A DNA stretch of 64,000 nucleotides from Phycisphaeraceae bacterium (GTDB lineage Bacteria > Planctomycetota > Phycisphaerae > Phycisphaerales > Phycisphaeraceae): positions 434,001-498,000 of the forward strand of contig JADZCR010000001.1 in assembly GCA_020851465.1 (NCBI GenBank). The letters are read 5' to 3'. Numbering within the stretch: the first letter of the stretch is position 1; every line of letters begins with the position of its first letter. Shown here piece after piece: positions 1-64,000 of this stretch. The notes under the pieces were generated by a model, which was given only the letters and a program-made list of their open reading frames with translations, did no database searches and had not been told where the DNA came from. Made by a program: the position numbers and the translations under genes.

Positions 1-898
1 CAGGCGTGACCACGTGCCCAGCCACCGCGCTGCAATAGGCAGGATTGAAAGTTTCCGCAAAAGTCTGCTCGTGATCGTTTTCATCCGCCAGCACGATGCG
101 GTCTATGAGGACGCCGGGAACGCGAACCTGATGCGGCGGAGCGGGTTTATCAAGGAGTCGCCTGACCTGTGCGATGACCAGACCGCGAGCGGGCAGCCCC
201 GCATGTCCGTGCGGAGTCCCGTCCGGGGATTTATCCGAGATACCCGCGGAATTGTGAACTGCCTGTGCGATGGCAAGGACTTCGCCAACGAGTGCTTCCT
301 CATCGAGCACGAGATTACCCAGCGGATCAGCCGCCGTGCCGCGTATCAATCCGACGTGAATTGGAAAAGATTTGTACCAAAGCCAGGTTTTGCCACCCAG
401 TTTGATTCGTTCGACAAGTTTTGAGCCATCGGCAACCAATCTGGCCGCGAGATCATTGAGACAGCCGGACTGCTGGTCCGGGTCAATGTAGGTGCCTAAG
501 CCGATGTGGGTGATACAACCTGGCCGTCCTGCTGCGATATCGCGGAAGAGCTGGCACACCACACCTTGCGGGAAATTGAATGCCTCGAGCTTTCCTTCCG
601 CAGCAAGCTGGCCAAGCTTCGGCGCAAGGCCCCAATGCCCGCCAATGGCACGACGAATCAATCCTTCGTGTCCAAAGTGATTAAGTCCCCGCTGTTTCCG
701 GTCACCCTGTCCTGCTGCGTAAACGAGCGTGAGGTCACGGGGGTGATGCTGTGCGAGAAACCGTCGCTCAATCGCAGCACTGAGTGCTTCAGGATGACAG
801 GCTCCGACAAAGCCACCAGAAGCAACCGTTGCGCCGTCAGGAATCAACGCGACAGCTTCGTCAGCAGTGCAGAGGAGTTGTTGCAGGCGTGATTTCAT
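1..898 (-). CDS. Acyl-CoA:acetate/3-ketoacid CoA-transferase (partial, C-terminus beyond left edge)
   Basis: Reading the minus strand from an ATG at 898 gives an uninterrupted frame of about 299 codons that runs off the left edge. It was translated by hand, because it has no stop inside the window. The N-terminus carries the hallmarks of the fused alpha/beta family I CoA-transferases (YdiF/propionate CoA-transferase type): an early [19 protein letters not shown]-like stretch, then [16 protein letters not shown]-like, [24 protein letters not shown] and FNFPQGVV motifs. Such enzymes move CoA between short-chain acyl-CoA and acetate, propionate or ketoacids. The catalytic glutamate lies in the missing C-terminal half, so activity cannot be judged. 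It sits 57 bp behind a FabG-type reductase on the same strand, which suggests a short-chain hydroxyacyl/ketoacyl-CoA operon. No good ribosome site precedes the ATG; an in-frame TTG lies 15 bases upstream. Confidence 0.88.
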
Positions 899-910
899 GC
901 GCTGAGTCCG

Positions 911-926
911 CAACGATACTTCGTTG
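911..926. other. Small perfect hairpin between the reductase and CoA-transferase genes
   Basis: CAACGA-TACT-TCGTTG forms a perfect 6-bp stem with a 4-base loop, 12 bases upstream of the CoA-transferase ATG and inside the intergenic gap. No T-run follows on the minus strand, so it is not a standard terminator. It could affect translation or mRNA stability between the two genes. Function is inferred only. Confidence 0.3.
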
Positions 927-955
927 ATAGGAATTCGAAAAGGAAAATACTACCG

Positions 956-1708
956 TTATCCAAACCACCCGCCGTTGATATGGACGGTATGGCCATTTAC
1001 ATAAGACGCCAGATCGCTGCACAGGAATAGGATCACGCCCGCGATCTCGTCGGGCTCTCCAAAACGACCAAGCGGAATATTGACGAGCATCTGGGCACGC
1101 GCATCCTCGGGGATCGATTTTCCCATATTGGTGAGCACGACACCCGGGGCGATGGCGTTGACGGTGATACGGCGTTTGCCAACTTCACGGGCCGCGACGC
1201 GCGCCATGGCGGCGACGCCCGCCTTGGCGGCCGCGTAGTTTGATTGGCCGAAGAAACCGATTGATGACGCGATCGAGGAAATGTTGACCACACGTCCGCC
1301 GTCACGCATGACCTCAAGCCCAGCCTGCATGGTGTGGAACACGCCGGTAAGGTTAGTGTCGATGACGCTTTGCCACTCATCCTCAGTCATTTTTTTGATC
1401 GTGCGGTCACGGAGGATCCCCGCATTGTTGACCAGTATGTCGATCCCTCCGAAACGAGACTTGGCTTCAGCCATCATGGCTCGAACTTGTGCAGGATCAC
1501 GGACATCAGCGGGTGATGTGATGGCTCGCTGTCCCAGGTTGCGGACAACATCCTCAGCTTTGTCGCGGTTACTGCCGGAAGGATCGTTGAAGTAATTAAC
1601 GATGACCGTTGCGCCAGCCCGATGAAGCATCGTCGCGGTTGCACGGCCTAAGCCCTCACCCGCGCCAGTGATCAACGCAACCTTACCCGTCAGATCAATA
1701 GGAATCAT
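956..1708 (-). CDS. SDR-family 3-oxoacyl-ACP/acetoacetyl-CoA reductase (FabG/PhaB type)
   Basis: A 250-residue classical short-chain dehydrogenase/reductase of full family length. Visible elements are the TGxGxGLG cofactor loop (residues 14-21), an NNAGI motif at 94-98, the catalytic Ser145-Tyr158-Lys162 set (YAAAK), and the C-terminal VNGHTVHINGGW segment typical of FabG. It should reduce a 3-ketoacyl thioester with NAD(P)H in the cytoplasm. Whether the carrier is ACP (fatty acid synthesis) or CoA (hydroxybutyrate metabolism) cannot be read from the sequence. The CoA-transferase gene 57 bp downstream on the same strand favours a CoA-linked role. The small membrane protein gene lies 74 bp upstream, also on the minus strand. 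Confidence 0.88.
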   Translation of the reverse strand: MIPIDLTGKVALITGAGEGLGRATATMLHRAGATVIVNYFNDPSGSNRDKAEDVVRNLGQRAITSPADVRDPAQVRAMMAEAKSRFGGIDILVNNAGILRDRTIKKMTEDEWQSVIDTNLTGVFHTMQAGLEVMRDGGRVVNISSIASSIGFFGQSNYAAAKAGVAAMARVAAREVGKRRITVNAIAPGVVLTNMGKSIPEDARAQMLVNIPLGRFGEPDEIAGVILFLCSDLASYVNGHTVHINGGWFG

Positions 1709-1782
1709 GCGCGGTGATTGTCGGCTACCGCGTGCCGCTTGTCGATTCGGCGAAATCCCGTGTCACAAAAATTGAATTTACG

Positions 1783-1992
1783 TCAGGGCTTCGTGGCGTC
1801 TCGATGCTCGACAGGCGCATGCGACCTGGCAAAAGACTTGCGTGCTTCCATCCAGAGGCCCAGGCCGATCAGGCCGAGTCCCACGCCGGAGAGACCGCCA
1901 TGAAAAAGTACGCCGCCGTTGGGATTAAGCGTTGCGTAGAGAATTGTGCCAGCAACAATAAGCCATGCTGCATAAGTAAAAATCGATTTCAT
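1783..1992 (-). CDS. Small two-helix membrane protein
   Basis: A 69-residue protein with two hydrophobic segments (about residues 5-22 and 27-46) and a charged C-terminal tail rich in Arg, His and Lys. The ATG at 1992 is chosen because GGAGG stands 5 bases before it on the minus strand; the frame stays open upstream to 2094 without another ribosome site. I do not recognise a family. It is probably an inner-membrane protein and may be the first gene of the transcript leading into the FabG-type reductase 74 bp downstream. Confidence 0.6.
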   Translation of the reverse strand: MKSIFTYAAWLIVAGTILYATLNPNGGVLFHGGLSGVGLGLIGLGLWMEARKSFARSHAPVEHRDATKP

Positions 1993-2160
1993 GATTGCCT
2001 CCAAGAATGGAATAGGCCCCTGAACCTTCAAACCCCCGGAATCGTTTGATGCACCTCTAGCATTCCATTCACCAGCAGAAGATATGGCTCGCACGGTTGC
2101 AAGTGAAAATCATGAATTAAGGAAAAATACGAAACAAGGTCCGAAAAAATCGAGATTAAT

Positions 2161-2195
2161 ACAAAAAAAGCCCGGACAGGTATCTGTCCGGGCTT
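2161..2195 (-). terminator. Intrinsic terminator after fae
   Basis: A perfect 12-bp inverted repeat (2168-2179 and 2184-2195, AAGCCCGGACAG with its complement, 4-base loop) is followed on the minus strand by a run of seven T. It lies 85 bp beyond the fae stop codon, in the right orientation to end that transcript. Confidence 0.9.
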
Positions 2196-2279
2196 GACTC
2201 TAGTTTAATTCTCAAGTTTTCAGAGGTGATCAAGCAAGCAGTAACAGGTATCTCGTTGAATGCCTCTTGTCTCTATATT

Positions 2280-2777
2280 TTACTTCGGGCTGAATGGGTG
2301 CTTGGCACTGTCTTTCTTGCTCACCATTTCCTGAGCACTCGGCTCACTCTTCATAGCGCGGGCGATGGAGAGTTTGGTAGCCTGGTAGTTGTAGTCATAG
2401 ATTTTCTTGTCGTCTTCAGCCTGCCAGTGGATGAACACACCACAAATGATTACGTAGTCCTCACACTTATCACGCGGGATCACACCTTCGGCGACGCTGT
2501 CGGCGACGGCTTTGGCGACGGCTGCCTGCGCCGGGCCGAACATCTGCACAGCCTGCTTGGCGCCTTTGATAGTTACCTTGGTAATCATCACGGTCGCGGG
2601 TTTAACTGCGAGGTTTGGTGTAAGCACCGCCAGCAGATTGGAGTGCCCCTGTTTCTGGTCCGCCAGAGCCTGAGCGAAGGCGTGGCCGACCGGCCCCGAC
2701 TTGTCACCAATGAGCAGGTCAATATGCGCAATCTCGTTGCCGTCACCCGCAAGGGCTTCACCAATGAACATGGACAT
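2280..2777 (-). CDS. fae: Formaldehyde-activating enzyme (Fae)
   Basis: A 165-residue protein matching Fae over its full length. It shows [18 protein letters not shown] near the N-terminus with the general-acid His18 (His17 in the Methylorubrum enzyme), [34 protein letters not shown] and a C-terminal [10 protein letters not shown] segment. Fae condenses formaldehyde with tetrahydromethanopterin to methylene-H4MPT, the entry step of the archaeal-type C1 pathway found in methylotrophs and many planctomycetes. AGGAG lies 6 bases upstream of the ATG and an intrinsic terminator follows, so it looks monocistronic. No other H4MPT genes are in the window. The role may be formaldehyde detoxification (for example of formaldehyde freed from methoxylated glycans) rather than growth on C1 compounds. 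Confidence 0.95.
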
Positions 2778-2943
2778 GTTTCTCTCCTATTAGGTAGGTA
2801 AGGGTTACTGAATCCAGTTTATGAAATCGTGTGGTTTGAATCTACCGAGCGGTTTTTGTAACGGGAAACGCCATAGCATGCAAACGAGATATTCCGGCTA
2901 CCCCTTTCGCCCACAACAACAGAAGTAGTGACGAGTCCCCCAC

Positions 2944-2949
2944 TATAAT
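2944..2949 (+). promoter_or_regulatory. Candidate -10 element for the DUF4838 gene
   Basis: A perfect TATAAT lies 43 bp upstream of the ATG at 2992 in a region with no gene. The -35 at normal spacing (2921-2926, AGAAGT) is poor, so a second factor may be needed or the match may be chance. Confidence 0.4.
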
Positions 2950-2991
2950 CTTTGTTTCATCGTCGGATCTACTGTTTTTAAGGATGCACCA

Positions 2992-5559
2992 ATGAAAAAG
3001 CCTGCGATCCTTCTCCTCGCCTGTTTTGCCATTCTTGCATGTATCAGTCTGGCGCCAGCCAAGGACAATCTTGGCGATAAGCTCGACAAGCTCTTCGACA
3101 AGGCTGGCAACAAGACCAAAAAGGTTGTTGATAAAGTCGAAGCCAAAGTCAATGCAAAACTGGACGAGTGGATCGGCGAACCAACCGTCGCCATCGCAGG
3201 CGAACCTGATGGTAACGAATTAACACTCGTTGATAACCACCAGACGAAGGCAATTGTTATTTGCTCCGCACCGGAAAAGAGCGTCGAAAAACAAGCGGCG
3301 GATGATCTGGTCAAGTACATCAAATTGATGACTGGTGTTGAGGTCGCCCGTGCAGGCACCGCAGCGGAAGTAGCCGATGCGCTGAAGATGGACGCGGATC
3401 ATCCGTTGATCGTCATCGGCTCAGCAGCTCTCAAAGCGGACCCTGATCTACAAAGGGAACTCGACAAGGTTGCAAAAAAATCGCCGACGCTTCGTGCGGA
3501 TGCCATTGTGCTCAAACGCAAAGGCAATCGTGTCTATGTCGCAGGAAATCACGATGAGTCGCACTATTACGCGGTGGCGGAATTACTCTCCCGCTGGGGC
3601 TGTCGATGGTATCTACCCAGTGAGTTTGGCGAGTGCATTCCTGAAGTATCCGCGCTGAAGGTTGGCAAGCTGAATTATGCCTTTGGTTCGCCCTTTGAAG
3701 TGCGCGAGTTCTGGATTTCATGGAACGGCGAATCAGCGGGTCAGCGGGATTTTCAGCTCCGTAATTTCATGAACAATCAGGGCGTCAGCGGCGGGCATAT
3801 TCTCGCTTCATACACCAAGGACCTCATCCCTCCCGGCAAGACACAGTGGAATATCCCTATTGCAGACGCGAAGACCGCTGAGCACGTCGCAAATCATCCG
3901 GAAGTGCAGAAAAATTTTGCTGCGGGTAAGGATTTTTCGCTGGGTATGGAGGACGGTCTGTATGAATCCGATTCGAAACGTGACGCAGAGCTTCAGGCCG
4001 GCCTCACGGACAAATATTTCATCAGCAACACGCTCACTGATAACTTCATGGAACTTTACAACCAGGTCGCGCAGCGACTGCTGGCCAAGTATCCCAACAG
4101 CAAGTCGCATATAGGGTTTCTTGCATATTCCAACATCACCATCCCGCCACAGCGACAGATCGTCGCCGCCAAACCTCTGGTTGCCAGCCTCGCACCGATT
4201 GATATTGATCCGAACCATGGCATGGATGATGCGCGGTTTCCTTCCGTGCGGGAATACAAGGAAATGGTTTACCGTTGGTCGGAAGTGATGCAGGGCAGGG
4301 TGTTCATATACGACTACGACCAAGGCATGCTCGTATGGCGCGACTTACCCAATCCGTCCATCGGTGCTGTAAAACAGAACATGAAAATCTACCGTGACGC
4401 GGGGATTCTTGGCGTCAGCACCGAAAGTCGATTGGCGATCGCCACCACATTTCTCAATCTTTATGTCCGCGGCCAGACGATGTGGAATCCCGATGTGGAT
4501 GTCGATGCGTTGTTGGCAGATTTTTATCCAAAGTTTTATGGTCCCGCAGCTGAACCAATGTCCCGCTATTGGGGACGACTTTTCAAGGCCTGGGACGACA
4601 CGATCGTTACCGAGCATGAGTTTTTTGTTATTCCCGCGATCTATACGCCGGAGCTGGTCGAGGCACTTCGAAAGGATCTCACCGAGGCGGAGGAGACCAT
4701 GAAAGATGCGTCACGCAGACTCAATCATCCTCCGCGTGACTGGAAAAAATATGAGGAGCGCATGAGATTTACCCGCTTGAGCTTCAACCTCATCGATCAA
4801 TACACAGAGATGTGGCACGCTGCTGCCACCGAAGGCGATTACAAAAAAGCAGTTGCCTGGGGTGATAAAGCGGTTGCAACCCGGATGGAGCTGGGCACGA
4901 TGAATAACACGTTCACCACGCGCGTCATCCCAACGATGCCAGCGCCTGAAACCAAGGAAGGCGGCCCCGCGTGGCTGCTCGGTGAGGTGGAGCAGTACCG
5001 CAAGCTTGCTGAGCTCACGGATGGTCCAAAGGGGAAACTGATTATGAAACTTCCCGTGGATTGGAGCTACCGCCGCGATCCTCACGATACCGGCGTCGTC
5101 AGCGGGTTTGCGTATAAGCCGGCGGACCTGTCCTATTGGAAAGAACACGGTCAGGAATTGGTTGGCTATGCACGGAAGGACTACCCGACCACGCAATGGG
5201 AGATGATCCGCACAGATCTTTACCCGCAAGCTCAAGGTATCCTGCACCCGGACGGGCAGAGTTTTACAGGTAATCACTGGTATAAAACCACGCTCAAACT
5301 CGACGCCAGTCAGGCTCAGGGTAAGCTGCATGTGCGCTTCCCGGGCATATTCAATTCCAGTTGGTTGTATGTGAATGGCTATCTGGTGAGCTACCGGCCG
5401 CAATTACCTTTATGGTGGGCTAATGACTATGGATTTGAATGGGATGTGGATGTGACGGGTAAACTCAAAGCCGGCGAGAACACGATCACGGTGCGCTGTC
5501 TGAACCCGCACCACTTTGGGGGCATGTATCGTCGGCCATTCGTGTATCGCGAAAATTGA
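2992..5559 (+). CDS. Secreted DUF4838-domain protein (putative glycan-active)
   Basis: An 855-residue protein starting with a clear signal peptide (MKK, hydrophobic core, cleavage near APA-K at residues 22-24). A Lys-rich amphipathic helix spans about residues 25-60. Residues about 75-200 resemble the alpha-glucuronidase/GH20 N-terminal fold (KQAADDLVKYIKLMTGVEV, then LIVIGSA). The middle (about 200-580) fits the DUF4838 TIM-barrel-like region, with LLSRWGCRWYLP and GILGVSTES. The C-terminal ~150 residues look like a jelly-roll module (LHVRFPGIFNSSWLYVNGYLV). AAGGA lies 7 bases before the ATG. Such proteins are abundant in planctomycetes and are presumed to act on polysaccharides outside the cytoplasm, but no activity is established for DUF4838. 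It stands alone on this strand, convergent with the next gene. Confidence 0.82.
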   Translation: MKKPAILLLACFAILACISLAPAKDNLGDKLDKLFDKAGNKTKKVVDKVEAKVNAKLDEWIGEPTVAIAGEPDGNELTLVDNHQTKAIVICSAPEKSVEKQAADDLVKYIKLMTGVEVARAGTAAEVADALKMDADHPLIVIGSAALKADPDLQRELDKVAKKSPTLRADAIVLKRKGNRVYVAGNHDESHYYAVAELLSRWGCRWYLPSEFGECIPEVSALKVGKLNYAFGSPFEVREFWISWNGESAGQRDFQLRNFMNNQGVSGGHILASYTKDLIPPGKTQWNIPIADAKTAEHVANHPEVQKNFAAGKDFSLGMEDGLYESDSKRDAELQAGLTDKYFISNTLTDNFMELYNQVAQRLLAKYPNSKSHIGFLAYSNITIPPQRQIVAAKPLVASLAPIDIDPNHGMDDARFPSVREYKEMVYRWSEVMQGRVFIYDYDQGMLVWRDLPNPSIGAVKQNMKIYRDAGILGVSTESRLAIATTFLNLYVRGQTMWNPDVDVDALLADFYPKFYGPAAEPMSRYWGRLFKAWDDTIVTEHEFFVIPAIYTPELVEALRKDLTEAEETMKDASRRLNHPPRDWKKYEERMRFTRLSFNLIDQYTEMWHAAATEGDYKKAVAWGDKAVATRMELGTMNNTFTTRVIPTMPAPETKEGGPAWLLGEVEQYRKLAELTDGPKGKLIMKLPVDWSYRRDPHDTGVVSGFAYKPADLSYWKEHGQELVGYARKDYPTTQWEMIRTDLYPQAQGILHPDGQSFTGNHWYKTTLKLDASQAQGKLHVRFPGIFNSSWLYVNGYLVSYRPQLPLWWANDYGFEWDVDVTGKLKAGENTITVRCLNPHHFGGMYRRPFVYREN

Positions 5560-5603
5560 TCAACCACAATGATGCAAGGCAGTGAACGTGTTTGATGAGC
5601 TGG

Positions 5604-7037
5604 TTACACGTCCACGACTTCCGGTATCAGCTTTGACCAGATTTCATACGCTTTTTTCCCGGCGCGCAATGTTCGCAGCGGGTAGCAACCGCTAGCGTCG
5701 TAGAGCCTGAGTTTTGCATGGGTGAGCTGGTCGCCCAGGTCTTTGTATTCGGGATAGTTCGGGGCATCCTGTCGCAGGTCAGGTGTTACCGCCAACAGGG
5801 TGTCGGGCACTTTGCGATTAGTCGTCGGATAGTTGATATATCCGCCACCACCGCCGTTGACGAAAGCGTAGAACGAATCGAAGGCAGTGCCGTGTCCGCG
5901 GTAACTGCTTGTGATGTCGGGAATTTTGCCGCGCAGTTTGCCTCCGTTAGCTGGATGCAAACAGATCCGTGCGCCGCCCATGACGCCAACACTCCATACA
6001 TCCTGATAGTGACCGTCGTGACAGACGCCAACCGCCACCTCGACACCGGCGACCCGCTGAAGGTTGTATCCTCGACCATGCCACATTCCTTCTTCACAAA
6101 CGTGAACCTTGGCCATGCGCGGGCCGAGCGTACCATCGGGTCGGACGAAGCGGTGGACGTTCAGCATCACCTCATCAATCTCCGCACCTTCCACCTCGCG
6201 GCCGGACACATACTCGGGATACCCGATCAGCGTGTACGGGGCCGCAGAAATACCGCTGACCGCTTTCTGAAAGCGTTCAAGCTCACGTCGGGTAAGCCGC
6301 ATATCCGACAGCTCCGGGTGCCCGATACGCAGACCCGTGAGCGATGTTTCCGGCGTCATGAGGATCTGGACACCCGCTGCAGCAGCCTGTCTTACACCCT
6401 CGATCAGTGAATCCACGTTCCGGGCGGTGCTCGGTTTAGAGTCTTGCTTCCACACGCCGAGATTGATGAACTCCGGCCGAGGTCGAGCAGGTCCCGTGAT
6501 TGTCAGATGCGACAGCGAATACTCGCCCGGCCCCTTGAGACTGAACATGAAAAGTGATTCGGGCAGGAAATCGATCTGGCGAACCGTTGCAGCAGGCTGT
6601 CCGTTGAGTAACAGCGTAATTGAGGATCCCGCGTAAGGCAGGCCGGGAAGTGTATCGTGCTGACGGATGAGCTTGAGATTATTGAATTTCGTCGTGACAT
6701 TACCACTGAAGCGAGGTTGCTTTTTATGCGCCTCGTGTGTGTTGATCGTGGTTTGGCCGGTTGTGAGGTTTAACTCACAGGTGATGTACTCGAAACCAAC
6801 CTGAAATCCGAAGCGAAAGACGCCCGATCGTATTGCCCCGGGTACGAATCCTATTTCGACGGTATCGTCGTCGATCAGACATGGTCGGAGAAAGACCTCC
6901 CCATTACCCGCGATCGTACTGTGAAAATGCGCAACACCCGGAGAGATCTCGCAGGTCCATCCCGGATCAGGAATCAATTCCCAGCAATCATCAAGCGGCT
7001 GTCCGAAGGGGTAATGACGACGATAAGGAGTTGGCAT
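5604..7037 (-). CDS. Nitrilase-superfamily carbon-nitrogen hydrolase with N-terminal beta-sandwich domain
   Basis: About 477 residues. The second half has the CN-hydrolase fold with all three catalytic residues in context: Glu in MTPETSLTG, Lys in MAKVHVCEEGMW and Cys in GVCHDGHYQDVW. The first ~190 residues form a separate beta-rich region resembling a concanavalin/LamG-like sandwich, an unusual attachment for this family. No signal peptide is evident, so it is probably cytoplasmic. The substrate is unknown; the family cleaves amides, nitriles or carbamoyl groups. The ATG at 7037 is used; the frame also opens from a GTG at 7067, and neither has a convincing ribosome site. The gene lies less than 60 bp behind the secreted protein gene and may share its transcript. 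Confidence 0.78.
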   Translation of the reverse strand: MPTPYRRHYPFGQPLDDCWELIPDPGWTCEISPGVAHFHSTIAGNGEVFLRPCLIDDDTVEIGFVPGAIRSGVFRFGFQVGFEYITCELNLTTGQTTINTHEAHKKQPRFSGNVTTKFNNLKLIRQHDTLPGLPYAGSSITLLLNGQPAATVRQIDFLPESLFMFSLKGPGEYSLSHLTITGPARPRPEFINLGVWKQDSKPSTARNVDSLIEGVRQAAAAGVQILMTPETSLTGLRIGHPELSDMRLTRRELERFQKAVSGISAAPYTLIGYPEYVSGREVEGAEIDEVMLNVHRFVRPDGTLGPRMAKVHVCEEGMWHGRGYNLQRVAGVEVAVGVCHDGHYQDVWSVGVMGGARICLHPANGGKLRGKIPDITSSYRGHGTAFDSFYAFVNGGGGGYINYPTTNRKVPDTLLAVTPDLRQDAPNYPEYKDLGDQLTHAKLRLYDASGCYPLRTLRAGKKAYEIWSKLIPEVVDV

Positions 7038-7094
7038 AGCAGGCTCGCAGGCTGGGCTGGTCAGCACATCACAGTCGGGAATAATAAACCGATA

Positions 7095-8072
7095 CTACGC
7101 GCGCTTCCCTTTCTTCATTGAAGCGAGTACCACGACTCCGACCACGAGGACCACCGCCAGCGAAATTCCCATGCCTAAAGCAGACGATTTCAGGGTGTCA
7201 GCTTCTGAATCAGCGGAAGGCGGAGTAGATGCGGAAGTTACGGTTGGCGTCGGATGGCTTGCGATATTGGTCGGAGCAGATTCCGTGGCATGGATGGCTG
7301 GCGCGCCGTCCACTTCAAAATTATAAATCGTCTCTTTCCCTTTCACTCCGATGGTGAGTTGATCAAGATAGCCCGTAAAATCTTTGAAAGTGCCGCCACT
7401 GGCTGCGCCCGCAATCACTGAGATGCCTGGCGCATTGTCCATGGTGTTGGCAACGATGGCATGGTCACCTAACGCCTCAATGATTTGCTGGAGTGTTTTC
7501 GAGTTGCTGCCGCGTCCCGCAATGTTTTCTTTACCTACGATCCACCAGCCGCCAACCGCCGGGCTCGCGTCGTGCGTAGTCGAGCCGCCGACACCCGTGT
7601 TCCACGTACCGCGTTTGATTTTGAGATTTCCTCTGGGAGGAGGCTGCTGGGCTGGGTCAAAAGAAAGAATGTCATCTCCGCCGAACCGTCCATCCCACTT
7701 GCCGTTATCGTTCGTGTCGAGATGGATATTGAGATATGGTGCGATGTCTTCGGTGGCTGAGGTTACGACGAACGTGCTGAAAGTTAACCGCGTCAAATCG
7801 GATAGTTTGATACCGTCGAAATCGCTGGTGCCGACCCAGATTTTGCCGCCCTTGTCTTTGCCGTCGCCGTTTCCGGTATCGAGCCTCAGGCTGCCTTGAC
7901 CGAGGATTTGCGGTGAAGGCTCCTGCACATAGCGGCCTGAAGCAGTCCTGGTCGTCGTGATTTTCCAATGCTCGCTCTGATGAGGAGAGACAGTAACAGT
8001 CTCCGCAGCATGAGCCCCGGCGACCAGCGGAAGGAGAATTATTCCAATCCAAAGTGATGTGAACTGGCGCAT
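7095..8072 (-). CDS. Secreted protein with C-terminal membrane anchor, function unknown
   Basis: About 325 residues. The ATG at 8072 is chosen because GGAG stands 8 bases upstream and because it begins directly with a signal peptide (core LWIGIILLPLVAGAHA, cleavage after AHA). The open frame extends 39 codons further upstream without support. The mature domain is beta-rich with Asp/Gly/Asn loops such as DTNDNGKWDGRFGGDD that could bind calcium. A Ser/Thr/Pro linker of about 50 residues follows, then one hydrophobic helix and a Lys/Arg tail (KKGKR). The architecture suggests an exported ectodomain held at the membrane. There is no PEP or LPxTG motif before the helix. I do not recognise the ectodomain. 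Confidence 0.7.
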   Translation of the reverse strand: MRQFTSLWIGIILLPLVAGAHAAETVTVSPHQSEHWKITTTRTASGRYVQEPSPQILGQGSLRLDTGNGDGKDKGGKIWVGTSDFDGIKLSDLTRLTFSTFVVTSATEDIAPYLNIHLDTNDNGKWDGRFGGDDILSFDPAQQPPPRGNLKIKRGTWNTGVGGSTTHDASPAVGGWWIVGKENIAGRGSNSKTLQQIIEALGDHAIVANTMDNAPGISVIAGAASGGTFKDFTGYLDQLTIGVKGKETIYNFEVDGAPAIHATESAPTNIASHPTPTVTSASTPPSADSEADTLKSSALGMGISLAVVLVVGVVVLASMKKGKRA

Positions 8073-8224
8073 GAGCGGCACTCCGAAAGATAGGCGAGCG
8101 ATCAGCGCGAACGAAGTGAATCCAACCAAGACCCGGTTGCAAACCTCGATCAGTTGTAATCGCTTGTCAAAGATAAAGCGAATCCCCATAGGTGGAGGTG
8201 GGGGACTCGTTTGAGGCTGAAGAT

Positions 8225-9712
8225 TTACGGCAAACTCGATACCCCCATGAGGTAGCGATCAATTTCACGAGCCGCCTGCCGTCCTTCGGCAATCGCCCAG
8301 ACGATCAAGCTGGCGCCGCGACGGGCATCACCAGCGACAAAAATACCGTCAACATTCGTCGCAAACTTACCGAACTCAGCGCGAATGTTGCTTTTGTTGT
8401 CTGTCGCCAGACCAAGCTTTTCCACCACTGTCGGCTCAGGGCCTGTGAATCCGATTGCCAGCAGCACCAGGTCGGCAGGCCAATCGTACTGGCTTCCCTC
8501 CACCTCGCGAGGGTTGGCGTAATCGCCATTACTCATACGTTCCCACTCGACCCTGACCGTGCGGACCGCTTTGACGTGTCCAGTTCCATCATCGACAAAC
8601 TCTTTGGTGACAAGGTTGTATTTGCGTGGGTCGTTACCAAAAAGCGCCGCACTTTCTTCGTGACCATAGTCCACCAGCAGCACCTCTGCCTCCTGAGGCC
8701 AGGGGTTATGCGGCTCACGCGTTTTGGGAGGCTGCGGCTTGCGCGCGAAATTGACCAGGCTCTTGCATCCGTGTCGTAATGCAGTGCCGATACAGTCCGT
8801 ACCCGTATCGCCCGCACCGATGACGATGACATGTTTTCCTTTTGCGCTGATGTATTGCCCGTTGCGCAGATCGCTGTCGAGCAGACTCTTGGTGTTTTTG
8901 TGAAGGAACTCCATTGCCAGATGGATTCCTGAAAGCTGTCGGCCTGGTATTCGCAGGTCCTGCCCTTTCAGCGCACCGACAGCAACGAGGATCGCGTCAT
9001 ACTCACGGCGAAGTTGCGCCGCATCGACATTAACTCCCACATGTGCATTGGTGCGAAATTCGACCCCCTCTGCCGCGAGCAGGTCCACACGGCGCTGGAC
9101 GTTTTTCTTATCGAGTTTCATGTTCGGCACGCCGTACATGAGCAAGCCGCCGAGACGATCATCGCGTTCGAAAACCGTCACGTGATGTCCGGCATAATTG
9201 AGCTGTGCCGCGGCTGCGAGACCTGCGGGACCGCTGCCAATCACAGCCACGCGCTTACCCGTGCGATGCGCGGGAGGACGAGGGACGATCCAGCCTTCGG
9301 CAAAGCCACGATCCACGATGGCGTTTTCGATACCCTTGATGGCAACCGGCGGGTCGGTGATTCCCAGTACGCAGGCTGATTCACAAGGTGCGGGGCAGAT
9401 GCGGCCGGTCCATTCGGGAAAATTATTGGTCTTGTGAAGTCGCTCCAGTGCTTCACGCCATCGACCGCGATAAACCAGGTCATTCCACTCTGGTATGAGA
9501 TTGTGCAGCGGACAACCTGTGGTCTTGCCGTCGGTATCCAGGCCGGTGTGACAGAAGGGCACGCCGCAATCCATGCAGCGAGAACCCTCCTGCTTGAGGT
9601 TTTTTTCAGGTCGCGGCGTATAGAGTTCAGCCCAATCACGCACGCGCTCCGTCGCCGGTCGGCGTACGGGTGCTTGCCGCGAGTGTTCCATGAATCCGGT
9701 CGGCTTGCCCAT
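8225..9712 (-). CDS. gltD: Glutamate synthase small subunit
   Basis: A 495-residue protein of normal GltD length. The N-terminus holds the cysteine-rich Fe-S region ([11 protein letters not shown], then further CP and C-x3-C motifs), followed by an FAD-binding [13 protein letters not shown] loop and an NADPH-binding [12 protein letters not shown] loop; the C-terminus has a [21 protein letters not shown] segment. GltD passes electrons from NADPH through flavin and Fe-S clusters to GltB, which makes glutamate from glutamine and 2-oxoglutarate. It follows gltB by 53 bp on the same strand, the usual operon order. Confidence 0.96.
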
Positions 9713-9765
9713 GTTTGTCTTTCTTCAGCCACGAATAAGTAAAAATCGATTCGGAATCCTGCGGA

Positions 9766-12700
9766 TTAATTCTTCTCTCCAGCCGGTTCTTCCGTGATAA
9801 CCGGCAACTTGATTCCTCCCGGCAGATCGGTTGCCTCCCCGCCGCCAGCACTGGCGGAGTAGAGCGATTCTTCCTCAATTTCCGCCAGTGCCCGCTTGTA
9901 TTCGCTGGGCATGACCTTGTGAAATTGTTTGATCGCTGTTTCCCACGAGTTGAGCAGTTCACGGGCTATCGTGGATCCGGTCGCCTGTTCGTGAAGCTCA
10001 ATGATTTGTTTGAGTTCTGCGATATCGAGAGCATCGTCAAGCTTTTCGAGTTCGACCATTTCGGGATTACACCGTGCGGGGAATAGGCCCTCCGGGTCAT
10101 ACACATAAGCAATTCCACCGGACATACCCGCAGCGAAATTGCGACCCGTAGAACCGAGCACGACAGCTCGTCCATTGGTCATGTATTCGCAGCCGTGATC
10201 ACCGCAGCCCTCGACGACCGCTGTAGCGCCGCTGTTGCGCACACAGAAACGCTCGCCGACGATACCACGGATAAACGCTCGGCCGCCTGTTGCGCCATAG
10301 AGCACAACATTGCCCGCGACGATGTTGGCCTGGGCGACAAAGCCCGCGTCCAAGGCTGCTTTGTGTGGATAGACGATGATGTGACCGCCGCTGAGTCCTT
10401 TGCCGACGTAATCGTTCGCATCGCCTTCGAGTTCCAATGTAACACCACTCGCGAGCCACGCTCCGAAGCTCTGCCCCGCACTGCCTGTGAACTTGATACG
10501 AATGGTGTCCTCTGGAAGACCTTCGTCAGCATAGCGCTTGGCAATTTCGTGACTGAGCATCGTGCCCACGGTTCGGTTCGTATTGCTGATGGGCAGATCA
10601 ATTCTGACCTTCTGCTGACGTTCCAGTGCGGGGGTGGCACGGACGATGAGCTGATTGTCCAGTGCATGCTGGAGGCCGTGATCCTGCGCAATGCTGCGAG
10701 TAACTTTGACCTCCTGATGCGGTCGTCGTGCGGGAGTGAGAATAGATGTGAGATCCAGTCCTTGCGTCTTCCAATGCCGGATCGCATGGTCCACTTCGAG
10801 CAGGTCGCTTCTGCCAACCATGTCCTCAAACTTTCGGAAGCCCAGCGCTGCCATGTGAGTGCGAACCTCTTCGGCGAGCAGGAAGAAGAAGTTGATCACG
10901 TGTTCAGGTTTTCCGGCAAACTTGGCTCGTAGTTGCGGATCCTGGGTCGCAATCCCAACCGGGCAGGTATTGAGATGACAGACCCGCATCATGATGCAGC
11001 CGAGCGTAATCAGCGGCGCGGTGGAAAAGCCAAACTCTTCCGCCCCCAGCAACGCGCCGATGACAACATCGCGTCCTGTCTTGAGTTGACCGTCCACCTG
11101 AAGAACCACTCGCGAGCGCAGGTTATTGAGCACGAGGGTCTGGTGTGCTTCAGCCAGACCGATTTCCCACGGCCCGCCTGCGTGCTTCAGGCTCGTCAGC
11201 GGTGAAGCCCCCGTTCCGCCGTCGTGGCCGGAAATCAGGATGAGATCGCTATGTGCTTTGGCGACGCCTGCCGCAACGGTTCCAACACCGGTTTCCGCAA
11301 CAAGCTTCACGCTGATCCGCGCGGATGGATTGGCGTTCTTCAGGTCATAAATGAGTTGCGCCAAATCTTCGATGGAATAAATATCGTGATGCGGTGGAGG
11401 ACTGATGAGCGTCACTCCGGGTGTCGAATGGCGCAACCCCGCGATGTAGCGGTCCACCTTGTGGCCGGGTAACTGGCCGCCCTCGCCCGGCTTGGCTCCT
11501 TGAGCAATTTTGATCTGGAGTTCGTCAGCCTGCGTGAGGTAGTTGATAGTCACGCCGAATCGAGCGGAGGCGACCTGCTTGATCGCACTGCGGCGAGAAT
11601 CACCATTAACGTCGGGTACATAACGGCGCGAATCTTCGCCACCTTCTCCGGTGTTGCTTTTACCGCCGATACGATTCATCGCGATCGCAAGTGTCTCGTG
11701 GGTTTCGGGTGAAATGGACCCCAGACTCATTGCGCCGGTGCAAAACCGTTTGACGATTTCCCGTGCCGGTTCGACTTCTTCGATCGGAACCGAGGGCAGA
11801 GTGTGATTAAAGGCAAAAAGCCCGCGCAGCGTGCAGGCACGGGTTGCTTTTTCATCAACCACCTTGGAATACGTCGCGAAGCCTTCGCGCGTGTTCGACT
11901 TCACCGCGGCTTGAAGATACGCAATGGTCTGTGGGTCGAGCATGTGGCTCTCGCCGTCACTGCGCCATTGGTACTGCCCGCCACTGGGGAGCACGGATTC
12001 CGCGTGCATTTCGCGGCGATGGGGGTAGCCGATTTCGTGACGACGTACGGCTTCGCGGGCAATTGCCTCAAAGCCGATTCCCTCGACTCGCGAAGCGGTA
12101 GCGTTAAAACAGCGGTCAATGACTTCAACATTCAACCCCACCGCTTCAAATATCTGTGCTCCCTTGTAGCTCTGGATCGTTGAAATACCCATCTTGCTCA
12201 TGATTTTGAGCATGGCCTTGTTCATGGCCTTGATGTAGTTGGCGGTGATCTTTTCGTCGGTGAACTTCTTCTGGCTAATGATGCCTTCGCGCGTGAGATT
12301 CCACGCTGCCTCAAAAGCCAGATAGGGGTTGATCGCGTCCGCACCATAACCCACGAGCAGACAGTGATGATGGGCCTCGCGTGCCTCGCCGGTCTCGACA
12401 ACGATACCGATACGGGTACGGGTGCCTTCACTTACAAGGTGGTGATGCACCGCGCCGGTCGCTAACAGGACGGGGATGGCAACTCGGTTCCGACCCATCG
12501 CGCGATCTGTCAGCAATACGAGCTTGTAGCCGTCGTCGATCGCCTGCGTGGCCTCACGAGAAATGCGCTCCAGAGCATTGACCATGGCGTCGGCAGGAGA
12601 ACCGTCAGCATGTCGGTCAAAGGTGATGTCAATCGTCTTGGTCCGCCATTCCAGTGAGGCAATATCACGGATTTGCGCAAGCTGCGAATTAGTCAGAATC

Positions 12701-14550
12701 GGCTGCGGGAGGTACAAACGAGCCGCGTGCCGAGGTGTCGTGTTCAGCAGATTGAGCTCCGGCCCAATATACGCTTCAAGGCTCATCACCAATTCTTCCC
12801 GCGTCGAATCAATCGGCGGGTTGGTCACCTGAGCGAACATCTGCTTGAAATAGTCAAAGAGCATGCGCGGCTGATCACTCAGTACCGCAAGAGCAGCATC
12901 GTTACCCATTGACCCTACAGCTTCCTGACCATCGGTCGCAATGGGTACGAGCAGCTTGTGAATGTCTTCGTGAGTGAAACCGTGACATTGCATTCGTGTC
13001 ATCAAAGTTTCACGATCAAGTCCGGCTACTCGGCGGCCCCTGGGCAGATCATCAAGCCGTACACGCTGTTCATCGAGCCACGACTGATATGGATGCTCCG
13101 CGGCGAGATGGTCCTTCAGTTCACGATTGTCAATGATCCGTCCCTGCTCGAAATCAACGAGAAACATCCGACCCGGTCGGAGCTTGCCCTTTATCAGCAC
13201 ATTTCGAGGATCAATGGAAAGGACGCCGACCTCACTGGCCATGATTACATAATCATCGCGAGTGACGTAGTACCGGCTAGGGCGCAAACCGTTGCGGTCG
13301 AGCACGGCGCCGATGTAGCGACCATCGGTAAACGCGATGGACGCCGGGCCGTCCCACGGCTCCATCAGACAGGAGTGATATTCAAAAAAGGCGCGATGCT
13401 TCGGATCAATAAGGTGATCCTTTTGCCATGCCTCTGGAACCATCATGTTGACAACGTGAGGCAGTGCTCGGCCGGCATGGAGCAACATCTCCAGCGTGTT
13501 ATCAAACGTGCCGGAGTCCGACGTATCTGGCTCGCAAATCGGATAACACTTCGTAATGTCCTGACCAAACAGCGGGCTTTCCAGGAGGGATTCGCGCGCG
13601 TGCATCCAGTTGATGTTGCCGCGCAGCGTATTGATTTCACCGTTATGGGCCATGAACCGCATCGGTTGGGCACGATCCCACGAAGGAAACGTATTCGTAC
13701 TGAAGCGAGAATGAATCAGCGCGAGGTGGCTGACGAAATCTTCTTCCGCCAGGTCAGGGAAATAGGGGCGGAGTTGTAGCGAGGTGAGTTGTCCTTTGTA
13801 GATGATCACCTTCGTCGAAAGGCTGACGATGTAAAAAAGGTCGGCCTGCTCCAGCGCGCTGTTTCGCAACTCAAAAGTTGCACGCTTGCGAATGATGTAG
13901 AGTTGCCGTTCGAGCGCGTCGGCGGACGTGGAACCGACGCTTGCCGGCGGAGTGTTTGTTTTGGGTGAAATGGAATTCGTTTCGCCGGCACCGATAAAGA
14001 GCATCTCCATCACCGGCTCGGTTGCACGGGCACTTAGACCGACGTCTGCCGCATCAGTCGCCTGCGGCACTTTTCGCCATCCAAGTAATTTCTGGCCTTG
14101 ATCGGCAACGATTTTTGCAATCGTCACTTTGCAATAGTCTCGCTGTCGCGGATCCTGCGGCAGAAACACAATGCCAGCACCGAATGTCCCCGGCGTCGGC
14201 AGCGAGATCTTCGCATCGCGCATAGCCACTCGGGTGAGAAACGCATGAGGCAGGGCGGTCAGAATACCCGCGCCATCGCCTGTGTTGGTTTCGCAGCCAC
14301 ACGCGCCGCGATGGTCCATGTTTTCGAGCATCTTCAGAGCATCACTGACGATGCCGTGACTTTTCTTGCCTTTGATGTGCGCGATAAAGCCAACGCCGCA
14401 GGAGTCCTTCTCATTCACGGGATCGTACAGCCCTTGCTTGACCGGCCTGCCATGCTTGAATTGAGCCGGCGCAGCCATCGGAAGCGAGGGACGAGACTTC
14501 TCCGTCATCTTTACAGACTTAACACGCAACATAGAGTGATTCATCCTCAT
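9766..14550 (-). CDS. gltB: Glutamate synthase large subunit
   Basis: A 1594-residue protein, slightly longer than usual because of an extended N-terminus. The class II glutamine amidotransferase nucleophile is Cys51 ([16 protein letters not shown]), so about 50 residues would be removed as a propeptide. The central FMN/2-oxoglutarate domain contains [12 protein letters not shown] and [13 protein letters not shown]. The 3Fe-4S cysteines are in [20 protein letters not shown]. The C-terminus has the GxxGG beta-helix repeats. The start ATG shares four bases (ATGA) with the stop of the LysR gene, implying translational coupling; an inner Met (residue 15) is an alternative start. Together with gltD it forms NADPH-dependent GOGAT, the ammonia-assimilation enzyme. 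Confidence 0.96.
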
Positions 14551-15524
14551 GACCGCGCACCAGCCATCGCTGTGTTGCGCGACGTCGTCCGCTCGATGCC
14601 CGCGAGCAGATCTACACTGGGGCCGGCGTGTTCGAGCAGATAATCAATGAACGCCTGTACCGCGGGGGCGAAACCGCTGGCGGGTCGAGCTCCGCCGGTT
14701 ACGCTCTTTCTCCTGCGGTGAATAATCCCGATCGGCCGCGCCAGTGCGGGTTCGAGATCGACTACCGACAGCGTTCCAGCCTGCACTTCTCGTGAAACAG
14801 TTCTTCGCGGCAGAATGGCAAACTGATTGGTAACGGCAACGGCTGCTTTGATCGTGTCGATGTTGTCGAATTCACTGGTGATTTCCGGGGTTGCTTCGTG
14901 ATCGCGCAAATACTTGCGGATCCGCCTGCCAACCGGCAGCCCCGACTCAAAGGCCGCCATTTCCAATCCATCAAGATCGCCCGCTTTCACTTTTCGTCGG
15001 CCTGCCAGCGGATGACCGGGTGCGCAAACGACCACCATCGGTTCATCACGAAGCGGGATCACGCTGACGTCCCGCCACGTCCGTGGGAACGACACGATTC
15101 CGAAGTCGCACAGTTCCTGTCGAACTCCCTGGTAAACCTCTTCCGGCTGTTTGTAATGGACCGTAATGCTGACGTCGGGATAGAGCGTTTCAAAAGATTC
15201 CTGGAGCGTGTTGAGCAGGTCGATCCCCGCGGAATAGATGGCATCCACATGTACCGACCCTTCCAAGTGGGGTCGAATCTGCGAGAGACGGCGTTCGAGC
15301 TGGTCATACCGATCTACAATTTCCCGAACTTCGTGCAAAAAAATCTCACCCGCAGGCGTGAGAGCAAGCGGTCGAATCGATCGGTCTATGAGGGTCACGC
15401 GCAGCTTGCGCTCCAACTGCCCGATCCGCTGACTGGCGGCGGATTGAGTAATCCCGTTTTCAGCCGCGGCGCGGCTGAACGACTGGTGTCGGGCAATATC
15501 ACAAAAAAGCCGTAGTGTCTGCAT
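14547..15524 (-). CDS. LysR-family transcriptional regulator, likely controlling gltBD
   Basis: A 325-residue LysR regulator. The N-terminal winged helix-turn-helix occupies about residues 1-60 ([23 protein letters not shown]) and a periplasmic-binding-like effector domain lies at about 88-300. It is co-directional with gltB and overlaps it by 4 bp. This differs from the divergent gltC/gltAB arrangement of Bacillus but gives the same association of a LysR activator with glutamate synthase. The sequence also resembles CbbR/CysB-type members, so the effector is unknown. A perfect inverted repeat at 15543-15565 inside the AT-rich promoter region is a likely binding site, which would couple autoregulation to gltBD expression. 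The ATG has no visible Shine-Dalgarno. Confidence 0.9.
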
Positions 15525-15535
15525 GACGAGGGTAG

Positions 15536-15561
15536 ATTATCATTAGTTGGTTTTATGTCAA
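15536..15561 (-). promoter_or_regulatory. Candidate sigma-70-type promoter of the lysR-gltB-gltD operon
   Basis: On the minus strand a perfect TTGACA (15561-15556) is followed after 14 bases by GATAAT (15541-15536), or after 16 bases by TAATCT. Neither spacing is ideal, but the region is strikingly AT-rich and directly precedes the LysR ATG at 15524. Initiation from here would leave almost no 5' leader, consistent with the missing Shine-Dalgarno. Confidence 0.45.
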
Positions 15562-15565
15562 CTAA
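15543..15565. promoter_or_regulatory. Inverted repeat, candidate LysR operator
   Basis: TTAGTTG (15543-15549) and CAACTAA (15559-15565) form a perfect 7-bp dyad with a 9-base centre. The length and spacing fit the T-N11-A type sites of LysR regulators. The dyad overlaps the putative -35 of the operon, and a further AACTAA half-site lies at 15581-15586. Binding by the adjacent LysR protein is inferred. Confidence 0.5.
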
Positions 15566-15718
15566 ACAATAAATAAAAATAACTAATACTACGTGGCCGT
15601 CGCGAGGCTAGGCGTGTGCGCTGCGGTTTGATGGGGGTGGAAACTCTGTGGAAATCGCGTGGAGATAACGGCTGAGCTATTGATAGGGAATTTGGCAGTT
15701 TTTACGCGCAGTGATAAG

Positions 15719-16279
15719 TCAGGGTTCGCGTTGAAAGTGTGGTTCGGGGTCTGTATGAGCGTTGGCTGCGGCTGGGCAGGGTGTGACAGGGTATTTTGTC
15801 GCGATCCAGCGGCCGATTGTGCTGCCGCATGCCAGATGGTGGGCGAAATGCGTATGCAGACATTTGACTGTTGCGTGATTCATGATGCCCCCGATACCGC
15901 GGCTGCGCATTTTTTCCGCCAGCGACTCTCTCTCAACATAGTTGCGCTCTTCGGGTGAAAGAGCTGCCCAGCGTCGCGCAATGTAATCGTTGTGGTCGTT
16001 TGAAATGGCTGCGAGGAAGGTTGCGTTGCCCGCTATTTCGGCTTCGAGTTGTTTGATAACGCCTCCACGCTCAAGATTGGCGAGTGTTCGGCAGAGCTGT
16101 GGGCAGACAAGCCAGTAAAGCGTAGGAAAGGGTACGAATCGACCACGCTGGCGTTGTAAGGGTGAGCAGGTAATCACCGCTGCATGACCAGCTGGACAAC
16201 GTGCAGCAATTTCAAGCACACCGCGTAACGGGCGACCTTTTCGAGAAACAAGGCGGCGAATTTCTTGTGCCTCTGCCAT
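15719..16279 (-). CDS. DUF501 domain-containing protein
   Basis: About 186 residues from the ATG at 16279; the frame extends 14 codons further to 16321. Family signatures are an N-terminal RCPAGHAAVI segment, the FPTLYWLVCP motif, an E-rich middle helix, and GIGGI followed by VKCLHTHFAHHLA near the C-terminus, with a conserved Cys-x-His-x-His arrangement. DUF501 proteins have no assigned reaction; the conserved Cys/His set suggests metal binding (inference). It lies between the glutamate synthase operon and a plus-strand lactonase-like gene, with no clear functional tie to either. Confidence 0.8.
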   Translation of the reverse strand: MAEAQEIRRLVSRKGRPLRGVLEIAARCPAGHAAVITCSPLQRQRGRFVPFPTLYWLVCPQLCRTLANLERGGVIKQLEAEIAGNATFLAAISNDHNDYIARRWAALSPEERNYVERESLAEKMRSRGIGGIMNHATVKCLHTHFAHHLACGSTIGRWIATKYPVTPCPAAANAHTDPEPHFQREP

Positions 16280-16392
16280 GCAGCCGATTCTACGACAGCT
16301 GGACGGAATACTGCATGACAAGGCAGTAGGTTTTTATCAGCACCAATGAGTTTCTGGATGACACCCTGTTTCGTAGCCCGTATCTTTGAGGC

Positions 16393-17490
16393 ATGAGCCT
16401 AATCCTTTTCATCGCGGCCGCAGTTGGCCTTCTGGTATTGCTTGCCGTTTCGGGCAGTGATTGGCACCAAAAGGTTGGCGGTCAAGTCATCTACGTGTCG
16501 CTTGGCGATGAGAATCACCTGGTGGTCTTTGATTTCAATGACAGAACTGGCGAAATAGCGCTGCGATCTCGCGTGGAGTTGGATGGTGCCCCTGGACCCA
16601 TGGCCGCCGATTTACGAAAAAAAGTCCTATATGTCGGCCTGCGTGAAAAGCGAGGTGTCCAAGCGTTGCACCTTAACCGCGAGGGTTCCACTACGTTGTT
16701 GGCTACTACGCCGATGGGCGTCAATCCGGTTTATTTGAAGCTCGACTCTGCCGGCAGATTTCTGATCGCGGCTGATTATGGCAGTGGTGAAGTTGTCTCG
16801 TTCCCCATTCTGGAGAGCGGGGTCGTTTCCGAATCCGAAACACAACGTTTTGTCGCAGGGAAGAATCCTCATTCGTTCTATTTCGACCCTGCTGGCAGGT
16901 ATGCGTTCGTGCCCGTGCTGGGTGACGACGCGATCATGCAGTATCACTACAACGCAAACACTGGAACACTCAGTCCGAATGAACCAGTAAAAGTCACTGC
17001 AAACAAAGGCGATGGACCACGACATCTCGCATGGCATCCCAATGGCAGTGTGGTTCTTTGTGCGGATGAAGTTTCATGCACACTTACGAGCTATCGCTTC
17101 GATTCCTCACGAGGCACTCTGACGAGACTTGATCGTGTGTCCTCTCTTCCGGCTGGTTACTCAGGCAGAAATCTCTCGACAGCCGACGTTCATATCACGA
17201 GAGATGGACGATTTGCCTACATCTCCAATCGCGGACACGATTCGCTTGCGGGCTTTGCGATCAACGAAAGTACTGGCCGTCTGCTGCCTATTGGGCATAC
17301 CGCGACCGAGGCGACTCCGCGTGCCTTTTCGTTTGATGCGACGGGAGAATTTGTCATTTCTGCAGGGCAGTCCTCGGGCAAGCTTGCGGTTTATCGCTTG
17401 AACACGAGTGATGGAACTCTCCAGCGGGTGCAAACTGTCGAAGCGGGAAAAGGGCCAGTATGGGTGGAGGCTGTGCCGAGGTTGTCGTGA
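16393..17490 (+). CDS. Lactonase-family seven-bladed beta-propeller, membrane-anchored (6-phosphogluconolactonase-like)
   Basis: A 365-residue protein. Residues about 3-20 form a hydrophobic N-terminal helix that would anchor or export it. The remainder consists of propeller repeats with family motifs such as NPHSFYFDPAGRYAFV, GDGPRHLAWHPNG, VHITRDGRFAYISNRGHDS and the C-terminal GKGPVWVEAV. The fold is shared by the YbhE-type 6-phosphogluconolactonases and many periplasmic proteins of unknown substrate. The exported location argues against a pentose-phosphate role, since that substrate is cytoplasmic. No operon partner is evident. Confidence 0.8.
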   Translation: MSLILFIAAAVGLLVLLAVSGSDWHQKVGGQVIYVSLGDENHLVVFDFNDRTGEIALRSRVELDGAPGPMAADLRKKVLYVGLREKRGVQALHLNREGSTTLLATTPMGVNPVYLKLDSAGRFLIAADYGSGEVVSFPILESGVVSESETQRFVAGKNPHSFYFDPAGRYAFVPVLGDDAIMQYHYNANTGTLSPNEPVKVTANKGDGPRHLAWHPNGSVVLCADEVSCTLTSYRFDSSRGTLTRLDRVSSLPAGYSGRNLSTADVHITRDGRFAYISNRGHDSLAGFAINESTGRLLPIGHTATEATPRAFSFDATGEFVISAGQSSGKLAVYRLNTSDGTLQRVQTVEAGKGPVWVEAVPRLS

Positions 17491-17743
17491 AGGGATGTTG
17501 TCACGCTTTGAACAGTCAACTCCTGGAGAGCTTGTATTCATCGCCGTGAATGACTGTAAGTTCGGGTGACGGAGGAGGCTGCACAATAGGCGGGTTTGTG
17601 GAGGCGGCAGGACACCCCGCTGCCTTTACGGCATTCAGCAGTGTATTTATGCCGATATTCTGACGCCGAACAGTGGCCGCGTATTTGCGTACTAAAGGGC
17701 ACGTAAGGCGATTATGCTGCCCAAACCGGAGTGAGACTTCGAG

Positions 17744-18580
17744 ATGACCAAGACCTACAACAACCTCAAAACCACGATGTTGCTGGCTGGGCTTTTTGCG
17801 CTGGTTCTGGCCCTTGGGTCGATCTGGGGCCGGCAGGGTTTGATTATCGCGTTCATCGTTGGTGGAGCAATGAACGTGCTGGCTTACTTTTTCAGTGACA
17901 AGCTCTCACTGACCATGATGCAGGCACAGCAGGTTGATGAGAAATCAGCACCAGATCTGGTTGAGATGGTCCGCCGCCTTTCGACAAATGCCGGCTTACC
18001 CATGCCCAGGGTTTATATATGCCCGCAAGACGCGCCCAATGCTTTCGCGACCGGGCGTAATCCGAAGAACGCTGCGGTGGCGGTCACACGCGGTGCGCTG
18101 CAACTGCTCAGTTACGATGAGCTCGAAGGGGTGATGGCCCACGAACTGGCGCACGTGAAGAACCGTGACACGCTGATCAGTTGCGTCGCAGCTACGATCG
18201 CTGGCGCACTGACCTTCTTGTCTCACATGGCATTTTTCATGGGCGGGCGAAATCGAGACGGAGGCGGACATCCCATAGTCGCCATTCTGGCGATCATCTT
18301 TGCTCCAATCGCTGCAGCACTCATTCAGATGGCAATCAGCCGCAGTCGGGAATACGTCGCTGATGCGGAGGGTGCCCGGATCGCAGGGACGCCTCACGGC
18401 TTGATGAATGCGCTACGAAAGCTCGATGCGACCGCCAGACGGATCCCGCTTGATGGCCAGATGCCGGCTCAAAATCACCTGTTCATCGTCCAGCCGCTTT
18501 CAGGCGAAGGCTTTGCGTCACTGTTTTCGACCCACCCGCCAATGGGCAAGCGCATCGAAAAACTCGCAGAGCTGGCCTGA
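17744..18580 (+). CDS. htpX: Membrane zinc protease HtpX (M48 family)
   Basis: A 278-residue protein of typical HtpX length. Two N-terminal membrane helices (about 12-50) precede the catalytic site His133-Glu134-x2-His137 (MAHELAHVKNRD). Two more hydrophobic segments (about 145-165 and 178-198) follow, then the third zinc ligand Glu203 in SREYVADAEGA. The C-terminal FSTHPPMGKRIEKL motif is characteristic. HtpX degrades damaged or misfolded membrane proteins and is usually induced by envelope or heat stress. It appears to be a single-gene unit. Confidence 0.94.
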   Translation: MTKTYNNLKTTMLLAGLFALVLALGSIWGRQGLIIAFIVGGAMNVLAYFFSDKLSLTMMQAQQVDEKSAPDLVEMVRRLSTNAGLPMPRVYICPQDAPNAFATGRNPKNAAVAVTRGALQLLSYDELEGVMAHELAHVKNRDTLISCVAATIAGALTFLSHMAFFMGGRNRDGGGHPIVAILAIIFAPIAAALIQMAISRSREYVADAEGARIAGTPHGLMNALRKLDATARRIPLDGQMPAQNHLFIVQPLSGEGFASLFSTHPPMGKRIEKLAELA

Positions 18581-18605
18581 TCAGCGGGTTGGCTTGCTTC
18601 ACATA

Positions 18606-18962
18606 TCAATGATGAGCTTTGATTGCCTTGGCGGGATCAGCGTTGAATTCATCAGTGCAACTGGGGCAGCATAAAACGTAGGTTTGCCCGTTGTACGTTA
18701 CCCGTGCCAAGTCAGGGTCGGAAGGGTCCGTCGGATCGCCGCTTACCGGGCAGGATTTGTTGGTCGGAGGAGCAGCGGCAGCTTGTATTGTCGGCGCAGC
18801 TGCGGGGATAGCAGGCGGAACGGTTGGTGCTGCAGTCGTTGTCGACTCCGCAGGTTTTGGCGGAGACGGTTCTTCACAGCCGGTCAGTAAACCAAGTCCC
18901 ACAGCAAACATAGCGGCGACGATGGTTTGGATGTGCATTGACTTTTTGATGGTATTTTTCAT
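18606..18962 (-). CDS. Lipoprotein with a YHS/TRASH-like metal-binding domain
   Basis: A 118-residue protein. The N-terminal lipoprotein signal ends in LLTGC (Cys29). An Ala/Pro/Thr-rich linker follows, then a ~45-residue C-terminal module with a CPVSGDP start, a YNGQTYVLCCPSC core and a trailing Asp-Pro-Ala-Lys helix. The pattern matches the YHS/TRASH-like treble clef found in copper and heavy-metal proteins, so a periplasmic metal-binding role is plausible but inferred. It is convergent with htpX. Confidence 0.72.
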   Translation of the reverse strand: MKNTIKKSMHIQTIVAAMFAVGLGLLTGCEEPSPPKPAESTTTAAPTVPPAIPAAAPTIQAAAAPPTNKSCPVSGDPTDPSDPDLARVTYNGQTYVLCCPSCTDEFNADPAKAIKAHH

Positions 18963-19341
18963 GTTTTGAAGCCTTGTGGTTGAATGAGTGACAAGCTTAC
19001 AAACCAGATATTTTATATTCCAGTGAACGATTTTCGCATGAACGACCGATAAGAGTTTATGACGGATTGAGTCGCGAAGAAAGCTACCACCACGGAGGGT
19101 GGGCGAATCACATAAATTCGTTTCAGTTTTACCGGACGCATAAATTGTGTAGCCGCCACAAGTTTTGCTGTCTAGTATATTTACGCTGTTGACGAGGATG
19201 AACAGATTCCTTCAAGAGCGACTTCACGAAAGGGCGATATCACTAGTGTTAATGAGGGATGGATACGAACGAATCGTCTGTGGAGCTTGGCCCGGTAATA
19301 CGATGGCCAGGTAGCCCACGCATAGGACAGAGGAGTTTTAT
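18963..19341. other. 379-bp intergenic region between divergent lipoprotein and FlgM-like genes
   Basis: No reading frame of interest. The octamer CATAAATT occurs twice about 30 bp apart, near 19111 and 19140. A weak CCACC/GGTGG stem sits near 19090. A strong AGAGGAG ribosome site precedes the FlgM-like ATG. I could not identify a convincing sigma-28 or sigma-54 promoter. Confidence 0.5.
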
Positions 19342-19629
19342 ATGAGCGACATTGCACCCATCAGTCGGACCAATATCACCGGGCCGAACCCAAGCGGCCG
19401 GATTTCGGTTCCCGCCCCATCCGGGCCCACCGTTAATCGCGGTGATGATACGGTTGAACTCTCCAGTGCGTCACAGACCGCCAAGAACCTCCTGGCCAAA
19501 CTCCGGGAAGGCACCGATCTGCGCCATGATCTGATCTCGCGTATCCGTCGTGAAGAAGCTGCGGGCACCTATGTGACCGACGATAAGATTGACGCAGCGA
19601 TTGACAATCTGATGGATGATCTGGATTGA
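19342..19629 (+). CDS. FlgM-like anti-sigma-28 factor
   Basis: A 95-residue protein with the FlgM pattern. The disordered N-terminal half is rich in Pro, Ser and Gly; then come VELSSASQTAKNLLAKLRE, a helix ending in ISRIRREEAAGTYV, and TDDKIDAAIDNLMDDL. FlgM proteins bind FliA (sigma-28) until the hook-basal body is built. Strong ribosome site GAGGAG 7-8 bases before the ATG and an intrinsic terminator just after the stop show a single-gene unit. No flagellar genes are near, so the partner sigma factor is elsewhere or may be another ECF/sigma-28-like factor. Confidence 0.82.
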   Translation: MSDIAPISRTNITGPNPSGRISVPAPSGPTVNRGDDTVELSSASQTAKNLLAKLREGTDLRHDLISRIRREEAAGTYVTDDKIDAAIDNLMDDLD

Positions 19630-19657
19630 ACTAAACCAACAAGCGAATCTTTGATCC

Positions 19658-19690
19658 GGCCGCCCGCGACCATACTCGGGCGGCCTTTTA
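19658..19690 (+). terminator. Intrinsic terminator after the FlgM-like gene
   Basis: A 9-bp perfect stem (GGCCGCCCG, 19658-19666, with CGGGCGGCC, 19677-19685) and a 10-base loop, followed by TTTTAATT. It lies 29 bp beyond the stop codon. Confidence 0.88.
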
Positions 19691-19769
19691 ATTGTCCCCC
19701 AAAAGCCAAAGTCTCCGACCTGTATCCCGGCATAGGACTGTCAGGAGGCGGCCGCTATGACTCTGACGA

Positions 19770-21002
19770 TTATTTTGCTGATTCGTTGGAATCCGGCGCG
19801 GCGAGGTTAGTCGCAGCATTTGCCGCATCTTCCTTCATCTGAATGGCGTGACGATGGCCAGCCTTGTAAGCAGTGACGACGATAAACGCGAAGAACGCAA
19901 AGAAGATCGCCAGGATGTATCGCCAGCGGGTGAATACCACCATCATCGTGCAGCCGAGCACCGCAAACATCGCTGCCAGCAGGTACATGGAGATCACCGC
20001 AACCTTAACACTCGTGCCCTTTCCGATACGGAAACGCTGTGCCCACCGGAGAAAGAGGTGGTGAAGGTGCTGGTTGTCGGGGCTCAGAATAGGCTGGCCG
20101 CGCATCTTCCGACGGAAAATGGCCAGCGTCGTATCCGTGATGGGTAACGCGAAAATAATGAGGCCCGCGATAACCAGCAGCGGTCCGCGGTTAGGTACGT
20201 GAGTGAATTGAAGAATGGTTGAGATGCTCAAATAACCCAGTAACAGCGATCCCGCATCGCCCATAAAAATATTGGCGGGATTGAAGTTATACGGTAAGAA
20301 TCCCGCAATGGTCCCCAGAAGTGCGAGGCACAAAACAATGCGCGTAGAGTCGGTTGGGCTGAGTTGGCTCGAATCGGTAGCAGCATACGCGGCCAGAAAT
20401 AGAAATCCCGTTGCCGCGATGCCGGTTACTCCAGCAGCCAGCCCATCAAGTCCGTCGAGCAGGTTAACGGAATTGCATCCTCCGACCACAAAAATCGTGA
20501 TGATTGCTGCACCAAGCCAGTAGCTAAGTTGCGTAACGAGAGGGAAGGGCGGGATGTGTGCCGCGGCAAATAGATCGGCGGCAAGTGTCTGGCCGACATC
20601 AGACTGCCAGACGAGCGCAGCCGTGGTCAGCAGTTGGCCGCCGATTTTTACCCGTGGACTGATCCGCCATACGTCATCAATGAGGCCGGTGACCGCGATA
20701 ATCACAGCCCCGACCACGATTGCCCACGGTACCTGCACGGGACCGGATGAGGGCATACGGACGTAGCAGAAGAGAACACCTCCAAGCCAGCCGAGCAAGA
20801 TCGCAACACCGCCGAGGTAGGCGATCGGCTCAGTGTGTGTTTTACGCTTCTGGTCTGGGCGATCAACGATGCCGTTGGCAATTGCAAGTCTGCGGAGAAG
20901 CGGCGTGCTCAGGAGTGAAATGGTCAACGCAATAAAGAAAACACCCATATGGGGTGAAATCACGTCGGTCATCGAAAGGTCGGCCAGAAGAAGTTGAGTC
21001 AT
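19770..21002 (-). CDS. WecA/TagO-type undecaprenyl-phosphate sugar-1-phosphate transferase
   Basis: A 410-residue polytopic membrane protein of the MraY/WecA superfamily with about 11 hydrophobic segments. Signature sites are the catalytic Asp pair at 109-110 (GLIDDVWRI), NSVNLLDGLDGLAAG (about 177-191), NIFMGDAGS (about 244-252) and the cytoplasmic QHLHHLFLRWAQR loop near 300. These features fit transfer of GlcNAc-1-P or a similar sugar phosphate onto undecaprenyl phosphate, the first step of polysaccharide repeat assembly. The start codon overlaps the epimerase stop by one base (TGATG), so the two are translationally coupled. It is the last gene of the exopolysaccharide operon. Confidence 0.88.
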   Translation of the reverse strand: MTQLLLADLSMTDVISPHMGVFFIALTISLLSTPLLRRLAIANGIVDRPDQKRKTHTEPIAYLGGVAILLGWLGGVLFCYVRMPSSGPVQVPWAIVVGAVIIAVTGLIDDVWRISPRVKIGGQLLTTAALVWQSDVGQTLAADLFAAAHIPPFPLVTQLSYWLGAAIITIFVVGGCNSVNLLDGLDGLAAGVTGIAATGFLFLAAYAATDSSQLSPTDSTRIVLCLALLGTIAGFLPYNFNPANIFMGDAGSLLLGYLSISTILQFTHVPNRGPLLVIAGLIIFALPITDTTLAIFRRKMRGQPILSPDNQHLHHLFLRWAQRFRIGKGTSVKVAVISMYLLAAMFAVLGCTMMVVFTRWRYILAIFFAFFAFIVVTAYKAGHRHAIQMKEDAANAATNLAAPDSNESAK

Positions 21003-22009
21003 CAGGTTGTGGCAGCGGGTGATGGTTTGGTCTGGCTCGCCGCGTCGAATACAAGCTCCGCCAGTGTTTGCTCAAGAGTAAACGCTGGTTTGAAGCCGAT
21101 CGCGCTGCGTATTCGGGTCAGGTCGGGAACGCGGCGGCGCGGATCCTCAAAACCTGGCTCATAGGCCTGTGCGTAGGGTATCAAACGCTTGCTTGCGGTT
21201 TTTGCCATACCCAGTTTTTGCGCGGTCGCAATGACCAATTCCGCCAGATGGCTGACGGTGATTTCACGATCAGAGCCAACATTAAATATCTTGCCGTGAT
21301 GCCGTGGGTCACCCAGCAATGCAGTCAGAGCACGAACAACATCACGCACATCACAGAAGGCACGTGTCTGTTGGCCGTCACCATAGATTTCGAGTTCACC
21401 GCCTTCGATCGCACGTTGCACGAATCTCGGCACAACCATGCCGTAGCGTCCGATTTGACGCAGTCCGATGGTATTGAACAAACGAACGATAACCATTCCC
21501 ACCCCGTGTTTGGCATGGTGCGCTAGCGCTAGGTGTTCGTCGAGAGCTTTGGATAGTGCGTAGCTCCAGCGTGAAGAGGTGGTCGGGCCGAGTATCAGAT
21601 CATCATCTTCATTGAGTGGAATTTTGACGGCCTTGCCATACACCTCGCTTGACGAAGTGATGAGGATTGAAGCACCGGCTTGACGAGCAGCGTCGAGGAT
21701 ACGAGCAGTCTCCTCGACATTGTTGCGGATCATATTGAACGGGTCGTCCACAACGAGTCTGACACCGACTGCTGCGGCAAGGTGATAAACCTCACGGACA
21801 CCTTGCAGCAGGTGTGGATCGTGCGTGAGGGCCTCGCCGATACTTGATTCGATAATACGGCAGCGATTATCGAGGAGGTGTGCGATGTTGGAGCGACGGC
21901 CAGTAGAGAAAGAGTCAACGAGAATCACTTCATCCCCACGGGCTTTGAGCAGCTCAGCCAGGTGGGAGCCGATGAACCCCGCGCCGCCAGTGATGAGTGA
22001 TTTGGCCAT
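21002..22009 (-). CDS. NAD-dependent nucleotide-sugar epimerase/dehydratase
   Basis: A 335-residue extended SDR. It has the N-terminal GGAGFIGSHLAELL nucleotide loop, a DSFSTGRRSNI segment, SSSEVYGK, the catalytic SYALSKALDEHL Tyr-x3-Lys, and the RLFNTIGLRQ and FNVGSDREI motifs. It should interconvert or dehydrate a UDP- or dTDP-sugar for the polysaccharide built by this locus. Sequence alone does not separate 4-epimerase from UDP-glucuronate decarboxylase. It lies between the Wzc-like gene (100 bp upstream) and the WecA-like gene (1-bp overlap). Confidence 0.88.
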   Translation of the reverse strand: MAKSLITGGAGFIGSHLAELLKARGDEVILVDSFSTGRRSNIAHLLDNRCRIIESSIGEALTHDPHLLQGVREVYHLAAAVGVRLVVDDPFNMIRNNVEETARILDAARQAGASILITSSSEVYGKAVKIPLNEDDDLILGPTTSSRWSYALSKALDEHLALAHHAKHGVGMVIVRLFNTIGLRQIGRYGMVVPRFVQRAIEGGELEIYGDGQQTRAFCDVRDVVRALTALLGDPRHHGKIFNVGSDREITVSHLAELVIATAQKLGMAKTASKRLIPYAQAYEPGFEDPRRRVPDLTRIRSAIGFKPAFTLEQTLAELVFDAASQTKPSPAATT

Positions 22010-22109
22010 GGTACGCAGGATTGATAGCCGATAAGCGGTGGATTTACGTCCCGCGAGGAAGACAGAGCCTCTGTTCAGGGAACAAATTCGGTGATCGATG
22101 ATTCAGGAA

Positions 22110-24353
22110 TCAATCGCCATCCCCGTGCTTCACTGCAGGAGCTTTTCGTGTTAGTGCGGCTTTGGCTCCGGCCGGCCGGACAGCCTCGCGGTAGCGATAG
22201 AATTCCTCGTAGTTCTTGCGGAAATAACCACCCGCGCTGGAACGCACGCCGTTGAGAATGATGCCCAGCACGTCGGCGCGTTGGCCTTCAAACTGTCGCA
22301 TCATTCGGCTGACCGTACCACGCTGATCCTTCAACGCACGAATGACGATTACGACCGCATCCACGTGACGAGCCAGGTGCTGACTCTCGGAGGTGATCAA
22401 GGCTGGCGGAGCATCGATAAGGATGATGTCGTATCGGCTTTCAAGTTGTGTGAGAAGCTGACGGAATGCAGGGCTATCAAGTAGTTCAGGTGGAGCATCT
22501 TTCGAATCTCCCACTGGCAGTACATCGAGACGCGGTTCGTTCTTGTGAACGATGGCATCTTCAAGCTTGGCGGTGCCTCGGAGTACCTCGATAAGGCCGG
22601 GTTTCGCTGCAGTTTCAAAAATACTGTGCTGGATGGGACGTCGGAAATTGACTTCGAGCACGAGGACGCGCTTGCCGTTGTAGGCCATGCTCAACGCAAG
22701 ATTGCTGGCGATGGTAGATGATCCGCAGCCGCCCTGGGCACAGACAAGCATGAGCGTCTTGTAGCCGCGTCGATCCGCGCGGGCGAGGATCCCCGTGCGA
22801 ATTTGGCGGAAAGATTCGGCAATGAGGCCGGAAGGATCGGTACGGACTGCAGTTTCGATCCGCGCTGGGCCAAGCGGATCCTCAGCCGATTCGGGCACGA
22901 TGCCCAGAAGCTCAGCATTGGGCAGCAGGCGGACATCCGCGGGACTCTTGATCCGTTGATCGAGCAGTTCTTTGGTGAATACGACCAGCAACGCCAGCCC
23001 CAAAAACAAAATGGTGGATCCGGTCGCAATGCTGGCGAACTTTGGATACGTCATTTCCGGTGAAGTGGGGCGGAGCGCGTAATCGACGCCTTGGAAGTCG
23101 GGGCGTCGCCGCCGCATATCGATTTCCTGGAGCTGCATCGTTGCGTTGTCCTTACGCTGAGCCACAACGGCGAGCGATGCTTTTTTGTTTTCATAGTCCT
23201 GGAATTTCTGTGCAATCTCAGCCGTCTTTTTTCGCAGTTCATCCAGTTTGAACTGGAGACTCTTCATCTGGCTTTCTGCGATGTCGTACTGTGCCTTGGC
23301 GGCGGCGACTTTCGTTGCCTGATTTTCACGGAGCAGTCGATCGACTTCTCTTTGCCGTTCCTGTTCGGTGGCGATGATCGTCTGATCTACATCCTGAATA
23401 GAGCGATGATTGGGTGCGAAGCGGTTGAGTAATACCTCACGCTGTTCACGCAGGCTGCGCAATCGCTCGTCACGGCTTTGCACTGACGGTGCCCGCTCGA
23501 TTTCCTGCATCTGCTCGGGTGTCGGGACGAAACGACCTGCTTTTTGTGCTTCGAGAGCGGACTCATACGCCTGTTTGCTCTCCTCATAAGCGGGTTGCAT
23601 GCGTGACCGTGCCAGTGCGACTTCGGTGTAGGCGATTACCGTGTCGTTGCGATTCGGATCCATGTTGAGCAGATCGTTATTGATGGCGAATGTCCGCAGG
23701 TCTTCCTGAATGCGGGCAAGCTCTTCGGTGGCTCGCTGTTGTTCCTCGAACCACACGCGGCGAACCTTTTCCGTATTCGAGTTAATCCCAAAGACGTAAC
23801 GACGGATATAGACGTTGATAATCGTGTCAACGATGGGCTGGAGATCGTCAGGGTTTTTACCCTCAAACGCGACGAAAATAAGGGTTGTACGAGGGGGGTT
23901 GCTCACCTTGAGTCGTTCACGCATGTCCTTCTTGAGCGCGATGGGATCGTTCTTGAGCGAGTTGTACCAGGCGGTCCGTTGAACTTCGCTGCTCGCCAAT
24001 GCTTCTTCAAGGACGTCGTCACCTTCGAGGAGGACCAGTTGGTTTTGGATCAACGTCTGGAGGTATTCCGCCGACGCGCGGGGAGCACCGCCGGTTGTCG
24101 GATCGGTGGAGACGCCTACGCTTCCTGAGACGACGAGCGTTGCAGTGCTGGAGTATTCGGGGGCGTACTGTTTGAGAACCAGATAGACAGCCACGCCCAC
24201 GACAAACCCGATCACAGCTGTGAAGATCAGCAAACGGGTGTACTGGCGCAGAATGCGGATTGGATCCAGCGGGGTAAATCGTGTGGATGTCGGCGCAGAG
24301 GCCGCGGCAGGTCCAACCGGAGAAGAAAGCGGAGTTAATGGAGTCGCGGTCAT
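22110..24353 (-). CDS. Wzz/Wzc-like polysaccharide chain-length protein with degenerate BY-kinase domain
   Basis: A 747-residue fusion. An N-terminal Wzz domain has one membrane helix at about 40-60, a long periplasmic coiled coil (about 200-420) and a second helix at about 440-460. A cytoplasmic BY-kinase-like domain follows (about 500-720), with a Tyr-rich tail (Tyr710, 715, 719, 721). The Walker A segment reads CAQGGCGSST (538-547), so Ser545 stands where the catalytic lysine of GEGKST should be. The Walker A' motif reads VLEVNFRRP, with Glu567 and Asn569 in place of the two Asp. Walker B (IILIDAPP, Asp647) is intact. It probably controls polymer length and export, but autokinase activity is doubtful. 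Confidence 0.9.
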   Translation of the reverse strand: MTATPLTPLSSPVGPAAASAPTSTRFTPLDPIRILRQYTRLLIFTAVIGFVVGVAVYLVLKQYAPEYSSTATLVVSGSVGVSTDPTTGGAPRASAEYLQTLIQNQLVLLEGDDVLEEALASSEVQRTAWYNSLKNDPIALKKDMRERLKVSNPPRTTLIFVAFEGKNPDDLQPIVDTIINVYIRRYVFGINSNTEKVRRVWFEEQQRATEELARIQEDLRTFAINNDLLNMDPNRNDTVIAYTEVALARSRMQPAYEESKQAYESALEAQKAGRFVPTPEQMQEIERAPSVQSRDERLRSLREQREVLLNRFAPNHRSIQDVDQTIIATEQERQREVDRLLRENQATKVAAAKAQYDIAESQMKSLQFKLDELRKKTAEIAQKFQDYENKKASLAVVAQRKDNATMQLQEIDMRRRRPDFQGVDYALRPTSPEMTYPKFASIATGSTILFLGLALLVVFTKELLDQRIKSPADVRLLPNAELLGIVPESAEDPLGPARIETAVRTDPSGLIAESFRQIRTGILARADRRGYKTLMLVCAQGGCGSSTIASNLALSMAYNGKRVLVLEVNFRRPIQHSIFETAAKPGLIEVLRGTAKLEDAIVHKNEPRLDVLPVGDSKDAPPELLDSPAFRQLLTQLESRYDIILIDAPPALITSESQHLARHVDAVVIVIRALKDQRGTVSRMMRQFEGQRADVLGIILNGVRSSAGGYFRKNYEEFYRYREAVRPAGAKAALTRKAPAVKHGDGD

Positions 24354-24409
24354 GTCGTCCTCATAAAGTCGGCGGGGATTATTCCCGCAGTCAAAGGGTC
24401 ATTTTCCGG

Positions 24410-27400
24410 TCATTTACTACCTAGGCGTTTGCTGGCGGCGTCAAAGACCTCCTGATCGTGAGCTTGTTCCGCCAGATCCTTGGCGATACGGAACATTTCC
24501 ATCGCTTCGACACGCGAACCACCCGCCAGGAGTACTTCAGCCAGATGGTATGTATTGGTAGAAAACTTGAGCTTGTCGGTGCTACGGCGGAGATTATCCC
24601 GTGCGGCAGCAATCTCGCCAGCCTTGAACTGCACCCACCCCAGCGTGTCGAGCACCTGAGGCTCGTCGGGTAACAGTTTACTGGCGCGTTCCGCCAGAGG
24701 CAGGGCTTCCTTCGCTTGGTTTAAATGCACCGCAAGGTTGTAGGCGAGATTGTTAAGAGCAGCTGTTTCGTTGGGCTGGTCTTTCAAAATCTCCCGATAA
24801 ATATCGGCAGATTCAGCATACTTGCCGTTAAGTTCAAAGACGTGCGCCAGTGCTCGCTGGTACGCAAGTTTCGAGCTTGGATCGTTGGGTGGCAAACTAT
24901 CACGTAACGCCAGCAGCCGCGAAAGAGCTGCACCGTACTGCTTTGATTCCCCTTCGATGCTTGTCAGGATCATTTCCAATGCAAACTTGCGTGGACCCAC
25001 AGCCAGTGGCTGGAGTAAAGAAATCGCTGCGGCGGGATTAAGCCCCATCACAACCTGTCTGGCGATAGCGGTCAGTTGCGGAACACTGGTTGCCTGTTCA
25101 ATCGCACTCTGGAAGGCGGCTTTGGCGGCATCAGATTGGCCAGCACCAGCCAGTGCCCGGCCCTGAAGAGCACGAAGCAGCGGAACACGGTTGGTAAATT
25201 CAGCCGCATTGCGCAGCAGCTCGATGGTCTCTGTGTACTTCTTTTGATTATTAAGTTCCACCACTAGATCAATCAGGTTCTGCGGTGAGTTTTCCAGTTT
25301 GTATGCCTGACGGTACTTCGAAAGTGCTTCGTCGGGTTTTCGATCCATGGCCAAAAGCTGCCCCTGGAGTCGGACCCAGAGAGATTCCTTGGAAAACAGT
25401 GTGGCAGCCTCATCAACAAGTCGCTTGGCCGCGATGGTATTGCGTGTCAGGAGGTAGGAATTAAAAAGCTGCAGCCGCGTTTCAGCATCGCGAGGGTTAC
25501 GTGCTACGAGCGTTGTAAGCTGGCTGAACGCTTCTTCCTGCTGTCCATGTCGGAGCAGAAATTCTGCAAGCGTACGACGGGCAGCAATCATGTTGGGAGC
25601 CACTTCGACTGCCTTGCGCAGGTCTGCGAGTGCCTGATCCTGTTTGTCCTTCATCCCGGAAAGCAGTTGAGCTCGTTCAAAGTAAATGCCGCCGTAGTCG
25701 GGGAACTTTTCAACGCCATGATCGAGCACCACCAGGGCACCGGGGTTGTCGCCTTTGGTCGTCATGATGCGCGAGCGAAGCAGGATCGTTGCGGGTGATT
25801 CTCCATGCTTACCCTCGATGCGGTCGAGGGTGGCCCGTGCATCATCACTTTTACCAGCCGAGAGCAGAGCTTCGACGTAACGTTCTCCAACGCTGCGATC
25901 ATCTGGAGCCGCTTCCCAGATTGTCTGGTAAACCGCCGATGCCGCGGCAAAATCCTGCCCATCGTAGAGAATGTCCGCCATCTCCCGACTGGCGGGACGA
26001 GACTTTATGTCTTCGTGCTGTATCGCCTGGCGGTATGCAGCCATTGAGGCGTTGGGATCGTTAATTGCCCTGAGGTATCGCGCCAGGGCCACCCAATCCT
26101 CGACGGTTGTTTTATCCCCCTTGGCACTGACGAAGTCCTGGAGGAGCTTCCGGCCGGCTGGTGGATCGCCGAGATTTTTATAGGTGTATGCGACAGCAGC
26201 TACGGTATTGATGCTGTCGGGGTCATCCTTGAGCAGATCATTGGCGACCGCCAGCGATTGATCCTTGCGCTTCATCGTGGATAACAGGATCGCCAGGGCA
26301 CGTCGATTTTCGAAGTCGCGCGGATTCGACTTCATCAGATCCTGGCGGATTGTCAGCACACGATCCTTGTCTCCTTTTTCAGCTTCATAATTGAGGTACT
26401 GCGCCCGGAGAGCGGGATCCTGTGAAGCAAACCCGTAAGCGCGACGGATGTTGTCGAGAGCCTGTGCGGTATCACCGGTCATGTCCTGCACTGCTGCAAG
26501 ACCGCGCAGCGCGTCCACGTTATTAGCTCGCTGCTGAAGGGCTTCTTTATAGGCTTCGACAGCTTCGGAAAATTGTCCGCGGTAGCGATCCGCATCACCT
26601 TTGAGACGCCAGCCTTCGGAGTTCACCGGCAATGCTTGAACGGCTCGGAGGAAGTTGGCACTGGCCTGTTCAAACCGTCCGCGCGCCAATTCCAGTCGCC
26701 CGTAGTACATCGCACCGGCAGCCTGGTCCAGATTTTGTTTGGCGGCACGGGTGGCCAGTGCGTCAGCTTTGTCCCAGTCGGCTTCGCGCAACGCAACCTC
26801 GAACTGAATCTCAATAATTTCCGGCCCTTCGGGGTTCGCCTTGATTGCTTCCGCTAAGGCGGCCTCCGCCTTTTCGCGGTTGTTGGTCTGTCGATACAGC
26901 GAATAAAGCTGGAGGTTCTTCCGGTACGGGTCATCATCCTTCTGAATTACTTTTGTGATTTCGGCCAGAAGCGCTGCCTGATCCTGCTCGATTCCTGCCC
27001 GGAACAGTCGTGCCATTTCGGGCGAAAGGCCAGCCTTTTCCGCCTGCTCGAGATACGCTAGACGGTCTTCTTTCTTTTCCGTTAATCGAAACAGTTCCTG
27101 GATGAAGCGAGGATCCTTTGGATTGTTCTCAAAGCCCGCTTTGATGATGGCCAGAGCTTTGTCTTTTTGATTTGCCTGCACATAAAGCTGTGCCAGGGTG
27201 ATCTGCACTTCAGGGCGGTCCTGCTTCAGTGAAGAAACCAGTTTGATTGCATCGGTATAGCGTCCCTGTTGCGCCAGAATGTTGGCACTCAAGCCAATCG
27301 CTTCCTGGTTGTCTGGCTGGACCGCTCGAAAGGCCTGGAGTTCCTGCTGAGCCTTATCCCACTCAGCGGTGCGCATGTAAATCTTGGCTAGTTCCAAATG

Positions 27401-28846
27401 GGCTGGATAAAAGTCAGGGAAATTTGTGAGAATCTGGTTGTAGCGATCCGCAGCAGCGGAAACCTCACCCATTTGAAGACGAGCTACAGCTGACTTGAGC
27501 AGGATCGCAGGTGTCGCTCTCGCGCCTTGAAGTGTGATGGCGCGGTCGAGTTTAGTACTCGCTTCCTTCCATCGCTGCTCGATCAGTGCGACGCGGCCTT
27601 GACTGGCCAGAACACCGGGATCTTCCTGCCCGGCTTCGGCGGCAACACGGTCGATAACTGATTTCGCTTCCTTGATGAGTTTTTCCCGCTCATCCTGATC
27701 AGCTGTGCGCTCCGCTTTATTCAATACCAGCTCACTGTATAGCAGGGCTGATCCACGAATCACCTCGACATTGCGTCCCAACTCCATTGGTACGCCGGAA
27801 AGCGGCATTTCGCTCAGACGCTTGAAAACCTTGGCGGACTCATCGGGCTTATCCATCATTGCGATGGTGGCCGCCAGGAACTCGAGCCGGATATTTTTGG
27901 GGTGTGCCTTGGCCATCATTGCCAGCAGAGCCTCGGCACGGTTTTGTCCGCGAGTACGATTAGGTTTGTCAGTCTTTTCGCGGTCAGTAGCTGCCAGCAA
28001 CTGCATCGAAGTCTCGAGCAGCCTGGGATCGGGATTACTCTGAAGTGCTTTCTCCAGCCGGTTCACCAGCGAGGTGACCTCTGCGGTGTCTTTAAGCTCG
28101 AGGTGTACCAGTGCTGCATCGTGAATCCGCTGCGCATCATCGGGTTTCTGTTCAAGACTCTGGGTAATGATTTTTCGTGCTTCCTTGCGCAGAGCGTTGG
28201 CTTTGTTGGGATCGCGACCGGGTTGATCGAGATAATTGGCCTGGCGGATATCAAAAAGGGCAAGATAGAAAATCGTCTCGTGATCGTTGGGAAATTTTTC
28301 GCGGGCTGCATTCAGGTCCGCGGCAATGCGCTCGCGCTCCTCGGCACTGAAGTCCAGGCTCGTCATGCGGACGGTCTGCGCCATACCGCGAAATTTCCGA
28401 CTGACAACAGAATCGGGATTACGTTGGAGTGTTGCGTCGGCGCTCTTGAGCAGCAGATCGAATTGCTGCACTTCCATCAGAAGGCGGTAGATCGTTTCGA
28501 GAGATTTGTAATCCTTCGGGTTGTTTCTGGCGGCATTCTGATATGCAGCATTCATCTGCGAGAACGCGGCCTGTGCGTCACGTGCGGTGTTGACTGGTGT
28601 GTTGCGGGTCGCCTCAGCGAGTTTGAAACTCAACTCTGCGTCGGTGGGGACTTTGCCCAAAGCTCGTCCGTAGTGCATCTGGGCGACAGCCCACTCGCCT
28701 TTCGCGGCGGCGGCATCACCCTTGGCGGTCTCCACTTTCGGATCAATGCGCATACGCCAGCGAGCTATCCCAGCCACGCCGACGCCGACCACAATCAGGA
28801 CAGCAATCAGGATGATGACGAACTTCGTATTAACACGACGCTTCAT
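24410..28846 (-). CDS. Giant TPR-repeat protein of the exosortase system (PrsT-like)
   Basis: About 1478 residues. The ATG at 28846 is preferred because AAGGA lies 7 bases upstream; the longer frame begins at a TTG (28867). A signal-anchor helix (about 8-28, IILIAVLIVVGVGVAGI) is followed by more than thirty TPR-type helical repeats rich in Ala, Leu and Asp/Pro turns (for example YYGRLELARGRFEQA, AYKEALQQRANNVDALRGLA, ETAALNNLAYNLA near the end). TPR proteins of the PrsT type accompany exosortase/EPS loci. This one is much longer than those I know and has no lipobox. It probably scaffolds the secretion or assembly machinery on the periplasmic side. Confidence 0.82.
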   Translation of the reverse strand: MKRRVNTKFVIILIAVLIVVGVGVAGIARWRMRIDPKVETAKGDAAAAKGEWAVAQMHYGRALGKVPTDAELSFKLAEATRNTPVNTARDAQAAFSQMNAAYQNAARNNPKDYKSLETIYRLLMEVQQFDLLLKSADATLQRNPDSVVSRKFRGMAQTVRMTSLDFSAEERERIAADLNAAREKFPNDHETIFYLALFDIRQANYLDQPGRDPNKANALRKEARKIITQSLEQKPDDAQRIHDAALVHLELKDTAEVTSLVNRLEKALQSNPDPRLLETSMQLLAATDREKTDKPNRTRGQNRAEALLAMMAKAHPKNIRLEFLAATIAMMDKPDESAKVFKRLSEMPLSGVPMELGRNVEVIRGSALLYSELVLNKAERTADQDEREKLIKEAKSVIDRVAAEAGQEDPGVLASQGRVALIEQRWKEASTKLDRAITLQGARATPAILLKSAVARLQMGEVSAAADRYNQILTNFPDFYPAHLELAKIYMRTAEWDKAQQELQAFRAVQPDNQEAIGLSANILAQQGRYTDAIKLVSSLKQDRPEVQITLAQLYVQANQKDKALAIIKAGFENNPKDPRFIQELFRLTEKKEDRLAYLEQAEKAGLSPEMARLFRAGIEQDQAALLAEITKVIQKDDDPYRKNLQLYSLYRQTNNREKAEAALAEAIKANPEGPEIIEIQFEVALREADWDKADALATRAAKQNLDQAAGAMYYGRLELARGRFEQASANFLRAVQALPVNSEGWRLKGDADRYRGQFSEAVEAYKEALQQRANNVDALRGLAAVQDMTGDTAQALDNIRRAYGFASQDPALRAQYLNYEAEKGDKDRVLTIRQDLMKSNPRDFENRRALAILLSTMKRKDQSLAVANDLLKDDPDSINTVAAVAYTYKNLGDPPAGRKLLQDFVSAKGDKTTVEDWVALARYLRAINDPNASMAAYRQAIQHEDIKSRPASREMADILYDGQDFAAASAVYQTIWEAAPDDRSVGERYVEALLSAGKSDDARATLDRIEGKHGESPATILLRSRIMTTKGDNPGALVVLDHGVEKFPDYGGIYFERAQLLSGMKDKQDQALADLRKAVEVAPNMIAARRTLAEFLLRHGQQEEAFSQLTTLVARNPRDAETRLQLFNSYLLTRNTIAAKRLVDEAATLFSKESLWVRLQGQLLAMDRKPDEALSKYRQAYKLENSPQNLIDLVVELNNQKKYTETIELLRNAAEFTNRVPLLRALQGRALAGAGQSDAAKAAFQSAIEQATSVPQLTAIARQVVMGLNPAAAISLLQPLAVGPRKFALEMILTSIEGESKQYGAALSRLLALRDSLPPNDPSSKLAYQRALAHVFELNGKYAESADIYREILKDQPNETAALNNLAYNLAVHLNQAKEALPLAERASKLLPDEPQVLDTLGWVQFKAGEIAAARDNLRRSTDKLKFSTNTYHLAEVLLAGGSRVEAMEMFRIAKDLAEQAHDQEVFDAASKRLGSK

Positions 28847-29019
28847 GAACGGTTCCTTGAGACTCAAGCCGGCATCCGTGATGACAGACAGCCGATGGCG
28901 GTATGTTCACAGCCGAAATTTTAGGCTGGTTTTTATTACGCTTCCTGTTCCCGAATACTTAGTTTTCGTCATTAAACGACGCTTCCTTGCGGGCTTGCGT
29001 CAATTACTCTGCTCCCTGG

Positions 29020-31068
29020 TTATGGCGATTTCCGCGCGGTTCGAATCGTTGTGGGATATGTTCCATTTTTGACTTCAACCCAATCTGGCAGGCAGGCCAT
29101 GATTTCAGGCATTGCGTCTGATAAAAAACTCGACACCACAGCTACGGCTTCGGTGGGGTCCGATACATCCAGCGGCATTACTTCGACCTTGCAGTAATAC
29201 GCATAGCGATCGCGAGGGTCGAAGCCCCGCAGCCGCACTTCGTCAGGAGTGGCGAGATACCTGCCGTTGGCAGCGAAAAAGTAAACCACGGATGCGGTTC
29301 GATCCGGCTCCTGTGGGATGGCAAAGGTAAACATGGTTGCACTGAACTTCATCGCAGGGATATGCACATCCCGTCTCGTCAGGCGACTACGCGCCAGCTC
29401 GCCTTCGCGGGTAACACGATATTGGGAGCCATGCAGCGACACGGTGGTCAGCCCAAGACTGACGGGAGTTGCACCGCCGGCGACCATGCACCGGTCGGGA
29501 ACGTGGGGGACGGTATCCGGCGTGCCCGTGTAATACGCCACGTGTAATCGCACCCGCGATGGGCGATCAGGCGGCGCAGCATCAAATTTATAGACCCGCC
29601 CCAGATACAGCGTGGTTCCCAGTGTCTCGACGATCTCTGCAGACAGGGGTTTATCCGTGTAAACCTCAGACCAGGATCCCATTTTCGCGGGCATGTTGAA
29701 GAACTGTTCCCGGAGCTTGAGGGGTTCCTTGTGCAGGACGACGCCGTTGGCCTCCAGCACGCCACCTAAACCGATCAACCCCGCGAACAGCACACCAGTG
29801 CCGAGAGCGACAGATGTTGTTGCCTGCCGCGCGGATAATGCTGTGTTTTGCGAGCGATTACGACGCAGGATCACCCATGAGCCAGCTATGAGCACGATCA
29901 CACTCACGATCAGCAAACCCGTGGCCAGCGAACCGCTAAGCCCCGCACCGAAGATTCCCGGAGCCAATACAGCCCAGAGCAGAAGATAGCTGATCCCCGC
30001 CATCAGGGTCAGGATTACACCGCTTGAGATTCCTTCGATGATCCAACTAATTTTGGTTGGTTCAGGATTCGCCTTTTCAACGATGGTTTCATTCGCGGTA
30101 AGTTGTGATCTGGTGGGTGAGATGGGCGCACGTTCATCTTCGATGAGGATCTGATCGAGTACCCAGCCTAAGCCCATAAACATCAGCAGTGCGGGAATCA
30201 GCATGAGCAGGCCGACAAACTTATGAAAGTCGCCTTCGGCCAGGTTCGGCTGATAGATGTTGAGCATGCCCAGGATGGTTACTCGTCCGACATTGACCGC
30301 GATGGCAATGGGTACGGTGAGCAGGACCATGATCAGCCGCTGCCACCAGGCGCGGTCAAAGAGGAATGCCATCGCTACGCCCAGCGCCATAAAAGCCATG
30401 AGCATGCGCAGACCGGAGCACGCCTCCGCCACGTTCAGGGGCGGGAGCTTTACCCCGTTTTTGTAAAGGTCGATCGTTGAACCTTGCACCGTGGCATCCA
30501 CGCCCAGCACATTGAGCACGATGGTGGCTGAGTGTGCCGCAATTTTCTGGAGTTGCCAGGCGATGGCTTCCCATAAACGATCCGACACTTTGACTGCAAA
30601 GATCAGGAACAGGATTGGAAACCAGAGCACGCGCATCATCGCAGGCCCGAGCAGGAATAGCACCAGCCCGAACAGAGCGATGATCATGCTGTAACCTTGC
30701 AGCATGTCGTTACGGCCTGGAGATATCCACCAGATGTAAGAAAACATGCCGACGAAAAGGATCGGCAGGGCAGGCCAGAAGACACGGCGAGGCAACGCTA
30801 TCAGTTCATCGCGCTTCTGAAAGATGTAATAGATGCCTATGAACGGAATCACCAGCGCATGTGACCAGTCACCTCCCCACTGGTCGGTGGCGATGCGGAT
30901 CATGCGCCAGATGAAATTGAAATGAAAGCCGATGAATCCCGCAGCCAGCAGTGCCAGCCAAATCCAGGAGCGTCGATTCATCAGCCGTGGCTCAGCGAGG
31001 TCTTCAGGTACTCCGGGGCTTCCAGGGCCTGGAGTGGTGACGGGTAAATTGGAAGCCGTAGTGGTCAT
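29020..31068 (-). CDS. Exosortase fused to EpsI-like domain
   Basis: A 682-residue protein. The first ~310 residues are a polytopic exosortase with the transpeptidase triad in context: Cys217 (VAEACSGLRMLM), Arg262 (VNVGRVTILG) and His282 (GDFHKFVGLLML). Two more helices (about 345-400) lead to a C-terminal EpsI/DUF3485 domain with AYYTGTPDTVPHVPDRCMV at about 512-530. Exosortases cleave C-terminal PEP-type sorting signals and pass proteins to the outer surface; EpsI accompanies them in exopolysaccharide loci. The enzyme sits between the exporter and PrsT genes, which supports linked protein sorting and polysaccharide secretion. No target with a classical PEP signal is in this window. Confidence 0.92.
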   Translation of the reverse strand: MTTTASNLPVTTPGPGSPGVPEDLAEPRLMNRRSWIWLALLAAGFIGFHFNFIWRMIRIATDQWGGDWSHALVIPFIGIYYIFQKRDELIALPRRVFWPALPILFVGMFSYIWWISPGRNDMLQGYSMIIALFGLVLFLLGPAMMRVLWFPILFLIFAVKVSDRLWEAIAWQLQKIAAHSATIVLNVLGVDATVQGSTIDLYKNGVKLPPLNVAEACSGLRMLMAFMALGVAMAFLFDRAWWQRLIMVLLTVPIAIAVNVGRVTILGMLNIYQPNLAEGDFHKFVGLLMLIPALLMFMGLGWVLDQILIEDERAPISPTRSQLTANETIVEKANPEPTKISWIIEGISSGVILTLMAGISYLLLWAVLAPGIFGAGLSGSLATGLLIVSVIVLIAGSWVILRRNRSQNTALSARQATTSVALGTGVLFAGLIGLGGVLEANGVVLHKEPLKLREQFFNMPAKMGSWSEVYTDKPLSAEIVETLGTTLYLGRVYKFDAAPPDRPSRVRLHVAYYTGTPDTVPHVPDRCMVAGGATPVSLGLTTVSLHGSQYRVTREGELARSRLTRRDVHIPAMKFSATMFTFAIPQEPDRTASVVYFFAANGRYLATPDEVRLRGFDPRDRYAYYCKVEVMPLDVSDPTEAVAVVSSFLSDAMPEIMACLPDWVEVKNGTYPTTIRTARKSP

Positions 31069-31289
31069 GCTCTGACGAATGCCTTATATGCGGACCCGGT
31101 ACTGCCGACCTCACCACGGACGATGATAATTCGACGGAAACCGTTGTTCGGCCTACCGATACATCAACGGCATAATTCGAGCCTGACTCCACTCCGGTGA
31201 AAGATGGGCCAAGCCATCATTTTACGCTGAATGAAAGCCCGAAGTTCTGCTTTGGCTGCAACGACAACGTTGCGCTTGTGGGCAGATGG

Positions 31290-32741
31290 TTATCTGCCGC
31301 TCGACAAGCTGCCAAAGACCTCCTGTTCGAAGTTGCGGTCCAGAATAAATCCGAAGCCATAGGAGGCACGGAATCCATTGCGCATGACCGCCAGTGGCGT
31401 CATGAAGAAGTTGCTGCCGAAGTTGACCGTATCGTTGGGCTTGAGGAAGAAGTCCGGTGCGGTACCGTCAAAGATGGCCTTCAGATCCAGACGGACGGTT
31501 GCTTCCCGGTCGTTGCCAATCCGCCGGATCAGATCCACTCGGTGTGGATCCGCCAGACTGGTGATTCCGCCAGCTGCGAAAATCGCCTGTTTAAGGTTCA
31601 AGTCTTTTTCACCTGGCAGGCCGTAGGTACCCGGTCGGGCAATCTGTCCACCCAGGTAGATATTGCCACTGACTGGTGCAGGAATGCGGATGATGTCTCC
31701 AGGGCGGATCACCACGTTGTATTGCATGTTCCCTTCGAGTAATTCCGCGTACGGAATCTCGATTACTCGTTGAACGCTCGTAGCGGGTTGTGTGCTGGAG
31801 GCGGTCGTTGTGGTAGGGGCGGTGGCCGGCGTTTCCAGCTTCACCCATTTGCCGTTGACGCTGACCCATTTCGATGCCTCATTGGAGTCGAGTGTTCCGC
31901 TGAGGTTAGACGGCGGCGGAAGTTGTTCCGATTGTGTTGCTGGCGGAGCGGGCTGACTGGCGTCGCTTTCGAGACCTTTATTGAGAATATCGATCAAATC
32001 CTCCGGCGTCGCAGCACTCTCTGATTGTGCGGGTTTAACCTCCGGTTGTGTTGACGCTCCGGTCGGGGCCAGCTGTACCTGTCGAATGACATAGATCCGT
32101 TTGACCGTACCTGGAATGCCATGCGCCAACGCGATGGCTTCGAGCACTCGGAAATCCTGGTGCGGAATCACATACGTTCCGATCCCTGTTCCGACAACGG
32201 TTGAAGATTCACCCACCACGCTGTACGTACGCTGTCTAGCGTCTGCCACCGACACACTTACGGTTGGTTGTTTGATCAGATTTTTCTTCAACGCGATGTC
32301 TGCAATCTCGCGCTCAAGCTGCGAAGTAGTCTTTCCACCTACGCGCAGGGGTCCGATCATCGGGAAACGGATCATCCCCAAATCGTCCACTTTTTTATAT
32401 TGTTCGAAGTCCTGACCTGGATTTATCAACTCGAAAATGGAAATAGCGATCGTGTCGCCGGGACCAATGACATATTCGCTGATATCTGCTTCGAGATCCT
32501 CAGGCATCACCTGAGAAAAGCCCACGACTTTGGCCTGTGGCTCATCAATGATGTCGAGTTGCTCCAGAATGGGCAGTACGACCGGAGTTTTTTCCCATCG
32601 ACCTTGAACCGAGGGATCAAAAAATGAATCGACTTCGCACCCACCCAGCAGCGACAGCAACAGAGCAAGGAGCATCAAGCCGCCCAACTCCGCCCATGTG
32701 TGCCGCGGGCATGACCGGCTTACTTGCATCTCTGACGTCAT
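31290..32741 (-). CDS. Wza-like polysaccharide export lipoprotein (Poly_export/SLBB)
   Basis: About 483 residues from the ATG at 32741, giving a lipoprotein signal ending in LLSLLGGC; the frame also opens from ATG 32801. The N-terminal polysaccharide-export domain has YVIGPGDTIAISIF and the RFPMIGPLRVGGKT segment. SLBB-type beta-grasp units follow (YSVVGESSTVVGTGIGTY; IYLGGQIARPGTYGL). A low-complexity insert of ~100 residues rich in Ser, Thr, Pro and Gln lies between the SLBB halves. It should form the outer-membrane channel for the exopolysaccharide. It is the first gene of the minus-strand EPS operon, 221 bp ahead of the exosortase gene; a perfect 6-bp hairpin (31258-31273) lies in that gap. 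Confidence 0.88.
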   Translation of the reverse strand: MTSEMQVSRSCPRHTWAELGGLMLLALLLSLLGGCEVDSFFDPSVQGRWEKTPVVLPILEQLDIIDEPQAKVVGFSQVMPEDLEADISEYVIGPGDTIAISIFELINPGQDFEQYKKVDDLGMIRFPMIGPLRVGGKTTSQLEREIADIALKKNLIKQPTVSVSVADARQRTYSVVGESSTVVGTGIGTYVIPHQDFRVLEAIALAHGIPGTVKRIYVIRQVQLAPTGASTQPEVKPAQSESAATPEDLIDILNKGLESDASQPAPPATQSEQLPPPSNLSGTLDSNEASKWVSVNGKWVKLETPATAPTTTTASSTQPATSVQRVIEIPYAELLEGNMQYNVVIRPGDIIRIPAPVSGNIYLGGQIARPGTYGLPGEKDLNLKQAIFAAGGITSLADPHRVDLIRRIGNDREATVRLDLKAIFDGTAPDFFLKPNDTVNFGSNFFMTPLAVMRNGFRASYGFGFILDRNFEQEVFGSLSSGR

Positions 32742-32828
32742 GCGGCAAATCCCAAGCGTGTTTAAGACCCTGAATCCCCTGAACCCCGACCTGCGAAGCA
32801 TCTTCTATCCGAACTGCTATTGTTTTCA

Positions 32829-32846
32829 CTCCGGAATATTCCGGAG
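32829..32846. promoter_or_regulatory. 18-bp perfect palindrome upstream of the exopolysaccharide operon
   Basis: CTCCGGAAT followed directly by ATTCCGGAG is a perfect 18-bp dyad without spacer. It lies 28 bp upstream of the longest possible start, or 88 bp upstream of the preferred start, of the Wza-like gene. Position and symmetry suggest the operator of a dimeric regulator. No regulator gene is adjacent and the binding protein is unknown. Confidence 0.5.
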
Positions 32847-33463
32847 CATTTCTAACTACGGTTGTAAGTTAATCTTTCATCTTTATTTCTGAACGATGAA
32901 ACCGTGATAACCGTTGGGTAATCCATGCCCCAACATTGCGATCGCCTCTGGCTCCTGAAACCCCTAAACATTCTAGTTTAGCGGACGAATAGGGGTTTGC
33001 CACCCACCCCATCAGTCAGCGTGCCTTTCCAACCAGCTAATATCTCATCATTTAAGCGTATGGTTGAACTAGTATGTATCGGATGCCTCAGAGGTTCTCG
33101 GTTTATCCATTCATTACAGATCGGCGGGTTTACCCCAAAAGGTTAGATATGGGTCTCAATAACTTGACGAGCTCGACCGTCTCTTAGCGTTATGGCGAGA
33201 TCTACATAACTCAATTCCACAAAAAACACACAGTTGAGTTGAAAAACTCAAGATCTCTTATCTCGACTGCTTTGAGCAGAGGTGAGTTTCTTTGTTTCCA
33301 TGTCATTATCGGAAAATAGATCGTGTGAGGAAGTTGACGGAAGTGGACGAACCGGAAGAATAGGCTTAGTTGAGGCTTCGGGTTCTCTAAAACCGTGATT
33401 GTTTGGGTAGCCCGTTAGCATTGTGATTAAAATTTTGTACCCGCCACGACGCGGAGGCAGACC
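32847..33463. other. Intergenic region between divergent EPS operon and UroD-like gene
   Basis: About 620 bp with no credible gene, AT-richer than its flanks, and containing several inverted repeats. AAACCCCTA (32958-32966) pairs with TAGGGGTTT (32990-32998). AACTCAA (33209-33215) pairs with TTGAGTT (33235-33241), and AACTCAA is repeated at 33246-33252. The region must hold the promoters for both flanking units, but I could not fix either. A 77-codon minus-strand frame at 33248-33481 looks random. Confidence 0.55.
32958..32998. repeat. 9-bp inverted repeat with possible alternative stem
   Basis: AAACCCCTA and TAGGGGTTT are perfectly complementary with 23 bases between. The interior contains a second stem (CTAAAC/GTTTAG on the minus strand) that shares bases with the outer one, so two alternative folds are possible. 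No T-run follows on either strand. On the minus strand it lies in the leader or promoter region of the EPS operon. Confidence 0.35.
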
Positions 33464-34732
33464 ATGACTCAGACGGATCATCAGACGTTACGTGAATTGG
33501 CGCAACGGGTTCGCACCATTGCCGACCTACCCGAAATGGCCGAGCGACGATCTCGTTGGAAACGACACAATTTACTTCAACCGGATAGCCGCAACCGGCC
33601 GATGGTGCTCTGTTTTCCCGAAGGGGGGTGGGTGGAGATCCTCACACCTTCTTCGCTGACGTGCGTTGATCCTAAGTTGCGTAACTGGGAATGGCTCTTA
33701 CGCAGCAAAATATTCTGGTGGGAACACATCCACGACGACAACTTTATTGAACCGTATTTTGATCTGACATGGAAAATCATTGCTGGTAACTATGGCTTCG
33801 ATATTCCTATGACCTTTGGAGACAACCGGGGCAGCTATGTCTGGGATGCTCCGATGAAGGATTTGGAACACGATCTGGACCGGCTTGGCCACCGCACGCA
33901 TCAAGTGGACCGTGAGACGACGCTGCGTGATCTGGAGTTGGCGGGTGATCTCTTTGGTGACATTCTGCCGCCGCGAATCCACAGCATGCTTTGGTGGACG
34001 ACCGGCCTGACTATGGATGCCGCCAAACTCATTGGCCTCGAAAACATCATGTGGGCCATGTACGACCAGCCGCAAAATCTTCATCGGCTTATGGCGTTTC
34101 TCCGCGATGACATGATGAACTACATCCAGTGGTGCGAAAGTGATAACCTCCTGACCGCCAACGATGCAGGAGACTACGTTGGTTCGGGAGGAGTAGGCTG
34201 TATACGCGATGATATGTCCTCGGCGCAGGCTGTTGCCCCCGTCGCACTGGCCGACCGTTGGGGTTTTGCCGAGTCACAGGAGACCGTTGGCATCTCTCCG
34301 GCTATGTTTGAAGAGTTCATCCTGCCTTACCAGGTACCGCTGTTGGAAAAGACGGCGTTGAATTGCTATGGCTGTTGCGAAGGTCTGGAACACCGCATCG
34401 ATCTTGTGACGCGCGATATCCCGCGTCTCCGCCGTGTTTCCGTCGCACCCTCAGCCAATCAGGAAGTTTTGGCACCTAAGTTGGTGGGTAAATACGTTTA
34501 CAGCCGTAAACCCTATCCTGCCCATGTCTGCGTGAATTTTACTGAGGATGCCATCCGCGAGGATCTTCGACACACTCTGGCGCTGGCTGGCCAGGGACCG
34601 CTGGAGTTTATCCTCAAGGATACCCACACACTCGAAAACGACCCGACACGATTGACTCGCTGGGTGCAGATCGCATATGAAGAAATCGATCGCTACCTTC
34701 AGGGCGGCCAGCTAGCACGTTCAACGAATTGA
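33464..34732 (+). CDS. Uroporphyrinogen decarboxylase-superfamily protein (methyltransferase-like)
   Basis: A 422-residue protein of the UroD/MtaA/CmuA superfamily. It resembles the planctomycete and lentisphaeral URO-D domain proteins rather than HemE, since the N-terminal porphyrin-binding arginine motif of HemE is absent. Visible features are a Trp-rich segment near 75-90, QETVGISPAMFEEFILPYQVPLLEK, and the Cys-rich NCYGCCEGLEH, which would supply metal ligands in a methyltransferase-type barrel. GGAGG stands 6-7 bases before the ATG. Relatives act on methyl-corrinoid or methylated substrates. No corrinoid protein is nearby, so substrate and pathway are unknown. Confidence 0.78.
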   Translation: MTQTDHQTLRELAQRVRTIADLPEMAERRSRWKRHNLLQPDSRNRPMVLCFPEGGWVEILTPSSLTCVDPKLRNWEWLLRSKIFWWEHIHDDNFIEPYFDLTWKIIAGNYGFDIPMTFGDNRGSYVWDAPMKDLEHDLDRLGHRTHQVDRETTLRDLELAGDLFGDILPPRIHSMLWWTTGLTMDAAKLIGLENIMWAMYDQPQNLHRLMAFLRDDMMNYIQWCESDNLLTANDAGDYVGSGGVGCIRDDMSSAQAVAPVALADRWGFAESQETVGISPAMFEEFILPYQVPLLEKTALNCYGCCEGLEHRIDLVTRDIPRLRRVSVAPSANQEVLAPKLVGKYVYSRKPYPAHVCVNFTEDAIREDLRHTLALAGQGPLEFILKDTHTLENDPTRLTRWVQIAYEEIDRYLQGGQLARSTN

Positions 34733-35031
34733 TCGTTGATGCCTTGCACACAGAAGCCCCGCCCGCATATCTCCGCCAACACGCGCATATCCCAACTGTA
34801 AATAAACGTACATTTGGGGCCTGCGGAAACACTGTGGCTTCCACCATTTCCCCACCCTGTGACCTGTGAAAAAGTTGGATAGCTGACCCATATCCATCGC
34901 CTGCAAGGCAAGCGGCTGTCCTCAACGAATTGCCCACAAAGATGTCAGCAACTCGCCGTAGTAAAGAGATGGCAACCTCTCTTTTTGCTTCCACAAGACC
35001 GTAGCCTGATTCGAGTTTTCGCTTCCTCAAC

Positions 35032-35059
35032 TTGACATCTTCGCGGACGTGATTAAAGT
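35032..35059 (+). promoter_or_regulatory. Candidate promoter of the cupredoxin-nirK operon
   Basis: A perfect TTGACA (35032-35037) is followed after 16 bases by TAAAGT (35054-35059, four of six -10 positions). Transcription would begin near 35066, giving a leader of about 115 bases. The -10 lies inside the first palindrome at 35053-35065, an arrangement expected of a repressed promoter. Confidence 0.5.
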
Positions 35060-35086
35060 CTTTAACGAAATTAAAGTATTTAATTT
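35053..35086. promoter_or_regulatory. Two tandem palindromes, candidate operator for the nirK operon
   Basis: Site 1 is TTAAAG-T-CTTTAA (35053-35065). Site 2 is an 8+3+8 perfect dyad (35068-35086, AAATTAAA-GTA-TTTAATTT). The shared TTAAAG cores start 18 bp apart. Site 1 covers the predicted -10 and site 2 the start region, so a dimeric repressor could block transcription. Nitrite reductase operons are commonly controlled by NO-responsive regulators such as NsrR or by FNR/CRP members. The sequence is not a canonical FNR box, and the regulator is not encoded nearby. Confidence 0.55.
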
Positions 35087-35179
35087 TGGATAAGTTGATC
35101 TGATTATCATTAAAAATTACCCAATACCGCGAGTAGCTGTAAACACCTTCAAACTACTAAGAAAAAAGGAGATACGTTA

Positions 35180-35950
35180 ATGACTAGAAGAGTATTTTTA
35201 CCAGTAGTCCTTGTAACTCTCGTAGCTTCTTCTTTTACTGCGTCCGTTTGGGGTCAGGCAGATCAGGGGCCGACTGCGACTGCTGCATCCAGCGGGGTAA
35301 CCATCTCTGGAACGGTGAATTTTAAGGGTGAGAAGTTCAAGCGTCGCACAATAAACACCGCCTCGGACCCGGCCTGTATGGAGCATGCCAGCCAGCCCCT
35401 TCTGAGCGAGGTCGTGGTCATCAATTCCAACGATACGCTCCGAAATGTGCTCGTCTACGTGAAGCAGGGGTTACCTGCGGACAAGAAATACGAACCCCCT
35501 GCGGAAGCATTTCTTGTTGATCAGGTTGGCTGTGCTTACACACCTCACGTGTTTGCAGTAATGACGGGTCAGACGGTGACCATCCGCAACAGCGATCCGA
35601 CCCTGCACAACGTCCATGGCCGGCCGACGGTCGCTAAGGAATTTAACGTCGCACAGCCAGTCAAGGGGATGGAAGAAAAACTGGTTTTCAAGAAACCAGA
35701 GGTGCCGTTTGCCATCAAGTGCGACGTGCATCCATGGATGACGACATGGTGTGCCATCTTTGATCACCCCTATTTTGCGGTGACCGGGGACGAGGGCACC
35801 TTTTCGATCCCCAACCTTCCGCCGGGTGAATACACCATCGAGGCGTGGCACGAAAGATTCGGAGTCAAGGAATTAAAAATCCAAGCTGCAGAAGGTGAGA
35901 AGAAAGAAATCGAGTTTACTTACGAACCTCCGACCAAGAAGGCTTCCTGA
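35180..35950 (+). CDS. Exported cupredoxin-like protein with carboxypeptidase-regulatory-type domain
   Basis: A 256-residue protein with a signal peptide (cleavage near VWG-Q, residues 23-25). The central domain (about 75-200) has an ordered type 1 copper pattern: His143 (TLHNVHG), then Cys181, His184 and Met187 in KCDVHPWM. The C-terminus (about 200-250) reads GTFSIPNLPPGEYTIEAWHE, a CarboxypepD_reg-like beta module. It is therefore a probable blue copper protein in the periplasm. The NirK gene starts 54 bp downstream behind its own AAGGAG site, so the likely job is electron donation to NirK (inference). A methylamine-utilisation-type or other electron carrier is the alternative. Confidence 0.8.
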   Translation: MTRRVFLPVVLVTLVASSFTASVWGQADQGPTATAASSGVTISGTVNFKGEKFKRRTINTASDPACMEHASQPLLSEVVVINSNDTLRNVLVYVKQGLPADKKYEPPAEAFLVDQVGCAYTPHVFAVMTGQTVTIRNSDPTLHNVHGRPTVAKEFNVAQPVKGMEEKLVFKKPEVPFAIKCDVHPWMTTWCAIFDHPYFAVTGDEGTFSIPNLPPGEYTIEAWHERFGVKELKIQAAEGEKKEIEFTYEPPTKKAS

Positions 35951-36004
35951 CCGTTCAATGGTTGTTTTTTCCCGGTGTATCGCAATTTTTAAGGAGCACT
36001 GCCC

Positions 36005-37096
36005 TTGAAACGCATCTCGTCTCATGTGATCCGTCGTACGTTCACGCTAACAGCACTTACTGTAGCTGTCGGGTTTGGTTTAGCTGGTTGTCGATCGGCA
36101 ACAAGCCGCACCACAGCAGAGGAAAAAGTCTCGCGCCCTGTTGAAAAAGCGGTGTTGACGTATGCTCCAGAAGTTCCCCCTCCAATCACACGTCGAACTC
36201 CGGCAACCGTAGTCACGCACCTGGAGGCCAGTGTTCAGACAACCGAACTGGCTTCCGGCGTGAAATATGCGTTCTGGACGTTCAACTCCCGCGTCCCCGG
36301 TCCGTTCATTCGCGCTCGTGTAGGAGACACGCTGGAGATGTACATCACCAATGTTGATGCCAGCGGTACGCCGCACAACATCGACTTGCACTGCGTTACC
36401 GGTCCCGGAGGCGGTGCCACCATTACCACCGGCGTCAAGGGAGACTTGAAACTGGTTCGTTTCAAGTTGCTCCACGCGGGGATCTTTGTCTATCACTGTG
36501 CTGCCCCGCCCGTGATGGACCATATCGCTAACGGGATGTATGGCCTGATTCTGGTTGAACCTGAAGAGGGACTACCCAAGGTGGACCGCGAGTTCTATGT
36601 CATGCAGAGTGAGTTTTATACAAACCCGATTGACGAAGACTCCGACTCGGATATCGCCACTTTCTCCCACGAACAGGGCTTGGCGGAAAATCCGTCCTAC
36701 GTCGTTTTCAACGGCCGCGTCGGCGCGTTGATGGGTGAGAACATGCTTACGTCCAAGGTAGGCGAAAAAGTTCGTATTTTCTTTGGTAACGGCGGGCCAA
36801 ACAAAATCTCATCGTTCCACCTGATCGGAGAAATATTTGACAACGTCTATCGCGAGGGGGACCTGATCAGTCCGCCTGCCAAGAGTGTGCAGACAACACT
36901 CGTGCCTGCAGGCGGTGCCACCGCGGTGGAGTTTGACGTTGAAGTTCCGGGTGTTTACACCCTGGTAGATCACGCGATCTTCCGAATCGAAAAAGGTGCG
37001 GTCGGTTTCCTCAAGGTTGAGGGCGAAGACCGGCCCGACATCTATCACTCGGTACAGGAGCCGACCCCATGCGAGGGATGTCTTGTGCATCCTTGA
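36005..37096 (+). CDS. nirK: Copper-containing nitrite reductase, predicted lipoprotein
   Basis: A 363-residue two-domain cupredoxin. Start is a TTG at 36005, fixed by AAGGAG 8 bases upstream. A lipoprotein signal ends in GLAGC (Cys29). Type 1 copper ligands are His124, Cys165, His173 and Met178; type 2 ligands are His129, His164 and His323; the catalytic Asp127 (TPHNIDLH) and His272 (SSFHLIG) are present. All residues needed for reduction of nitrite to NO are thus visible. The C-terminus ends in an unusual PCEGCLVHP tail with a Cys pair. With the cupredoxin gene just upstream it forms a compact nitrite-reducing unit. A multicopper oxidase identity is unlikely, because the type 2/3 cluster histidine pattern is absent. 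Confidence 0.92.
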   Translation: MKRISSHVIRRTFTLTALTVAVGFGLAGCRSATSRTTAEEKVSRPVEKAVLTYAPEVPPPITRRTPATVVTHLEASVQTTELASGVKYAFWTFNSRVPGPFIRARVGDTLEMYITNVDASGTPHNIDLHCVTGPGGGATITTGVKGDLKLVRFKLLHAGIFVYHCAAPPVMDHIANGMYGLILVEPEEGLPKVDREFYVMQSEFYTNPIDEDSDSDIATFSHEQGLAENPSYVVFNGRVGALMGENMLTSKVGEKVRIFFGNGGPNKISSFHLIGEIFDNVYREGDLISPPAKSVQTTLVPAGGATAVEFDVEVPGVYTLVDHAIFRIEKGAVGFLKVEGEDRPDIYHSVQEPTPCEGCLVHP

Positions 37097-37395
37097 GGTG
37101 CGGCAAGTGGATACGCAATATGAGCATCGCTGTAGGCGATGACGTGACATTCTCGTGGTGTGATTTGTCGTATCAACATTACGCGGTGCGATATGCGTGT
37201 ATTACGGTTCTTTCGATGTAATACAACGGCCGTATTCTGCGAAAAATTTTAGGTTCCTCTCAGCAATTGCCGCGTGAGGATGTACCATGTTGCCCTGGCC
37301 GTTGGGTAACCTGTGTGCTGCGCGGATCAGGTAGTTTCCACCCGGCGGTGTTCAATCCATAAAGTAACGCGCAGGGAAAATTTGGGTACTATTCC
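37097..37395. other. Gap between nirK and the glycosidase-like gene
   Basis: No gene seen. A weak stem CATCGC/GCGATG lies near 37120 without a T-run, so termination of nirK is unclear. The ATG at 37396 has no Shine-Dalgarno. Confidence 0.4.
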
Positions 37396-38376
37396 ATGGC
37401 GACATTCCAAAACCATCGCTGGCAAAAAGATCCTCGCAATCCCATTTTCCCCATCGGCGGCGGCCCGTTTGACGAAACGAGCTGTATGAATCCTTTCATT
37501 GTCAGACGTGGCGATGAATACCTACTTTTCTATGCTGGTGGAAACAAAAACGGGGGGCGAAAAATCTGCTTGGCCATCGCTCCTGTCAGTGATATCACTC
37601 GATGGAAGCGGTTAGGGCCATTGTTTGATAACGGACAGCCCGGAGCTTTCGACTCGGTATGGTGCGTTTTGCCGTGCGTGCACAAGTTCGGAGATAAGTG
37701 GCATCTCTACTACACGGGTAGAGATGATCAAAAAGGACTTGGTTTACAGTGCTTCTGGGGTATGGGACTGGCAACCAGCGATGATCTGATCCACTGGACC
37801 CGTTACTCGACGGATCCGGTGCTGCGGGGGGATGATTTTCCGCAGTTTCCCACCAATAAAGCTATCGCAGGCGGGGGGCCAATCATCGAAGTCCAGGACA
37901 GCGCAGGTAAAAAACTCTACCGCATGTACTACACCCTGCCCACGGGTACACCCAGCCCGGACACACGTATTGATCAGGCCAAGTGGGCGGTCATCGCGCA
38001 TTCCTACGACGGTATCAAGTGGTTTGATAAGCGGATCATTCTTGGCCCTCGGTCTGAAGTGGAATACGAAAACGCCGCCGCTATTGCGGTCAACCCCTGG
38101 AAGACTCGGACTCGCTGGCGCGGTATTTACGCAGCGATCGGCACACAATTCGGTGCCTATTCCATCTGCGAGGCAGTCAGTGAAGACGGCGTCGTCTGGG
38201 ATCGAGGTGAACCCGGCGAGAACCTGTCCCTTCCTCCATCAGGTGATGGATGGGAAAGCAAAATGACCGAGTATCCACACGTCGTCGAGGAAAACGGACG
38301 GCTGCGGCTGTTCTATTGCGGGAATGGTTATGGCTGTACGGGTATCGGCACCGCCACCGCTGAAAAACTGGATTAA
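37396..38376 (+). CDS. Five-bladed propeller glycosidase-like protein (GH43/GH32/GH130 type)
   Basis: A 326-residue protein without a signal peptide. Repeated propeller-blade motifs are visible: RRGDEYLLFYAGGNK, GDKWHLYYTGRDD, KKLYRMYYTLPTG and NGRLRLFYCGNGYG, each followed by 'SDDLIHWTR'-type strands. The early NPIFP and FDETSCMNPFIV segments resemble the start of GH43/GH32-type five-bladed propellers. It may act on a plant or algal oligosaccharide in the cytoplasm. Catalytic carboxylates cannot be assigned safely without an alignment, and a GH130-type phosphorylase or inactive family member is possible. Confidence 0.72.
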   Translation: MATFQNHRWQKDPRNPIFPIGGGPFDETSCMNPFIVRRGDEYLLFYAGGNKNGGRKICLAIAPVSDITRWKRLGPLFDNGQPGAFDSVWCVLPCVHKFGDKWHLYYTGRDDQKGLGLQCFWGMGLATSDDLIHWTRYSTDPVLRGDDFPQFPTNKAIAGGGPIIEVQDSAGKKLYRMYYTLPTGTPSPDTRIDQAKWAVIAHSYDGIKWFDKRIILGPRSEVEYENAAAIAVNPWKTRTRWRGIYAAIGTQFGAYSICEAVSEDGVVWDRGEPGENLSLPPSGDGWESKMTEYPHVVEENGRLRLFYCGNGYGCTGIGTATAEKLD

Positions 38377-38457
38377 ATTTCATGGTGTGAGTTGCCAGCC
38401 GGAAATGTGCAAGCTGTCTGTAACGCAACCTCGGCTGCGCGGTATTACACTGCTCGC

Positions 38458-39513
38458 ATGCCTCTGAATGTTTCCATCATCGGTGACGGCTCGATGGGTC
38501 TGGTTTGCGGGCTGCTTCTTGAGAGCCGTGGAAATCATGTGACGATTTGGGGAGCATTCCCCGATCACGTAGCGGCGCTCATTCAGACCCGTGAAAGTCG
38601 TCGACGACTGCCGGGGCACCGTCTGCCTGAGGCGATCCGGCTGACCAGTGATGACCGTGCCGCCTTCCGTGATGCAGATTTAATTGTCTCGGCTGTACCA
38701 ACCCAATACATGCGGGAAGTCTGGTCGCGACTGGCAACCTATGCGCCTTCCCGCGTACCGGTTGTATCGGTGTCGAAGGGTATCGAGAACGTAACGCTGT
38801 TGCGGCCGACGCAGATCATTGCTGATGTGTTACAAACGACAAGCGGTGTCGGCAGACATGACACTCGGGCGGATCATCCGGATAAACCAGCGAGACCGCT
38901 CGCTGCGTTATCGGGGCCATCGGTTGCCGACGAGTTGGCACGTTGTCTGCCTGCGACGGTATGTGCCGCCAGCGATGACGAGGATTTCGCTCGTCTGCTT
39001 CAGCGGACGTTTACGACGCATTGGTTTCGTGTGTACACAAATCATGATCTGCTGGGCGTTGAGCTTGCAGGGGCTACCAAGAACGTAATCGCATTGGCGG
39101 CAGGTATCCTTGACGGTCTCCAGGCGGGGAATAACGCCAAGAGTGCCTTGCTATCGCGTGGTCTGGCGGAAATTACGCGGCTGGGTGCCGCAATGGGTGC
39201 ATCAGCTGAGACGTTCATGGGGCTTGCGGGAGTTGGTGATCTGGCGACAACTTGTTTCTCGCCGACCGGTCGCAACCGTACCTGCGGCGAGCAACTAGGC
39301 AAAGGGAAAAAACTCGAGGATGTTCTCGCGGCCATGGCGGGTGTGGTCGAGGGTGTGCCGACGACTAAATCAGTCGTTGCTCTTGCCCAGAAGTACCGCG
39401 TGGAAATGCCGATCACACAGGCCGTGCATCAGGTATTGTTTGAAGGCCTTGATCCGATCGAAGCCATCAGTCGTTTAATGGCACGGGAGCTTAAACCGGA
39501 ACGTGTGAGCTAA
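38458..39513 (+). CDS. gpsA: NAD(P)H-dependent glycerol-3-phosphate dehydrogenase
   Basis: About 351 residues from the ATG at 38458; the frame opens earlier at a TTG (38392) but family homology begins at MPLNVSIIGDGSMG. It carries the N-terminal G-x-G-x2-G loop, VSKGIE, ALSGPSVADELA, the catalytic-lysine region ELAGATKNVIALAAG and NAKSALLSRGLAEI, with GLAGVGDLATTC and SPTGRNRTCG. GpsA reduces dihydroxyacetone phosphate to sn-glycerol-3-phosphate, the backbone of membrane phospholipids. It follows the glycosidase-like gene by 81 bp on the same strand, probably without functional linkage. Confidence 0.95.
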   Translation: MPLNVSIIGDGSMGLVCGLLLESRGNHVTIWGAFPDHVAALIQTRESRRRLPGHRLPEAIRLTSDDRAAFRDADLIVSAVPTQYMREVWSRLATYAPSRVPVVSVSKGIENVTLLRPTQIIADVLQTTSGVGRHDTRADHPDKPARPLAALSGPSVADELARCLPATVCAASDDEDFARLLQRTFTTHWFRVYTNHDLLGVELAGATKNVIALAAGILDGLQAGNNAKSALLSRGLAEITRLGAAMGASAETFMGLAGVGDLATTCFSPTGRNRTCGEQLGKGKKLEDVLAAMAGVVEGVPTTKSVVALAQKYRVEMPITQAVHQVLFEGLDPIEAISRLMARELKPERVS

Positions 39514-39762
39514 TTTCCAGCCGAATATTCCAGCGATTATTAGCTCAACAATTCTGTCCCCTTGCCGCGCACATCTGGTAACTGCTGCTCACAATACGCA
39601 CCCGATCATGTCACGTCGTATGTTGTACGGCTGTCGTCCGTTATTGCAGAGCTATTTCAAATGCACGGCTAATCAATACATCCAGTTCGACGTTACGAGA
39701 AGCGATGTTGGCGGATCCTAGAATGATGGTGTTCTGATTCTGCTGTGACAGGAGACGAAGCC

Positions 39763-42222
39763 GTGAATCGGTCGCGTCTTCCGAGTTTCGATCAACGAGA
39801 CGCATCAGGAGAGACGTTGCAAGCTAAAGGCGTGCATACGTCAGGTCGTCACTTTGCGCGGATGACATTGATCTGCGCGTGGATTGCCATTGTCATAGGA
39901 GCGGTGGCTTTATTGGGGTGGATGATCGACCTCCCAATACTTCAGGGCACAGTCGTGCGTGGCGTGGCGATGAGGCCCAATGCTGCTGTTGGAGTGATTC
40001 TCGCTGGCGTGGCATTACTACTTTTGCGGCCGGAGGACGCTAGTCGAGTACGGCTGTGGGCGGGGAGATTGATCGCTGGCGCCTTGGTGCTACTGGGACT
40101 TGCCGTCCTCAGTAAACATGCGGTCGGCTGGGGTATGGGGATCGATCAGTTTCTTTTTGCGGAAGAAACGAATTCTCTGACTGTTGCGGCCGGCGGTGTG
40201 GGGATCGTCTCAAGTCTCACATTCATCCTCTTCGCCATTGAGCTATTGGCGATCGCGGAGAGTTCACGATGGATGCATACCGTAGCGCAATATCTAGCCC
40301 TGGTTGGAGGGGCAGCATTATTGGTGCCGCTGGTCGGTTACGCATACGGCGTCCAGTTGTTTTACGGTGTGGCGAAGTTTACAGGTGTTGCCGCCAACAC
40401 CACCTGTGCACTCCTGGCGCTTCATATCGGCTTATTCTTCAGTCGGCGCGACACGGGGCCAGCAGCTGTAATCAGCTCAAGCTTTGCCGGTGGTGTGATG
40501 GCGCGGCAGTTTTTAATTCCTGCATTAGCGGGATCGCTGCTCATCGGATGGCTGTGTATCACTGGAATTCGCCGGGAGCACTTTGAGCCGGCATTTGGTA
40601 TCGCACTGATGCTCGTCTCGCTGCTGATCATCCACGGGTTACTGATTCGACGTACCGCGGCGGTGCTAAATTCCATCGACGAATCATTTCGGCGGGGAGA
40701 GCAACGGTATCGTTCTCTGGTCGAGGTTTCAGCGCAAATGGTCTGGACCATGGACCCGCAGGGTGGACATATCCAGGTCAGCGCGGGCAATTCTCCTACC
40801 CGCCCGGCTCCGACACGGCTCGAGGCGTTATATGACCAGGTCCACGTCGATGACCGTCGTCGTGTGGCGTTGGTCTGGCAGCACTCACTACGAACCGGCG
40901 AGACATATCGAGCTGAGTACCGCCTTCGTCAGCCTGACGGCCAATATCGCCACATGGCTGATACCGGTATTGCCGTTCGTGAGGCCGATGGTGTGATCCG
41001 GGAATGGATCGGCGTGACGACCGACATCACCGAACGCAAACAAGCGGAGGAATCATTGCGCGAGTTGAGCGAAACTCTGGAACGGCGCGTTCAGCAGCGC
41101 ACGGCGCAGCTTCGCGCACTGGCCTCGGAACTGACGCAAACAGAGGCCCGTGAACGCAGGCGTCTGGCACAAGTCCTGCACGACCATCTCCAGCAACTCC
41201 TTGTCGTGGCGAAAATGAGAATGGGCTTGCTGCGTCAACAAAAGCCTGATGCGGATCTGGCCGCGTCACTTCGTGAAGTAGAAGAGGTCATCACCGAATC
41301 AATTCAAGCCTCCCGCTCGCTCACGCTCGAACTTAGCCCGCCCATTCTTTACGACGGCGGCCTTGCGCCTGCGCTTGACTGGCTCGCCCGTCGGATGCTT
41401 GACCAGCATCGATTGGTGGTCGAAGTTGAAATTTCCCCCGAAGCTGAACCGCTAAGCGAAGCGGTCAAAACGCTTCTTTTTCAGGCGGTACGTGAATTAC
41501 TCTTTAATACAGTCAAACATGCGATGGTGAGCGAGGCCCGTGTGACCATGACGAGGGAAGGCTCTCGCATCATTATTCTTGTCGAAGATGCGGGAGCGGG
41601 CTTTGATCCAGGTTCGGTCGCATCCGGCGACACGCTGAGTGATCATTATGGGTTGTTCAGCATTCGTGAACGGCTCGCGCTCATGGGCGGCGATATGTCT
41701 ATCAGCAGCAGCCCCGGAAAAGGTACGCGGATCCAACTCTCTGCGCCGTTGTCGCTGCCCCAATCCATTAGTTCACAAGGAGCAACATTGGCCTCGATTG
41801 CGTCGCCGGTCGTAATGCCATCGGCTGCGCCGTCAACAAAAAATGTTATCCGCGTGCTCCTTGCGGATGACCACCGCATCCTGCGCGAAGGGATTGCCGG
41901 CCTGTTGCGCGGGCAACCTTTTATCGAAGTAGTCGGCCAGGCGGAAGATGGACAAATGGCTCTGGAAATGGCACGCGTGCTTCGACCGGATGTCGTGGTG
42001 ATGGATGTAACGATGCCTCGACTCAACGGCATTGAGTCAACTCGCGCGATCAAGCGAGAGATCCCGGGGGTTCAGATCATCGGATTATCAATGCACGAAA
42101 AGGAAGACATGGCCGCGGCAATGCGAGAGGCTGGCGCGATTGCATACCTTCCCAAAGAAGGACCGTCTGAGGCGCTGATCTCCGCAATCCGATCCTGCGG
42201 CAGGCTGTCACCGACGACGTGA
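39763..42222 (+). CDS. Hybrid sensor histidine kinase with C-terminal receiver domain
   Basis: About 819 residues. The GTG at 39763 is chosen because AGGAG stands 8 bases upstream; the frame also opens at GTG 39745. Eight or nine hydrophobic helices (about 35-290) form an uncharacterised membrane sensor. A PAS/PAC module follows (about 310-430, with FRRGEQRYRSLVEVSAQMVW and WIGVTTDITERKQ), then a HisKA_3 dimerisation domain with His near 473 (AQVLHDHLQQ), an HATPase domain (VEDAGAGFD, GLFSIRERLALMGG), and a receiver with phospho-Asp near 747 (VVVMDVTMPRLNG). The NarL-type kinase normally pairs with a receiver carrying an HTH. Here the receiver ends without one, so signal output must pass to another protein. 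Confidence 0.9.
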   Translation: MNRSRLPSFDQRDASGETLQAKGVHTSGRHFARMTLICAWIAIVIGAVALLGWMIDLPILQGTVVRGVAMRPNAAVGVILAGVALLLLRPEDASRVRLWAGRLIAGALVLLGLAVLSKHAVGWGMGIDQFLFAEETNSLTVAAGGVGIVSSLTFILFAIELLAIAESSRWMHTVAQYLALVGGAALLVPLVGYAYGVQLFYGVAKFTGVAANTTCALLALHIGLFFSRRDTGPAAVISSSFAGGVMARQFLIPALAGSLLIGWLCITGIRREHFEPAFGIALMLVSLLIIHGLLIRRTAAVLNSIDESFRRGEQRYRSLVEVSAQMVWTMDPQGGHIQVSAGNSPTRPAPTRLEALYDQVHVDDRRRVALVWQHSLRTGETYRAEYRLRQPDGQYRHMADTGIAVREADGVIREWIGVTTDITERKQAEESLRELSETLERRVQQRTAQLRALASELTQTEARERRRLAQVLHDHLQQLLVVAKMRMGLLRQQKPDADLAASLREVEEVITESIQASRSLTLELSPPILYDGGLAPALDWLARRMLDQHRLVVEVEISPEAEPLSEAVKTLLFQAVRELLFNTVKHAMVSEARVTMTREGSRIIILVEDAGAGFDPGSVASGDTLSDHYGLFSIRERLALMGGDMSISSSPGKGTRIQLSAPLSLPQSISSQGATLASIASPVVMPSAAPSTKNVIRVLLADDHRILREGIAGLLRGQPFIEVVGQAEDGQMALEMARVLRPDVVVMDVTMPRLNGIESTRAIKREIPGVQIIGLSMHEKEDMAAAMREAGAIAYLPKEGPSEALISAIRSCGRLSPTT

Positions 42223-42261
42223 CTATTGGTAAGGGATGAGTGAAATCACAGTCATCAGCAT

Positions 42262-43731
42262 TTATCCAACCGCGATTACATGCAGCGTGTAGCTTTGCTG
42301 TGTAGTCTCTTCCGCGTCGTCATATGCTTCGATCGTTATGGGATAGCCGCCTGGTACGTCGCAGGAGCCGCTCACCCGGCCTGTTTTTTCATCCATCGAC
42401 AGCCATGAAGGCGAGTTCACCAGTCGGTAGCGCACCGGACTGGAGCTATGGTTGAAATCCGCATGAGCGTCGTAGCGATATCGCGCCCCAATAAACTCTT
42501 CAACCGACGGTTGAGTCGTAAAACAAAGTCCCTTGATCTCAAGGGTCCATACATCATTCTTGAGCGGCCATGCATTACCAGCAATCACATAGAGCTTGTC
42601 GTTGAGTACCAGTGGAGAAAACTCGTGGCGCGGTTCCCAAACGTCCTCTGTCTGGAGTTGATTCCACTGCTTTCCGTCGCGCGAATACCACACGTCATTG
42701 AAATTGATCGAGTCGGGCTGTCCACGGTAACCACCCATCAGCCAGAGCCGATCTGCGTAAACAGCACACTCGCTCCAGATGCGTACTGGCCAAGGCGCAT
42801 CATCCGTCACCCGGGTCCAATTCTTACCGTCGTCGGAGCACCACACATCGTTGTATGCTCGAAACGGTTGGTAAGCGACGATCCCGCCTCCGATCACCCA
42901 AAGTTTATCCTGAAACACCACGAGATTGCCGAAAAGCTGACGCGGCGACCACGGAGCCTTGGTGCATTCGATCGTCCATTCACGACCATCGATCGATGAC
43001 CACACATCGTTGTACACATTGCCGTTTCCCGAACCACCAGCTACCCACATACGACCCTTAAACACCGCACTACCGGCTGCGTACCTGCCCTTCCATGGAA
43101 CATTATCGCTGACGAGTGTCCAGTCTTTGCCGTTGGGTGAGGAATAGAACCCGCCGCTGGCTCCTGAGATCCACATTTTGCCCGCATGCGAAAAACGTAC
43201 AGGGATGTTGATTCCCTTTGGGTCGGGCAAATCGCCGGAATATTCCCACGTTTTGCCGTCCGCACTGCTCCAGATATCGCTGACCAGTTCAGGCGTATAG
43301 CCGCCGAGAATCCATAGACGGTTGTTAAAGACAAGCTCTCCTTCAGAGTCGCGAATTTTGAAAGGAGCTTCATTGAGAATTCTGTCCCAGTTCAGGAGGG
43401 TGTAGGCACGGATGATTTTGAGCCGGGCAAGAAAGCGTGTCTGTCCGTCGGCTGCGGTAACCTCAAGCTGAAAATCGTTAAACCCTGAGTGGAGTGAATA
43501 CTCGCGCGTCGCCTGACCTTGGACGATGGGTTCGCCGTTGAGCTTGATCGTCGCGCGGGGATCGCGAGCGGTGGCCGTAATGCTCGCCATTTTGATACCG
43601 CTGGCGACCTTGACGACGAAGCTGGCGCGGTTTTCATAAATACTGGGGAAAATCGTCCCAACACTGGTTGTCAGCGTTGCGAGGTGGGCATCATTATCCG
43701 GATTGTTGGTAGCAGGAATTACCATTTGCAT
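42262..43731 (-). CDS. Kelch-type propeller protein with cadherin-like and Ig-like modules
   Basis: A 489-residue protein in three parts. Residues about 8-110 match the cadherin-like beta-sandwich (Cadherin-like_b) pattern: DAHLATLTTSVGTIFP, then ARDPRATIKLNG and NDFQLEVTAADG. Residues about 130-400 are five or more Kelch-like repeats (NNRLWILGGY, KGRMWVAGGSGNG, QDKLWVIGGG, ADRLWLMGGYRG, NDKLYVIAGNAW), each with a DVWSS-DGK-W strand. The last ~85 residues form an Ig/cadherin-type domain (SWLSMDEKTGRVSGSCDVPG). Such modules bind proteins or glycans outside cells, yet no signal peptide is visible at this start. It is convergent with the histidine kinase gene. The ATG lacks a ribosome site. Confidence 0.72.
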   Translation of the reverse strand: MQMVIPATNNPDNDAHLATLTTSVGTIFPSIYENRASFVVKVASGIKMASITATARDPRATIKLNGEPIVQGQATREYSLHSGFNDFQLEVTAADGQTRFLARLKIIRAYTLLNWDRILNEAPFKIRDSEGELVFNNRLWILGGYTPELVSDIWSSADGKTWEYSGDLPDPKGINIPVRFSHAGKMWISGASGGFYSSPNGKDWTLVSDNVPWKGRYAAGSAVFKGRMWVAGGSGNGNVYNDVWSSIDGREWTIECTKAPWSPRQLFGNLVVFQDKLWVIGGGIVAYQPFRAYNDVWCSDDGKNWTRVTDDAPWPVRIWSECAVYADRLWLMGGYRGQPDSINFNDVWYSRDGKQWNQLQTEDVWEPRHEFSPLVLNDKLYVIAGNAWPLKNDVWTLEIKGLCFTTQPSVEEFIGARYRYDAHADFNHSSSPVRYRLVNSPSWLSMDEKTGRVSGSCDVPGGYPITIEAYDDAEETTQQSYTLHVIAVG

Positions 43732-43879
43732 GTTGGAAGGATGATATCACGCTGGTAATGGAAGCCTTGTCCGGTGTTGGTAGCCGTCAACCCAGCCAAA
43801 GACACCGCGGGTAACGACCAGAAGACGTTGCGCTACACCAACAAAAAGAGTTTATGACTGCACATGGTCTTGCAATGTG

Positions 43880-43906
43880 TTGAGATACAAATCAGCGTGG
43901 TATGAT
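43880..43906 (+). promoter_or_regulatory. Candidate promoter of the PhyH gene
   Basis: TTGAGA (43880-43885) and TATGAT (43901-43906) with 15 bases between; -10 matches five of six positions. The spacing is short. It lies 58 bp upstream of the ATG at 43964, which has a strong GGAGG site. Confidence 0.35.
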
Positions 43907-43963
43907 TCGGACTGTAATTTCTCATCTACGGTGATGTCTTTTCTGTGAAACGGGAGGACTCAG

Positions 43964-44722
43964 ATGGAATCGCTGGATGCGCTGCGGGATCTGTTTGACC
44001 GAGACGGATTTGTGATAGTACGCGGGCTTTTCCCTCCAGCAGAGATAGAAGAACTCAGGAGCCAGATCAGCCGTTATGTCCGCGAAGTGGTGCCGAAGTT
44101 GCCCAAGGAAGCGGCATTTTTTGATGACTACTCAAAGCCTGAAACGCTGCGCAAGATGCAGGCACTTGATCGCCGTGATCCATGGTTTGCCCAGTTCATG
44201 AATCGGGGTAAACACGTTCCCATGCTGGAGCACTTTTTACGAGATCAATTCAGCCCACAGGGGCTTGAGTGGTTCGACAAGCTGCCATTTGATCAAAATG
44301 CTACTCCAGCGCATCAGGACGGCTACTACTGGAACCGTAAACCGAATGTCGCCTGCTCACTGTGGATAGCACTTGATCCGGTGGACCGTGAAAACGGCTG
44401 CTTGTGGTATGCCCGCGGCTCACAAAAGCTGGGGATTCTTCCACACGAGGCAAGCGGGGTATTGGGGTTCAGTCAGGGATTGAAAGATTTCGATGTCAAA
44501 AAAGTGGATGCGGTGCCGGCCGAATTGTCACCGGGTGACGCGGTAGCTCATCATGCGTCCACGATTCACTGGACCGATGTGAATCGTACGCCGCGACATC
44601 GCCGCGCGATATCGACGTTTTGTTTTGGAGCATCGACCGTGCTCGATGAAGAAGGTCACGCTCGCTATGCAGCGAGCCTCAAAGCACAACTGGCTAAACG
44701 TGGTATCGCCTCCACCATGTGA
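43964..44722 (+). CDS. Phytanoyl-CoA dioxygenase (PhyH) family protein
   Basis: A 252-residue Fe(II)/2-oxoglutarate oxygenase. The metal triad is visible as His-x-Asp in PAHQDGYYWN and a distal His in HHASTIHWTDVN, with RHRRAIS supplying the 2-oxoglutarate Arg. The N-terminal DLFDRDGFVIVRGLFP segment is characteristic. GGAGG precedes the ATG by 6-7 bases. Bacterial PhyH proteins hydroxylate diverse small molecules and are very frequent in planctomycetes, where the substrates are mostly unknown. It is followed after 28 bp by a Gfo/Idh/MocA oxidoreductase on the same strand, suggesting a shared catabolic or modification pathway. Confidence 0.86.
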   Translation: MESLDALRDLFDRDGFVIVRGLFPPAEIEELRSQISRYVREVVPKLPKEAAFFDDYSKPETLRKMQALDRRDPWFAQFMNRGKHVPMLEHFLRDQFSPQGLEWFDKLPFDQNATPAHQDGYYWNRKPNVACSLWIALDPVDRENGCLWYARGSQKLGILPHEASGVLGFSQGLKDFDVKKVDAVPAELSPGDAVAHHASTIHWTDVNRTPRHRRAISTFCFGASTVLDEEGHARYAASLKAQLAKRGIASTM

Positions 44723-44750
44723 AAAATTACGTTATTTCAACGAGAGCACT

Positions 44751-45878
44751 ATGCCTGCCATCAGCCAGATCAATCTCGGTATCGTTGGTTCCGTCGGTCG
44801 CGGGGGATCATTCAAGCGATCTTGCGACGCGCTGGACGTCATCCGTATCGCCGCTGTTTGCGACACCAATCGCGAAGCGATCGAGCAGTCGCGGTCAGTG
44901 CTTGGCGCGGAAAAGAGCTTTACCGAATACGAGGAAATGCTTGACAAGGGAAACGTGGATGCGGTCATCATCGGGACACCGATGCCGCTTCATGTGCCGC
45001 AGGCACTGGCTGCAATCAAACGCGGCATTCATGTGATCAGTGAAGTGCCGGCCGGTGTGAGCATCGACGAGTGTCGTGAGCTTGTTGAAGCGTGTAATAA
45101 ATCCCAAGCCATTTACATGATGGCGGAGAATTACACATATACACAATCCAACCAGGTGATTACCGAGATGGTACGCCGAGGTGAGTTTGGCACGCCGTAC
45201 TACGCTGAGGGTGAATACATCCATGAGCTTAAGTGGCTCAATGAGATCACGAAATGGCGTCGCAAGTGGCAGACAGGGATCAACGGCCTGACGTACGGCA
45301 CGCACAGTCTGGGACCGGTGCTGATGTGGTTCTGGGCGCACGATAAGACGGATCGTGTCGCCAGCGTATGCTGCGTCGGCTCAGGACATCACTACAAAGA
45401 TCCCCGCGGAGACGAATACGAAAACGAAGACTCCTGCGTCATGCTTTGCAAGTTCAAAAACAACGGCTTGGCGAAGATTCGCGTGGATATGCTCAGTGAC
45501 CGACCGCACAACATGACGAATTACCACCTTCAGGGAACGGATGGCTGTTATGAGTCCGGGCGTGCCTGGGGTGAACGTAACCGTATCTGGCTGCGCAGCC
45601 GCACCCGAAACATTGACCAATGGCTGGACCTCGAAACACTTTCGAGTGATTTCATGCCCTCACACTGGGTGAAGTTTGAAGAATTGGCGAAAAAGGCAGG
45701 ACACGGCGGCGGAGACTTGATCGAGTTGATTGACTTTACCGACGCTATTCTCGGAAAACGACCGACGCCCATTGGTATCCACGAAACGATGGACATGACG
45801 CTGCCCGGACTGGTGAGTCAACTTTCAATTAAGAACGGCGGCGCATGGATGGACGTACCCGATTCGCGCGACTGGTGA
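44751..45878 (+). CDS. Gfo/Idh/MocA-family oxidoreductase
   Basis: About 375 residues from the ATG at 44751; the frame opens earlier inside the PhyH gene but the Rossmann fold begins at INLGIVGSVGRGG. It has DVIRIAAVCDTN, the IIGTPMPLHVPQALAAIKRGIHVISEVPAG segment in which EVP replaces the usual EKP, and a C-terminal alpha/beta domain with YGTHSLGPVLMW. The family oxidises or dehydrates sugars and inositols with NAD(P)H. The EVP variant lacks the usual catalytic lysine at that site, common in planctomycete paralogues. It probably forms a two-gene unit with the PhyH dioxygenase. Confidence 0.88.
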   Translation: MPAISQINLGIVGSVGRGGSFKRSCDALDVIRIAAVCDTNREAIEQSRSVLGAEKSFTEYEEMLDKGNVDAVIIGTPMPLHVPQALAAIKRGIHVISEVPAGVSIDECRELVEACNKSQAIYMMAENYTYTQSNQVITEMVRRGEFGTPYYAEGEYIHELKWLNEITKWRRKWQTGINGLTYGTHSLGPVLMWFWAHDKTDRVASVCCVGSGHHYKDPRGDEYENEDSCVMLCKFKNNGLAKIRVDMLSDRPHNMTNYHLQGTDGCYESGRAWGERNRIWLRSRTRNIDQWLDLETLSSDFMPSHWVKFEELAKKAGHGGGDLIELIDFTDAILGKRPTPIGIHETMDMTLPGLVSQLSIKNGGAWMDVPDSRDW

Positions 45879-45973
45879 TCGACTGTACGCTATTAAGCGG
45901 CTTTCAAGTACCGCAGCAGCCGGTTGCAACAGGATTGTTGTCTACACATCAGGCAATGATCGCTCGAATAAGA

Positions 45974-46255
45974 TCACTTCTTTCCGCTGCTCTGGTTGAT
46001 GATGTTGAGCAGAAATAGAAGCACGATCGCACCACCCAGCGCGATGAGAAATTCACCGATCGGACCCAGTGCCTTGAGTTGAAGCAGGCCGGCCAGGAAT
46101 CCGCCTAACAACGCTCCGAGCACACCGACGATGAGATTACCCAGCAGGCCAAAGCCGCTGCGTTTCATGATGAAGCCCGCTGCCCAACCGGCAGCCAGAC
46201 CAATCAACAGAAAGATAATGAGTTCACCGAGTCCCATGAGCGGATTATAGTCCAT
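45974..46255 (-). CDS. GlsB/YeaQ/YmgE-family stress response membrane protein
   Basis: A 93-residue protein with three hydrophobic helices rich in Gly, Ala and Leu: IIFLLIGLAAGWAAGFIM, a central GNLIVGVLGALLGGFLAGLL and a last GGAIVLLFLLNII. The AGxxAG and GxxGALLGG patterns fit the transglycosylase-associated/GlsB family, linked to general stress but without a proven activity. The true start may be the second Met (46237). It is convergent with the Gfo/Idh/MocA gene. Confidence 0.85.
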   Translation of the reverse strand: MDYNPLMGLGELIIFLLIGLAAGWAAGFIMKRSGFGLLGNLIVGVLGALLGGFLAGLLQLKALGPIGEFLIALGGAIVLLFLLNIINQSSGKK

Positions 46256-46310
46256 CCACGCACAGCTACGAGTTCAGCAAAAGGTGGCTCCCCCGGCGGC
46301 AATACTCGGA

Positions 46311-48059
46311 TCAGGTCTCGACCTTGGCAAGTGTCTCACGCACCTCGCGCATGAGGGGGCGGAGTATGTCTTCAGAAAAATCGAACTGAATACCCGCCGC
46401 TTGAAATAGCTCTGGTAGTGGTCGTGTGCCACCCAGTTGCAGGGCCGCGCGATAATGATTCAGGGCTTTTGTCCGGTCGAGACGGAACTGGAGCCAGAGT
46501 TGCAGCGCACCGAGTTGAGCAATGCCGTATTCGATGTAATAAAACGGATGGTGAAAAAGGTGTAGTTGCGCATGCCAGCGTGTCTCACGGGCAGCTTCGT
46601 GACCGGCGAAATCAATGGATGGATCACTGAAACGACCCAGAATATTCAGCCACGCAGCGTAACGTTCTGCTCGTGAGTGGCCGGGATGTGTGTAGAGCCA
46701 ATGCTGAAATCCATCGACCGTTGCGATCCAGGGAAGGATGCGGATGATTCCTTCGAGCAGGGTGGCTCGTGCACGATTCGCATCCTCTGGCTGTGGATAG
46801 AAAACGTCAAAGTGGTCCGCGCCCATCAATTCCATCGACATGCTGGCCACTTCGCAAAACTCGATCGGCGCGTGTCGCAGAAAAATCAGGGGTTCACTTC
46901 GCGCTGCCAGGTAATGGAATGCGTGGCCGCCTTCGTGGAGTAACGTCTCTACATCGCGCTGGAGACCAGCAGCATTCATGAAGATAAAAGGCTCACGGAT
47001 TTCTTCGAGGGAGCTTTGGTATCCGCCGCCTCGTTTTGCCTTGCGGCTATCCAGGTCCAGATTTCGACCCGGTTTCAGATGGGAGAAATCGCTGCCCAGT
47101 TCCGAAGAGATTCTGTCGAAAATCATCTGGCAACGTGAAACGAGATCTTCACATCGATCCGGCGCGAAGGGTTTGAGCGGCGCACGGTTCCGAGGATCAA
47201 CCGCAAGATCCCACGGTCGCAGACGAGTTAACTCCAGATCCCTGGTGCGACGGGTATTCAACTCCTTCACCAGGGGCATTACTTCGCTTTCAATCGCATC
47301 TGCAAAGCGCATGCAGTGATCGGGAGCGTAGTCGAACCGCATCATCGACTTCCACGAGTAATCGCGAAAATTCTTAAAGCCAGCATTTCGCGCGACCTGT
47401 TCCCGTAGCTTCAACTGTGACTCAAAAATAGTGTCAATCGCATCACGACTCTCAAGGCGGCGGTTCGCAGTGAGCTCCCAGACCTCCTGTCTTGTCGTTC
47501 GATCGGGTTCTTCGAGAAATCGCGCCGCTTGTTGGAGCGTGTACTGCTGGCCGCGATAGCTAACGAGCATCGCACCGTTTATTTTGTCGTATTCAGAAGT
47601 GAGTTTTGCGATCTGTGTCTGGAGCGGGACGTTTTCCGTACGGAAAATATCTACTTCTGTCCGCCACTCTCGGGTCAGGAGGGCATATTTCCCGACACCA
47701 CCCACGGTTTTCAGCTCATCAAGTTGAGTGTGATAGGAGGAAGCTAGATATTTCTTCTGAAGCTCAAAAAATAGTGGTTGGATTTTTGGCCGAATGTTTT
47801 CCAGAAAGTGCAGAAAAGCCTTTTCGATTTCAACGTCATCTGTGTGGCAAGACTTTTCAATATTCCGACGGGAGCCGTATTCAGACATCACTGCGGAAAG
47901 TTCCGACAAATCGAGCAACCATTGATGCAGCTCACCCGCTGAATTAATGGCACGATCTAGCAGAGTCTGATAGAGCGGCTCAACGCGCGCCCAATCAGCG
48001 GGGTTAAGCTCCGCTGGAACAAAAGTACGTGTCGGCACTGGGGGCGTCGCGGTGGTCAT
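46311..48059 (-). CDS. M3-family oligoendopeptidase (PepF-like)
   Basis: A 582-residue cytoplasmic metallopeptidase of M3 length. The zinc site HEGGHAFHYLA is at about residue 372, with the third ligand Glu expected in the following FCEVASMSMEL helix, both in family context. An N-terminal helical region and the YSWKSMMRFDYAPDHCMRF segment also match. Oligoendopeptidases of this family degrade short peptides in the cytoplasm. No signal peptide is seen. It lies 74 bp downstream of argG on the same strand; a shared transcript is possible. Confidence 0.9.
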   Translation of the reverse strand: MTTATPPVPTRTFVPAELNPADWARVEPLYQTLLDRAINSAGELHQWLLDLSELSAVMSEYGSRRNIEKSCHTDDVEIEKAFLHFLENIRPKIQPLFFELQKKYLASSYHTQLDELKTVGGVGKYALLTREWRTEVDIFRTENVPLQTQIAKLTSEYDKINGAMLVSYRGQQYTLQQAARFLEEPDRTTRQEVWELTANRRLESRDAIDTIFESQLKLREQVARNAGFKNFRDYSWKSMMRFDYAPDHCMRFADAIESEVMPLVKELNTRRTRDLELTRLRPWDLAVDPRNRAPLKPFAPDRCEDLVSRCQMIFDRISSELGSDFSHLKPGRNLDLDSRKAKRGGGYQSSLEEIREPFIFMNAAGLQRDVETLLHEGGHAFHYLAARSEPLIFLRHAPIEFCEVASMSMELMGADHFDVFYPQPEDANRARATLLEGIIRILPWIATVDGFQHWLYTHPGHSRAERYAAWLNILGRFSDPSIDFAGHEAARETRWHAQLHLFHHPFYYIEYGIAQLGALQLWLQFRLDRTKALNHYRAALQLGGTRPLPELFQAAGIQFDFSEDILRPLMREVRETLAKVET

Positions 48060-48133
48060 GACCGAAAAGTGTATGCTTCATTTTGTCGGACTGTGAGAAT
48101 ACAACGAGAGCGGAAAATAGCTGCAGGTTGACA

Positions 48134-49378
48134 TCATGTCTTCGGTTTTTGCTTCATGCCGCGAACTTTCATGGGCAGGCCGAAGAGATCGATGAATCCA
48201 CGCGCAGCGGTCACGTCGTAGCCGCTCATGGCGAAGCTTGCGAGCTTTGAGTCGTACAGGCTCTTGGGGCCCTGGCTGTTGACCGCCAGCGCTTTGCCCT
48301 TGAAGAGCTTTACGCGGACGGTACCGGTGACGACTTTGTTTGACTCATCAATGAATGACTGCATCGCTTCGCGCAGTGGGTGGAACCACTGGCCGTAATA
48401 CACCAGCTCGGCATAACGCAGAGCAAGCGTCTGCTTGTAGTGATACAGATCACGCTCCAGCGTGAGTTGTTCGAGAGCTTTATGTGCTTCGTAAAGAATC
48501 GATCCCCCCGGCGTCTCATACACGCCACGTGACTTCATGCCCACGAGTCGATTTTCAACAAGCACCGTCTGACCGATTGCGTGTTTACCGCCGATGCTGT
48601 TGAGTGTTTCGATGACTTGGTGGGCGGCAAGTATTTTCCCGTTCACCGCGACAGGCACACCCTTATCGAAGGTCACACTGACATATTCCGCGGTATTCGG
48701 GGTACGCTCCAGCGGCACCGTGATAGTCAGGCACTTTTTCCAGTTAGGTTCCTGGTCTGGGTGTTCGATTTCGCCGCCTTCATGACTGATGTGCCAGAGA
48801 TTACGGTCCTGCGAGTAGATCTTTTTCTTGCTGGCGGTGATGGGGATTCGATGTTTCTCTGCATACTCAATGGCGGTCTCGCGGTCGTTCAAACCGTCCG
48901 CGAGGAACTTCGGGTCTTTCCATGGGGAGATGATTTTGAGCGACGGATTGAGTGCCATGTAAGTCAACTCAAACCGTACCTGATCGTTACCCTTGCCGGT
49001 CGCACCATGGCCAACGGCGTCCGCCTTGGTCTGCTTCGCAACGAGTACCTGATGCTTGGCGATCAATGGACGGGCGATACTGGTACCCAGCAGATAATCG
49101 CTTTCGTAAATCGCATGCGCCCGGAGCATGGGGAAGCAGAACTGTTCCGCAAACTCTTTCCGCAGATCCTTGACGACTACTTCGTCGGCACCGCTGGCGT
49201 AGGCCTTTTTTTCGATTCCGGCGAGTTCATCACCCTGACCGAGTTCTGCTGCGAAGGCAACCAGCTTCACTCCCGGGTAGCGTGATTTAAGCCAGGGGAG
49301 GATCACGGAGGTATCAAGACCGCCGGAGTAGGCGAGGACGATTTTCCGAGGATTGGATGCATTAGTGGGAGTGGCCAT
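48134..49378 (-). CDS. argG: Argininosuccinate synthase
   Basis: A 414-residue protein of normal length. It shows the N-terminal ATP-pyrophosphatase loop AYSGGLDTSVILPWL, then GHGATGKGNDQVRFE, the ISHEGGEIEHP segment, and a long C-terminal domain ending with GFIDLFGLP. The enzyme joins citrulline and aspartate with ATP to give argininosuccinate, the penultimate step of arginine synthesis. No argH or other arginine genes are near. The gene is divergent from pilT over a 340-bp gap. Confidence 0.96.
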   Translation of the reverse strand: MATPTNASNPRKIVLAYSGGLDTSVILPWLKSRYPGVKLVAFAAELGQGDELAGIEKKAYASGADEVVVKDLRKEFAEQFCFPMLRAHAIYESDYLLGTSIARPLIAKHQVLVAKQTKADAVGHGATGKGNDQVRFELTYMALNPSLKIISPWKDPKFLADGLNDRETAIEYAEKHRIPITASKKKIYSQDRNLWHISHEGGEIEHPDQEPNWKKCLTITVPLERTPNTAEYVSVTFDKGVPVAVNGKILAAHQVIETLNSIGGKHAIGQTVLVENRLVGMKSRGVYETPGGSILYEAHKALEQLTLERDLYHYKQTLALRYAELVYYGQWFHPLREAMQSFIDESNKVVTGTVRVKLFKGKALAVNSQGPKSLYDSKLASFAMSGYDVTAARGFIDLFGLPMKVRGMKQKPKT

Positions 49379-49718
49379 ACGAGTTCCTTGCAGGGTTCGA
49401 GCTAAACAAGGTATCAGGATGCTGTCACTATTGCAGACGCCCCTCTGATTTCGTATTTACAAAGTTAAGTTGAGATGTGATTGCTCACGCAAAGAGTTCA
49501 AGCGATCCTGCCGATTATGCTATCGGACGTTAGCCTTGGTACGAGAAGATGTATGGTTTTTGAGGAATAGTCCGTTCAATCGAGCGAGATGAGCAGAGCG
49601 TAACTCTCGCAGCACTTATCCGACCCCTTCAAACCTCCGATACCTCTTCAGACCCCGGTGTCTGTCCCGAGCCGCGCGGTTACTCTGTTTCATCGGGACG
49701 ACTTGGTGAGGGTGGTGC
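49379..49718. other. Intergenic region between divergent argG and pilT
   Basis: 340 bp with no gene seen. Promoters for both directions should lie here, but I see no clear -35/-10 pair and no ARG-box-like palindrome. Confidence 0.45.
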
Positions 49719-50774
49719 ATGGAAATCGACACGATCTGCAAGACCGCGATGGAATTGGGCGCATCCGACGTACACATTGTCGCAGGTCATGTACCCATGA
49801 TGCGCCTGCATCAGGTCATGACAGCAATGGACTATCCCGTCGTCACTCCAGAGAGTGCGATGAGGATGTTCAAGCACATGGCAAGCAACGAGCACGTGCT
49901 CCGTTTTGAAAAGATCAAAGACAGCGACTTTTCCTATGAAATCCCCGGCTTGGGACGCTTCCGTGTCAACGCGCACATGCAGCGGCAGACCGTGGCGATT
50001 GCCATGCGTGGTATCAAGGAAAAGATTCCGCCCATGAAGGATCTGAACTTGCCGGAAGTCATTGCCCGGCTGACGTATTTACCGCGCGGGCTAGTGCTGG
50101 TCACGGGAGATACAGGTTCGGGCAAATCCACCACGCTTGCGGCCATGATCCAGGCGATGAATGATCGTTACCACAAGCACATCATCACTCTGGAAGATCC
50201 GATCGAATACAAGTTCGTCAGCAGCCGCTGCACGATTGAGCAGCGCGAGCTGGGCGACGATACGCCGAGCTTCGCCAGTGGTTTGCGTCACGTATTGCGT
50301 CAGGATCCGGACATCATTCTGGTCGGAGAAATGCGGGATCTGGAGACGACAGCAGCGGCCATCACAGCCGCGGAAACCGGCCACCTGGTGCTCAGCACGC
50401 TGCACACGGTCAACGCTTCACAGACGGTGGAGCGCATCATCGACATGTACCCGGCCGACCAGCAGAACCAGATTCGTTCCATGCTTGCCAACACACTGCA
50501 GGCGGTCATCAGCCAGACGTTGTTCAAGCGGACAGACAAGAAGGGCATGTGTCCGGCGGTGGAAGTGATGCTGTGCACCCCAGCGGTGCGGAACCTGATC
50601 CGTGAAAACCGTGCGTTTGAGATTCCTAACGTGATCGAGACCAACCGTGCCATGGGCATGAAGAGCCTGGATAACGCGATCGCTGAGCTTTATTTCAACG
50701 GCATGATCAGCCGTGAAGACGCGGTAGCGCAGGCTGCATTCCCGGACAAGCTCGAACGCATGCTGGCGGCGTGA
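49719..50774 (+). CDS. pilT: Type IV pilus retraction ATPase PilT
   Basis: A 351-residue hexameric secretion ATPase. Visible motifs are Walker A GDTGSGKST (130-138), the Asp box LEDPIEY near 159, Walker B ILVGEMRD (200-207), the His box GHLVLSTLHT (221-230) and a C-terminal region with the AIRNL-like PAVRNLIRENR motif. PilT disassembles pilus filaments at the inner membrane to drive twitching and surface attachment. It is the first gene of a plus-strand pilus cluster and precedes pilC by 99 bp. Confidence 0.93.
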   Translation: MEIDTICKTAMELGASDVHIVAGHVPMMRLHQVMTAMDYPVVTPESAMRMFKHMASNEHVLRFEKIKDSDFSYEIPGLGRFRVNAHMQRQTVAIAMRGIKEKIPPMKDLNLPEVIARLTYLPRGLVLVTGDTGSGKSTTLAAMIQAMNDRYHKHIITLEDPIEYKFVSSRCTIEQRELGDDTPSFASGLRHVLRQDPDIILVGEMRDLETTAAAITAAETGHLVLSTLHTVNASQTVERIIDMYPADQQNQIRSMLANTLQAVISQTLFKRTDKKGMCPAVEVMLCTPAVRNLIRENRAFEIPNVIETNRAMGMKSLDNAIAELYFNGMISREDAVAQAAFPDKLERMLAA

Positions 50775-50873
50775 GGATTGATGAGGCGTACCCAGCGCAC
50801 CATGAAGGAGGCAGTCGTGGCGTTGTTGGACATTTTGCACTTTATTTTTTGCGCTTTGAACTGAGGCTTTCCC

Positions 50874-52097
50874 ATGCCTAATTACCGCTATCAGATGCGG
50901 ACCCCAGGGGGGCAGACGACCGTCGGTATGACCACGGCGGATAACGCCATGGCCGCCGCCTCAGCTCTTCGAGCTCAAGGCAACCAGGTTCTCCAGCTCG
51001 TTCCTGTCACCGCGCAGCGAAAGACAGCCAATGACATCCTCAAGATGCTCAATCAGGGTTCAGGTCCATCACAGCGCGATGTACTCAACTTTACATCGCA
51101 ACTGGCGGTGATGGTCCGTGCTGGTATTTCGCTTCGTGCTGCAATCGAAGGTATCGCTGAGCAGACGGAGAATGTGAAGTTCAAACATATTCTGCTCCAG
51201 GTGAAGCAGGACGTGGAGTCGGGCAAGCAGTTCAGCGAGGCACTTCAACGACATCCAAAGCTATTCAACCCGCTTTATGTCAACATGGTCCGCGCCTCGG
51301 AAATGTCGGGTTCATTCAGCCAGATGCTTGACCGCATCGCGGCGTATCTCGCTCAACAGATCGAAACGCGGGCCATGGTCATCGGAGCCATGATTTATCC
51401 CGGCGTGATTGGCACGCTGGCGGTTGCGGTAACCATTTTCCTGCTGACGTTCGTACTTCCAAAGTTTGCCGCAGTTTTTGCGGGTAAAGAAGCTGCCATG
51501 CCCTGGCCCACAGTTTTTCTGATGGCCTTATCGCGTTTCATGGTCGAATGGTGGTGGCTGGTCATCATGGGAATGGTTGCCGGGGTGGTGACGTTCATCA
51601 TGTTTGTGCGCACGGAAGTCGGCGGGATCTGGTTTGATCGCGTCAAACTTAACACTCCGATTTTCAAGCGTATGTTTAAGGCTCTCTATATCAGCCGGTC
51701 GCTTCACACGATGGGTGAATTGGTCAATGCCGGCGTGCCCATGCTCGACACGCTTGCGATCACCGGCGATATCAGCGGCAACCGATTATTCCGCAAGCTC
51801 TGGCGCTCGGTCTATGCGTCGGTCAAGACCGGCAAGAAAATCGCCCACCCGATGCAGAAAAATCCGCTCCTGCCTAAAAGCGTCGTACAGATGATTTCGG
51901 CGGGTGAGGAATCAGGCAAACTCGGCGAGGTGCTCGACGAGGTGAGTACTTTCTATTCCAAGCAACTCCGTGAAGCGATCAAGACCTGCACCAGCATGAT
52001 CGAGCCGGTGATGATCATGTTCATGGGTGGAGTCGTCGGCTTCATCGCTATGGCGATCATTCTGCCCATCTTCAAGCTGTCAACGCTGGTGAAGTAA
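50874..52097 (+). CDS. pilC: Type IV pilus/type II secretion inner-membrane platform protein PilC
   Basis: A 407-residue GspF/PilC protein. It has an N-terminal soluble region, two GspF repeats with FTSQLAVMVRAGISL and HTMGELVNAGVPMLDTL, and three membrane helices including a long pair at about 180-245 and a final one near the C-terminus (MIEPVMIMFMGGVVGFIAMAIILP). GAGG lies 7 bases before the ATG. It forms the platform on which pilins assemble and couples to the PilT/PilB motors. No pilB is present here. Confidence 0.93.
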   Translation: MPNYRYQMRTPGGQTTVGMTTADNAMAAASALRAQGNQVLQLVPVTAQRKTANDILKMLNQGSGPSQRDVLNFTSQLAVMVRAGISLRAAIEGIAEQTENVKFKHILLQVKQDVESGKQFSEALQRHPKLFNPLYVNMVRASEMSGSFSQMLDRIAAYLAQQIETRAMVIGAMIYPGVIGTLAVAVTIFLLTFVLPKFAAVFAGKEAAMPWPTVFLMALSRFMVEWWWLVIMGMVAGVVTFIMFVRTEVGGIWFDRVKLNTPIFKRMFKALYISRSLHTMGELVNAGVPMLDTLAITGDISGNRLFRKLWRSVYASVKTGKKIAHPMQKNPLLPKSVVQMISAGEESGKLGEVLDEVSTFYSKQLREAIKTCTSMIEPVMIMFMGGVVGFIAMAIILPIFKLSTLVK

Positions 52098-52193
52098 GGG
52101 ATAGGTTGAACCGGAGCCGTAAAAGATTCGAGGATGACGCTTTCCGGTTTGCATAAGGCTCCGCTGAATGGTTTGGTTGGAACAAGGCAGCTT

Positions 52194-52814
52194 ATGCGCA
52201 GTAACGAAAACAGCGTGTCTGCCGGTTGCGGAAGACGAGTCGGGATGGTTTCCGGCTCAGGGCGATCCGCCATCCGCCGCCGGTTCCGCCGTAGTCGCGG
52301 CTTTACGCTCATCGAAGCCGCGCTGACTACGGTTATTGTCGGCACCGGTGTGCTGGCGATTGTTGCTGCGCAGCAGGCATATCACCGTAAAAACGACTGG
52401 GCGCAACGCACAGGTACCGCTGTGCTGCTGGCTAATGAGCTGCGCGAGCTGACACTCACTCTGCCGCAGCACGATCCGATTGATCCAACCCACATGGGGC
52501 CAGAATCGAACGAAACCAGTGTTTCGCAATATGACGATCTTGACGACTTTGCGGGCACGGTGGTCGGCGGAGTCGGCTCGGGAACAACATTCAGCCCGCC
52601 GATCAATGCGCTCAAACAGACCGTGCCGAACCTTAATGGCTGGAGTCAGACGATTAGCGTGGCGAACGTACTCGACGACAACATCAGCACTACTTTTACG
52701 CAGCCGTTAGGAACGACCCGGCTGATGCGTGTAAGCGTGGATATTTATTACCAGGCACCTGGGGCAGCGACGCCGATGTTAATGACCAACCTGACGTGGG
52801 TAGTGGGTGAGTAA
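52194..52814 (+). CDS. Prepilin-type minor pseudopilin (PilV/PulG-like)
   Basis: About 206 residues from the ATG at 52194, chosen for the AAGG 7 bases upstream; the frame opens earlier. A long basic leader (~35 residues) ends at the prepilin peptidase site RGFTLIE. A hydrophobic helix (ALTTVIVGTGVLAIVAA) follows, then a globular domain with a Thr/Asn-rich beta region. The mature N-terminus and its conserved Glu5 mark it as a type IV pilin-like subunit. It follows pilC by 96 bp. Confidence 0.82.
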   Translation: MRSNENSVSAGCGRRVGMVSGSGRSAIRRRFRRSRGFTLIEAALTTVIVGTGVLAIVAAQQAYHRKNDWAQRTGTAVLLANELRELTLTLPQHDPIDPTHMGPESNETSVSQYDDLDDFAGTVVGGVGSGTTFSPPINALKQTVPNLNGWSQTISVANVLDDNISTTFTQPLGTTRLMRVSVDIYYQAPGAATPMLMTNLTWVVGE

Positions 52815-52889
52815 GCAGTTAAACCGAGGAGGGCATGCGGTAGAGGTGAAAATAACGGAGGCGTGGCTTAGCGGAAAAGGTTGCCCAGT

Positions 52890-55121
52890 ATGAGTTTTTC
52901 ACAACAAAATATCGCCTCTCCAGTACGCCGACGCTTCCGGCGTGAGCGCGGTGCCGCGGCCATTCTGGCCATGATGTTTCTGGTGATCTTCTCATCACTG
53001 GCAGCGGCGATGGCGATCGTATCCCAAGGAAACCTCGCGACTGCTGACTCCAACCTCAAAATGAATCGCGCCCTTGCTGCGGCGGAGACTGGCATGCGGT
53101 TCATGGTCTATCGCATTAATCAGGAATCGGCCAAGATCACTACACGCGCTGGCCTCATTGATGGAACAAACGCACCTGCTTTGTGGACGGCCCTTCGTAA
53201 TGCATTACAAACCTCTTTTACCGGTGAAGTTCACAACCTGTCCGAGCCGAGTTTGAATGGCTCGACGTTGACCATCGGCCCAATTGCTGTTGGTCCTAAT
53301 TCCCCTACATTCATCGCTACGCTCACTCCGCATCCATTGGCAGGGGAGAACTACAACGCTGCCTATTATCAGCGGCCACCCTATAGCCAGATGGTTCCGG
53401 CGGTCTCAAGCAGCAACCCGCTCGATTCAACATGGATCCGCGTGAAGGTTTCCGCATCCGATGGTCCGGTCGGAAGACAGATTACGCGATCGATCTCCAT
53501 GGATTTCAAACTAGAGAAGAAGATTCGCTTTGCGGTTCTTTCCAAGAGTCGCGTCATGATCGGGGCCAACGTGATGATTGAGGGGCCGATCGGCAGCCGG
53601 TTTACCGACACGAATCTCACGAACGGACACCCGGTTCAGATGCAAAGCGATTTTGCCGGCCTGGATACCGCGCTCGATGCCTCACTGACACCGTTCATCA
53701 ACACACTCAAGACCAACGATGTGAATGGTGATAATCGGCTGAACGTCAACGATGCCGCTGAGATCAATGGCATGACGAACCCGGCGCAATACGACAAAAA
53801 TGGTGACGGCTACATCGAGGACTACGACTTTTTCCTCGCCCGGTTTGACGCCAATGCAGACGGCAAGATTAGCAATTCCGAGTTGAATACCGCCGGCGAT
53901 GTTCGTCGCGCACAGCTCATGGCACTGATCGATACGTTCGGTGATCCGACACGATCGGGATACAACGACGGATTTATCGACAACAGCGATCGATACGCGA
54001 AGATCAAGGGCAGTGTGTTGTTTACCGCGGCGATGGCGGGGTGGAATAACGGTGCGGCGGGGGGAGCGTACCAAAACTATTTTCAAGGGCCGATCCGACC
54101 AGACACCGGACAGTCACCCATTCAGTTCGAGGCCAGCGACGCCAGCGTCCATCAGTTTGAGGCTGACGATTTTGATGTGACTACCTACCGCAATCTCGCT
54201 ACCGGTGATCTGGCCGCACAAGCGGCAACACAAGCGGCACAATACAACCCGGCTGATCCTTCATCGCCTCGGCCGCTGGGTACACAGGTTCGTGAAGCGG
54301 TTCCCTATGGATCGCAGCACCCGTATGACTTCTACGACCGCCCCGTGTACGAAAACATGACGTTCACCAACGTCAAGATTCCCAAAGGCACCAACGCACT
54401 TTTCAAGAACTGCAAATTTATCGGTTGCACTTTTGTTGAGACCACCAAAGACAATACGGACACCTACTACAACTACGTCGGCATGCAGCAGGCTGATGGC
54501 TCACCGCTGCACCCGGAGAAAACAGCAACGGTGAACGGTGGGGTAGTCAGCGATACCAAGCCGTTATCAAACAATCTCCGTTTTGACGGCTGCACATTTG
54601 AAGGAGCGGTAGTCAGCGACGCGACGACGTCGTTTACCAACGCCCGCAACAAACTGTCTTTCACCGGAACGACGAAATTCGACCCCAATGCAGCGAGCCT
54701 GACTGCGTCACAAAAGTTGCTTTTCAAGCGGAGCACGCTTCTGGCCCCGAATTATTCGGTGGAGATGGGTACGTTTATCAATCCCAGTGATAGCAAGGAG
54801 ACCGTCAATCTTTCGGGCACCATTGTGGCTGGCGTTGTGGATATGCGCGGACAGGTGAAAGTGGACGGTACGTTGCTTACGACCTTTATGCCTCAAAATG
54901 GCACGGGGCCGGTGACGGGAAATACCAGCCCGGACTTCAATACGACGCTCGGATACTTTGCATCGACCAACGGTGACAAGGAAGGCGAGCTACCCACCAC
55001 GGCATATGGTCTTGGTGTGATTCAGATTCGCTACAACAAAGATCTTCCGTTACCTGATGGCATCCTTGGGCCGATCAGTCTCACACCGAATACGGCAACG
55101 TATTTTGAGGGAGGAAATTGA
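52890..55121 (+). CDS. PilX-like pilus protein with EF-hand-type calcium loops
   Basis: About 743 residues. The basic N-terminus ends in RERGAAAILAMMFLVIFSSL, a PilX-type leader and helix with an Ala-rich tail. At about residues 274-335 three tandem Asp/Asn-rich loops read DVNGDNRLNVND, DKNGDGYIEDYD and DANADGKISNSE, the DxDxDG pattern of EF-hand or dockerin-like calcium sites; a weaker fourth follows. The C-terminal half has pentapeptide-like strands (MTFTNVKIPKG, LFKNCKFIGCTF) and a beta-rich end. It could be a large minor pilin or pilus-tip adhesin. The frame opens at 52881, but the ATG at 52890 is the natural start. The next gene overlaps the end region closely. Confidence 0.78.
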   Translation: MSFSQQNIASPVRRRFRRERGAAAILAMMFLVIFSSLAAAMAIVSQGNLATADSNLKMNRALAAAETGMRFMVYRINQESAKITTRAGLIDGTNAPALWTALRNALQTSFTGEVHNLSEPSLNGSTLTIGPIAVGPNSPTFIATLTPHPLAGENYNAAYYQRPPYSQMVPAVSSSNPLDSTWIRVKVSASDGPVGRQITRSISMDFKLEKKIRFAVLSKSRVMIGANVMIEGPIGSRFTDTNLTNGHPVQMQSDFAGLDTALDASLTPFINTLKTNDVNGDNRLNVNDAAEINGMTNPAQYDKNGDGYIEDYDFFLARFDANADGKISNSELNTAGDVRRAQLMALIDTFGDPTRSGYNDGFIDNSDRYAKIKGSVLFTAAMAGWNNGAAGGAYQNYFQGPIRPDTGQSPIQFEASDASVHQFEADDFDVTTYRNLATGDLAAQAATQAAQYNPADPSSPRPLGTQVREAVPYGSQHPYDFYDRPVYENMTFTNVKIPKGTNALFKNCKFIGCTFVETTKDNTDTYYNYVGMQQADGSPLHPEKTATVNGGVVSDTKPLSNNLRFDGCTFEGAVVSDATTSFTNARNKLSFTGTTKFDPNAASLTASQKLLFKRSTLLAPNYSVEMGTFINPSDSKETVNLSGTIVAGVVDMRGQVKVDGTLLTTFMPQNGTGPVTGNTSPDFNTTLGYFASTNGDKEGELPTTAYGLGVIQIRYNKDLPLPDGILGPISLTPNTATYFEGGN

Positions 55122-55125
55122 TCGG

Positions 55126-55779
55126 ATGGCCGATCGTGTTGGAAAGCACGGACTCGATATGAAATTCAACTGTTCGACAATACGCGATCACCGGCTGCCG
55201 GCTGCCAGCCGTCGTGGCCTCAGTCTCGTCGAGACCCTGATAGCTCTGGCGATCACCGCGATGTTGTTGACCGCCACGATGGTTGCGACCGATGCGAGCT
55301 TCCGCGCGTATGCGGATTCCTGTGAACAGGCCAGCGCGCAGGCCGGCACACGGATGATTACCAATCGACTGCTGATGCTCGTGCGCACCAGCACCGCCCA
55401 CGGCCCGCTTCTGCCTGATGGCGCGCACAGCCCGCCCGTTACTCTCAACGGCAACACCATCACCAGCAACTACCTCGAACTCATCGACCCCAGCGGTAAC
55501 GAAATCACCATCGAATATCGTTCCGCTTCGAGCGAGCTTTGGCTCATCACGATTCCCGCAGGGTCAACTACGGCACAGGAGCAGCCGCTTATCGGCGGCG
55601 TGACCGCATGCACCTTCTACGCATTGCGTAAGGAGGACAATGACGGCCTGCTTGTCCTGGACCGTGCGACGATGGACCTGACCGTACGTCCTGGAGCCGA
55701 CGCGACTTTGCCGCTCGAAAACGGCAACGTGTCGGACATCCGCATCATCGCATCCACGAAGCCTCGCAAGGTCGATTAA
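55126..55779 (+). CDS. Prepilin-type minor pseudopilin (PulJ-like)
   Basis: About 217 residues from the ATG at 55126; GGAGG lies 11 bases upstream inside the end of the previous gene, and the intergenic distance is only 4 bp. The cleavage site SRRGLSLVETLIALAITAMLL is the mature N-terminus of a PulJ/GspJ-type pseudopilin with Glu5. The globular part carries a SNYLELIDPSGNEITIEYR beta segment. It completes a set of three pilin-like genes and is probably translationally coupled to the PilX-like gene. Confidence 0.82.
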   Translation: MADRVGKHGLDMKFNCSTIRDHRLPAASRRGLSLVETLIALAITAMLLTATMVATDASFRAYADSCEQASAQAGTRMITNRLLMLVRTSTAHGPLLPDGAHSPPVTLNGNTITSNYLELIDPSGNEITIEYRSASSELWLITIPAGSTTAQEQPLIGGVTACTFYALRKEDNDGLLVLDRATMDLTVRPGADATLPLENGNVSDIRIIASTKPRKVD

Positions 55780-56099
55780 ATCCACCTTGCGGCGACTCCG
55801 AAGAAGTGGCCGAGGTTGAGTTATCACTCCTATTTGAATATTCACGGTTAAGCGACTAATCGCGGTGGCGTTGTCGTTGTGCATTTGTTTTGTGGGTATT
55901 GCATTTCTGTTGGATTCATGTCCTGTCGGTGTTGCGGGTTGTAGGGGCTGACGAACGAGAAAGCTCGCGAAATCATTTTCTTGATGGTCGCCTCTTGAAA
56001 AAGTGAATCGTACGTTTGGCGTAACCTCGCCTCGCAGGGGACCGCGCCCGTTGTGGGCAACGGCCAGGCAACAACCGCGAGGATCGTGAAAGGGGATTT
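55780..56099. other. 320-bp leader upstream of the fibro-slime gene
   Basis: No gene seen. Short stems (CGAG/CTCG near 55960 and GCCC/GGGC near 56047) do not match a riboswitch class I recognise, including c-di-GMP types. GGGGA lies 4-5 bases before the ATG at 56100. Confidence 0.4.
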
Positions 56100-57017
56100 A
56101 TGAAAATCAAGAAGGGCATCCTGCTTGCCGCGCTCTGTGGTGCGGCACTTCTGCCCGCGATACCCGCGGGGGCGGATACGCTGACCCTGTCGGGTACCGT
56201 GCGAGACTTCAAGCGCGGCGATAAGGCGGGCGGGCACCCGGACTTTGAAACCTGCAATACGGTTTCAGGTCACGGAACGTATGGTCACGTAATCAACCTT
56301 GTCGGGCCGAACCTGGGCAGCGACGGCAAGCCAGTCTATAACTCCGTCCGCCCGAGCAACGACTCGATGTCCAGCGCGAGCAACTTCAACAAGTGGTACA
56401 ACGACGTGGCAGGCGTAAACATGTCCATGCCGTTGTCGATCACGCTTAGTAACGGCAAATCAACACCCGGCGGTGTGTATTCGTACTCGACCAATAAGTT
56501 CTTCCCCATCGACGGCCAACTCCTGGGTAACCAGGGCCAGAAGGACTCGACGGGTAAGGAGAGGAACTTCTCGTTTACCTATGAACTCAACACCAAGTTC
56601 AGTTATGAGCCTGGCCAGAACTTTAAGTTCACCGGCGACGATGACGTCTGGGTGTATATCAACGGTGTCAAGGTGATCGACCTCGGGGGCGTGCATGGCG
56701 CGGTGTCGGGTAACGTCGTACTTTTTGACGGCAAAGCGTTCATCTATAACGCCACGCTGCCATTCCCCGTCACCGGCGCGGTGAAAAAGGTCAGCTCCAG
56801 CTATGCCTCATCGCTGGCGAGCAAGTGGTCCGCGGCTGACCTCTCGGGTAATGCGCCCAAGAAAAACGACATCTATATCGATCTGGATCTGGAGGACGGC
56901 CAGAAGTGTACGCTCGACTTCTTTTTTGCTGAGCGGCACGTGACGGAGTCCAACTTCCGTATTGATACGAGCATCCTGTTACAGGAAGCCAAACCCATCA
57001 CTGCTCTCTATGACTAA
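56100..57017 (+). CDS. Secreted fibro-slime domain protein
   Basis: A 305-residue exported protein with a signal peptide (KIKKGILLAALCGAALLPAIPAGA). Visible fibro-slime/PA14-like elements are an early LTLSGTVRDFKRGD, a Cys-poor central region with FSFTYELNTKFSYEPG, then FTGDDDVWVYINGVKVIDLGG (the family core), and a C-terminal DLEDGQKCTLDFFFAERHVTESNFRI. The family is found in secreted adhesins and slime proteins. Placement directly after pilus genes and before a terminator suggests it ends the pilus cluster, perhaps as a surface or pilus-associated adhesin (inference). Confidence 0.9.
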   Translation: MKIKKGILLAALCGAALLPAIPAGADTLTLSGTVRDFKRGDKAGGHPDFETCNTVSGHGTYGHVINLVGPNLGSDGKPVYNSVRPSNDSMSSASNFNKWYNDVAGVNMSMPLSITLSNGKSTPGGVYSYSTNKFFPIDGQLLGNQGQKDSTGKERNFSFTYELNTKFSYEPGQNFKFTGDDDVWVYINGVKVIDLGGVHGAVSGNVVLFDGKAFIYNATLPFPVTGAVKKVSSSYASSLASKWSAADLSGNAPKKNDIYIDLDLEDGQKCTLDFFFAERHVTESNFRIDTSILLQEAKPITALYD

Positions 57018-57059
57018 AGAGCGGGGAACCCCTCCGCTGAAATCAAAGATTTCGACTCA

Positions 57060-57097
57060 GCAACGCTGCGCCCGAGGGGACGCGGCGTTGCTTTTTT
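57060..57097 (+). terminator. Intrinsic terminator after the fibro-slime gene
   Basis: A stem of GCAACGC (57060-57066) with GCGTTGC (57085-57091) and an inner GC-rich stem in between, followed by six T. It lies 43 bp past the stop codon, ending the pilus/fibro-slime transcript. Confidence 0.9.
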
Positions 57098-57156
57098 ATA
57101 ACCCCATCACCGCCACACGATTGGCGGATTACGTCGGAGATCAGTGTGCAGAAGAG

Positions 57157-58443
57157 TCAATACCGCTTGATGACTAACGTATCGTTCTGACCGCCGAAGC
57201 CGAAACTATTTGAGAGTGCCACATTGACCTTGGCCGGTCGGGCGTGGTTAGGCACGTAGTCCATATCGCAAGCAGGATCGGGCTTATTGAGATTGATCGT
57301 CGGGGGGAGCATGTTGTCACGAATCGCCAATACACAGGTAATCAGTTCCACGGCACCGGCTGCGGCGATCAAGTGGCCAAGCATGCTTTTGACCGAGCTC
57401 ATCGGCACTTTACGAGCGTGCTCACCAAAAACATGCTTGACTGCGAGAGTTTCGATGGAGTCGTTTTCCTTGGTCCCTGTCCCGTGCGCGGAAATGTAGT
57501 GAATGTCCCGAGGTTGAACATTTGCGTCGGAGAGGGCCTGCTTCATGGATGCGATCGCACCGCGTCCGTCAGGGTGGATGTCAGTGATGCGATAGGCGTC
57601 CGCGCTGGAGCCGTAGCCGACGATCTCCGCGAGGATTTTCGCGCCACGCTGCTGCGCGTGATTGAGGGTTTCGATGATGAGCATCCCTGCACCTTCGCCG
57701 AGTACGAACCCATCACGATCCACACTGAATGGCCGGCTTGCGGTCAGGCAGGAGTCGTTACGTCGTGAGAGCGCGGTGAGTCGGTTGAAGCCTGTAACGC
57801 CGAAGGGGTGAATCATCGTGTGCGCGCCGCCGGTGATCATGACGTCCGCATCACCGCGACGGAGAATCTGTGTCGCCTCGCCGATGGCCTGTGTGCTGGC
57901 GGCACAAGCGGTGAGACAGTTGTATGCCGGTCCCTGTGCCTCAAACTCCATTGCTAGATGGGTCAGTGGCATATTCGGTTCTTGCTCGATTTCGCGCGTC
58001 GCATTCATCCGTGTCTCTGCGAGCTTCGACCACGCCACCGTGTCCAGTGACTTTTTCTCCTGATCCCAACCGCCAAGATTCGCCGCGACGTAATTATCAA
58101 AATCGAGAGAACCTTCACCTGAGCCGAGGTAAATCCCCATTCTCTGGCGGTCGAGATCCTGATAGCGATCCAGTCCGGAAGATTTCCATGCTTGTGTCGC
58201 AGCTCCGAGTGCAAATCCGGTATTCAGTCCCACTCCTTCGTGGATCGTCGGATTTTTCACGTAGCCGCGGTAGTCGTAGTCTTTAACCTGCGCGGAAAAA
58301 CTGGTTGGAAATGTTGTGGCGTCGAAACGGGTTGTCGGACCGATGCCGCATTCACCCCTGAGAAGGCGTGACCAGACAGTTTCTATATCGTGGCCGAGCG
58401 GCGTGACCCAACCGATACCTGTAATGACGATGCGTGGTGTCAT
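57157..58443 (-). CDS. Beta-ketoacyl-ACP synthase, catalytically complete (FabF/KS-alpha type)
   Basis: A 428-residue condensing enzyme. The catalytic triad is intact: Cys180 (NCLTACAASTQAIG), His320 (ISAHGTGTKEND) and His357 (SVKSMLGHLIAAAG). It should condense malonyl-ACP with an acyl chain. It follows a second, triad-less ketoacyl synthase gene by 92 bp on the same strand. This resembles the KS/chain-length-factor pairs of type II polyketide and polyene systems. A role in ordinary fatty-acid elongation as FabF is the alternative; no ACP, FabD or FabG lies in this block. Confidence 0.9.
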   Translation of the reverse strand: MTPRIVITGIGWVTPLGHDIETVWSRLLRGECGIGPTTRFDATTFPTSFSAQVKDYDYRGYVKNPTIHEGVGLNTGFALGAATQAWKSSGLDRYQDLDRQRMGIYLGSGEGSLDFDNYVAANLGGWDQEKKSLDTVAWSKLAETRMNATREIEQEPNMPLTHLAMEFEAQGPAYNCLTACAASTQAIGEATQILRRGDADVMITGGAHTMIHPFGVTGFNRLTALSRRNDSCLTASRPFSVDRDGFVLGEGAGMLIIETLNHAQQRGAKILAEIVGYGSSADAYRITDIHPDGRGAIASMKQALSDANVQPRDIHYISAHGTGTKENDSIETLAVKHVFGEHARKVPMSSVKSMLGHLIAAAGAVELITCVLAIRDNMLPPTINLNKPDPACDMDYVPNHARPAKVNVALSNSFGFGGQNDTLVIKRY

Positions 58444-58535
58444 AGGGGCATTGTAGCGGCGCGAGACGATTGATCCGGATGATTGGCGGACACGTGTTTC
58501 AGATCACAGGTGTGATCGCCCAGCCGTCATCAACA

Positions 58536-59888
58536 TCAGGTAGATGTGTTGACTCGCTCCAGTATCAGGGCAGCGTTTTGCCCGCCGAGACTGGCTCCGA
58601 AAGTCAGCACGTGTCGCAGTGTTGCCGACCGAGAGGGTGCGGTCCCTGCGTGGATGCCGTCCAGAGGATTATCGCAATTCAGAGTCGCGGGTATGGTTTG
58701 TTCGACGAGGGCTTTAGCGGCAATGGTGACATCAATGCCACCTGATCCAGCGCCGCAGTTGCCCGCATAGGGTTTCATGGAAACGATCGGCACCTTCGTG
58801 GCATAGTCGCCGAGTACTTCGCGGATTGCCGCAGCCTCAGCGCGATCGGACTCCGCCCACCCCAGACCAAAAGGAATCACCAGATCAATTTCATCAGCGC
58901 CAATTCCTGCCTCGCGCATCGCCGCTTTGATTGCCAGCGTGATGCCTTTACCTTGCGGATCGGGTTTGAGGTTTCGTGACTGTGGATGCACCGTCTGTGA
59001 AGCACCGAAGCCGCGGATGGCAGCATACGCGCGGGCACCGCTGGCATCCCTGCGTTTGTTGAACGTGTCTTCTGCTTCGAGAACCACGATGCCGCCGCCT
59101 TCTCCCAGAGCTGTACCGTTTGCTGACTTAGAAAACGGCCGGATCGCGGTGGTGGGAGCCTCGTAGTCGGTCGTTGTGAGCCGCCCGGTCATGAGTTGCC
59201 GCAGATAAGCCATCGGGTTGAGCTTGCTCTCCGCTCCGCCGCAGAAACAGGCATCAGCTGCGCTGCGCTGAATCACACGTAATGACTCGCCAATAGACAG
59301 TCCGCTGGATGCCTCGCCGCAGGTGATCGTATTTGATGGCCCCTGCGTGTCGTGAATAATCGTCACATGGCAGGCCAGCATGTTGGGCAGATATTTGAGA
59401 AGCCAGAGCGGGGTGAGGTGGGTCATGCCCTCCTTACCCCAGGCGTGGATATCAAACTCGCCGTTCGCAGCACGGGCGGAGTTGAGAGCATCGGTCAGCT
59501 CGTTGAGTTCCGCAGCGATAAGTCCAGCACCAATATGAGCGCCGACACGTGTCGGGTCGTAGGAAAGTGCGGGAGAGGCTGGGTCGCCCTCGGCTATGCC
59601 TCGCGTCACCAGCTTCGCATCACGTGCTGCCAGGTCGGCTGCGGCGACAGCCAGTTCAATATCCCGCGCCATGACCTTGATACCTTTGCGGTAGCTTTTG
59701 GGCACGAAATTGCTGACCTTGAAATCCCGTACTTCGCCGGCGATGCGGCAAGCGAAGCCCGCAGGGTCAAAGGCTGTGATTGGTGCAATTCCGCTCCGGC
59801 CGGTCCGTGCGGACTGCCACGTTGCCTCAATACCAAGGCCCATAGCACTCACTGGACCCAGGCCGGTTATTAGTACACGTCTGGCCAT
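58536..59888 (-). CDS. Catalytically degenerate ketoacyl synthase (chain-length-factor-like)
   Basis: A 450-residue protein with the thiolase fold of ketoacyl synthases (LITGLGPVSAMG start, EGGGIVVLEAED, FGASLGGQNAALIL end). Aligned without gaps to FabF from the GPS motif, the catalytic Cys is replaced by Glu192 (TITCGEASSGLSIG). The first catalytic His is Phe340 (IPFGLGW where HGTGT is expected) and the second is Asn377 (MKPYAGNCGAG instead of KPxxGH). All three changes are diagnostic of a non-condensing partner such as a chain-length factor, where Gln replaces the Cys. It lies directly upstream of the intact synthase gene, so a heterodimer is likely. Confidence 0.85.
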   Translation of the reverse strand: MARRVLITGLGPVSAMGLGIEATWQSARTGRSGIAPITAFDPAGFACRIAGEVRDFKVSNFVPKSYRKGIKVMARDIELAVAAADLAARDAKLVTRGIAEGDPASPALSYDPTRVGAHIGAGLIAAELNELTDALNSARAANGEFDIHAWGKEGMTHLTPLWLLKYLPNMLACHVTIIHDTQGPSNTITCGEASSGLSIGESLRVIQRSAADACFCGGAESKLNPMAYLRQLMTGRLTTTDYEAPTTAIRPFSKSANGTALGEGGGIVVLEAEDTFNKRRDASGARAYAAIRGFGASQTVHPQSRNLKPDPQGKGITLAIKAAMREAGIGADEIDLVIPFGLGWAESDRAEAAAIREVLGDYATKVPIVSMKPYAGNCGAGSGGIDVTIAAKALVEQTIPATLNCDNPLDGIHAGTAPSRSATLRHVLTFGASLGGQNAALILERVNTST

Positions 59889-59968
59889 GCGAAAATCCGA
59901 CTCCGTACGAAGCGGAGTAGTGTAAGCGGGAAAAATCAGACGGGGAAATGGGGCGGTTCGGGCCAGAC

Positions 59969-60868
59969 TTAGCGCGGACGGGGATCGTCATCGCGCCCGG
60001 TACCGGAAAAGAGCCGGTTATGCGCGCCGGTCCGTGCTTCTACGGAGTCATCGGTATTGACGACATATCCAAGCATCGTCCGATTGAGCCTCTCGACGTG
60101 ACCATCAATGAACGACACGTTAGCTGCACCACCGTGGCGGTCATCCGTAGCGGAGCGGTTGATATCAGCGCGGTTCGCATCATCGCAATAGTCGCTCTGG
60201 GCTGCGGGTAACAGGCGTGGCGGGTCGAGTGACCAGCCGTGATTGCTGACGTTGGTCAGGGCCGATGCCGTACCGGAGGCGTCGTAAGGTGTCCGGGTAC
60301 TCTTGGGGCGACCTGAAGCGGTACCCAGCGCATCGCCAGCCAGCACGGTCTGGCTGACTAAATTTTCAACCCGTACGGGGAAGTTGATAGCAACGCCGCT
60401 CGATCCGATCCTGCTATTTCCCAAAAATTGGTGGTTGTATCCGTAGGGGAAGTTTCGATTGTTGACCCGTTCGGGCACGGTGGGGCAGACGAATATTTTG
60501 TGGGTGACCAGTCGGGTGTTGTCGTTTGAGCTATCAACGTCGTTGGGATTTGTGAAAGCGTAAAACCCCGCTGACGATCCCATGGTGACGTACCAGCGTG
60601 GCCGCCAGACGTGACCATTGCCGACATTGTAAATATTCGCCCCGCTGATATTGGGCATGCGTCCGGGCACCCCCAGGCCGCGGTGGTCGTTGGCGTAGAT
60701 CGCATATCCAAGCGAAACCTGGTGCAGATTAGATGAGCATTGAACCGCTCGCCCTGACTCCCGCGCGGAACTGAGCACCGGCAGCAAAATACCTATGAGC
60801 AAAGCGATAATCGAAATAACGACTAGTAATTCGATGAGCGTAAACGCTTGAGTGGTGTGGTGTCGCAT
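59969..60868 (-). CDS. Type II prepilin with H-X9-DG signature
   Basis: About 299 residues from the ATG at 60868; an earlier ATG at 60898 is possible and neither has a clear ribosome site. The prepilin leader ends with [29 protein letters not shown], and the C-terminal H-X9-DG motif is exact (His-GGAANVSFI-Asp-Gly-His). This pattern is a large expanded planctomycete family (DUF1559-like) thought to make pseudopilin-type surface or secretion filaments. It is the second of two adjacent paralogues on the minus strand. Confidence 0.86.
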   Translation of the reverse strand: MRHHTTQAFTLIELLVVISIIALLIGILLPVLSSARESGRAVQCSSNLHQVSLGYAIYANDHRGLGVPGRMPNISGANIYNVGNGHVWRPRWYVTMGSSAGFYAFTNPNDVDSSNDNTRLVTHKIFVCPTVPERVNNRNFPYGYNHQFLGNSRIGSSGVAINFPVRVENLVSQTVLAGDALGTASGRPKSTRTPYDASGTASALTNVSNHGWSLDPPRLLPAAQSDYCDDANRADINRSATDDRHGGAANVSFIDGHVERLNRTMLGYVVNTDDSVEARTGAHNRLFSGTGRDDDPRPR

Positions 60869-60997
60869 GATGTAAAAACAGCGGCGGGAATCCATCATTT
60901 CGTACTCGGAAAGCGTATTGCGTGTTCGCGGATACGCCTTGGCGTTACATCATTCAGACGTATGAAAGCGGACGGGAGTTTCAATCAGGCAGAAATT

Positions 60998-61867
60998 TTA
61001 GTTGATGCGATCATTGAACGGCGTCCAGGATCCTGATTCATAGCCGGGTAAGTACGACTTTGCAGGAGTGCGCGATACGTTGCCGCCGGGAAAAAGGATA
61101 TTGGCTCCGCCATTGTGGTGGACACCGGGATGGTGATCCGAACTGGTACTCGGCACGCCTAGAAATGCACCGATCCACATTGCCCAGACTTCACTGCTCG
61201 TCGAGCCGGGTATCGGAGGCGATCCGCCGAGGGGTATAGTGCTTCCCCAACGGTTGATTTCGTGCTGGTCCATCAAAACAATTTGATTACGCGGGAGTTG
61301 ATCCCATTTTGTAACGAGATTGGCGATCCCATCAAGAGACTGGATGCCATGGGTTACATTAAATCTTGTGTTGAAAAGGTAATCGAAAATTTTGTCAGCA
61401 CCCGTAATGAAGCCAACCCCGCTGCAATAGTAGTTTGTCTTGTTGGTGGTTGAAGGACAGTCAAAAACTTTCGAGTGTGTCCCTAAAAGGAAAAGATTTC
61501 GTTGCTCCGGGACCGTTGGTCCGACCGGCCCGCCATTCACATAGCCCGGATTAAATCGAAACCATTCGAGTGTCGAGTAGCGAATCGTTCCCGTAACCGA
61601 GTCCACGATCGTAGGGAATCGCGGTAGAGAGTCCTGATGATCGGCAGCATAGCTGTGCATGCCGATTCCAAGTTGGTGAAGGTTGTTGGAGCAGACGGTC
61701 GCACGGGTGGTTTCTCTTGCTTTACCCAAGGCTGGCAGAAGTAACGCGATCAGCAAAGCAATGATCGAAATTACCACCAGCAACTCAACGAGTGTAAAGC
61801 CTGTATATCTACGTTGAATTGTTGCAGGCGAACACTTCACGATGATGTGCCGCCCGAGTTGTCGCAT
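60998..61867 (-). CDS. Type II prepilin, H-X9-DG paralogue with altered motif
   Basis: A 289-residue paralogue with the leader [19 protein letters not shown] and a globular domain rich in aromatic loops. At the C-terminus the signature reads [18 protein letters not shown], so the Asp of DG is replaced by Gly. This is degenerate compared with the neighbour 99 bp downstream. It is probably a co-expressed pseudopilin with its neighbour. Confidence 0.85.
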
Positions 61868-62193
61868 GCGATTACCCTGTGCGATAGGACCGCAGATTAA
61901 GGGGCTCCAGCTAAATAATCCTAATCAAAGTTTAATCGAAGACAAGAGAATTTTGTCATTGGTTGGAAGGGAACTCGAAAATCATTGCCGGTGAGTGAAT
62001 TAATCCGTTCTAAGACCCGCGATGAAGACGGCTGCGATTAGTTTTGGCGTCGATTACATCAAGATAACCCACAAGCCGCACATAGAGCCGCTCGCAATCA
62101 GGAATTACCATCATGAACCTGGTTATCAGAGTAGGCGAAGTGTTGTAACTAATTTGTTGGCTATGCGATGCATTGATCCGCGGAATACGGGGA
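61868..62193. other. 326-bp intergenic region
   Basis: No credible gene. On the minus strand upstream of the prepilin it contains several GATTA repeats and AT-rich sequence where a promoter is expected, but no -35/-10 pair is convincing. A 62-codon plus-strand frame (62022-62210) lacks support. Confidence 0.45.
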
Positions 62194-62640
62194 TTATTCC
62201 AGCGGTTTGACCAATCCCGTCAGCAGGTATTCCGCAAATGCCCGGTTATAGAGTGCGCCGGGACGACGTTCACGGATTCGGTTGACAGTAGCGGCTGGCT
62301 CTTCTCCCAGATAGCGCATGATCAGTGCGACGATCAGGGCTGAGCGATTGAGTCCCATGCCACAGTGTGCGAGTACCCTGTCGCCGCGTTTAACCAGCTC
62401 TGCGCCGAGTTTGGCGACCGCGTGCAATCGATCGATATCTGGCATATCGCCATCGTTGATGGGCAGGTAAACATAGAGAAACTGACCGGCACCTTCGGGT
62501 ACGCCGGGGTCCACGCCGCCTTCGAGGTCAATCACGACGTTGATGCCGCGTTCAATGACGGCTGCCCAGTCGTTGATAACCGCCGAGAGAAAGAGCCTGC
62601 CGTGATCGTCGATCTGAGCGATGTCGAGCGGAGAATCCAT
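62194..62640 (-). CDS. Dual-specificity/tyrosine protein phosphatase
   Basis: About 148 residues from the ATG at 62640; the frame also opens at a TTG (62685). The catalytic P-loop HCGMGLNRS gives the H-C-x5-R-S signature with the Cys nucleophile and Arg, and an upstream Asp-rich loop (LPINDGDMPDID) can supply the general acid. This is a small single-domain phosphatase that removes phosphate from Tyr and perhaps Ser/Thr. It is divergent from the histidine kinase gene with at most 65 bp between them, so the two may share a control region. Confidence 0.86.
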   Translation of the reverse strand: MDSPLDIAQIDDHGRLFLSAVINDWAAVIERGINVVIDLEGGVDPGVPEGAGQFLYVYLPINDGDMPDIDRLHAVAKLGAELVKRGDRVLAHCGMGLNRSALIVALIMRYLGEEPAATVNRIRERRPGALYNRAFAEYLLTGLVKPLE

Positions 62641-62705
62641 ATCGTCATCGTAACGCTCTTGGAGTACTTTTTCTGAGCCTGCCAACCGCGAGTAAAATTC
62701 AAAGC

Positions 62706-64000
62706 ATGGACCAATCCAGCCGTACCCTTGCCTCGCGCATGGGGATCAGCACGCTTGTCCTGATTCTCGGCTTGCTGTTGCTGGCAGGTACCGCCATGTG
62801 GGGGCTTTACGGGATTGATGACAGCCTCATCCGTGCGTTGACAGCCTATGACCGGCTCAAGGCAACCTACGATGTCGCCCTGAGTGTGCAGCGTGCCAGA
62901 GAAATGCTCGACCGTCTCCCGCCTGATCGCACGGAGGTGGCATCGCAGCTCCGTGATGCGACGAAAAAACTTTATGAGTTGCCGCTCCAATCGGATCAGC
63001 AAATGATCGGTCAGGCGTGTGACGCTCTGGTAGCGGCGCAGCGGGCCTTGGATGATCGGGTGTCGGAAGATGGAATCGCGCGAGCGATCGGGAGTATCAA
63101 TCATGCTCTGGATGCGATGAACCATATCTCAGCCACGACTCGACAGGAGATGGCGGAAATCGACGGTGAGCGTTGGGTGCGCAAGACCAGCATCATGGTC
63201 ACGCTGGGCGCAGTGTCGCTTGTAGTCGTGACGGGTGCGATTTTGATCGGACTAATGCAGTATCGCAGCGTAATCGGGCCGTTACGACGATTGGGTGAAG
63301 GGGTGACCCGTCTGAAAGGACGGCGTTTTGATGCACCGCTGGCGGTACACGGCGATGCGGAGTTTGCGCAATTGGCGGAAGAGTTCAACCGGATGGCGGT
63401 AGAGCTTGATGGTTTCTATCGCAGCCTGGAAGAAAAAGTGGACGCCAAGAGTCGCGAACTGATCCGCTCAGAGCGTCTGGCGAGCATGGGTTTTCTTGCG
63501 GCAGGTGTGGCGCATGAAATTAATAATCCACTGGCAATTATCTCCGGTCACGCGGAATTGGCGGAACGTGGACTGTCCCGTGTCACCGTGGCTCGCAGTG
63601 CTGAGGTTGAAGACACCACCCGCTCATTGCGCGTCATTGCGGAGGAAGCGATACGGTGCAAGGAAATCACAGGTAAGTTGCTGGGTTTGATCAGAGGCGG
63701 TGATCGTGATCGTGTGACTGTGAACGTTCAGCAGGTGTCACAGGAAGTGAGCGATCTGGTGGCAGGGCTCCCTCGCTACCGCGGCCGTCGCGTGTCCGTC
63801 CGCTGCGAGGAGGGGCTTCAGGTCAGCGCCAACCAGGTCGAACTAAAACAGGTGTTACTGAATTTGGTCGTTAATGCTTTGGAGGCGACTGCTGACTTTG
63901 CAGCCACGGTAGCCGTGGTGGAGATTAATGCTCGCGGCATGGATGGTTTTGTAGAGTTGACGGTCAGCGATAATGGCAGGGGAATGGCTCCCGAAGTCCT
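62706..64000 (+). CDS. Sensor histidine kinase (partial, C-terminus beyond right edge)
   Basis: The frame is open to the right edge, so 431 codons are visible. An N-terminal helix (about 14-35), a periplasmic helical region (about 40-150) and a second helix (about 160-183) enclose a four-helix-type sensor. A HAMP linker (about 185-240) and coiled coil follow. Then comes the dimerisation domain with His in GVAHEINNPLAIISGHAEL and the start of the ATPase domain (LLNLVVNALEA N-box; SDNGRGM). It belongs to the NtrB/ZraS-like group. Whether a receiver or response regulator follows cannot be seen. Confidence 0.9.
   Translation, partial: MDQSSRTLASRMGISTLVLILGLLLLAGTAMWGLYGIDDSLIRALTAYDRLKATYDVALSVQRAREMLDRLPPDRTEVASQLRDATKKLYELPLQSDQQMIGQACDALVAAQRALDDRVSEDGIARAIGSINHALDAMNHISATTRQEMAEIDGERWVRKTSIMVTLGAVSLVVVTGAILIGLMQYRSVIGPLRRLGEGVTRLKGRRFDAPLAVHGDAEFAQLAEEFNRMAVELDGFYRSLEEKVDAKSRELIRSERLASMGFLAAGVAHEINNPLAIISGHAELAERGLSRVTVARSAEVEDTTRSLRVIAEEAIRCKEITGKLLGLIRGGDRDRVTVNVQQVSQEVSDLVAGLPRYRGRRVSVRCEEGLQVSANQVELKQVLLNLVVNALEATADFAATVAVVEINARGMDGFVELTVSDNGRGMAPEV

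Follow-up and report, generated by a model that had tools for sequence, protein, structure and literature searches.

In the window, a 64,000-nucleotide stretch of a Phycisphaeraceae genome, a cupredoxin gene (cup) lies directly upstream of a copper nitrite reductase gene (nirK), behind a promoter with two blocks conserved in an orthologous locus. We favour, at somewhat better than even confidence, a reading in which the two genes form an operon, an Rrf2-family regulator represses it at 35089-35108 and the cupredoxin serves as electron donor to NirK; as part of this reading, two TTAAAG dyads at the promoter arose when the -10 region expanded by 18 bp in this lineage, and are no shared operator. 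The features are as follows (positions in the window).

35031-35042, plus strand: -35 block CTTGACATCTTC, identical in the orthologous cup-nirK promoter of genome G115 (locus L034)
35052-35087, plus strand: two tandem 18-bp units of the -10 region, with both dyads inside; the G115 promoter is shorter here by about 17 bp
35053-35065, no strand: dyad 1, TTAAAG-T-CTTTAA (6+1+6), not conserved in orthologues (sequence, comparison)
35054-35059, plus strand: predicted -10 TAAAGT, 16-bp spacer (promoter prediction)
35068-35086, no strand: dyad 2, AAATTAAA-GTA-TTTAATTT (8+3+8), not conserved (sequence, comparison)
35089-35108, no strand: proposed operator GATAAGTTGATCTGATTATC, 18/20 identical in the G115 cup promoter; a related 20-mer is also in the G115 norZ promoter
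35166-35171, plus strand: ribosome-binding site AAGGAG of cup
35180-35950, plus strand: cup, secreted type 1 cupredoxin with a C-terminal CarboxypepD_reg-like beta-sandwich at about residues 199-248 (ORF list, profile, model, alignment)
35991-35996, plus strand: ribosome-binding site AAGGAG of nirK
36005-37096, plus strand: nirK, class II (AniA-like) copper nitrite reductase, lipobox LAGC at residues 26-29, TTG start (ORF, profile, ligands)
37070-37081, plus strand: NirK C-terminal CEGC, residues 356-359 (comparison of planctomycete NirKs)

The gene pair and its copper proteins

NirK is a complete class II copper nitrite reductase of the AniA type. It scores 328 against the TIGR02376 cut-off of 296 bits, its closest PDB relative is gonococcal AniA (1kbv, E 3e-103), and the type 1 (H124/C165/H173/M178) and type 2 (H129/H164/H323) copper ligands and the catalytic residues D127 and H272 are all there, behind an N-terminal lipobox signal. 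The sequence-only reading had placed a complete NirK 54 bp downstream of the cupredoxin gene; both the gap and the completeness are borne out, and the pairing recurs. Among 201 genomes of the order this NirK type occurs in three, each with cup directly upstream; the G115 proteins are 73% (cup) and 81% (NirK) identical to those of the window. All three cup-linked NirKs share the CEGC end (found in 0/5 other planctomycete NirKs compared), possibly a metal or disulphide site, and all three lack the cytochrome c that is fused to four related planctomycete NirKs (L163-L166; 52-55% identical to the NirK core).

The cup product is a type 1 cupredoxin with a cupredoxin beta-sandwich, for which binding of one Cu, a blue colour and redox activity are predicted. 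The four ligands named in the sequence-only reading hold up across 77 homologues, counted without ten unrelated multicopper-oxidase loci: H143 and H184 are kept in 77/77, C181 and M187 in 75/77. No PDB relatives of the cupredoxin were found by sequence search; its AF2 model (pLDDT 87.5) matches amicyanin and pseudoazurin in Foldseek (probability 1.00, about 100 residues) and also a cupredoxin domain of a NirK. The proposed fusion to a CarboxypepD_reg-type domain is a real match, but one that falls just below threshold (PF13620, 31.6 against a gathering score of 32.3 bits) and covers part of the profile (31-80 of 82). Beyond the type 1 ligands, the family has near-invariant additional Cys and His residues (C66, C118, H123, H146 and H224), possibly for a disulphide or a second metal site.

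This cupredoxin family is widespread (Planctomycetota, Ignavibacteria/Kryptonia, Omnitrophota, Acidobacteria and others) and is usually encoded near haem-copper oxidases: in flanks of up to 6 kb on each side, a gene for oxidase subunit I or II (COX1/COX2) lies near 50 of the 77 homologues, and 36/77 have, in the fetched flanks, a gene whose product is related to a large cytochrome c protein. The protein is thus probably a copper carrier of respiration, put to use here for NirK: the periplasmic cupredoxin would hand electrons to the type 1 copper of the lipoprotein-type NirK, probably taking the role that a fused cytochrome c has in related NirKs. The pair looks like a swap of a fused cytochrome donor for a separate copper protein from an oxidase-linked family. 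That the cupredoxin is instead a copper chaperone or general carrier merely sharing the operon is rather unlikely; the extra conserved Cys and His residues might bind another metal ion or form a disulphide, and homologues lie near CtaA as well as COX genes, but the full type 1 ligand set with an amicyanin-type C-x2-H-x2-M loop, the cupredoxin fold, the linkage to copper-dependent electron acceptors and the absence here of the fused cytochrome c all argue against it.

Conserved and non-conserved parts of the cup promoter

The predicted promoter, TTGACA-16-TAAAGT, spans 35032-35059, and no Rfam riboswitch or leader was found in the cup 5' UTR. Orthologous cup-nirK promoters were compared between two loci, the window and L034 of G115, which align over CTTGACATCTTC and GATAAGTT[G/T]ATC[T/C]GATTATC, with L034 about 17 bp shorter at the dyads. 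The -35 block matches at 12/12 positions (2/1000 shuffles) and the 20-bp block at 18/20 (0/1000 shuffles). The arrangement of CTTGACATC followed by GATAA at 28-58 bp is found at this one place in the window's genome. At L035 of G112, the third cup-nirK locus, there are neither the dyads nor a site of the 35089-35108 type, and no Rrf2 gene adjoins it. The promoter is probably regulated, as the earlier reading of two tandem palindromic operators implied, but its conserved parts are the -35 block and 35089-35108, not the dyads.

Both dyads are present as first described, with the predicted -10 inside TTAAAG-T-CTTTAA and an 8+3+8 dyad after it. The idea that they are operators fared less well: neither orthologous cup-nirK locus (L034 or L035) has them, the very outcome that the sequence-only reading had named as refuting it, and no further copies exist in the window's genome, so that they were rejected as a regulon motif. 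That the pair is nonetheless a true operator for some local regulator, particular to this lineage and layered on or replacing an ancestral site, is unlikely. Dyad 1 covers the -10, the dyad centres lie 18 bp from each other, the genome has no other such pair, and both observed dyads arise in just 0.35-0.5% of dinucleotide shuffles (one dyad with 8-bp arms in about 2%, two dyads with arms of at least 6 bp in 2-4.5%). However, the two units of the tandem repeat (13/14 bases equal; 0/2000 shuffles as good) explain the presence of two dyads, which are therefore one event and not two independent ones; the block 35050-35110 is 79% A+T, making palindromes cheap; and, besides their absence from orthologous promoters, the lack of a second genomic copy means that there is no regulon. 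We keep to expansion of the -10 region for the dyads and to 35089-35108 as the candidate operator.

In G115, a related 20-mer stands in both the cup and the norZ promoter (16/20, 2/1000 shuffles), and a search of the 4.4 Mb with up to 3 mismatches gave no other site; since these two sites supplied the pattern, what the search tells is that it is unique. A direct link from the window operator to the G115 norZ promoter was discarded as not significant (262/1000 shuffles), and the connection runs through the G115 cup promoter. Scored with a norZ-type PWM, the window site is a weak match, with p of about 1e-3 to 4e-3 per position (best about 1e-3). The norZ promoter of the window's genome has no such site; two of six further approximate operator matches in that genome precede RIC and a Nar/Nxr-like operon, in the cluster that holds an orthologous Rrf2 gene.

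That 35089-35108 serves Fur as a metal box, or belongs to some other regulator outside the Rrf2 family, is quite improbable: Fur is reported to act on norB/aniA in Neisseria and GATAA-N10-TTATC resembles the Fur box, GATAATGATAATCATTATC, but the spacing is 20 and not 19 bp, the only two sites in G115 flank an Rrf2 gene and not iron genes, and across the class norZ promoters with this layout go with the Rrf2 gene.

An Rrf2 clade beside genes for NO metabolism

An Rrf2-family protein is the preferred candidate for 35089-35108. The gene order in G115 is RIC-norZ on the minus strand, followed by an Rrf2 gene, cup and nirK on the plus strand, and when the 30 top-scoring homologues of this Rrf2 in the class are considered, 11 have norZ divergently adjacent. 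The norZ promoters in question share CCTTGACATCCA at the -35, which the CTTGACATC core of the window's -35 block matches, and a second site after the -10; expectation maximization on them yields the palindrome AATCTGGATATCCAGATT. A model of these promoters was built from sequence only, with the G115 norZ promoter in the training set and the G115 cup promoter outside it, and it ranks the G115 cup promoter second in the G115 genome (E 0.027). Across 397 genomes of the class, the best 30 loci were fetched and 30/30 adjoin this Rrf2 gene, with norZ or RIC on the other side in most, a figure that describes linkage and not an independent discovery rate because training loci are among the 30. The model's only match in the window's genome, C1:215022, was set aside as weak (E 0.08) and apparently inside a coding region.

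The proposed regulator passes the Rrf2 family models TIGR00738/PF02082 (107 and 109 against 73 bits), and the PF02082 cut-off is also exceeded in the window's own genome. It scores far below the NCBIfam NsrR equivalog (48 and 42 against 182 bits), and the clade is also below the IscR cut-off. Nearly all aligned members carry C-x6-H-x4-C-x2-H and not the three-Cys motif of NsrR; the E. coli IscR row of the alignment is C-x5-C-x5-C-x2-H. The operator differs as well, with AATCTGGATATCCAGATT in the norZ promoters and a GATAAGTT-type element at cup in place of gATGyAT-N5-ATrCATc. NsrR itself was thus ruled out by score, ligand motif and operator. No description of this regulator or site was found in the literature searched, which covered few subscription-journal papers.

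In another planctomycete family (L164:2480-2700), the gene for a cytochrome c-fused NirK and an Rrf2 gene diverge, with a strong norZ-type palindrome match between them; this Rrf2 is 41% identical and its motif is C-C-C-H, as in IscR. At L160:1900-2100, an Rrf2 of the same clade has a perfect AACCTGGACATCCAGGTT palindrome in front and adjoins an unassigned 154-aa ORF that looks haemoglobin-like by eye and has no Pfam match.

The window's genome encodes an orthologous Rrf2 at C1:44.7 kb (C1:44660), unlinked to cup-nirK, whose 57% identity is no proof of the same specificity; its control of cup-nirK is inferred. Nearby on C1 are also genes for NnrS, RIC and another Rrf2 and an operon for a Nar/Nxr-like molybdoenzyme, and norZ (81%) is on another contig. 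The sequence-only description of a self-contained nitrite-reduction unit was therefore too strong, since a Nar/Nxr-like reductase, NnrS, RIC and norZ are encoded elsewhere. NosZ was not found in this genome by TIGR04244. An NO/nitrate cluster at about 50-68 kb of contig 1 (L128:10448-L129:8062) comprises NnrS with DUF1858, RIC, an Rrf2 gene, cytochrome c, alpha and beta subunits of the type II DMSO-reductase family, and chaperone-like and MoaA-like genes. Elsewhere in this genome (L113:1880-2015), an NsrR-like gene is divergent from a second RIC gene across a 9+5+9 dyad, AATCGGTAT-N5-ATACCGATT, that differs from the operator of the norZ/Rrf2 group.

Under the favoured reading, cup and nirK would be co-transcribed as a two-gene operon from the TTGACA/TAAAGT promoter, and an Rrf2-family repressor related to NsrR and IscR would bind 35089-35108, expected to be transcribed early, and perhaps the -35 block as well, blocking transcription. 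NO or a related signal would damage the presumed Fe-S cluster of Rrf2 and lift repression, and in relatives norZ and NO genes of the RIC type would be under the same clade's control. Gene neighbourhoods and promoter patterns are best read as an NsrR-like Rrf2 repressor controlling nirK, norZ and NO-repair genes, and the linkage to norZ, RIC and NnrS suggests that repression responds to NO. More tentatively, and at somewhat less than even odds in our judgement, the planctomycete C-x6-H-x4-C-x2-H clade, with its two-Cys/two-His sensor site, may be an NO sensor not described before, which governs norZ and RIC, and in this lineage cup-nirK as well, by way of an operator that has no relation to the NsrR box.

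Comparison with known systems

Planctomycetes carry nirK and norZ, and the control of their NO production and removal is little known; a clade of regulators whose promoter signature is conserved offers a testable regulon and possibly a new Fe-S ligand set for NO sensing. NsrR as it works in Neisseria remains the best analogy for the clade's presumed mode of action. There, NsrR controls aniA (nirK) and norB (PMC1274295, PMC2924362) through the operator motif given above (PMC1274295). The two systems share an Rrf2-family regulator, an AniA-class NirK and, as in G115, linked and divergent genes for nirK and a quinol-type NO reductase; they differ in that the operator here is not an NsrR box, the regulator is far below the NsrR cut-off, the putative cluster ligands are C-H-C-H and not three Cys, and a cupredoxin is co-encoded. 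Compared with the [2Fe-2S] protein IscR, ligand spacing is nearly identical and the last C-x2-H is kept, whereas the clade has His for the middle Cys and its partners are NO genes and not Fe-S assembly genes.

On the donor side, pseudoazurin is a known NirK donor. The cupredoxin shares the type 1 site and fold of amicyanin and pseudoazurin, and the short C-x2-H-x2-M loop of amicyanin, but it is longer, with additional conserved Cys and His residues and the C-terminal CarboxypepD_reg-like sandwich. Finally, the fused-cytochrome NirKs (the Ralstonia type, and L163-L166 among planctomycetes) have a similar core and the same ligands as the window NirK, which has no cytochrome domain and carries instead the short CEGC tail and a separate cupredoxin gene.
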